Shown piece by piece: positions 1 to 34,465 of a stretch of 34,465 nt of DNA. The notes beneath the pieces were generated by a model that saw only the letters and a program-made list of their open reading frames with translations, was not told the DNA's origin and did no database searches. Location: the NCBI GenBank assembly GCA_021372585.1, contig JAJFUD010000006.1, positions 1-34,465 on the forward strand, written 5' to 3'. This stretch comes from a bacterium. Lineage in GTDB: Bacteria > Caldisericota > Caldisericia > UBA6126. Made by a program: the position numbers and the translations under genes. Position 1 is the stretch's first letter, and each line of letters begins with the position of its first letter.

Positions 1-1247
1 TCCCGTAGATTATTATAAAAGGACAAGGAAGCCCTGACTGAACCGGGCAATTCTTCATGAGAAACATCTTTTCTGACAATTTCCTGGTATTCCTCATCGG
101 ATAGCCCGATCATTCTGGCTACATAGATATGTGCGCAAAAACAACCGTTCCGCACACTGATCCCTCTTTTATCAAGTTCTCTTGCCGCTTGGTTGTGAGA
201 GTAGATATCCCAGATATTAAACGGAACAATCGCGGTTCTGTCTTGAAACAGCTCTGGACCAAAAGTAGTGATGCCTTTGATTTTCTGTAATTCTTCACAG
301 AAATACCGTGTAATGGTGTAATCCCACTGGTGTATCCTGTCCATACCGATTTCCTGAAGGTAATCCAACGTATAACCAAACTCAATGATTCCCTCCAAGT
401 CTTGGGTACCAGGCTCAAAGCAAGCCGGAGATTCCATATAAATAAATTGTTCTTTGGTGACCCGCTTGACTGCTCCTCCGCCGGCTATTTCACGGCTAAG
501 CATATCGGCACGGTCTTTACGGATAAATAAAGCCCCCATACCCATAGGACCATTCATTTTATGAGAAGAAGTGCCGGCAAAGTCTACATTCATCTCATCT
601 AAGTTGATCGCAAGATGACCGCCTGATTGTGCTAAGTCAGCATATACAAAGATTTTATCGCCGTATCGTTTTTTGATCTCCCCGATAGGATTAATCAGCC
701 CGGTGAAATTGGCGATATGGACAATATTCAGAAGCACCATTCCCTTGGCTTGCCGGATTAACTCATCCAGCTTTTCCAGGTCTAGCCTTCCTTGTTTGTC
801 AATGGGAGCAAACTGTACCTTTCCACCGGCTTTATAACACATATTCGCCGAAGTGACGATCTCAGAATTGTGCTCCATCTCAGTAGCGATCAGGGTGCTG
901 TCCTTATCAAAAGGGAAACGGCATCCAACAATGTTCGAACTCTCTGTCGTGTTTTTCGTGAAGACTACGCAGTAATTAGACGCATGAAAGAAAGAAACCA
1001 GCTTCTTCCTGACTTCATCGACCAATTTGTCATAGGTCTTTGCTTCCACCGAATTTTCAGAATGATTGGAGCCGCGAATATGGGTTAAACGAAACTCATG
1101 CATTCGGTTGATCACTGTGAAAGGTTCTTGGGCAGTAGCTGTGTTATCTAAATAGATACGGTTCAATTTGTCCAATAAAGGAAAATCACGCTGTCGAATA
1201 ACATCCTGGTTCGGAAAAATCTGTTGCAGCTGCTCTTTAATATTCAT
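1..1247 (-). CDS. Class V aminotransferase / cysteine desulfurase-like PLP enzyme (3' end beyond window)
   Basis: The reverse strand is open from an ATG at 1247 to the left edge, so about 415 residues are visible and the C-terminus is missing. It is a fold-type I PLP enzyme of the aminotransferase class V / NifS-SufS superfamily. Visible signatures are the N-terminal YLDNTAT segment, the PLP-lysine motif SSHKMNGP, a conserved GGGAV region and, late in the protein, the loop RNGCFCAH. The last resembles the loop carrying the catalytic cysteine in desulfurases. The start is supported by AAGGTGATTC just upstream. Sulfur mobilisation from cysteine for Fe-S assembly is plausible, and hcp, which makes a cluster-rich protein, is the divergent neighbour. 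Substrate specificity within this superfamily cannot be read from motifs, so a desulfurase role is inference. Confidence 0.85.
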   Translation of the reverse strand, partial: MNIKEQLQQIFPNQDVIRQRDFPLLDKLNRIYLDNTATAQEPFTVINRMHEFRLTHIRGSNHSENSVEAKTYDKLVDEVRKKLVSFFHASNYCVVFTKNTTESSNIVGCRFPFDKDSTLIATEMEHNSEIVTSANMCYKAGGKVQFAPIDKQGRLDLEKLDELIRQAKGMVLLNIVHIANFTGLINPIGEIKKRYGDKIFVYADLAQSGGHLAINLDEMNVDFAGTSSHKMNGPMGMGALFIRKDRADMLSREIAGGGAVKRVTKEQFIYMESPACFEPGTQDLEGIIEFGYTLDYLQEIGMDRIHQWDYTITRYFCEELQKIKGITTFGPELFQDRTAIVPFNIWDIYSHNQAARELDKRGISVRNGCFCAHIYVARMIGLSDEEYQEIVRKDVSHEELPGSVRASLSFYNNLR

Positions 1248-1289
1248 GAATCACCTTTATTTATTAAGCTCCTCCAAACCGCACAAGTC

Positions 1290-1295
1290 ATTATA
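1290..1295 (-). promoter_or_regulatory. -10 box for the class V aminotransferase
   Basis: Read on the reverse strand this is TATAAT preceded by TGCT, about 43 bases upstream of the start codon at 1247. The -35 region is poor. The predicted leader is about 36 bases and carries the AAGGTGA ribosome binding site. Confidence 0.45.
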
Positions 1296-1313
1296 AGCAA
1301 AAAAAGTCTTTTT

Positions 1314-1333
1314 TGAAAGATAACTATTTTTCA
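1314..1333. promoter_or_regulatory. Dyad between the divergent aminotransferase and hcp promoters
   Basis: A perfect inverted repeat, TGAAA-N10-TTTCA, lies between the two divergent promoter candidates, just upstream of the hcp -35 box. It does not match the FNR/HcpR-type consensus (TTGAC/T-N4-GTCAA) that I know for hcp genes. An operator role is inferred from position only. Confidence 0.25.
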
Positions 1334-1337
1334 TTTT

Positions 1338-1365
1338 TTGGAACTATACAGATATAAACTAAGAT
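1338..1365 (+). promoter_or_regulatory. Candidate hcp promoter
   Basis: TTGGAA at 1338-1343 and TAAGAT at 1360-1365 are separated by 16 bases and lie 36 bases before the hcp start. Each matches four or five of the six consensus positions, so this is a moderate candidate. Confidence 0.35.
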
Positions 1366-1400
1366 AAGTAAACAAGGAAAAATTCATAAGGAGGGATCTT

Positions 1401-3035
1401 ATGTTTTGTTACCAATGTGAGCAAACGGCCAAAGGAACGGGATGCACCATTCAGGGCGTCTGTGGAAAAGATGATACAACAGCCACCCTACAGGATGTTT
1501 TGATATTTACCACCGCCAGTATCGCCTATTTTGCCAAAGCACTGTTTGCGAGTTCAAATCAGGATGAGGAGATCAATCATTTTATCATTGAATCACTCTT
1601 CACTACTATTACCAATGTGAATTTCGACCCCGAGCGGTTAATGGACAGAATCCGGCTTGGTGTCAAGTTACGTGAACGCTTGATGAAACGCTATTTAGAG
1701 GGTGGTTTCTATGACCAGCATGATAACGATGCCATGACATCGTTAGCTAGCAAGGAGATTCCCACTTCTCTCGAGGATTGTGTGCGATTTGGAAAAGAAG
1801 TTTCACTAACCACTCACCAAGCTCTCATGGGTGAGGAGCGTGCCGGCTTACTTCACATGATATTATATGGATTAAAAGGTGTCTCAGCATATGCGGATCA
1901 TGCAAAAGTTCTGGGAAAGGAAGATCCCGCTGTCTATACCGAATTCTATAGACTGTTAAGCGTCTATCTGGATCGGGAAGTCTCTTTGGAAGCACTGTTG
2001 GGGTATGCATTGGAGGTTGGTAAGCTGAATTACCGCGTAATGGCGCTGCTGATGCAAGCGAATACCGAAGCTTACGGACACCCGGAGCCAACCAAAGTGC
2101 GCACCACCCCCGTTATCGGTAAAGCGATTTTAGTGTCTGGCCATGATTTATTGGATTTGGAAGCGATTCTGCAACAATCCGAAGGAAAAGGAATTAATGT
2201 ATACACTCATGGAGAGATGCTCCCCACCCATAGTTACCCCGGTTTGAAAAAGTATCCCCACTTCGCCGGTCATTACGGAACCGCCTGGCAAAACCAACAA
2301 ATAGAATTTCCTGATTTCCCCGGACCCATTGTCATGACGACCAATTGTATCCAAAGACCCAGAGATTCTTATATGGACAGGATCTTTACATCAGGATTGG
2401 TGGCTTTCCCGGGAGTCAAACACATAGAGAACCGGGATTTTTCCCCGGTTATTGATAAAGCGCTTGCAACGCCCGGCTTCACTGAAATGACTGCTGAAAA
2501 AACGATTACTGTCGGATTTGGGTACAACGCAGTGATGAACGTGGCAGATAAAGTGCTTGATTTGGTTAAATCAGGCAAAATAAACCACTTTTACCTCATT
2601 GGGGGATGCGATGGAGCAAAGCCCGGCAGAAGTTACTACACTGATTTCGCTGTAAAAGCCCCGAAGGATTCCATTATTCTAACTTTAGCGTGCGGTAAGT
2701 TCAGATTCAATCAATTGGATTTTGGGGATATTGACGGAATACCTAGATTATTAGATGTAGGTCAGTGTAACGACGCTTATTCTGCCATACAAATCGCATT
2801 GAGTCTTGCAAAAGCGCTTAATACCGACATTCATCACTTACCTATCTCGTATATCATCAGCTGGTATGAGCAAAAAGCAGTCGCTATTTTATTGACGCTT
2901 CTCTCCTTGGGTATTCAGGATATTCACTTGGGACCAACTTTACCGGCTTTTGTGAAACCGTCCGTACTAAATGTGCTTGTGGATACATTTCATATCAAGC
3001 CGATCACGACGCCCGAGCAGGATATGGCTGCCTAA
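1401..3035 (+). CDS. hcp: Hybrid cluster protein (hydroxylamine reductase, Hcp), class I
   Basis: Cytoplasmic Fe-S protein that in characterised relatives reduces hydroxylamine or NO in vitro and is linked to nitrosative stress. At 544 residues it has the usual length. The N-terminal cysteines C3, C6, C15 and C21 (C-x2-C-x8-C-x5-C) match the class I [4Fe-4S] pattern of strict anaerobes rather than the enterobacterial pattern. Hybrid-cluster regions are recognisable downstream: THGEMLPTH, MTTNCIQRP, GGCDGAKPGR, LACGKFRFN, VGQCNDAYSA and SWYEQKAVAIL. The ATG is preceded by a strong AAGGAGGG site. It is transcribed alone, divergent from the class V aminotransferase. No Hcr-type reductase gene is adjacent, as is common for class I proteins. 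Confidence 0.97.
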   Translation: MFCYQCEQTAKGTGCTIQGVCGKDDTTATLQDVLIFTTASIAYFAKALFASSNQDEEINHFIIESLFTTITNVNFDPERLMDRIRLGVKLRERLMKRYLEGGFYDQHDNDAMTSLASKEIPTSLEDCVRFGKEVSLTTHQALMGEERAGLLHMILYGLKGVSAYADHAKVLGKEDPAVYTEFYRLLSVYLDREVSLEALLGYALEVGKLNYRVMALLMQANTEAYGHPEPTKVRTTPVIGKAILVSGHDLLDLEAILQQSEGKGINVYTHGEMLPTHSYPGLKKYPHFAGHYGTAWQNQQIEFPDFPGPIVMTTNCIQRPRDSYMDRIFTSGLVAFPGVKHIENRDFSPVIDKALATPGFTEMTAEKTITVGFGYNAVMNVADKVLDLVKSGKINHFYLIGGCDGAKPGRSYYTDFAVKAPKDSIILTLACGKFRFNQLDFGDIDGIPRLLDVGQCNDAYSAIQIALSLAKALNTDIHHLPISYIISWYEQKAVAILLTLLSLGIQDIHLGPTLPAFVKPSVLNVLVDTFHIKPITTPEQDMAA

Positions 3036-3062
3036 AATAAATTTGATCGATTCCTTTCAGGA

Positions 3063-3076
3063 ACGAGGATTCTCGT
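3063..3076. promoter_or_regulatory. Perfect dyad at the -35 position of the C25 peptidase gene
   Basis: ACGAG-GATT-CTCGT is a perfect 5-bp-arm palindrome. It lies where the -35 box of the following extended -10 promoter would be. A smaller hairpin, TTCCT-TTC-AGGAA, immediately precedes it (3051-3063). No T-run follows, so these are unlikely to be an hcp terminator; an operator is possible. Confidence 0.25.
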
Positions 3077-3089
3077 ATGAAAATCTACA

Positions 3090-3098
3090 TGGTATAAT
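3090..3098 (+). promoter_or_regulatory. Extended -10 promoter positioned for a leaderless transcript
   Basis: TGGTATAAT is a perfect extended -10 element. Its last base is 7 bases before the A of the ATG at 3105, so transcription would begin at or within a base or two of the start codon. No Shine-Dalgarno sequence lies between box and ATG. Confidence 0.7.
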
Positions 3099-3104
3099 AG
3101 AGTC

Positions 3105-6100
3105 ATGGTGATACAAAAAGGGTCCATCCAAAAAAAAAGAGCTGTAGCTATAGTACTCTGCAGTGTTCTATTTTATTTTCTCAGTCTCGGGATTCTTCCA
3201 CAAAGTGCCCTGAATAAAATTGCCGTACCCGTTTCCCTTTGGACATCATTTTCGAACAAGCCTTTCAGATTACCCAGTCGTGTACTTCATCAACAATGGA
3301 ACTGGAGAAGCGAACAAATCATCACAAGGCAAAATGAGGGAAAATTAGTATTATCCCTTCCGGGCAGCAAAACACATTATACCCCTTTGGCCCCAAAGCT
3401 CCCTTATATTTCTGTTTCCATCCCTTTACAAGCGGGTGAATCTGTAGCGTATATCAAAACGACAGGGATCCGCTGGAGACAACTTTCAATTCAAGCGAGT
3501 CTTCTGGAATCGCATCCGGATTTATGCACGATCAGTGGAGAAGAACGATCAGCCATCGCCTTTGGGATTCACCCGGAAAATTGTTATCCTTCATCAAGTT
3601 TTTCTTATACGCTGGTTTATCCTGGGGATCAAGCGGAATGTCAGTTGAAACTGTTTCCGGTTCATGTATGGAAAGACAGGGTATGGCTAATTGATCAAAT
3701 CAATATTAACATCGGCGTAAGCGCTTCCCAAAAACCCAATTTGCCAAAAAATCCGGATGTAGACTCTGTTATCATCTCTCCCGATGAGTTAATGGAAGAA
3801 GCCAAACAACTGGGAAGAATTCATCAAAAAAATGGATATCGCTCCTTGGTAGTTCCCCTTTCTCATATTCAGAAATGGGTTCAATCGGCAGATCCGATAG
3901 AAATCGCTTATATGGTTAGTTACCGGGAAGCCAATAAATCAGAAGTAGTCCAGATACCGGATTACGATTTTAAAACCGCTGATAAAATCAGGGCTTTCCT
4001 GACTCATCTACTGAAAATGGGGCAGATTGACTACCTGACGTTATTTGGTGATGCCACCTATATCCCCCCCTCTGATTATGCGGTTTCAGTACACAATCCT
4101 GATCCTTATGACCGCATGATACCTACCGATTTATTCTATATGGCTCCGGAAGCTGAGGGAAGAGAGATACCTTTAAGAATTATGACGGGCAGAATTCCCC
4201 TCAGAAGTAAAGCTGAGGCCATCAGTTTCCTGAGGAAAACAATCCTGCATCAAATGTCCAAGCAACAAGATTGGTCAAAGTCTGTTGCCTTGTTTGGTGG
4301 GGATATGTTTGAAGATGACTATTACGGAGAGCTGCAAGCCTGCTTCATGGCAAACAATGGTGATTTCGGTGACTTTGCCATAAAAAAGTTTTTTGAGACT
4401 GAAAACAAATACAACCGTGACAGTATTTTACAAGCAATGTCTGAGGAGGATTTTGGATTCTACTTCATGAGTAGCCATGGGCGGGGAGATTATTTACGTC
4501 TTCCGGAAGGGTATATTGATACAATCGATATCATGAACCAGAAACCAAAAACCCATTTTCCGATTTGGGTAAGTAATAGTTGTTTAAATGGAGCTTGGGA
4601 TACAAGGCTATCAAACATCCGGCTGGGTACGGGACCATCATTAGGCATCCCGACTTCCTTTGCAGAATCCCTTCTCTTCTCCAATGGAGGCGCGATTGCT
4701 TATATTGGTGGTGCCAGGGTGAATTATGCCGGAATGGATTATAATTCAGACCTTGGTGAGATGAAGGTATACCAGCTATACAATATTGACGCGATGCTCC
4801 GTTATTTTTTCCAAAGTTATGAAACCAAGGATGAAACACTCGGTGAAGTCTACTTAAAGAGCATCCAAACTTATATAAAACAAGATTTTGACAATGGGTA
4901 TGAACCAACCATCAAAACATTATTTGGCTATTGCTTATTAGGCGACCCTACAACTTCCCTTCCGGATAAGTCTGCATCCACTAAATCACCGATTACCCTT
5001 AAGAAAAAACCAGAGGTAAAAACCGGTCCGATTGATGATGGATCGCCCTTTGTGAATATCTCAGAAAAAAACCATTTTGAGATCAAGTCGCAGGATGAGA
5101 TAGGGTCTGTCAAGCTCTGTGATTACATCCATCCTCAAAACGGTGTGATAGACGAAAATGCACCGGAATGTATCCAAACAGGTATATATCGTTATACCCT
5201 CCCTTCAATCAAAAAAACCAGGTTTGCCTTAAGAATCGAAAATAAGCAGGGCTACGAGATTCGGTATGTAGCTTCAGGCAGGTTTAATCAAGATATTGCA
5301 TTACGCCATCCTTCAATTTACACCCACCTGACAAAAGGAACTCCTTATCAATTTGATTTACCGGTTCAAAATATCGGATTATCCAGCGTTTCCGATATCC
5401 GTATCGAACAAGTCACCCCTGCTGAAGCAAAATACCTTCCATCCCTGCCAAATTTAGATCCCTATAGGGAGTATCCCGTGAAGGTCAACGTTGATACTTC
5501 CGCCTCCGGTACTTTTATCTGGAAGTTTACCTGCCTATCAGCAGAAACAGAGGATATGGATTCGGATGATAACACGATAGAAATTCAATTTGAGATAGTA
5601 GATTCCCCTTATCAACGAATCGGGATAATTGGGTATTCATGGGCCGGATTGAAGGACAATTTGGATGAAACCTTGTCATTAAACAAAGTGAACAGCTATT
5701 ATCAAAACCACCATTTACCAATTGAGGTAAAATCCTTGACAAATCAGGACCTGAGCAACATTGAAGAACTTTCTATCTCAACACTGGTTTTGTATGACAG
5801 CGGATATATCCCAGACCAAGTCACGGCACAGATTCTTAAAAAACATACTTCCAAAAAAGGATCGGTTTTAGTAATGGGATTGTTCGACAATCAGTTCCGG
5901 TCAATGATGGGATATAACAGCAATATCGGCTTTTCATACCATACCGGGGATAGCTCGTTTCAACCATTTTCCCTGATGAGATCCAAACGGGAGCATTTCT
6001 CATTGGATACGTATCAACTACCTTGCTTTGAGAGTTACTCTGTCGCAGGAGCAGATCTGACAGACTCCTTAGGGAAATCCACCTATATTGTTGGATATTC

Positions 6101-6236
6101 AGAAGACCAGATGCTATACCTGATTCAAAACAACCAATGGATAACTTATTCAGGAGTCCTTTCCAAGCTTGATTTTAAAAGATCTGAGGAAACACTATCT
6201 TTCTTTGCTGACCTTCTGCATTACTGTACTAACTAA
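3105..6236 (+). CDS. Membrane-anchored gingipain-like (peptidase family C25) cysteine protease
   Basis: A 1043-residue exported protein. A basic N-terminus and a hydrophobic segment at about residues 13-35 act as signal or membrane anchor. The central part, about 270-620, matches the C25 (gingipain/caspase-like) fold: LTLFGDATYIPPSDY, a PLRIMTGRIPLRSKAEA strand-turn, then the catalytic pair. H458 lies in SSHGRGDY and C493 in SNSCLNGAWD, 35 residues apart as in gingipains. A GGAIAYIGGAR strand follows. Residues about 740-850 look like a CARDB/Ig-type domain. The C-terminal 190 residues resemble a glutamine-amidotransferase-like Rossmann domain. I see no type IX secretion C-terminal domain. Expected role: extracellular or periplasmic proteolysis. 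The gene is probably monocistronic and apparently leaderless. Substrate is unknown. Confidence 0.85.
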   Translation: MVIQKGSIQKKRAVAIVLCSVLFYFLSLGILPQSALNKIAVPVSLWTSFSNKPFRLPSRVLHQQWNWRSEQIITRQNEGKLVLSLPGSKTHYTPLAPKLPYISVSIPLQAGESVAYIKTTGIRWRQLSIQASLLESHPDLCTISGEERSAIAFGIHPENCYPSSSFSYTLVYPGDQAECQLKLFPVHVWKDRVWLIDQININIGVSASQKPNLPKNPDVDSVIISPDELMEEAKQLGRIHQKNGYRSLVVPLSHIQKWVQSADPIEIAYMVSYREANKSEVVQIPDYDFKTADKIRAFLTHLLKMGQIDYLTLFGDATYIPPSDYAVSVHNPDPYDRMIPTDLFYMAPEAEGREIPLRIMTGRIPLRSKAEAISFLRKTILHQMSKQQDWSKSVALFGGDMFEDDYYGELQACFMANNGDFGDFAIKKFFETENKYNRDSILQAMSEEDFGFYFMSSHGRGDYLRLPEGYIDTIDIMNQKPKTHFPIWVSNSCLNGAWDTRLSNIRLGTGPSLGIPTSFAESLLFSNGGAIAYIGGARVNYAGMDYNSDLGEMKVYQLYNIDAMLRYFFQSYETKDETLGEVYLKSIQTYIKQDFDNGYEPTIKTLFGYCLLGDPTTSLPDKSASTKSPITLKKKPEVKTGPIDDGSPFVNISEKNHFEIKSQDEIGSVKLCDYIHPQNGVIDENAPECIQTGIYRYTLPSIKKTRFALRIENKQGYEIRYVASGRFNQDIALRHPSIYTHLTKGTPYQFDLPVQNIGLSSVSDIRIEQVTPAEAKYLPSLPNLDPYREYPVKVNVDTSASGTFIWKFTCLSAETEDMDSDDNTIEIQFEIVDSPYQRIGIIGYSWAGLKDNLDETLSLNKVNSYYQNHHLPIEVKSLTNQDLSNIEELSISTLVLYDSGYIPDQVTAQILKKHTSKKGSVLVMGLFDNQFRSMMGYNSNIGFSYHTGDSSFQPFSLMRSKREHFSLDTYQLPCFESYSVAGADLTDSLGKSTYIVGYSEDQMLYLIQNNQWITYSGVLSKLDFKRSEETLSFFADLLHYCTN

Positions 6237-6251
6237 TCAGAATCCGGGCTA

Positions 6252-6280
6252 ATAAAAAAGAGGGGGAATAACCCCCCCTA
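6252..6280 (-). terminator. Rho-independent terminator for the small lipoprotein gene
   Basis: On the reverse strand, AGGGGG pairs with CCCCCT around a short loop and is followed by TCTTTTTT. It lies 19 bases beyond the stop codon of the lipoprotein gene at 6299. On the forward strand no T-run follows, so it should not efficiently stop the convergent C25 peptidase transcript. Confidence 0.8.
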
Positions 6281-6298
6281 AAGATTAAACGATTATAA

Positions 6299-6826
6299 TT
6301 ACTGTACCTTGTATTTGAACGAATTCATCATATTAATCACTTTTTCATCCTTCTCTAAATCTTTACCCTGCAGAGTAATGGTGGCTAAATACCCTCCCAC
6401 TCTGGCTTGGTGATGAACTTGATCATACCCGCCATAATTAAAGGATGTTTTCGCGTACTCCGTCTCTCCATAAGTAACCGATTCTGCTGGTGTGCCATTA
6501 ACGTTAGGTAGTTTTGCAAACTGATTAACCAAATCAAGAATGGGTGTAGTAGTGTCATCTTTCTGAATTTTAACCCTAAAATAGTCAGTAGACAATGCGT
6601 CCCCTTTTGTTAATGTAATCATGGTATAAATTGACTCATTCACTTGATTGGTAACTTTCCATTCTGTTGGATAGATGAAAGAAACAAAATCATTTTCAAA
6701 AGTTTCTGTAACAAATGCCACTTCTTCTTGGTTATTGTTATCAGTAATTTTAGGTCCGCTGCCACAACCAACAGCTAAAAAAGTAACAGCTAACATAAAC
6801 GAGACTAGCATCCATGATTTTTTCAT
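6299..6826 (-). CDS. Small lipoprotein with PsbP/Mog1-like fold character
   Basis: A 175-residue exported lipoprotein. The signal peptide MKKSWMLVSF... ends in the lipobox LAVGC with lipidated C21, and a polar linker rich in N, D and E follows. The rest shows the pattern FVSFIYPTEWKV near the start and ATITLQGKD...INMMNSFKY at the end. These recall PsbP-like/DUF1795 lipoproteins (FxYPxxW at the start, a final Phe-rich strand). The ATG is preceded by AAAAAAGGAG. It is a single-gene unit with its own promoter and terminator. Function is unknown in this group; the family assignment rests on pattern only. Confidence 0.8.
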   Translation of the reverse strand: MKKSWMLVSFMLAVTFLAVGCGSGPKITDNNNQEEVAFVTETFENDFVSFIYPTEWKVTNQVNESIYTMITLTKGDALSTDYFRVKIQKDDTTTPILDLVNQFAKLPNVNGTPAESVTYGETEYAKTSFNYGGYDQVHHQARVGGYLATITLQGKDLEKDEKVINMMNSFKYKVQ

Positions 6827-6862
6827 ATTTACTCCTTTTTTTAATAGTTAATCTACCTGTAT

Positions 6863-6890
6863 GTTTTAGCAAATGAAGTTGTTTCGTCAA
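6863..6890 (-). promoter_or_regulatory. Candidate promoter of the small lipoprotein gene
   Basis: Reverse-strand TTGACG (6885-6890) and TAAAAC (6863-6868) are separated by 16 bases. The -35 box is strong, the -10 box moderate. Confidence 0.4.
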
Positions 6891-7013
6891 TGTTTTAGTT
6901 AATTGTTTTCATACTACTACGACGGATATCGAATCAGTATCTCTTGTTTTTCAATAACTTCGTCCATTCTTTCGCCCACATACGAAATTCATTTTGAAAA
7001 CAAATCAATAGAT

Positions 7014-7019
7014 TATAAT
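7014..7019 (+). promoter_or_regulatory. -10 box for the membrane protein / ATPase pair
   Basis: A perfect TATAAT, 55 bases before the ATG at 7074. An AT-rich ATTTTG lies 17 bases upstream as a weak -35. The predicted leader is about 48 bases. Confidence 0.5.
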
Positions 7020-7073
7020 AGTTTATGAAACTTGAAATTTTATTTTTCAGCAGGGGAGAAAAGGGAGAAAAAA

Positions 7074-7676
7074 ATGAATCTTAACAGAAAATCAATTATT
7101 CCGGGCTTATTGCTCATAGCTACAGGGTTATTTATATTTTTTTATCAATGGCAAGGATGGTCACTCAGTTGGTTGAGTTGGCCCTATTACCTTATTCTTC
7201 CCGGTATTTTCATGATTATTTTATCATGGTTCAATGAAGGGGATACCGGGGAGGGGTTTTCCATTTTTGGTTTTATCCTGACAACGATTGGCGGAATTCT
7301 CTGCTTTCAAAACCAAACCAATCTATGGGAAACCTGGGCTTATATGTGGACATTGATTCCTCTCTCGGTGGGATTAGGTCAAATCCTCCATGCACTTATC
7401 TTCCCAAACCCAAATAAAACCCGGGAAGGATTTCGAACTTTCCGAACCGGACTTATCCTGTTCATTATTTTTGCCATCGGATTTGAGTTCTTAATTTTCC
7501 GTCGAAACTATTTCATCAGATCTCATGGTTTCGCAATATTGATCATTCTGACCGGGTTGTTGATTGTCTTTAAAAGTACGGGAAAAAAAATAGATAAGCC
7601 GAAGTCCCACGTTAAACATGATGAAAAGCTCTCTAACCAGGATTTGTCTTCCGAAGAAACAGAAAACGAAATATGA
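7074..7676 (+). CDS. Small polytopic membrane protein of unknown function
   Basis: A 200-residue protein starting MNLNRKS. The ATG at 7074 is preferred over an in-frame TTG at 7032 because GGGAG lies just upstream of it and the membrane segment then begins at once. Hydrophobic helices can be seen at about residues 8-24, 35-50, 62-78, 88-110, 123-140 and 148-163. A hydrophilic tail of about 40 residues follows, rich in K then D and E, and is probably cytoplasmic. The repeated short-helix layout resembles LiaF/DUF5668-type membrane domains, but I do not recognise the protein. It is 11 bases upstream of the ATPase gene and probably co-transcribed. Confidence 0.8.
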   Translation: MNLNRKSIIPGLLLIATGLFIFFYQWQGWSLSWLSWPYYLILPGIFMIILSWFNEGDTGEGFSIFGFILTTIGGILCFQNQTNLWETWAYMWTLIPLSVGLGQILHALIFPNPNKTREGFRTFRTGLILFIIFAIGFEFLIFRRNYFIRSHGFAILIILTGLLIVFKSTGKKIDKPKSHVKHDEKLSNQDLSSEETENEI

Positions 7677-7695
7677 ATATCATTTAGATGATATT
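7676..7695 (+). promoter_or_regulatory. Hairpin containing the ATPase start codon
   Basis: AATATCAT-TTAG-ATGATATT is a perfect 8-bp-arm inverted repeat. The ATG at 7688 forms the beginning of its 3' arm, and a T-rich tract follows. No Shine-Dalgarno sequence precedes the ATG. The structure could couple ATPase translation to that of the upstream gene, or act as a weak attenuator. Confidence 0.4.
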
Positions 7696-8494
7696 TTTAA
7701 GGCAAATCAAATATCAAGCTCCGGTTAACACAACAGTCTTTCCTTTTTCACTGCCTGTTTTGCAACAATTCACCACGTTGTCATTTACTAAGTCGATCAC
7801 CTTGCTCGTGGGAGAAAATGGCTCAGGAAAATCCACTCTTTTAGAAGGATTGGCGGCTTCCATACCCTCAATAACGGTTGGTGAGGACAGTATCGATCAT
7901 GACCCTACTCTTCAACATGCTCGTGAATTGGGAAAGTATTTTCAGCTAACCTGGCAGGAAAAAACCCGTAAAGGCTTTTTTATGCGGGCTGAAGATTTCT
8001 TCCAGTATTCGAAGAAAATGAACACACTACGTCAGGAGATGGAAGATTCGCTTCATGAAACAGAAGAAGCCTTCAAGGATAGGTCTCCCACCGCACGGGT
8101 GTATGCCCGATCAGGATATGCCAATTCTCTCTATGCAATAGAATCCCGGTATGGAAAAGATATGGATGCTCATTCTCATGGAGAGGGATTTATTGAATTT
8201 TTCCAATCCAGAATTGTGCCAAAGGGATTATACCTGATCGACGAACCGGAAGCGCCGTTGTCTCCTATCAGCCAACTATCTTTCATGATGATGCTTCAAA
8301 ATCTGGAGCAAGAAAACCAATTCATTATTGCTACGCACTCCCCGATTTTGATGGCGATTCCCAATGCAACCATCTACTTGTTCGAACAAGAGGTGATTCA
8401 GGAAGTCTCCTATGATCAGATTCCTTCTGTCCAGTTCATGAAGAAATTTCTCCAGTATCCTGAATTATTCATTCAGCACCTCGACAATCCCTAG
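7688..8494 (+). CDS. AAA-type ABC-like ATPase (COG3910-like predicted ATPase)
   Basis: A 268-residue soluble P-loop ATPase with ABC/SMC-type architecture on a single short chain. It has Walker A GENGSGKST (about residues 43-51), an ABC-signature-like SHGEGF near 162, Walker B GLYLIDEPEAPLS near 178 and the switch histidine in IIATHSPIL. This is the layout of the small predicted ATPases of COG3910, whose role is not established. There is no transmembrane segment. It follows the membrane protein by 11 bases, so the pair could work together at the membrane; that is inference. The start is the only early ATG but lacks a ribosome binding site. Confidence 0.85.
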   Translation: MIFLRQIKYQAPVNTTVFPFSLPVLQQFTTLSFTKSITLLVGENGSGKSTLLEGLAASIPSITVGEDSIDHDPTLQHARELGKYFQLTWQEKTRKGFFMRAEDFFQYSKKMNTLRQEMEDSLHETEEAFKDRSPTARVYARSGYANSLYAIESRYGKDMDAHSHGEGFIEFFQSRIVPKGLYLIDEPEAPLSPISQLSFMMMLQNLEQENQFIIATHSPILMAIPNATIYLFEQEVIQEVSYDQIPSVQFMKKFLQYPELFIQHLDNP

Positions 8495-8523
8495 TGAATC
8501 AAAGGAACCGTCCCTCTAAACAC
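8494..8523. repeat. REP-like imperfect palindrome between convergent stop codons
   Basis: The whole spacer between the ATPase stop and the propeller-gene stop is one short element. On the reverse strand its core is AGAGGGACGGTTCCTTT, which folds on itself (7 pairs including G-T wobbles around CGG). The outer ends are GTG and CAC. A related sequence, AGGGACGGAGTTCTTGA, occurs at 29509-29525. Confidence 0.45.
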
Positions 8524-9990
8524 TTACGAGAAATATTCTATCTTGATCTTCTTTTCTGAAGCTTCCCAGGTAACTTTAGCCCCTAGATTCTCCGTCACAA
8601 AACGAAGCGGGATAAACAATCGACCACCCTGAATTTCAGCGGGGATTTCCATTGTCACATTCTTTCCGTTTACCAAAGCGTTTTTTTCACCAACCAATAA
8701 AGCGATAAATTTCGTCTTCAAAGCATACGTTGCTCGTTTGGATTCAGGATACCAATTGATTTCAGCTCCTAATGCTTCCCCGATAGCCCTAAAAGGAACC
8801 ATCGTCCTATTTTTTTTGATATAAGGAGGAGAGTCAATAGTGGTATATCTATTGTTTAGCCGTGCATAATTTTTTCCGATCCAGAGTTCGAATATAACAG
8901 AATAATTCTGTTGTTTTTCATCATGCATATAAGCATATAATTCACCGTAGACGGATACAGAAAAAAATGATCCGTTATTAATCAATGTATACAAAGATGT
9001 ACTACCTGTCATTATGAAATATACACGCTCACCGGTTTCTCGGTTGATGGCATAAATCAAAAAATCATCCGCGCCAACCCAAATAAAATTCCCTGATATG
9101 GTGGGAGCAGACTCAATAAAAAAACCTGCTTCAAATTGCCATTTGAATTTTCCAGTTGAGGCTTCTAAACAGTACAGGTATTGATCAAAACTGGCGTATA
9201 CATTCTCATGATCAAAACAGATAGCATTTCTGGCAGTTCCCGGATAGAATTTTCGCCAGACAATCTGTCCTGTTTTCGCATTCAAGCTGATGATAGTATC
9301 ATATACACTGACAAATACCCGCATTTTGGATACGGCAAATCCATAAAGTAATTTGTTTGGCAGCTGGTATTCCCAAAGTTTATTATGATTCTGCAGACCA
9401 AATGCATAAATCATATCATTACTGGAAACAAAAAACTGATTATCGACGATGGCAATAGGGTGTTCAATCGGGCTGGGGCATCCAATGTCCCATAATTTTG
9501 TACCTTTGGCAGCATCCAGGCAAGTAATAAACTGATTAGACCCAAAATACACTTTTCCCTCGAATACTGTAGGGGAAGAATTAATCGAGTTTTTACCGGT
9601 AGGATATTTCCAATATACAAATCCGGTTTTCGCATCCACACAGTACATAGCATTCGTATAACCGGCGTACAATTTCCCATCCATGTAAAACGGAGAGGAA
9701 TGAACAAAATCCTTCGAAATCAACTGCCATATTTTCGTTCCCCATTTGGCATTATAGCAGACCAATCCCCAAGTTGTACCAATGTAGAGCTTGTCTCCGA
9801 TCACTACAGGATGAGATCGTGTAGCGCCCGTTACTTCAACCCAAGTAATCTTCAGAGGATACCGAATGGATTCCTTCGATACCCCGCTGAATCCCAAATC
9901 ATTCCGGTAACCAGTCACATCCGCCAGAGTGGAGGCGGGAAAACATAATAATATCCCAAACAAACCTACACAGATAATTTTTTTCAACAC
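8524..9990 (-). CDS. Secreted PQQ-type beta-propeller with C-terminal copper-amine-oxidase-like domain
   Basis: A 488-residue exported protein. The signal peptide ends near FPASTLA. Residues about 45-350 are a seven- or eight-bladed PQQ/YncE-like propeller. Blades repeat the pattern KLYxG...YCVDAKTG.xYWKY; examples are CLDAAKGTKLW, SLNAKTGQIVW and CLEASTGKFKWQ. Residues about 380-488 form a copper-amine-oxidase N-domain-like pair, with the diagnostic RTMVPFRAIGEALGA and RLFIPLRFVTENLGA. In Clostridia this domain is a surface or cell-wall module. The start is GTG, preceded by AGGAGGAATAAG, 17 bases after the Nif3-family stop. It is the last gene of the long minus-strand operon. No enzymatic motif is visible. 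Confidence 0.88.
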   Translation of the reverse strand: MLKKIICVGLFGILLCFPASTLADVTGYRNDLGFSGVSKESIRYPLKITWVEVTGATRSHPVVIGDKLYIGTTWGLVCYNAKWGTKIWQLISKDFVHSSPFYMDGKLYAGYTNAMYCVDAKTGFVYWKYPTGKNSINSSPTVFEGKVYFGSNQFITCLDAAKGTKLWDIGCPSPIEHPIAIVDNQFFVSSNDMIYAFGLQNHNKLWEYQLPNKLLYGFAVSKMRVFVSVYDTIISLNAKTGQIVWRKFYPGTARNAICFDHENVYASFDQYLYCLEASTGKFKWQFEAGFFIESAPTISGNFIWVGADDFLIYAINRETGERVYFIMTGSTSLYTLINNGSFFSVSVYGELYAYMHDEKQQNYSVIFELWIGKNYARLNNRYTTIDSPPYIKKNRTMVPFRAIGEALGAEINWYPESKRATYALKTKFIALLVGEKNALVNGKNVTMEIPAEIQGGRLFIPLRFVTENLGAKVTWEASEKKIKIEYFS

Positions 9991-10007
9991 CTTATTCCTC
10001 CTGTGTA

Positions 10008-10787
10008 TTAGTTCGTATTCTTTTTAAATATAGGTGAAACATCAATGAATGTAAACTCCAGAGAGAATCTTTTTGCCAAATAACGACCAATCGAAAGTAT
10101 CCCAAATTTTTCAGATTCATAATGCCCTAACAGCAGAACGTTCTTTTGATAGTCTCTTGCCTTGATATACATGGATTGTGCATAATCACCCGTAATAAAC
10201 AAATCAATTCCTTTGGCGATGGCTTCCGGAAAAAAATGATATCCGCTCCCGGAAATCACAGCCACAGAATGTATTAATTTCTCTCCATATCCAAGAAGTT
10301 GAGAATTCGGATTAATCGCTTGACATGCAGTATTGAATAGTGAGGTTAACGACCAGCCTTCCTGAGAGGAAACCTGAAAACCGTAAGCCGTATTTTTCTC
10401 CCATCCGAAAGGTTGTATAGTCTCCACCGGCAATGATAATTCCCGAAGGATCCCGATATTGTTACCGTATTCCGGATGCCTGTCCAGTGGTAGATGAGAA
10501 GCATACAATGCTGACTGGTGCTGAACACAGAAAACAGCTTTTTCAAACAAAGGACCTCTCAGGGACGGATTATCTCCGGACCAGAATAAACCGTGATGCA
10601 CCAAAAAAAGTGCTTTTTCAGGATGTGGAGCCATTCTGAAAAAATCCAACGTAGCATCAACCCCTCCATAGATTCTTTCTATCGGGGAGAGGGAAGATAT
10701 TTGTAAACCGTTAAAAGAAGCATCCTCGACTAGTGGCTTTTGCCACAATGAATCCAGTTCTGTTGTAATAAATGTAAGATCAGTCAT
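10008..10787 (-). CDS. Nif3-like dinuclear metal-centre protein
   Basis: A 259-residue cytoplasmic protein of the Nif3/YbgI family (annotated as GTP cyclohydrolase 1 type 2 homologue). Metal-site residues are visible: H64 and H65 in LVHHGLFWSG, D102 in HLPLDRHPEYGNN, and a C-terminal LLGHYESEKFGI. Two further family segments are also recognisable: SGSGYHFFPEA and DLFITGDYA. It overlaps the tatD stop by 8 bases and has GGAGG upstream, so it is translationally coupled. In Bacillota, Nif3 homologues usually follow TrmK; no trmK is seen here. Biochemical function remains debated in the family. Confidence 0.92.
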   Translation of the reverse strand: MTDLTFITTELDSLWQKPLVEDASFNGLQISSLSPIERIYGGVDATLDFFRMAPHPEKALFLVHHGLFWSGDNPSLRGPLFEKAVFCVQHQSALYASHLPLDRHPEYGNNIGILRELSLPVETIQPFGWEKNTAYGFQVSSQEGWSLTSLFNTACQAINPNSQLLGYGEKLIHSVAVISGSGYHFFPEAIAKGIDLFITGDYAQSMYIKARDYQKNVLLLGHYESEKFGILSIGRYLAKRFSLEFTFIDVSPIFKKNTN

Positions 10788-11580
10788 GAGACGTCCTCCA
10801 ATTGGATAAGAGCAATCTGGTAAAATTGCCCATCAGTTTTTCGCACAACACCTCCAATGGTATAGATAACCACTCACTTACCCATTGATAGAGAATGGGT
10901 ATGTTCAATGGAGAATTATCTCTTTTCCCACGGTCGAATAAAGGAGCTAAATAGGGAGAATCTGTCTCGAGCAGGAGAGAGGATAGGGGTATTTTTTTTA
11001 GCAGATCACGCAGAAAATCACTTTTTGGGTACGTGATATTGAAAGAAAAAGAGATCAACCATCCTTGCTCTATTTTTTTTAAAGCCAATGTTTCGGGAGA
11101 GGAATAACAGTGCAAGATTCCTTTTACATTCGGAAATTGATCTAACACAGATTCCACTTCTTGATCTTGTTCCCTGTTATGGATGATGACCGGTAATTGA
11201 AACTCTTCCGCGATTTGTAATTGTTCTTCCAGTAATCTGATTTGATTCTCCGGGAGGCTTTTGCTTCTCACCCTATCCAGACCTATCTCCCCGATAGCGG
11301 CAATTTTATGAAGATCTGCCTGTTCACGGATAAAAGATAAGCAAGAAGTCCAATCAGGAAAAGCATCATGCGGATGAATTCCCACAGCAGGCAATATCCA
11401 ATCATGGTTTCTGGCTAATGCCACCGCTTGTTTCGACGATGGCAAATCATAACCGGGAACCAACACCCATTTCACATTTTTTTGTTCTAAAGCAGTTTGT
11501 AAATGTTCCGAAGAATCCTTTAATAAATTAATATGTGCATGGGTGTCAACAAAATAAACCTCACTTGACAACGGAGCCAC
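10780..11580 (-). CDS. tatD: TatD family metal-dependent deoxyribonuclease
   Basis: A 266-residue TIM-barrel metallohydrolase that in relatives acts as a 3'-5' exonuclease or DNase. Signature metal motifs are in order: VDTHAHIN at the N-terminus, AAIGEIGLDRV, PVIIHNREQ, GILHCYSS and LLETDSPYLAP. The GTG at 11580 is chosen over a TTG at 11586 because AAGGA lies 8 bases before it. The gene then overlaps the end of metG by 20 bases. The metG-tatD order is typical of Bacillota (metS-yabD), which supports the assignment. Confidence 0.93.
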   Translation of the reverse strand: MAPLSSEVYFVDTHAHINLLKDSSEHLQTALEQKNVKWVLVPGYDLPSSKQAVALARNHDWILPAVGIHPHDAFPDWTSCLSFIREQADLHKIAAIGEIGLDRVRSKSLPENQIRLLEEQLQIAEEFQLPVIIHNREQDQEVESVLDQFPNVKGILHCYSSPETLALKKIEQGWLISFSFNITYPKSDFLRDLLKKIPLSSLLLETDSPYLAPLFDRGKRDNSPLNIPILYQWVSEWLSIPLEVLCEKLMGNFTRLLLSNWRTSHD

Positions 11581-13474
11581 TATCAATTTCCTTTTCAGGG
11601 GTGATCAGGGTTAATCCAAGCTCATTTGATGCAGCCAGTAACATTCCCTGGGACTCTACGCCACGCAGTTTGGCAGGTTTTAAATTATTCACGACAACGA
11701 TTTTTTTATTCACTAAGTCTTCCGGAATATAATGCTGCGCAATACCCGCGACAATTTGTTTGGATTCAGACCCTACCCTAACTTGTAATACGACAAGTTT
11801 CTCGGAACCTTCCAACTTTTCTGCTTTTTCGATTAAACCTATTCTGAGATCCAGCTTTTGAAATAAATCGATATCCACCATCTCTTTCTTTTCTTCCACT
11901 TTTTCTTTTTTCTTGGATACAGGAACTTCCGATTGAAAAGTTTTAATTCTTGGGAACGTGACACCAAGTTGAGATATCACATGATTAAAACCCAGTTTTC
12001 CAAAAGCCAGATTCTCTTCTTTTAGGCTTCTGGCGCCCAGTGAGGACAGTACCGTATTGGCAAAAGTTGGCATGAAGGGTGAAACCAGGATAGCCACGAT
12101 ACGAATCGACTCAAGCAAGGAATAAATTAAGTTTTTATAGAGCTGGAGTTGATTTTGTTTTAATAATTCCCATGGTTTGCTAGTCTCAATCAGCTTATTA
12201 CACTCGTTGATAAAAGCCCACACAATCTCCAAGGCTTCTTTAAATCGGAAATGATCCATCAAATCAAAGTATTGAGTAATGGTTTCCAGAATTGATATCC
12301 TAAGGTTTTCAGAGAAAATCGTGCCTGCTGGTATTTCATCGTTAAAAGTTTTATGCGTCATAGCATACACCCGGGAGATTAAATTACCCAGATCATTGGC
12401 CAAATCGAAATTATACCGAGAGGTAAAACGGGCATCCGTAAAAATAGCATCATCACCGAAAGTAGACTCTCTAAACATAAAAAGCCTAAGGACATCAACG
12501 GCTAAGCTCGTTGAGATGCCGGTTTCCTTCGACAGGTCTTCGATAACCAAATTCGGATCGATGACATTGCCTTTGGATTTAGACATTTTTTCACCGGAAG
12601 TCAGCCACCAACCATGTACGTATACTTTTTCCGGCAAAGGCAATCCCAATGCAAGCAGCATAGCAGGCCAAATCACACAATGGAAACGGATAATATCCTT
12701 ACTCATCAGGTGAACATTTGCTGGCCAATAATACATGAAAGTATCGAGTTCGTTTGGATAACCGGTCACCGTCAAATAATTAATCAATGCATCAAACCAG
12801 ACATAGATCACGTGTTTTTCATCAAATGGAAAGGGTATCCCCCACTGAACAGAACTTCTGGAGATGGAAATGTCATTTAATCCCATCTTGATCATGCTGA
12901 CAACTTCATTGAACCGACTTTCGGGCTCGATAGATTTCGGATAAGCTTCATAATGGTCTAATAAGGCTTTTTGGAAAGCGCTCAATTTAAAGAAATAATT
13001 ATCCTCAGAAATCCAATGAACCTCTCTTCCGCAGGAGGGACATATTTGGTTGGGAATGTCGGATTCCAACCAGAAAGTTTCACAATCAACACAATACCAA
13101 CCTTCATATTTGCCTTTGTAGATATAACCAGATTGGTGCAAAGTTTTGATGACATGCTGTACTGCTTTGATATGATCTTCATCCGTAGTACGAACGAACC
13201 TGTCATACTGCACGTTAAAAGATTTAAAAAAGTTTTTCCACTTTTCAACTTCATCATCAACATATTCTCTGGGTTCTTTTCCCGCTTTCTGGGCAGCTTT
13301 CACAATTTTCAACGAATTTTCATCACTACCGGTTGTAAACAGAACATTAGTAGTTCGCATTTTCTTGTATCTGGCGATGATATCGGCAGCAACAGTGGTA
13401 TAGAGATGACCAATATGCGGATCTCCACTGATGTAATAAATCGGCGTCGTAACGTAAAATTTAGAGCCTTTCAT
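11561..13474 (-). CDS. metG: Methionyl-tRNA synthetase with C-terminal tRNA-binding domain
   Basis: Charges tRNA-Met with methionine in the cytoplasm. It has 637 residues. The class I signatures are HIGH at residues 20-23 and KMSKS at 296-300. The zinc knuckle cysteines C128, C131, C145 and C148 (CVDC...CPSC) are of the four-cysteine single-knuckle type. A charged linker rich in K and E (about 520-535) leads to an EMAP/Trbp111 domain, with LDLRIGLIEKAE, VVNNLKPAKLRG and SQGMLLAAS. AAGGAGATGG precedes the ATG. The gene sits between rsmI and tatD, as in Bacillus. No T-box is present, as expected for an internal operon gene. Confidence 0.98.
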   Translation of the reverse strand: MKGSKFYVTTPIYYISGDPHIGHLYTTVAADIIARYKKMRTTNVLFTTGSDENSLKIVKAAQKAGKEPREYVDDEVEKWKNFFKSFNVQYDRFVRTTDEDHIKAVQHVIKTLHQSGYIYKGKYEGWYCVDCETFWLESDIPNQICPSCGREVHWISEDNYFFKLSAFQKALLDHYEAYPKSIEPESRFNEVVSMIKMGLNDISISRSSVQWGIPFPFDEKHVIYVWFDALINYLTVTGYPNELDTFMYYWPANVHLMSKDIIRFHCVIWPAMLLALGLPLPEKVYVHGWWLTSGEKMSKSKGNVIDPNLVIEDLSKETGISTSLAVDVLRLFMFRESTFGDDAIFTDARFTSRYNFDLANDLGNLISRVYAMTHKTFNDEIPAGTIFSENLRISILETITQYFDLMDHFRFKEALEIVWAFINECNKLIETSKPWELLKQNQLQLYKNLIYSLLESIRIVAILVSPFMPTFANTVLSSLGARSLKEENLAFGKLGFNHVISQLGVTFPRIKTFQSEVPVSKKKEKVEEKKEMVDIDLFQKLDLRIGLIEKAEKLEGSEKLVVLQVRVGSESKQIVAGIAQHYIPEDLVNKKIVVVNNLKPAKLRGVESQGMLLAASNELGLTLITPEKEIDSGSVVK

Positions 13475-13492
13475 GCTGTTTCCATCTCCTTT

Positions 13493-14173
13493 TTACTGTA
13501 AAAAATCTAGTACGATGGTAATTTCACCAATTACTTCTCTATTTAAATATTGATTATAAACGAAATCCAATGAACCTCTAAGGATTTCCTCGTTGATTTT
13601 TGTCATTTCACGACAAATACATATTCTCATGGGCATCTCTAATGTTTGAAGCCATTCCAGGGTATGGAGGAGTCTGTGAGGGGACTCGAAACAAACAACC
13701 GGTACCCGAAGTGTGCTTGCCTGCTGAATAGTCTCCAACAGTTTGGACTTTTTTCTGGGCAGAAAATTCACAAATAGAAAATTCTGTGTGGTAAAACCAG
13801 CATAAACTAAAGCAGTAATGACAGCAGAGGGACCTGGGATCACTTGAACAGCATAATTTTTTTCATAACAAGCTTGTACCAATTCCAGACCGGAATCTGC
13901 GATTAACGGCATTCCCGCGTCAGATATCAAAGCGATAGTGTGATTGTTTTCCAGTAAGTCCAACAATACCGGGGTGTTTTTTTTAATCGTATGTTCATTG
14001 TAAACAATCAATTCTTTGTGAATATCAAATGTATTCAGTAGTTTCAACGAACGCCGTGTATCTTCACATGCGATATAATCTACAGTTTTGAGCACCTCGA
14101 TGGTGCGAATCGTAATGTCTTTTAAGTTCCCCAAAGGGGTGGAAATAATATAGAGCGTGCCGGTTTCAGCCAT
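13493..14173 (-). CDS. rsmI: 16S rRNA (cytidine1402-2'-O)-methyltransferase RsmI, short form
   Basis: Tetrapyrrole-methylase-fold SAM enzyme that 2'-O-methylates C1402 in the decoding centre of 16S rRNA. Family blocks are all present: YIISTPLGNLKDIT, IACEDTRRS, ALISDAGMPLIADSG, VIPGPSAV, CFESPHRLL, REMTKINEEILRGSL and GEITIVL. At 226 residues it is about 50 residues shorter than typical members. It stops straight after the catalytic fold, so the usual C-terminal helical domain is missing. The ATG is 4 bases after the tpiA stop with no clear ribosome binding site, which suggests coupling. It is upstream of metG as in Bacillota. Confidence 0.94.
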   Translation of the reverse strand: MAETGTLYIISTPLGNLKDITIRTIEVLKTVDYIACEDTRRSLKLLNTFDIHKELIVYNEHTIKKNTPVLLDLLENNHTIALISDAGMPLIADSGLELVQACYEKNYAVQVIPGPSAVITALVYAGFTTQNFLFVNFLPRKKSKLLETIQQASTLRVPVVCFESPHRLLHTLEWLQTLEMPMRICICREMTKINEEILRGSLDFVYNQYLNREVIGEITIVLDFLQ

Positions 14174-14177
14174 ACAA

Positions 14178-14906
14178 TCAGCGTTGATTCATAGCTTGGT
14201 AAAGAGAATAAAATACATCCGGTTTTAACGAAGCACCGCCAACCAGGAAACCATTCATAGTGGTATGTTGCAGCAAACTATCGATGTTGCTACCATTTAC
14301 GCTTCCTCCATAGAGCAAGGCAGTATCCGGAAAAAGCGATCGAATAAAACCAACCGTTCTCGCCAAATCATCATAAGTCGGAATAAATCCGGTTCCAATC
14401 GACCAGATTGGTTCATAGGCAAGAATAAAAGGAAGTTTTGCTGAATACGGAGCAAGTTGTTTCCTTAGAAAATCATTTGTTTTCCCGCTTTCGTAGATGT
14501 CTCGGGATTCACCAAAACAAAAAATAGGTGTTAAGCCGGCTTGAAAAGCTAGCTCTACTTTCGTGGATAAATCCGGCTCCCTCTCTCCAAATAGGATTCT
14601 CCTTTCAGAATGGCCAATGATAACATAATCGCAACCGGTTTCTTTTAACATCACGGCTGAAACTTCGCCGGTATAAGCACCTGACTGCATGGCAGCAGAA
14701 TTCTGGGCACATAAAGCGATAGGGGTTGAATGCTGAGTAATCCATTGATGTAATGCCGGCAAAGTAACAAAGGAAGGCGCTATGATCACTTGAGTCCTTG
14801 AATCTGTAATTTCCTGAACAGAAAGCATCTTCATAAAATCCAATGCTTGATGAGTAGTCATCGCCATTTTCCAATTGGCAACCAAGAAATGCTTATGGTT
14901 CGGCAT
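14178..14906 (-). CDS. tpiA: Triosephosphate isomerase
   Basis: Glycolytic/gluconeogenic enzyme interconverting dihydroxyacetone phosphate and glyceraldehyde 3-phosphate. With the ATG at 14906 it is 242 residues. Catalytic residues are K13 (VANWKM), H99 (VIIGHSERR) and E165 (LAYEPIWSIGTG). The phosphate loop YGGSVNG and the final GFLVGGASLKP are intact. An ATG at 14927 would add MSGNWKK, which looks like a weak duplicate of the NWKM motif; the inner start is preferred because most family members begin a few residues before NWKM. It overlaps the upstream CNNM gene by 14 bases. It lies outside any gap-pgk-pgm-eno cluster. Confidence 0.96.
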   Translation of the reverse strand: MPNHKHFLVANWKMAMTTHQALDFMKMLSVQEITDSRTQVIIAPSFVTLPALHQWITQHSTPIALCAQNSAAMQSGAYTGEVSAVMLKETGCDYVIIGHSERRILFGEREPDLSTKVELAFQAGLTPIFCFGESRDIYESGKTNDFLRKQLAPYSAKLPFILAYEPIWSIGTGFIPTYDDLARTVGFIRSLFPDTALLYGGSVNGSNIDSLLQHTTMNGFLVGGASLKPDVFYSLYQAMNQR

Positions 14907-16182
14907 TTTCTTCCAGTTTCCGGACATGAACCTGCAAAATTCTTCTGTTCTTGATCTGTTTCACGGTAAAAATATACCCGGAATATTCTACTGTTTCATC
15001 AACCACAGGGATATGCCCCAGTTCAGCCAGTAAAAAACCGGATATGGTGTCGAACTCCTCTTCAGGTAAATTCAACTGAAGTAATTCATTCAGTTCGTCA
15101 ATAGCATAATTACCAGCAATCACATAAGAATGATCAGGATTTTCTTCATAAAAATCCTCTTCCCGGTCAAATTCATCCTGAATCTCTCCGACCAGCTCTT
15201 CGAGAATATCTTCCATGGTGACTAACCCACTGATCCCGCCGTATTCATCGACCACCATCATCATATGCTGTTGTTTTTCCCTCATCTCACGGAACAGGTC
15301 ATCTACTTTTTTGCTTTCCGGGACAAAATAAGCTTTCTTCATGATCCTTCTGATATCTATTTTTTTATCTTTCTTCTCATCAGAATCGGAAATTTTGAAA
15401 TATCGGAACACATCTTTCACAAACAGAATGCCTAAAATGTTATCGATTCTGTCTTCGTATACAGGAATCCTGGAATAATCCGTCTCATCGACCAGGGAAA
15501 AAAATTTCTCAATCCCTTCTTCGATATCCAGACAGACCATATCTACTCTGGGAACCATGATTTCATCCACTTCAGTATCACTGAATTCGAAAACGCTTTT
15601 TATCAGGGACCTTTCCTCTTTTTCGATGATCCCCTCTTCCTGAGAGATATCGATGACAGCCTCTAACCCTTGCTGGTCTCCTATAATCGAATGAGGGGTG
15701 GTGGATATGGAAAAAGCTTTGTGAAACAAAATAGAGAAAAGATTTAACACCCACACTAACGGATAAAACAACCGAATACAAAATTGAACCGGGTAATAAA
15801 CCAGACTGCTTATCTTGAGAGAATCTGATGTTCCAAGGGTTTTAGGAATCATTTCACCAATGATCACAATCAGCACCGTACAAAAAACCGTACTGACCAG
15901 AACAGCATATTTTGTAGGAAGAGACCTAAGCATCTGATTAGTAAACATAGATGTCAGTAAAATATTCACCAGATTGTTTCCAATGAGCAAAGCGCCGATA
16001 AATTGGCTGGATTTCTCCTTTAAGCGTAGAATTTTTTCAGATAAGGAAGGATTTTTCTGGGAATGGTTTTTTAAAGCAATTCGACTGACTGAAAGCAATG
16101 CAGCTTCTGAGGCTGAAAAGAAGGCAGATAAAAAAAGGAGTAATGTGATCCAAAAGTAAAAACTGCCGGGTATCTTATCCAT
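14893..16182 (-). CDS. CNNM/CBS-domain membrane protein (CorC/HlyC-type, YhdP/YqhB-like)
   Basis: A 429-residue inner-membrane protein. The order is: a CNNM (DUF21) transmembrane domain of about 190 residues with FFSASEAALLSVSR and the IVIIGEMIPKTLG motif; an acidic linker EEGIIEKEERSLI; two CBS motifs, MVPRVDMVCLD and then FVPESKKVDDLF...VVDEYGGISGLVT; and a C-terminal CorC_HlyC domain. Relatives bind or export Mg2+ or other divalent cations. The ATG at 16182 is chosen although the frame opens earlier: it follows GGAGG, overlaps ybeY by 8 bases and starts just before the first membrane helix. A charged insert (about DSDEKKDKK) separates the CBS motifs. Confidence 0.92.
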   Translation of the reverse strand: MDKIPGSFYFWITLLLFLSAFFSASEAALLSVSRIALKNHSQKNPSLSEKILRLKEKSSQFIGALLIGNNLVNILLTSMFTNQMLRSLPTKYAVLVSTVFCTVLIVIIGEMIPKTLGTSDSLKISSLVYYPVQFCIRLFYPLVWVLNLFSILFHKAFSISTTPHSIIGDQQGLEAVIDISQEEGIIEKEERSLIKSVFEFSDTEVDEIMVPRVDMVCLDIEEGIEKFFSLVDETDYSRIPVYEDRIDNILGILFVKDVFRYFKISDSDEKKDKKIDIRRIMKKAYFVPESKKVDDLFREMREKQQHMMMVVDEYGGISGLVTMEDILEELVGEIQDEFDREEDFYEENPDHSYVIAGNYAIDELNELLQLNLPEEEFDTISGFLLAELGHIPVVDETVEYSGYIFTVKQIKNRRILQVHVRKLEENAEP

Positions 16183-16642
16183 ACAAACTGTAATCCTCCA
16201 TTGGACAATATAACTGATAAAATCCGGATTCGATCTCGCGCATTTCATTTTCCTGTTCATCATTAGTATGATCGAATCCAAGCAGGTGAGCAAAACCATG
16301 GACGATCAATCGTATCACTTCATCCTGAAAAGTAATATGTAGATCCAGCGCGTCTCGAGAGGCTTTCGGGAGTGAAATGATTAATTCCCCTAATAAGTAC
16401 CCTTCCGGAGTGTTCTCGTTTATCTGGAAAGACAATACATCGGTGGTGTTGTCTATTTTTCTGTATTGATGGTTCACCTCGCGCATTTCTGCATCGTCAA
16501 TAAAAACCAGGCTGATCAGAGCAGGCTGGGGAATATCCGAGAATTCAGAATGGTGTAAAATCTTTTGGAGTATGCATCGCAAGTCATCCTCCGAAAATGG
16601 TAAATCCAATTCTGATTGGTGACTGACTGAACAAGTTATCAT
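16175..16642 (-). CDS. ybeY: Endoribonuclease YbeY (16S rRNA 3'-end maturation)
   Basis: Zinc-dependent RNase involved in 16S rRNA 3' maturation and ribosome quality control. It has 155 residues. The metal motif HGFAHLLGFDH gives H115, H119 and H125. Other family blocks are MREVNHQYRKIDNTTDVLSF and LLGELIISLP. It lies 5 bases after the pgpH stop, without a clear ribosome binding site, so it is probably coupled. The pgpH-ybeY pair is typical of Bacillota, though phoH, dgkA and era are absent here. Confidence 0.97.
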   Translation of the reverse strand: MITCSVSHQSELDLPFSEDDLRCILQKILHHSEFSDIPQPALISLVFIDDAEMREVNHQYRKIDNTTDVLSFQINENTPEGYLLGELIISLPKASRDALDLHITFQDEVIRLIVHGFAHLLGFDHTNDEQENEMREIESGFYQLYCPMEDYSLYG

Positions 16643-16647
16643 GGTGA

Positions 16648-18735
16648 TTATTCTTTCTTTTGCGAAGTACTGTAGGATATCCTTGAATGATATAAAGAAT
16701 CGAGCGTAAATACAAACGATTCTTTGACTTTCTCGATTTCAGAAAATGTCAGCTCTGATTCCGATAGCTGGCCATCCTGCAGTTTCGAGTTCACGATATT
16801 CGTCACCATTTCACGGATCAATCCCGTATCTTTCGTCTGCATTGAACGTACGGCTGCTTCCACTGAATCTGCTAACATCATGATCGAAACCTCTTTGCGA
16901 ATCGGCTTGGGTCCGGGGTATCGGAAAAAAGAGTCATCAGTTAAGGTGGGATCTTCCTTTTTGGCTGTTTCATACAAAAAACTGATACGAGTGGTACCAT
17001 GATGTTGAAGAATAAAATCTTGAATAACAGAGGGAAGCTTGTTGGCTTTAGCCAGTCGTATTCCCGCTTCCAAATGCTCTTTAATATGCGTGACCGCATC
17101 AAAAGGATTCATCTTATCCAAAATATTTCCGCCGGCGTTATTTTCGGTAAAATCCAGCGGATGAGCCGTTTTTCCTATGTCGTGATAATAGGCTCCGACG
17201 CGCGTAAGCAGTGGATCTGCCCCGATCTCTTCCGCAGCATGAGAGGATATATTGGCGATCATAACACTGTGCTGATAAGTGCCGGGGGTCTCTTCGAATA
17301 ACTTTCGTAAAAGAAATGAGTTCGGATCCGTCAGTTCAAATAATCGCAGAGGTGTCACAAAGTTGCCGATCGATTCCAACAATACGGTGATTCCCAAAGC
17401 CAATAAGCTTGAAATCAGCGCGTTCAAAAGACAAAGCGCCAATACAAGCCATTGATTGGATAACAGAGAGTTCTCATAGGTGAGATAAGAGAAAATCAAT
17501 TCAAATACAGCGAATATCGCTGCAGCCAGAAAACCATTCTTGATATAATCCGAGTACTTCCTGAAATTCTTTAACACAAAGAGAATGATGGATATCGTCA
17601 GGAGATAGATAACCGTAATGGCAATGTTCAACCCGAACGCGGCAGAAAGCAACAAGAAGGAAGTGATAGAAACGTAGAATGTGATATGAATATCAAAGAA
17701 TACGACCAATAATGTCGTAAACAAAAAAGCCGGTAACAGATAAGGTGAAATGGGTAACAGAAATCGAAACAACAAGACAAAAACGAAGATGATGCCGTTT
17801 AATAAAAGAAAATAATTAAATCGCTCGATGTATTCGGATGATTTATTGATAAACAGATAAAACAGCATCAGCAAAAGGAGGGCTAACGCATAAAAGAGCG
17901 TTCTTGCCAGCTGTTTCCAGTTCATCTCTTCACTATACAGCCCTAATGACTTTATCTTCTCCAGGTCTTCCTCGCTAATCGTTTGCCCCTTCGAGACAAT
18001 CTTCTGATTTTGGATAATCTCTTCTTTAACGGGTAATATTTTAGCCCTGGCTTCAGCTTTTGCCCTGTTGGTCGCTGCTTCGTCTACGAACATATTCGGT
18101 TGTATCTTTTTTTGTATCAGCAATAAACACGGCTTGATAAGAACATCCTTTGGATGGAAGGATTGGATCGTGCTAACGATACGTTGCTGAAATTCATTGG
18201 TTTTTTGTATTTCTGCTTCCCATAATCCCAGGGACAGGAGGTCGGTAATAGATTTTTTCGTAATGTCCTGTAATTGGTTTAGCGTAACAGTGTCAGTATT
18301 CAGAATAAAGTTGATCACCTCCAGGTCAGCTTTCGCGTTAGAAATATACACCTGTAAATCCTCAATCTTATCCGCTTGCGTTTTGATCTTATTATTACGA
18401 GTGTCGTTAATGCCGAAGAAAACATTATCGATATCACTCAATACCGCATCCAGAACATTGGGATCTATTCGAGGAGTAACCGGTACTTTTTCTTCTGCTT
18501 GTTTCTGAAGTTCTTCGGTTTTAATCCGATTGTAATAGAGGGTATTAATCGGTGAATAGATATCTTCCGGCGCAATATTTGCAATCTTGATATAGACAAT
18601 ATTCGAAAAATAGAAGGTCGCCAAGACAGCAGCAATCAAAACATAATTAATGACCAGAACCAGAACATGTTTCGTATGAAATAACCGAAAGAAAGAAATG
18701 ACGCGACTGTGGCTTGGGTCTGACGAACTTTCCAC
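16648..18735 (-). CDS. pgpH: 7TM-HD family cyclic-di-AMP phosphodiesterase (PgpH-like)
   Basis: A 695-residue membrane enzyme expected to hydrolyse c-di-AMP to pApA. One helix (about 22-45) precedes a 230-residue extracytoplasmic 7TMR-HDED domain, followed by seven membrane helices (about 275-460) and a cytoplasmic HD domain. HD metal ligands visible are H489 (TYQHSVM), H518 and D519 (YYHDIGK), H550 (THIKEH), H578 and H579 (LQHHG) and D623 (MLADSVEA). The start is GTG, 11 bases after the rpsU stop; GGAG is 18 bases away, so coupling to rpsU is likely. In Bacillota the equivalent is yqfF, also near rpsU and ybeY. Confidence 0.95.
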   Translation of the reverse strand: MESSSDPSHSRVISFFRLFHTKHVLVLVINYVLIAAVLATFYFSNIVYIKIANIAPEDIYSPINTLYYNRIKTEELQKQAEEKVPVTPRIDPNVLDAVLSDIDNVFFGINDTRNNKIKTQADKIEDLQVYISNAKADLEVINFILNTDTVTLNQLQDITKKSITDLLSLGLWEAEIQKTNEFQQRIVSTIQSFHPKDVLIKPCLLLIQKKIQPNMFVDEAATNRAKAEARAKILPVKEEIIQNQKIVSKGQTISEEDLEKIKSLGLYSEEMNWKQLARTLFYALALLLLMLFYLFINKSSEYIERFNYFLLLNGIIFVFVLLFRFLLPISPYLLPAFLFTTLLVVFFDIHITFYVSITSFLLLSAAFGLNIAITVIYLLTISIILFVLKNFRKYSDYIKNGFLAAAIFAVFELIFSYLTYENSLLSNQWLVLALCLLNALISSLLALGITVLLESIGNFVTPLRLFELTDPNSFLLRKLFEETPGTYQHSVMIANISSHAAEEIGADPLLTRVGAYYHDIGKTAHPLDFTENNAGGNILDKMNPFDAVTHIKEHLEAGIRLAKANKLPSVIQDFILQHHGTTRISFLYETAKKEDPTLTDDSFFRYPGPKPIRKEVSIMMLADSVEAAVRSMQTKDTGLIREMVTNIVNSKLQDGQLSESELTFSEIEKVKESFVFTLDSLYHSRISYSTSQKKE

Positions 18736-18746
18736 GGCAGTCTACA

Positions 18747-18923
18747 TTATTTTCTCCGCTTTTTAGCGGCTGCTATGCGTTTTTTGCGGCGCATAATGCT
18801 TGGCGGGTAGAAATACTCGTGCTTCTTTATCTCTGAAATCAACCCCTGTCTGGCACAATCCTGTTTAAAACGATTCATCAGAGAATCAAAGCTCTCGTTG
18901 TCTTTTCTTAATGCATAAGCCAT
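18747..18923 (-). CDS. rpsU: Ribosomal protein bS21
   Basis: A 58-residue basic protein of the small ribosomal subunit. It starts MAYALRKDNESFD, contains RFKQDCARQG and KKHEYFYPPS, and ends in an arginine/lysine-rich helix with MRRKKRIAAAKKRRK, all typical of bS21. It is short enough to be missed by length-based gene finding. The ATG at 18923 has a purine-rich AAGGGG 14-15 bases upstream, an unusually long spacing. It lies between mtaB and pgpH, as in the rpsU neighbourhood of Bacillota, although yqeY and phoH are not present between them. Confidence 0.96.
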   Translation of the reverse strand: MAYALRKDNESFDSLMNRFKQDCARQGLISEIKKHEYFYPPSIMRRKKRIAAAKKRRK

Positions 18924-18955
18924 TCTTAAATCATCAACCCCTTCGATTTTTTAAT

Positions 18956-20176
18956 TTACACAAATAAATACTCATCATTACATTCAGTGGGGGTTACCCG
19001 CACTAAACTACCGGGAAGAAGACGATCATGTGAGCGGACCAACACTTTGAGGTAATTCCTGGTGAACCCCTCATTGGATCCCTCTATCATCACTTCCAGT
19101 TCTTTTCCGATATAAGATTGTTTTATAGTATAGCTAATCGATTTTGATAAAGCAAGAAGCTGATGGCTTCTTTTTTTAATTAGCTCCTGAGAAATACGAT
19201 CGGGTAACTGTTCTGCTCTTGTGCCCGGCCGAACGGAAAAAGGGAATACATGTACTTTTGAGAATTGCACGCATTGAACAAGCTCCATTGTAGCGTTGAA
19301 ATCTGCTTCTGATTCCCCGGGAAAGCCAACGATAATATCAGTACTGACACAGAAATCAGGTATTTCCTGCCTGCACAAAGCACAAAATGCAATATACTGC
19401 TCCCTGGTATACTGCCTATTCATAGAGGTTAAGACAGCATTACTCCCTGATTGCAGAGACAGGTGAAGATGGGGGCAGGCAATAGAAGAGTTTTTCATCC
19501 ACTCGATAAGTTTTTGACTCACAAACGAGGGGCTGATAGAAGATAACCGCACTCGGTTTACTTTTGTGTTAAATTGCTCATCGATTGTCTCCAATAAATC
19601 AACCAAAGTCCTGTTTTTTTCATCTTGATACAATCCTATTTGGGTGCCAGTCAACACAATTTCCCTGTATCCGGACTGGGTTAATGCCGTAATCTCGGTG
19701 ACGATTTCCTCTGTTGGTCTGGAATACAGTCTGCCCCGGCGATAGGGGACAATACAATAGGAACAGAACTGGGAGCATCCACTTTGAATTTTAACCGTAG
19801 CTCTCGTTCTCTCGGATATATTTCGAAGAGCGGACTGAAAAACTTGTGTAGAAGAGGGCTTGTATCGAGCCTGCAGATAAGAAAAAACATCCTCGGGGTC
19901 TGAAAAGTACAAACACGTCTCATCAAGCACCTGTGACAGGAACTCAGGTTTACACCCGGTGATAATAATGTTTTTAACGGATCGATGCAAAGACTTGATA
20001 AAGCGAAGGCACTCTTTTTCTGCTTTTTCAGTCACGACACAAGCATTCACGACCAATACTTCAGCCTGGGAATACAGACGAGTACTCTCAAAACCGGATC
20101 GTATCAGATTGTCCATCAGCAAGAAGGTATTATATTGATTCACCTTGCATCCGAACGTTTTAAAAGCGATTCTCAT
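18956..20176 (-). CDS. mtaB: tRNA t6A37 methylthiotransferase MtaB
   Basis: Radical-SAM enzyme converting t6A37 to ms2t6A37 in tRNAs reading ANN codons. It has 406 residues. The N-terminal UPF0004 domain has cluster cysteines C10 (FGCKVNQYN), C46 (NACVVTEKAE) and C75 (TGCKPE). The radical-SAM cluster C134, C138 and C141 is in CSQFCSYCIVPYRRG. Further blocks are EIVLTGTQIG, HLHLSLQSGS, TDIIVGFPGE and HVFPFSVRPGT, then a C-terminal TRAM-like domain. FGCKVNQ and the length separate it from MiaB and RimO. It overlaps rsmE by an ATGA junction, the usual rsmE-mtaB order (yqeU-yqeV) of Bacillota. Confidence 0.96.
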   Translation of the reverse strand: MRIAFKTFGCKVNQYNTFLLMDNLIRSGFESTRLYSQAEVLVVNACVVTEKAEKECLRFIKSLHRSVKNIIITGCKPEFLSQVLDETCLYFSDPEDVFSYLQARYKPSSTQVFQSALRNISERTRATVKIQSGCSQFCSYCIVPYRRGRLYSRPTEEIVTEITALTQSGYREIVLTGTQIGLYQDEKNRTLVDLLETIDEQFNTKVNRVRLSSISPSFVSQKLIEWMKNSSIACPHLHLSLQSGSNAVLTSMNRQYTREQYIAFCALCRQEIPDFCVSTDIIVGFPGESEADFNATMELVQCVQFSKVHVFPFSVRPGTRAEQLPDRISQELIKKRSHQLLALSKSISYTIKQSYIGKELEVMIEGSNEGFTRNYLKVLVRSHDRLLPGSLVRVTPTECNDEYLFV

Positions 20177-20925
20177 GGATTGAATTGGGAGACGAGGTAT
20201 TGCACCAACCCAAGGGCAAAGAAACCTGCATTTTCCGCTCTAAGGATAGTGGGACCAAGAGAAGCCGGCATGAATCCTTTTTGGAGTATAGCAGAAGCTT
20301 CTTCTTGCGAAAAGCCTCCTTCCGGACCAATGAGGAGTATTATACTGTGAGATTGAGGTTTTGACCGTAAGTATTCGGATAAATCTCTTTGTTCTGCGCA
20401 CTCCCAAAAGAATAACCGGAGTTCATCGGCGTCCGCTAAGGAGCACAATAAAGAAACTAATGGCACAGGGGGAGACACGATAGGGACAAAATCCCTTCTG
20501 GCTTGTTTGGCAGCGGTAATGATAATGCGTTGCCAACGCTGGATCCTGCTCTCATTTTCCGCTTTTGGTTGTAACAATGGTGCAGAGCGTTCTGTGATCA
20601 AAGGGACAATCTCAGAAACACCCATTTCAGTAGCTTTGTCCATCACTTCATCCATTTTGCTGCTTTTAATCAGGCTTTGCCAGAGTATTAACCGGTATTT
20701 GGATTCTTTTTGACTGATTTCGCTTTGAATAATAAGTTCAGAGCTGTTTTTTTTCAATTGAATAATTTTAGCCAGGTATCTGCCTGAGTAGGTGATGATA
20801 TCCACATTCTCATCAGGACCCAACCGAAGCACATCCCGTAGATGGTGGAAATCACTGCCTTCGAGGGATATCAACTCTCCGGGATGGACAGCATGAGGAT
20901 AATAAAATGATCTCAACTCACTCAA
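20173..20925 (-). CDS. rsmE: 16S rRNA (uracil1498-N3)-methyltransferase RsmE
   Basis: SPOUT-class SAM enzyme that methylates N3 of U1498 in 16S rRNA. It has 250 residues. An N-terminal PUA-like part carries FHHLRDVLRL. The SPOUT knot is visible in KATEMGVSEIVPLITERS, ILLIGPEGGFSQEEA and LGPTILRAENAGFFAL. The start overlaps the CofE-like stop by 4 bases (ATGA), so it is coupled to that gene. The prmA and dnaJ genes that often precede it in Bacillota are absent. Confidence 0.96.
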   Translation of the reverse strand: MSELRSFYYPHAVHPGELISLEGSDFHHLRDVLRLGPDENVDIITYSGRYLAKIIQLKKNSSELIIQSEISQKESKYRLILWQSLIKSSKMDEVMDKATEMGVSEIVPLITERSAPLLQPKAENESRIQRWQRIIITAAKQARRDFVPIVSPPVPLVSLLCSLADADELRLFFWECAEQRDLSEYLRSKPQSHSIILLIGPEGGFSQEEASAILQKGFMPASLGPTILRAENAGFFALGLVQYLVSQFNP

Positions 20926-21746
20926 CTCTGCTTTTGTTTCCTTCTGCGAAATGTGTAGGAGAAATCAGATTGGTCAACATCTTCTTTCCAGGTTGGCAGG
21001 CACCCAAAAATCATACACTCTTCTGTGTCCATGATGAGTTGGTTCGTCAGATCATCCGCATCCGAATCGATCAGATGAACCGGAGCATCCCGAATGATGG
21101 CGATGGGAGTTTGTTCCACCGTCTCCCCCATTACAAGATTGGCGGCTGAAGCAAGGTTGTCGGCGATATTGCTTCTGGAAACGATCAGCTTTCTTCCGAA
21201 CAAATCACTCTCTCCTCTTTTGTCTATCATCCCGACAAAACCGGCGATGCCGATCGCAACACCATAGGTTCCGGCCCGAAGAGGGACGACTTGCGAATCG
21301 GATATAATGATGCCTACCTCTTTATGGAAAATCCTTCGGATAAACTCCTTGATCATTTCAGCTTTCTTAGCTGGTTGTTCCGGCCAGAGAATCGCATGGT
21401 CATGAGGAGCATTGGATCTGTCTGCTCCGCCATAAGCGACTAAAATGCCATTTTTAATGGTGGTAATCACTTTGGGAATACCACCCAGGATCACATCAGC
21501 TTCCTGTAGGATCACTTGGCAAAACCGGTCATCAATTTGGTATTCATTGGCCAGGGCATACGCTTCTTCACTCACATGAATGGTCTTCAGGGAAACGACC
21601 CTGCCCTCAGCGACAGAAATCAATTTCGATGAGATAACGATGATGTCCCCTTCTTGAATTTGGAAGGGAGTCAGGCATGTTTCCAACAGTTCGAAAAGAT
21701 CGAACTTATGCTTCATTATTTCAGTTTTTACAGGGATAACTAACAA
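20922..21746 (-). CDS. CofE-like F420-0:gamma-glutamyl ligase family protein
   Basis: A 274-residue protein of the coenzyme F420:L-glutamate ligase fold. Recognisable blocks are EGDIIVISSKLISVAEGR, the metal/phosphate-binding region ILVAYGGADRSNAPHDH, IIISDSQVVPLRAGTYGVAIG, MIDKRGESDLFGRKL and NIADNLASAANLVMGE. CofE adds glutamates to F420-0. No other F420 biosynthesis gene is in the window, so the true acceptor may differ. The TTG at 21746 is preferred because GAGG lies 6 bases before it; the frame is open to a TTG at 21758. It heads the thirteen-gene operon and faces etfBA across about 97 bases. The family is confident, the substrate is not. Confidence 0.85.
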   Translation of the reverse strand: MLVIPVKTEIMKHKFDLFELLETCLTPFQIQEGDIIVISSKLISVAEGRVVSLKTIHVSEEAYALANEYQIDDRFCQVILQEADVILGGIPKVITTIKNGILVAYGGADRSNAPHDHAILWPEQPAKKAEMIKEFIRRIFHKEVGIIISDSQVVPLRAGTYGVAIGIAGFVGMIDKRGESDLFGRKLIVSRSNIADNLASAANLVMGETVEQTPIAIIRDAPVHLIDSDADDLTNQLIMDTEECMIFGCLPTWKEDVDQSDFSYTFRRRKQKQS

Positions 21747-21787
21747 ACGCCACCTCAAATCTTTTCATATTATTCAAATCACTTTCT

Positions 21788-21795
21788 ATTATAAT
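21788..21795. promoter_or_regulatory. Palindromic, potentially bidirectional -10 box (CofE-like / etfB)
   Basis: ATTATAAT is self-complementary, so both strands read TATAAT. It lies about 48 bases before etfB and about 41 bases before the CofE-like start. The -35 regions on both sides are weak. It could serve both divergent operons. Confidence 0.45.
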
Positions 21796-21843
21796 AAGAA
21801 ACGGTAATTTATTTTAAGAACTTCCGAAGAACAGGAGTGACTG

Positions 21844-22641
21844 GTGATTAGAATAGCGGTTTTGTTAAAACAGGTTCCTGATATTGAGCGAAATGTAAAG
21901 GTCACTATTAATGCAAATTCTTACAATATTAACCGGCAAGGGGTGCCGTCTATCATGAATCCTCACGACAGAAATGCCTTAGAGGAAGCCTTATGTTGGA
22001 AAGATCAAGTTGGTGCGGAAGTAGTCTGTTTTTCTATGGGACCAACACAAGCCGCAGAGATCTTGAAAGAAGCGATTTCAATGGGAGCAGATGAAAGTTA
22101 TTTAATCACTGACAGACTATTCGCCGGCTCCGATACATTAGCGACTTCGCTGATTCTTTCTGAAGCGTTGAAAAAGACGGGTCCCTTCACCTATGTTTTT
22201 TGTGGAAAACAAGCGCTTGACGGTGATACGGCACAAGTTGGCCCTGGTGTCGCCGTTCGGTTACAAATGCCGCAGGTGCTCAATGTTCAACGTACCCTGA
22301 TTCGATCCGCTGAACAATTCGTTGTGCAGAGAGACTACCGCAACTCTATTGAAACGATAGCGGTACCTACGCATAGCCTGGTTTCTTTATGCAAACATGC
22401 AAACACTCCCAGGTTACCAAGCTTACGAGGTTTGTTTCTGTGTCATACTTACCAACCTACCCTCCTCACCAACCAGGAGTTAAAAATCTCCCCGGAAAGA
22501 ATCGGGTTAGAAGGATCACCGACCCGAGTAGTCAATACATTCACCCCTCAGTTGGATAAAACGATCCAAAAGCTGAAGCCTGAAAACGGACAAGCTCTCT
22601 TCCAGATTATAAAATCCAAGATGAATGAGGTAATGGGATGA
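21844..22641 (+). CDS. etfB: Electron transfer flavoprotein beta subunit, bifurcating type
   Basis: Small subunit of the EtfAB flavoprotein. It has 265 residues and starts with GTG after AGGAGTGACTG. It begins IRIAVLLKQVPDIE; the adenine-nucleotide loop GKQALDGDTAQVGPGVA is of the DGDTAQVGP type known from electron-bifurcating Etfs, where the beta subunit carries the bifurcating FAD. NPHDRNALEEAL and the C-terminal SPTRV region also fit. It overlaps etfA by ATGA. No acyl-CoA or lactate dehydrogenase gene is next to the pair, so the partner cannot be told. Confidence 0.94.
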   Translation: MIRIAVLLKQVPDIERNVKVTINANSYNINRQGVPSIMNPHDRNALEEALCWKDQVGAEVVCFSMGPTQAAEILKEAISMGADESYLITDRLFAGSDTLATSLILSEALKKTGPFTYVFCGKQALDGDTAQVGPGVAVRLQMPQVLNVQRTLIRSAEQFVVQRDYRNSIETIAVPTHSLVSLCKHANTPRLPSLRGLFLCHTYQPTLLTNQELKISPERIGLEGSPTRVVNTFTPQLDKTIQKLKPENGQALFQIIKSKMNEVMG

Positions 22642-23834
22642 GAATTGAAGTAGTGGCAGAAAAATGTAATGCTTGTCAGCTCTGCGTAAAAAAATGTCCG
22701 TACAGTGCTATCCAAATCCAAAACAAATGTGCGCACATACTACCAGCCTGTATTTTATGCGGTATTTGTATAGAAGTTTGTCCCCAGAAAGCCCTGTCAT
22801 TAATCGGGGTGAAACAGCAATCTATGGATCTTAACGGAGACCTTTGGGTATACCTGGAAATCCAGAACGAGACTGTCACCATACCCAGTCTGGAAATTGT
22901 GTCGAAACTCCATTTTTTACTCCAGGATTATCCGCATCCAAAAAAAATTATAGGGCTGATAATCGCCAAAGAGGTGCCGTCATTAAAAAATTATTCCCAG
23001 CTCTCGGACATCGGTCTTGAAGGCATTATCACCATACCCTCTTTAATGGACGCTCCGTTGGAGAATAAAGCGATCGCATTATCCTCAATCATTCAACAGC
23101 AAAAACCCCTTTCCCTGCTATTTCCTGCCTCCGATGAAGGCAGAGATCTGGCACCACGGTTAGCCACACTTTTGGAAACAGGATTAACCGCTGATTGCAC
23201 CGAATTGTCCTTTGACCCGAGAACACACTTGCTCGTCCAGACAAGACCAGCTTTCAGCGGTGATCTGATGGCAAGTATCGTCTGTCCATTTCACCGACCG
23301 ATGATGGCTACCGTACGACCCCACTCTTTCCCGGTTCTTCCCTTATCCGAATCTTCAAAACCTCTCTCAATAACCGTTTTGGAAGATCATGCCCTGTCGT
23401 CGGAAATGGGTTTGCCTTTGGTCCTGGAAAAAGAACCAAAACATTCTCTCTTCCCTCCCATTGAAGACAAATCAATCGTGATCGGCGTCGGCAGAGGAAT
23501 CGGATCCAAAGAAAATATCGACCTGGTGTATGAGTTTGCTCAATCCGTCAACGCAGCTATCGCTTGCTCCAGACCGATAGTTGACCATGGGTGGCTCCCC
23601 TCTGAACTTCAGGTGGGCATGTCCGGCAAATCGATAGCGCCTAAAATTTATGTGGCACTGGGTATATCAGGATCAGTCCAACACTTAACAGGGATCAAAG
23701 GAGCAGAGTTAATTATTGCCGTGAACAAAGATGAAGAAGCCCCTATCTTTCAGGTGGCTCATGTCAGCCTGGTTGGTGATATTCGAACCCTTCTCCCGGA
23801 ACTTAAGCGCTATCTGATTCAGGAAGCAAAATAG
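22638..23834 (+). CDS. etfA: Electron transfer flavoprotein alpha subunit with N-terminal 2[4Fe-4S] ferredoxin domain
   Basis: Large Etf subunit, 398 residues. Residues 1-56 form a ferredoxin domain with C10, C13, C16, C20 and C38, C41, C44, C48. Relatives with this fusion (LctC, CarE types in acetogens) belong to ferredoxin-linked bifurcating complexes. The Etf alpha domain follows, with GVGRGIGSKENI, CSRPIVDHGWLP, QVGMSGKSIAPKIY, GISGSVQHLTGIKGA and NKDEEAPIFQVA. One oddity: the usual ADYGIVGD motif reads AHVSLVGD here. Its last 32 bases overlap the end of the convergent M16 peptidase gene. Confidence 0.95.
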   Translation: MRIEVVAEKCNACQLCVKKCPYSAIQIQNKCAHILPACILCGICIEVCPQKALSLIGVKQQSMDLNGDLWVYLEIQNETVTIPSLEIVSKLHFLLQDYPHPKKIIGLIIAKEVPSLKNYSQLSDIGLEGIITIPSLMDAPLENKAIALSSIIQQQKPLSLLFPASDEGRDLAPRLATLLETGLTADCTELSFDPRTHLLVQTRPAFSGDLMASIVCPFHRPMMATVRPHSFPVLPLSESSKPLSITVLEDHALSSEMGLPLVLEKEPKHSLFPPIEDKSIVIGVGRGIGSKENIDLVYEFAQSVNAAIACSRPIVDHGWLPSELQVGMSGKSIAPKIYVALGISGSVQHLTGIKGAELIIAVNKDEEAPIFQVAHVSLVGDIRTLLPELKRYLIQEAK

Positions 23835-25062
23835 AAGCTTTAAACTGACTTTCCGGCATAAATCGGGGAAGGTTCTCATTCAATTCTTCCCAGGTAATAC
23901 TCTGGACAAGTTGGTAGTATTCATCCCATCCATCCATCCCGAACCGGTTCAATGTCTGAATCTGAAAGACCATCTCTTTTGGATGATAGGCTTCCATGGT
24001 GCTATTCACGAGTGAATACCGTTTATGAATCTGAAATTCGTTCTTCCGGATTCCGGTCTTGAGCCTCCTTCTCATTTCCTTTTCTACGGCATCGATGACT
24101 TTTTCCGGTTGATAAGAAAAACCTGACATATACCAGCATCCAAACTGCCTGTCCCAATCCCAATCCAATGAGAAGGAATCATCCACCAGGGATTTTGCAT
24201 ACAAATCATCCTGGAATTTAGCAGTGATACCAAACAATATTTGTGAAATCATCTCTCCGATAATACCATCCCGATAAGTGAATTCCTGATGTAATGGTTT
24301 CCAGCCAGCCATAAAATAGGGAATAGGAAAATCAATCGTGAGTTTGGTGAATGCTTTTCCGGATTTTGTATCCGGATCATGAGGAATAGAAAGAATTTTC
24401 GGTTGAAAGCCCGGCTTGATCTCCATCTGCAAAAGTGTGTCAAACGCCGGCAGCCAAAAGGATTTTTCCTTGTCAGTCATAATCACCAATTCGCTCTGCT
24501 TTGGATGATAAAACAACTCAAAAGCCTGATTCAGTTTTTCAGGGGTGATCTGCCTGATGCTTTCCGGTGTGCCAATAGGCGATCTCCAAGCCGGGTAATG
24601 TTGGTATACAAGCTTATTCCATGATTCAAAAGTCGCAAATAAAGGGTCATCCATGCTCATGAGCATCTCATTCAAAATGATCTTTTTCTCTTTCTCCACT
24701 CTTTCCTTTGTAAACCGCTTTTTTTCAAAGACTAATTGAAGCAAGATTTTCAGGATTTCGATATCGTGCTGGACAAAATGAGTGTAATAACAGGTTTTTT
24801 CTCGGGCTGTCAGTGCGTTTGCATTGGAAGCATACATATTCAGTAATTCCATAGCATCTTTACCGGAAAGCAGTCTGAAGACCTGGTGTTCCAGAAAATG
24901 AAAAATACCGGACTTGGCATCAGGCAAAAACTCATTCGATTCATACAGAGAGCCGGCATTGACTGTAATCAGAATGCTATTCGTCACAAACTGCTTGGTA
25001 AAAATCCAAGTGACAGGCAGATCATGAATCACTTCTTTTTCTATAGTAAATGGAAACTTCAT
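23803..25062 (-). CDS. M16 family zinc peptidase, catalytic member (YmfH-like)
   Basis: A 419-residue insulinase-type peptidase. The inverted zinc motif HxxEH is intact as H55-F-L-E58-H59, and the distal glutamate region EKEKKIILNEM lies about 75 residues on. The second half is the inactive M16 C domain. There is no signal peptide. It overlaps the preceding M16 gene by ATGA, so both are made together, as in the Bacillota YmfF/YmfH pair, where one partner is catalytic and one structural. Its 3' end overlaps etfA on the other strand. The substrate is unknown. Confidence 0.92.
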   Translation of the reverse strand: MKFPFTIEKEVIHDLPVTWIFTKQFVTNSILITVNAGSLYESNEFLPDAKSGIFHFLEHQVFRLLSGKDAMELLNMYASNANALTAREKTCYYTHFVQHDIEILKILLQLVFEKKRFTKERVEKEKKIILNEMLMSMDDPLFATFESWNKLVYQHYPAWRSPIGTPESIRQITPEKLNQAFELFYHPKQSELVIMTDKEKSFWLPAFDTLLQMEIKPGFQPKILSIPHDPDTKSGKAFTKLTIDFPIPYFMAGWKPLHQEFTYRDGIIGEMISQILFGITAKFQDDLYAKSLVDDSFSLDWDWDRQFGCWYMSGFSYQPEKVIDAVEKEMRRRLKTGIRKNEFQIHKRYSLVNSTMEAYHPKEMVFQIQTLNRFGMDGWDEYYQLVQSITWEELNENLPRFMPESQFKASILLPESDSA

Positions 25063-26297
25063 CTTGCTTTATGGTTGCCTTTGCATATATATAACGTGTC
25101 TAGCCAGAGACACCTGCTGATTTCCTCTAAATCTTCCCAGGTCACCTTTTCGATCGCCTGGATATAAGAGGAATAAGTGTAGGAGGCTTTTTTGATCTTG
25201 ATCTCCAACTCAAAGTTCAAACGGGCCATCGGGTAATCTTTCCATCCCTGCAAATTGGAAAGAATGCGGTTTTTCGCCAATTTCAAATACTGCTGCTTTT
25301 TAGTAAAATTCGACAGGGAGAGAAGTGCTTTTTCCAGCTCTTCCAGGAAAATATCTTTATCTTGATAAGCGATACCGGCGATAATGAACAACACTTCTTT
25401 GCCAAATGGCAGAGAGGAGCCAATACTGTAACATAAACCTGATTTTTCTCTGAGCCTTGTGTAGAGTACTGAGGCCGGTAGCTTACCTAAAATCTGGTTG
25501 TAAATATGCAAAGCGGGATAAAGCCTGTGATTCTGGTCAATAGGATGCCGGTACCCTAAGAATACCCAGGTTTGTTGATAGGTGGTTTCCTCTTCATAGG
25601 TCACGAACGGTTTGCGAGAAACTTGAATGCCAGGGTTCTCAGACAGCCCTTTTCCCTGATTGGCTAATTCTTGGAAATAAGCCGTCTCAGCTTCTGAAAA
25701 AGTGCCATATAGGACAGGAATTCTTTGTGAATGCTGAATAAAGTCTTTCTGTATCTTGCCAATTTCCTCATTCGTACAATCCCTGACTTGTTCTTTGGTG
25801 CCTAATAATGAGTATCGAAAGGGATCGTTGGGAAACATCTTCTCCATAAAAAGCTGGAAATGCCATTCGATAGGATTACTCATCAACATCTCGATCTCTT
25901 TTTGTTGATTAGCCTTCTCCTCTTCAAAAAAAGCCTGAGGAAATTGACCGTGCTCATATTGCCCTTCAAATAGTAAATCCTGCGCTAAAGCATAGAGTTT
26001 TAACCGCTTTTTCTCAGCCATATTCAGATGGAACAGACCAAACTCAACATTTAACAATAAGCGGTCTCCCCATTTCACGACCTCCATATCCAGCTCCAAA
26101 CCGGCCAATTGATAAAAGTAACGGTTGAGTTGATAAGGTTTTCGGTACTTTTTTGTGCTTTTATTCGATATTTTGGAAGCCAGGTACACTGCATAAGCAT
26201 CGCTGTTCATATTGATGCAAAAAGAAAAAACCGCCATCGAAAAAGGATAATCCTTCGGAGCGGGAATGCAAAAATCAGATTTACAATTCGAGATCAT
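25059..26297 (-). CDS. M16 family peptidase-like protein, non-catalytic partner (YmfF-like)
   Basis: A 412-residue insulinase-fold protein without an HxxEH motif, so it is probably not catalytic. Family traits are KKRLKLYALAQDLLFEG, the DPFRYSLLGTKEQV segment and the M16 C hallmark LYTRLREKSGLCYSIGS. It starts at an ATG inside the stop of the thioredoxin-like gene (ATGA) and ends in another ATGA with the catalytic member. It probably forms a clam-shell heterodimer with the downstream protein, as in other two-subunit M16 enzymes; this is inference from the family. Confidence 0.9.
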   Translation of the reverse strand: MISNCKSDFCIPAPKDYPFSMAVFSFCINMNSDAYAVYLASKISNKSTKKYRKPYQLNRYFYQLAGLELDMEVVKWGDRLLLNVEFGLFHLNMAEKKRLKLYALAQDLLFEGQYEHGQFPQAFFEEEKANQQKEIEMLMSNPIEWHFQLFMEKMFPNDPFRYSLLGTKEQVRDCTNEEIGKIQKDFIQHSQRIPVLYGTFSEAETAYFQELANQGKGLSENPGIQVSRKPFVTYEEETTYQQTWVFLGYRHPIDQNHRLYPALHIYNQILGKLPASVLYTRLREKSGLCYSIGSSLPFGKEVLFIIAGIAYQDKDIFLEELEKALLSLSNFTKKQQYLKLAKNRILSNLQGWKDYPMARLNFELEIKIKKASYTYSSYIQAIEKVTWEDLEEISRCLWLDTLYICKGNHKAR

Positions 26298-27934
26298 TCG
26301 CGTCTAAAGCCAATAATGAGAATCGGAAAGTGACCCATTTTCCTTTGCATATTCATTGACTGAAAGAGAAAAAGATTGAATCCTTCCTGAATGGGTAATT
26401 TGACAGAAAAGTTGCCTTCCAAATCCATTGATATCTCCTGGTTATGAAGAAATAATCTGTATCCATCCGTTTTTCCCCGTATGATAATCGTTCCCACCGG
26501 AAAAATGATCGGCACCTTGTCGAATCGTATCAGCGGATAATCGGGTTTAAACAATGTCCCCGATATGGGAATGTAGATCGTCCCTGTTTGGGTCGAGATG
26601 AGTACGGTTGCCATATTTAATCCTGTTTTCATCATATCGGGCTTAATGTGAATGATGATCGTTTTTTTGGAAGCAACAAACACTGTTTCTTCGACTGTGA
26701 TCCAAGGTACTTTCGTGGTGACCTTTACCCGAACCTGAATACCGTGTGTTTCTTCCAGCACCAGCTCATATTTGGGTTTATCAATGGGCCAAACTTCACC
26801 TAAATCCAACTGCCATTGAGAAAGTTGTATCGTCAGATCAGGACTTTCTGACGTAAAAAAAGGCAAAATAAAATGCGTCCTCAGGTAATGTTTTGCCGAA
26901 CTGGTTAAGGAGTTTTTACCCCCCATCATCCAGAGGGCATACCCGGTATTCTTTTTTAATAAATCAACAGGATACAGGTGCAAAATCTTTTTCACTGAAT
27001 CATATTCCCATTCCAAGGCTTGCATTTTTTCGTTCTGGTCAATTAAAAGAAATAAGCTATCCTGCAGGGTTGAGATCACCAAGGCCTCTTTGAAAACAAC
27101 TTCAAAGGAGATGTCGCGTCTGACGCCTGTCTCAAACGGCAAAGGAGTGGATTGTAAAATGGGTAGAGAATTGAATGAATAGAAACAACTATTATAAATT
27201 TTACCGGTAGTGAAATTCTGAAAAAAACTCACCGCTTCAAACTGAGTAACCTCACTGGCATCGGGTATCTGCCGAGAAAACTTCAGGTAATAAAGCGTAT
27301 TTGGTTCGAGGGTCAGGGTCAATCCTTTAAAATCGGGGAAAGCAAGTCGGCTGACAAAATTAAACACCTTATTATCGGCATCGACTACCTGACTCTCTGT
27401 CAATACAGTCAAAAACTGCCCCGTAAGCGGTACATCCAGGTAGGACTGCAAAATGACGGTCATCTGGAGAGTTTGCCCGTCTTGTATCCCAAAACTATTC
27501 ATCCCCATAACGGGAGTCTGGAGAAAAAGGTCTTCGACCACTTTTTTCACGGCAGGATACGTGGTTGCGTCAGCCCCTATGATCTTATTGTCCCCATTAA
27601 ATACCATCGTGGGGTATCCGGTTACTTTGTAAAAATTTGCTCTTTCCCTGATGGTGGGCATCGAGAGCAAATCCTGGTTATGATACCGAATATGCAGGAT
27701 CCTGTCACCATATTCAGCATACAAACTATCGAAAATCTCGTACGAATAATGACACCACCCACACCACGTAGCGGTAAAATCCTCATAGAGAACATTTAGC
27801 TGCGGTTGTATCAGGGAAGGATAGCTCTCAGCGGGAAAGGATTGAATAGTGTAGCCTGGTTCTGCTGAAAAACCTGACAAAGGAGCAAAACAAAAAATCA
27901 TCAACAGCACCATTGCCATTAAACTCTTTTTCAT
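26294..27934 (-). CDS. Secreted thioredoxin-fold protein with C-terminal Ig/BACON-like domains
   Basis: A 546-residue exported protein. The signal peptide MKKSLMAMVL... ends near GFSA. Residues about 45-130 are a thioredoxin domain with redox motif CGWC (58-61, ATWCGWCHYSY) and the cis-proline segment GYPTMVF. Residues about 135-260 look like an all-beta domain of the kind following Omp28/thioredoxin modules. Residues about 375-470 show a BACON-like pattern, with VKVTTKVPWITVEE and ATVLISTQTGTIYIPISG; a final beta domain follows. AGAGGTGC precedes the ATG. It heads an operon with two cytoplasmic-type M16 proteins, an unusual pairing. Confidence 0.82.
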   Translation of the reverse strand: MKKSLMAMVLLMIFCFAPLSGFSAEPGYTIQSFPAESYPSLIQPQLNVLYEDFTATWCGWCHYSYEIFDSLYAEYGDRILHIRYHNQDLLSMPTIRERANFYKVTGYPTMVFNGDNKIIGADATTYPAVKKVVEDLFLQTPVMGMNSFGIQDGQTLQMTVILQSYLDVPLTGQFLTVLTESQVVDADNKVFNFVSRLAFPDFKGLTLTLEPNTLYYLKFSRQIPDASEVTQFEAVSFFQNFTTGKIYNSCFYSFNSLPILQSTPLPFETGVRRDISFEVVFKEALVISTLQDSLFLLIDQNEKMQALEWEYDSVKKILHLYPVDLLKKNTGYALWMMGGKNSLTSSAKHYLRTHFILPFFTSESPDLTIQLSQWQLDLGEVWPIDKPKYELVLEETHGIQVRVKVTTKVPWITVEETVFVASKKTIIIHIKPDMMKTGLNMATVLISTQTGTIYIPISGTLFKPDYPLIRFDKVPIIFPVGTIIIRGKTDGYRLFLHNQEISMDLEGNFSVKLPIQEGFNLFLFQSMNMQRKMGHFPILIIGFRRE

Positions 27935-27968
27935 TTTTGCACCTCTTTTAAACTGTACCCGGTTGCTT

Positions 27969-27974
27969 TATACT
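27969..27974 (+). promoter_or_regulatory. -10 box immediately before the propeller lipoprotein ATG
   Basis: TATACT ends 8 bases before the A of the ATG at 27982. The start point would fall at or next to the start codon, and no ribosome binding site precedes the ATG. This is the same arrangement as at 3093-3105, but without the extended TG motif. Confidence 0.45.
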
Positions 27975-27981
27975 TTATTTT

Positions 27982-29526
27982 ATGAAGAAAGTAGTTTCTA
28001 TTATACACAAGCTTTTGATTATACAATTAGTCATGTTCTGTGCTGTAGGCTGTATCCCATCCGATCAATCCGCCAAACAGCTTGATTCTATGCTGTTGTA
28101 TGCTATGCCTGACGGTGGGTTGCGAATTTTTAATGTACAGAACAAAGAAACCATCTCATTGACTGAAGAAAAGGACTATTTTCCTCACCTTGAACCAACC
28201 TCACAAATGGTCTTTTTTATCCGTTTATTTCTGAATGAGGAAAAAGGGGAGACAATTTCCTATTCAGCCAAAATCATGCAGATGAATCTGAATTCTAAAA
28301 GAATCCGTACCCTATCGACGATAGCTTCCTATAAAACCACACCCTCTTTATCAGACCAGCTGTTTTTCCTTAATGAAGGCAAGATTCTATTAATTCAAAA
28401 CGACCAGCGTATCCGAATGGTGGATACAAAGACCGGGAAACCCATCCCGGAAAACCTGGCACCCTACTTGCCCGAACTCAACCAATGCAGTGAAGATGGA
28501 AAAGCATGGTACATCAGGATCAGGCAAGGGAAGTACCCCTCCTTCTATAAAACAGAGGAGAATTTATTACCTCATCAATATTTCGACTCGATTCTCCGTT
28601 ATCAGGAAAATGGGACCATGACCCCCTGCTTAACCATACCGAAAGACAGGATTTATCAGGATTATATCGATGGGTATGCCTATTCGCAATCGCACTCCTT
28701 GTTGGCTATTGGTTATTCAGGAAAGATTCAAATCCGTGATGCAGGCAATCAGATCGTCGATGAATTTCCGGGAAAACACCCTTATTTCATTAAAACCAGC
28801 CTGCCTGAATCCTCCTTGAACAAATTTCCCCTATATAAAATCCAGGCTTTTGCAGAATTTCAGTCCTATTTTATTGTAGGCAGTCTACATTGGGCTGGAA
28901 GAATACGAAAGCATACTCAGGATTTACAGCTGTTTACTGATCAGGAATTATCGTTGAGTTCACGTGACAATATTGACCCAACCAATCTATTTGACCATAT
29001 TTCCGTTTTTCGGGTAGTCAAGAATCCCCCGTTGCTGATATTGACTTCCGTAAAAGACACGGAGCAGGAAGCCAGTGCAAGCAATGTAATGGCTCTTGAA
29101 GCAGTTCCGGACCAATTAATCGTTCTCAGGCTTGATCAAGAGCTTTGGATCCCCTTGTTACAACTCGGTGAAAAAATCGGATTATTGATGGAATGGAAAG
29201 ACCTTGACCAGGATAAAACAGAGGAGTTGTTGATCCAATATTCTGCTTCCAATTTCAAATGCGAAGGTCGTTTTCAGTCTGCCGGTCGAACTTTGATCTG
29301 GACAGATGTATACCGCTACCACGATGATATTCAGCAATATATCAACGATTCTTCCCTTTACCCTGCTATTTATTCCGCCCTTCTCAAAAAGCTGGAACCG
29401 TTATATGAAAGAGCCCTCACTGCCATTCGATTAAAAGACCCTCTGCTTTGCCAGGAGGATCTTGATAAGCTTGAACAATTAATTGAAGAAGCCAAAACCT
29501 ATGTATCACAGGGACGGAGTTCTTGA
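27982..29526 (+). CDS. Lipoprotein with TolB/WD40-like propeller and FG-GAP-like C-terminus
   Basis: A 514-residue exported lipoprotein. The signal peptide ends in the lipobox CAVGC, lipidated near residue 24. The N-terminal half has TolB/PD40-like strands, with MLLYAMPDGGLRIFN, FPHLEPTSQMVFFI and LLIQNDQRIRMVDTKTGK. Near residue 400 the segment DLDQDKTEELLIQY resembles FG-GAP/VCBS-type calcium loops. The last 60 residues are helical and charged. I do not recognise a specific family. It is divergent from the thioredoxin-M16 operon with only 47 bases between start codons. The last codons (SQGRSS) and the stop lie within a REP-like repeat. Confidence 0.78.
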   Translation: MKKVVSIIHKLLIIQLVMFCAVGCIPSDQSAKQLDSMLLYAMPDGGLRIFNVQNKETISLTEEKDYFPHLEPTSQMVFFIRLFLNEEKGETISYSAKIMQMNLNSKRIRTLSTIASYKTTPSLSDQLFFLNEGKILLIQNDQRIRMVDTKTGKPIPENLAPYLPELNQCSEDGKAWYIRIRQGKYPSFYKTEENLLPHQYFDSILRYQENGTMTPCLTIPKDRIYQDYIDGYAYSQSHSLLAIGYSGKIQIRDAGNQIVDEFPGKHPYFIKTSLPESSLNKFPLYKIQAFAEFQSYFIVGSLHWAGRIRKHTQDLQLFTDQELSLSSRDNIDPTNLFDHISVFRVVKNPPLLILTSVKDTEQEASASNVMALEAVPDQLIVLRLDQELWIPLLQLGEKIGLLMEWKDLDQDKTEELLIQYSASNFKCEGRFQSAGRTLIWTDVYRYHDDIQQYINDSSLYPAIYSALLKKLEPLYERALTAIRLKDPLLCQEDLDKLEQLIEEAKTYVSQGRSS

Positions 29527-29531
29527 CACAC
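29503..29531. repeat. REP-like imperfect palindrome overlapping a gene's stop codon
   Basis: The core AGGGACGGAGTTCTTGA folds into a 6-pair stem around GGA, flanked by ATCAC and CACAC. It shares AGGGACGG..TTC.TTGA with the reverse strand of 8494-8523. Both copies lie at the 3' ends of convergent gene pairs. Confidence 0.4.
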
Positions 29532-29634
29532 TTTTCTGCCTGAAATAAGTACTTCCTTTTCCTTAAACATCAGCTTTCCCTGGTATTTTCATCAATACAC
29601 CCGTAATGTTCCCAGTTGCTATTGCTTGGTTTCA

Positions 29635-31014
29635 TTAGTTTGCCTCAATCATGTACAAATTGTTTTCATCCGTTAGCAATATTTTATCTTGGTATATGCA
29701 GCTCAATCTTACTCCTTTCTGCATTTTCCAATTTACTTTGCCGGTATTGGCATCTAGGGAGAGGATGTATCGGCGATAATACTGTTCGGTATCTCTGGCT
29801 TCATACGGTTCTTGCTCCATACCGATGAATACTCTGTCGTCATCCAGAATGAACTCCTGAATATCATGTACTGGATCTGCAAACGACCAGAGCAGTTGTT
29901 TTGTCTTCATGTCGATACAGGCGATAAAACCATAGGAATCAAAATATACAAGGTTCTCTTTAACAATAGGCTTTCTTAGATAATTGTATTCCCTGTTTTT
30001 AAATGTAATCACCCAATCTAATTTATTATCTGATAATTTTATGGCACATAAAGACGAGAAGGAATTTTGTGTCGTGCTTTCGAACAATAGATACTTGTTA
30101 AAATAAGCTAATCCTCCGAATGTCTCAAGTGGATTTTGATAGACCAGACTAAATTGCTGAGAGTTTGGGTTAAAACTATAAATGCATGATGTCTTGGGAT
30201 CTGAAAAATAGAGTAAATCTTCAATGGAAATAAATTCAATTTTATAATCAAACACAATTCCCCTTGGGCTATTGCATTGATAGATCATATTTCCGTTCTG
30301 AGCATCAACACAATAAATAAAGTTTCCATCATATCCAGAAACACCGAAAAAAAGTCTTTTATTCAAGATAACCATATTCGTTTCCGTAACTCCGTTAATG
30401 GAACATCTCCAAATCTCTTTACCATTATTTTTATTGATACAAAACATAAAAAATTTATCATCATATCCCATCGGACCTTGTGATGTTCCAATAAATATAC
30501 AATCATCTTGAATAAGCGTATTTCTGCCACAAATACTATTGATTCTATACTGCCACAGTTTTTGTTTTGTCTCCGGCTTCAAAACGAAAATGTCATCATA
30601 AAAACTATTTGGCGGAATGATCCTTTGATAATAATCATAGTCAATTAACGGATTATTAATTAACAAGCATTGTTGTGACTCAATCAGTATATTTTTTACA
30701 ACCATTGATCCTTTGTTTTGGGCTGTGTATTGCCACAATGGTTTCCATGTTTTAGTTGGAGTGTTTTCAATATTATTAGAGGATATCTCAAAAATTAATT
30801 GCTCATTATTGGTTTCCTCATTTTGTGGTATGTTAGAATTGATTGTTCCGGTGTCATTTTGATTTTGATTAGGTTCATTGACAATCGGGGCACTGCCAGA
30901 ACAAGCTGAAGCAAAAAAGATGATAATAAGCAACAATAGCTTTATAAAAATAGATTTTATTAATTTATTCTCATCATTTCTTTTTCCGTCCAGATAATTC
31001 GATATATTCCTCAT
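29635..31014 (-). CDS. PQQ-type beta-propeller lipoprotein
   Basis: A 459-residue exported lipoprotein. A positively charged N-terminus and the stretch IKLLLLIIIFFASAC give a lipobox with lipidated cysteine, followed by a long N, Q and E-rich linker. The rest is a propeller with PQQ/YncE-like blades: FIYCVDAQNGNMIYQ, FIACIDMKTKQLLWSF and ILSLDANTGKVNWKM. The ATG at 31014 is chosen because it overlaps the upstream stop (ATGA) and follows AAGGGTGG; the frame itself opens earlier. It is architecturally similar to the propeller half of the gene at 8524-9990 but lacks the copper-amine-oxidase-like domain. The ligand is unknown. Confidence 0.86.
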   Translation of the reverse strand: MRNISNYLDGKRNDENKLIKSIFIKLLLLIIIFFASACSGSAPIVNEPNQNQNDTGTINSNIPQNEETNNEQLIFEISSNNIENTPTKTWKPLWQYTAQNKGSMVVKNILIESQQCLLINNPLIDYDYYQRIIPPNSFYDDIFVLKPETKQKLWQYRINSICGRNTLIQDDCIFIGTSQGPMGYDDKFFMFCINKNNGKEIWRCSINGVTETNMVILNKRLFFGVSGYDGNFIYCVDAQNGNMIYQCNSPRGIVFDYKIEFISIEDLLYFSDPKTSCIYSFNPNSQQFSLVYQNPLETFGGLAYFNKYLLFESTTQNSFSSLCAIKLSDNKLDWVITFKNREYNYLRKPIVKENLVYFDSYGFIACIDMKTKQLLWSFADPVHDIQEFILDDDRVFIGMEQEPYEARDTEQYYRRYILSLDANTGKVNWKMQKGVRLSCIYQDKILLTDENNLYMIEAN

Positions 31015-33260
31015 GATCCACCCTTTTGTTTTATTTTTTGGCGCATCTTCTCCCATGGATATCTCAAATACCATCTTAATTTCAACCAGAATGATAATGG
31101 TTTTACAATAATATTGACAGGGATCTCTGTATCAGCATTACTAAAACTTGGTAATTGATTAGTAAGTGTTAACTGAGTCGCATAAGTACCAGGTTTCAAA
31201 AAAAAAGGATAGATCAGTACTTTTAATACGTCGGTTCTCTCTTTATCAAGCATCATTGGATTTTCAGTAGTTATATATATCCAGAATTCACTGCATGATA
31301 GAAGAATCTCCAGCTTTTCCTGGGTTTGGTTTTTCAGAACCAGACAGAACTCTGTTTGTTGTAAGGGATTTAACTGGATCGTTTCTTGGGGGATCCTTTG
31401 TAATTCTAGAGGACCTTCCACGTCAACATTGATGGGTATAATAGCAGAAGTAGAAATGCCATCCGATGTTGTTCCTGTAAATTGAATTTGTATATTCTGC
31501 TTGATGGAAATCAAGGATTGGAGTTGGATCTTGAATTGGGTAGGCAAGATTTGATCCTTTTCAATAGCTACTGTCTCTGGAGCATGAACCTGGATACATG
31601 AATCCTTCACTTTCCATGTTCCTTGAATTTTTGAAGAGAACAGATTTTGTATTTGAAGGAGTAATTCCTTCTTCTTTCCTGATTCTATTTTTATTGATTG
31701 TTGAATGGGAGGTAATACCTTGAAAGTGGGGTAATGCGGTTCAATGCAGGTAATAAAGCCCGTTCCATTGTATTTTTTAAAAGTATGCTTGGATTGATAA
31801 GCGTTTTTTATAGGGAAATTTAGATTTCTAGTTTCTCCAGCTGTCAATAATAATCCATTACTATCGATACCGATAGAATTGACATATCCGTGAGTATCGT
31901 ATTTTGAAAGTACTTCTTTTTTCTGTATATCATAAAAATATAGATAAGAGGAACCACCAGCTCCTGACATAACAATAACAATACGATTCTCAGGAGTCCA
32001 AATCACATGATCAGGCGTATTCTTGCTTCCAGAAAAATAACTTTCTACTGAAAAGAAATCAATACTCTTATAATATCCATGAGGATCAAAAGAAGCTAAG
32101 TAAGTATCTGCAGCAGCTTCTTGTACTGTACCTACACAAAAGCGATAAGTATTGAATTGTTTTTCAGTTTTACTCACAATCATGCTTTTATCAGCATATC
32201 CGGCAATATACAGGTTATCTGCTGAATCAAACGTGAGGGACAATGCATCATCCCAGGTTTTACTTCCAAGATATCTTGATCGGATGAGTTTGCCATCCTC
32301 ATTAAAGGTTGCATAATATCCATCATATACCCCACCCTGGAATGTGTTATGATTGGCTGGAATGGTTGGAAATTGCTTTGATGCTGTGCTTCCGCAAATA
32401 AATAGCTGGTTTTGATGATTGAGTGCAACATCATTTAGCTTATCCATTCCTTCACCGCCAAAGTAAGTTGACCAAATCAGATTTCCGGTATTTGTAAATT
32501 GTGCGATGAAAATATCCCCGTAATAATTTACTCCTTGAAATTTCGTAGGATTTTCCAAGTTGTCATTAAAATGAGGTTGGTTTGCATTTTTAGTGATTAA
32601 ATCTTCTGATTTAGTGGTACCGACAATGTAAATATGATCCTTTAAATCGACTTCTATATGGTAACCCTCATCATAGTTGCTTCCTCCGAAATATGTCGAC
32701 CAGATCAGATTGCCGGTAGAAGAGAATTTGGCTAGAAAAGCTTCACCAAAAATTTCTTTTTTCTCCCAATTCATGTCTAAACCAGGTGATTGTATCTTTT
32801 TATTGGCTTCCCCTTTATTCTCATGCTTTAGTGCATCTTTTATTGGAAAATCAAGAGAAAAAGTAGTACCCACCACATATATATTCTGTTGAGAATCAAT
32901 CGCACAATCATTTATCCTATCTTCCTCAGAACCTCCCAAATAGGTAGACCAAATCGGTTCAGCATTTTGATTCAAAAGTCCAACAAAGCCATCCCAGCCT
33001 CCATTTTTCTTATCCTGGAAAGCTTCTTTTATAGAAATATCATCCGATTCTGTATAACCTGCTATGATGATTTCTGAATTATTCCCATGAATAACAGAGC
33101 TAATGGCATCATTTGTAGAACCACCCCAATATGTGGAAAACCTTGCTGGGTCATAAAGCACTACTGTTTCATCTTGATCAAAAGCCAGAGCTCTGGTTGT
33201 CAAATGTACTTCGAGTATCATAAAAACTATTAATCCGATTGATATGATTTGTTTATTCAT
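31011..33260 (-). CDS. Secreted SBBP-repeat beta-propeller protein
   Basis: A 749-residue exported protein with a signal peptide ending near RALA. Residues about 40-350 hold at least five SBBP repeats of the pattern WSTYLGGS..D....ADSQxNIYVVGTT; examples are WSTYLGGSEEDRINDCAID, WSTYFGGSNYDEG, WSTYFGGEGMDKLND and RSRYLGSKTWDDALS. A second propeller-like part runs to about 510. Two Ig-like domains follow, and the protein ends in a basic, tryptophan-containing tail. AAGGAG precedes the ATG. It is coupled by ATGA to the downstream lipoprotein. SBBP proteins are common in cell-surface repertoires of anaerobes; no catalytic site is visible. Confidence 0.87.
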   Translation of the reverse strand: MNKQIISIGLIVFMILEVHLTTRALAFDQDETVVLYDPARFSTYWGGSTNDAISSVIHGNNSEIIIAGYTESDDISIKEAFQDKKNGGWDGFVGLLNQNAEPIWSTYLGGSEEDRINDCAIDSQQNIYVVGTTFSLDFPIKDALKHENKGEANKKIQSPGLDMNWEKKEIFGEAFLAKFSSTGNLIWSTYFGGSNYDEGYHIEVDLKDHIYIVGTTKSEDLITKNANQPHFNDNLENPTKFQGVNYYGDIFIAQFTNTGNLIWSTYFGGEGMDKLNDVALNHQNQLFICGSTASKQFPTIPANHNTFQGGVYDGYYATFNEDGKLIRSRYLGSKTWDDALSLTFDSADNLYIAGYADKSMIVSKTEKQFNTYRFCVGTVQEAAADTYLASFDPHGYYKSIDFFSVESYFSGSKNTPDHVIWTPENRIVIVMSGAGGSSYLYFYDIQKKEVLSKYDTHGYVNSIGIDSNGLLLTAGETRNLNFPIKNAYQSKHTFKKYNGTGFITCIEPHYPTFKVLPPIQQSIKIESGKKKELLLQIQNLFSSKIQGTWKVKDSCIQVHAPETVAIEKDQILPTQFKIQLQSLISIKQNIQIQFTGTTSDGISTSAIIPINVDVEGPLELQRIPQETIQLNPLQQTEFCLVLKNQTQEKLEILLSCSEFWIYITTENPMMLDKERTDVLKVLIYPFFLKPGTYATQLTLTNQLPSFSNADTEIPVNIIVKPLSFWLKLRWYLRYPWEKMRQKIKQKGGS

Positions 33261-33278
33261 TTTTTTCTCCTTACAAAT

Positions 33279-34465
33279 TTAGTCATCAGGTGCTTTATTT
33301 TCTACATATTTTATGAATCTTGATATTTCATTTTGGTAAAACCAAATATCATCATCAAATAACGTTCCTAGTAATTTTGGTATTTTCAAAGAATGAATAT
33401 ATGTTTCTGAACCTTTTTCTTTTGTATTCCCATTAAATCTTCTAGCAGCTCTTAACCAATCATACAAACTTAAAGGTCTATTATAAACATCTTCATTGTA
33501 AGTCCATGTCATAGCAGTAAATAAGACGCCTATACCAATAGCAATATTTATAAATCTATTAGAGTATCCTTTATATTGTGAATCCTTAAAATTCATATCA
33601 TTAAATATTTTTGAACCAAATGTACCAGCTTGTAAATAACTCCATGCAGTTTTCACATTTAAAAAGTCAAATTCACCACCACCTCCATATCCATATATTA
33701 CATTGCTTTCAACTTTTATGCCATCACCATGTTCAGCATGAGCAAGGCATTTAACTAAGTTTGCTATATCAACCAATCCTAATTGATACCCTAAAAAACC
33801 AAATGTTGTTTTTAATGGGATATTGAGTTTTGGATTGTATACTTTTGCTTTTTCAGCATAGCAACTTACCCAGAAACCAATCTCACGATTAACTTTTTCT
33901 TCTTCCCTATCTCCTGGATAAAAATTATGCATATTTATCGCGATGTAACAACCAATAGTTGCATGGTACATAAATTCATATTCAGCAGAAAGAGTATTTT
34001 TAGTTCTTGGACCTGTTAGTTTTTTGAATTGATCGAAATAATTTTTTCCCATTAGTGATAGATTGTTTAAAAGGCGACCAAGATCTTCTAAAGAAATACC
34101 TTGTGAAGTTATTGTATTTAAAGCTTCTTGAAGACCTTTAATAAAATTTTTTGTTTCAATAATTACCTTTGGATCTGTTATTTCATCTTCAATTGTAATT
34201 TCAATATGGTTATAAATCCATTGAAAAAAAAATTCTTGAGAATTCTCAATTGATCCTGAAATTTTAATTTTTACACCATTCGGTAATGTGGCGAAAAACC
34301 ACCATGTCGCTCCATTGGTATATACCAAATAGCATTGATCATTCTGATGGTTTATCGGGGGTATTAATCCAAGACCAGAGGATGCTAATTCCGGTACACA
34401 GCTGTCCCCTACATTCAGGTTCTGCTCTATTTGATTCAGGTTATGCTCTATTTGATCACCCGAAT
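33279..34465 (-). CDS. Unrecognised AT-rich coding sequence, 5' end beyond window
   Basis: The reverse strand is open from the stop at 33279 to the right edge, about 395 codons, with no stop. The TTG at 34328 has no ribosome binding site, and coding continues upstream of it (SGDQIEHNLNQ...CYLVYTNG), so the true start is most likely outside the window. The product has no signal peptide in view. A heptad-like repeat lies at the visible N-terminus, followed by a beta-rich stretch (YTNGATWWFFATLPNGVKI), a helical middle, LAHAEHGDG, a glycine loop (YGYGGGGEFDF) and one hydrophobic segment (INIAIGIGVLFTAM). The composition is clearly more AT-rich than in the rest of the window. No family recognised. 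It lies 18 bases upstream of the SBBP gene. Confidence 0.7.
   Translation of the reverse strand, partial: SGDQIEHNLNQIEQNLNVGDSCVPELASSGLGLIPPINHQNDQCYLVYTNGATWWFFATLPNGVKIKISGSIENSQEFFFQWIYNHIEITIEDEITDPKVIIETKNFIKGLQEALNTITSQGISLEDLGRLLNNLSLMGKNYFDQFKKLTGPRTKNTLSAEYEFMYHATIGCYIAINMHNFYPGDREEEKVNREIGFWVSCYAEKAKVYNPKLNIPLKTTFGFLGYQLGLVDIANLVKCLAHAEHGDGIKVESNVIYGYGGGGEFDFLNVKTAWSYLQAGTFGSKIFNDMNFKDSQYKGYSNRFINIAIGIGVLFTAMTWTYNEDVYNRPLSLYDWLRAARRFNGNTKEKGSETYIHSLKIPKLLGTLFDDDIWFYQNEISRFIKYVENKAPDD
34413..34454. repeat. Two 21-bp tandem repeats inside the edge gene
   Basis: Two adjacent 21-base units differ at one position. On the coding (reverse) strand they encode the seven-residue unit QIE(H/Q)NLN twice, a heptad-like asparagine-rich repeat. 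The array may continue beyond the window. Confidence 0.8.

Follow-up and report, generated by a model that had tools for sequence, protein, structure and literature searches.

We identified an extended −10 element, TGGTATAAT, placed directly ahead of the start codon of an exported C25-family peptidase gene in a Caldisericota bacterium, and we put at about two in three the probability that it is a sigma-70-type promoter giving a leaderless peptidase mRNA, an initiation mode that the gene would share with a minority of others. The gene has no Shine-Dalgarno (SD) site, its start codon is fixed by the surrounding frame, and boxes at the same spacing are enriched before the genes of this genome that lack an SD site. 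This leaderless reading, put forward in an earlier note made from the letters of the window (the whole 34,465-nucleotide stretch analysed), is the best supported of those considered, but the note's further suggestion that the peptidase would be controlled differently from the rest of the genome was an overstatement.

An extended −10 element at the start of the peptidase gene

The features at the peptidase start are as follows.

3070–3075, + strand: TTCTCG, the best −35 position, a weak 3/6 match with a 17-bp spacer (from sequence)
3090–3098, + strand: extended −10 element TGGTATAAT (from sequence and from positional enrichment before no-SD genes of the genome)
3105, + strand: predicted transcription start at the first base of the ATG, with a CA initiator (from spacing)
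3105–6236, + strand: gene for an exported C25-family peptidase of 1043 aa (Pfam PF01364, E 1.6e-42, residues 222–619)
3105–3212, + strand: predicted signal peptide region MVIQKGSIQKKRAVAIVLCSVLFYFLSLGILPQSAL (hydrophobic stretch; needs a start at 3105 or 3108)

The element is present on the + strand as the earlier note had described it, and so is its close placement; the gap, AGAGTC, is however six bases long and not seven, a harmless difference of one. With a six-base gap, the A of the ATG (3105–3107) is the seventh base after the −10 hexamer. No good −35 element was found upstream of TGGTATAAT, where TTCTCG is the best match. Extended −10 promoters tolerate the absence of a good −35.

A search of the assembly for 16S rRNA found none, and the anti-SD sequence was therefore taken as the common tail; the tail given for Caldisericia is ACCUCCUU (PMC10783764). 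The best anti-SD duplex upstream of the peptidase ATG reaches only −2.9 kcal/mol, whereas the 304 genes called in a 433-kb sample of the genome have a median of −7.45 kcal/mol. This agrees with the earlier observation that no ribosome binding site precedes this ATG. The accompanying remark that most neighbours have strong SD sites is roughly right, but 10 of the 24 window genes are weaker than −4 kcal/mol, several of these being operon-internal or having uncertain starts.

Upstream, the reading frame is closed by an in-frame TGA at 3078, with no start codon from there to 3105. Downstream of a GTG at 3108, the next start codons in frame are two TTGs (codons 95 and 181), both without an SD site. 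At the encoded N-terminus a KKR stretch is followed, starting at residue 13, by hydrophobic residues with a mean hydropathy of 2.58 over 19 positions, resembling a signal peptide. The stop at 3078, the lack of a nearby alternative start codon and the position of the signal peptide together place the start at 3105 (or 3108), and no later start with a ribosome binding site, which the earlier note had named as one of two findings that would overturn it, was found.

The protein scores 146.6 bits against PF01364, for which the curated cut-off is 23, and is thus a member of the C25 domain family; SSHG and NSC motifs are visible in its translation. It resembles the gingipain/PorU type of family C25 in the shared domain with His/Cys motifs and in predicted export, and differs in being shorter than most homologues read, in falling below the PorU cut-off and in coming from a Caldisericota. 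Against the NCBIfam equivalog of the T9SS sortase PorU it scores 42.2 bits, far below the cut-off of 420. Solved structures gave no sequence-level match to the peptidase. Larger C25-like open frames of ~2200 codons occur in relatives and in this genome (L004, L005, L009, L010 and L012), sometimes paired on one contig (G003:C44, G002:C137).

From the features at the peptidase start we infer that the element acts as a promoter, and also exactly where transcription starts and how translation begins. Transcription would proceed from the extended −10 element and start at or within ~3 bases of the A at 3105, most likely at the CA step that this A completes. Translation would then rely on direct recognition of the 5′-terminal AUG, not on Shine-Dalgarno pairing. 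Leaderless initiation in bacteria is described as proceeding mainly by 70S particles that bind a 5′-terminal or near-terminal AUG (PMC9031893).

A mini-ORF and the hcp gene upstream of the peptidase

Two features upstream of the peptidase could serve a different route.

1401–3035, + strand: hybrid-cluster/prismane protein gene (hcp) with a strong SD site, co-directed with the peptidase gene (profile match, duplex energy)
3077–3097, + strand: six-codon mini-ORF MKIYMV with a strong SD site, GAGGA, −9.2 kcal/mol (sequence, duplex energy)

The main rival to the leaderless reading is a leadered transcript, produced by read-through from hcp or by a promoter upstream of 3060, on which ribosomes would load at the SD site of the mini-ORF and re-initiate at the peptidase ATG. 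The mini-ORF, which shares bases with the −10 element, is read in a different frame from the peptidase and ends with a stop 7 bases before the ATG. Its strong duplex favours this route, as does its rarity, since an out-of-frame ATG with a strong SD site at most 60 nt upstream was found for only 4 of the 226 genes tested (~2%). The same holds for the 69 bp that separate the co-directed hcp and peptidase genes, between which a terminator-like site was looked for and none was found. Against it, the SD site of the mini-ORF may be part of a hairpin, ACGAG-GATT-CTCGT (though folding of the region as a whole is no stronger than that of shuffled sequences), the relatives read have hcp with no recognisable C25 gene after it, and a perfect extended −10 element at leaderless spacing is left unexplained. 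We regard read-through with re-initiation from the mini-ORF as a genuine though unlikely alternative, and it could operate together with the leaderless route.

−10 boxes before genes without SD sites

The genome is a metagenome-assembled genome of class Caldisericia, 1.88 Mb in 104 contigs. Its RpoB shares 99% identity with that of a metagenome-assembled 'Caldisericia bacterium', and the hits that follow likewise belong to Caldisericia/Caldiserica. A scan for −10 boxes before starts without SD sites, as the earlier note had proposed, was run on the 433-kb sample (the window plus 20 stretches), in which the 304 genes were called by a hexamer model with our own gene caller and their starts are unverified. 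Genes with a duplex weaker than −4 kcal/mol were classed as no-SD, and 62 such genes had a full upstream stretch. A box matching at least 5/6 positions at a gap of 5–9 precedes 11 of these 62, compared with 2.6 in dinucleotide shuffles (P 0.001), and perfect boxes at this gap number 3 against 0.23. The enrichment persists without the window (9 vs 2.1 in shuffles) and when starts are picked regardless of SD sites (16 vs 4.6). Among SD genes with free upstream DNA, by contrast, a box at gap 5–9 occurs in 1 of 99, and their −10 boxes lie further upstream, at a distance that leaves room for a leader. By difference, and extrapolating from the 433-kb sample, leaderless genes would make up ~8 of 304, or roughly 2–3%.

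These counts also bear on whether the TATAAT is fortuitous, lying as it does in an AT-rich gap, with the promoter elsewhere and SD-independent translation of a leadered mRNA. The frequency of TGNTATAAT in the window is close to chance (3 observed vs 1.86 expected), so the motif is not rare by itself, and across the whole genome TATAATN{5,8}ATG occurs 115 times and TATAATN{12,15}ATG 113 times, with no spacing-specific excess. At the observed position, however, TGN with a perfect box (TGNTATAAT at gap 5–9) is found before 2 of the 62 no-SD genes compared with 0.01 in shuffles, which makes a chance match improbable.

Against the reversed pattern, TATAATN{5,8}ATG is up ~1.5-fold in this genome and ~twofold in many others. 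Because this excess disappears against N{12,15}, only the gene-anchored test was used for this genome, and the lack of a spacing-specific excess means that its leaderless class must be small; a class of 2–3% of genes would hardly shift a bulk pattern count. The excess over N{12,15} is gone in this genome and its family and kept in several other families (143 vs 90 in G006, 179 vs 104 in G017). Among 54 Caldisericota genomes, N{5,8} counts exceed N{12,15} counts in the families of G006, G011, G014, G017, G048 and G052, and not in the window's own.

When other Caldisericota genomes were examined with the gene-anchored test, a box at gap 5–9 preceded 10 of 30 no-SD genes in G006, from another family, compared with 1.8 in shuffles. 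An excess was confined to genes with free upstream DNA in G003 (3 vs 0.56) and in G007/G008 (5 vs 2.0); when all no-SD genes of G007/G008 were counted, the enrichment was not significant. The G002 sample showed no enrichment of the −10 box before no-SD genes.

No orthologue of the peptidase was found in public genomes, and within the order (six genomes) there are only ~30% identical C25 homologues that look paralogue-like. Nearly all C25 homologues with readable starts have strong SD sites. The least probable alternative, which we consider very unlikely, takes the true start to be the ATG at 3077, which has a strong SD site and is separated from 3105 by a short homopolymer, with a one-base difference in the A-run at 3080–3083 (an assembly error or recent mutation) hiding the frame; but an assembly error is unlikely in a four-base run, the joined signal-peptide n-region would span ~21 residues against roughly 5–12 in the homologues read, and since the same joining could be proposed for every upstream ATG in another frame, the possibility is weak evidence.

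Since no orthologue was found, conservation of the leaderless arrangement can be followed only at other candidates.

27982–29526, + strand: second leaderless candidate of the window, TATACT 7 nt before the ATG, no SD site, no Pfam match (from sequence)
L056:7973–9550: PTPase/R3H-domain ATPase gene, TATACT at gap 9 (from sequence)
L064:1179–2060: rsmH candidate, no SD site, TATAAT at gap 7 (from sequence)
L055:4604–6460: lepA candidate, no SD site, −10 box 7–8 nt before the start (from sequence)

Homologues of the first two retain the arrangement in other genera. For the 27982 family these are 23–24% identical proteins in G002 and G003, with TATAAT 6 nt before the ATG. In G004, TATAAT stands at gap 9 before the orthologue of the PTPase/R3H ATPase (61% identity), and the G002 and G003 orthologues have strong SD sites, as if the gene had exchanged one initiation signal for the other between genera. 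The rsmH box was checked in relatives and is not retained there. At a further candidate, L057:16917, the box is conserved only in one very close relative, and the G004 homologue appears to carry an SD site. Box enrichment before no-SD genes and homologues that keep the arrangement together indicate that the peptidase probably belongs to a minority leaderless class. As other no-SD genes, including the rsmH and lepA candidates, show the same arrangement, the notion of control unlike that of the rest of the genome finds no support.

In the window, at 7014–7084, a TATAAT is followed after 5 nt by the ATG of a 19-codon ORF running into the beginning of a LiaF-TM-like gene (ATG 7074); this ORF is a possible leaderless leader peptide.

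Relation to known leaderless genes

Arrangements of this kind have been described as TA-led genes, which have a TANNNT box ~12 bp before the start codon and no SD site; a survey of 953 bacterial genomes reported them in about 206, with orthologues switching between SD-led and TA-led (Zheng et al. 2011, PMC3160421). The peptidase is alike in the placement of its −10 box and in the missing SD site: the second base of the box (A, 3094) lies 11 bases before the ATG at 3105, inside the 8–14 that defines TA-led genes. Our estimate is a low share, close to the bottom of the range reported for other phyla. In Deinococcus-Thermus, a −10 motif a few bp before ORFs is the promoter of leaderless mRNAs and needs no −35 (Zhong et al. 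2025, PMC12340547); there the class comprises ~30% of ORFs and was reporter-tested, whereas here it amounts to a few percent estimated from sequence.

The string "Caldiseric-" was not found in the text of PMC3160421, and in a search of full-text literature for leaderless together with Caldiserica the only mention concerns the Caldisericia anti-SD tail (PMC10783764). The arrangement itself is thus of a known kind, and only the phylum-level statement may be new. That statement, towards which the evidence leans slightly, is that across families of Caldisericota leaderless mRNAs are a regular second mode of initiation, with genes switching between SD-led and leaderless between genera.

Leaderless genes are known from several bacterial phyla, and the present analysis contributes computational evidence from a phylum of which very few members are in culture. 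Gene callers favour SD sites, and some starts in Caldisericota genomes have none. If the peptidase mRNA is leaderless, expression of the peptidase would be set mainly by its promoter and by ribosomes initiating on a 5′-terminal AUG, and not by a ribosome binding site.
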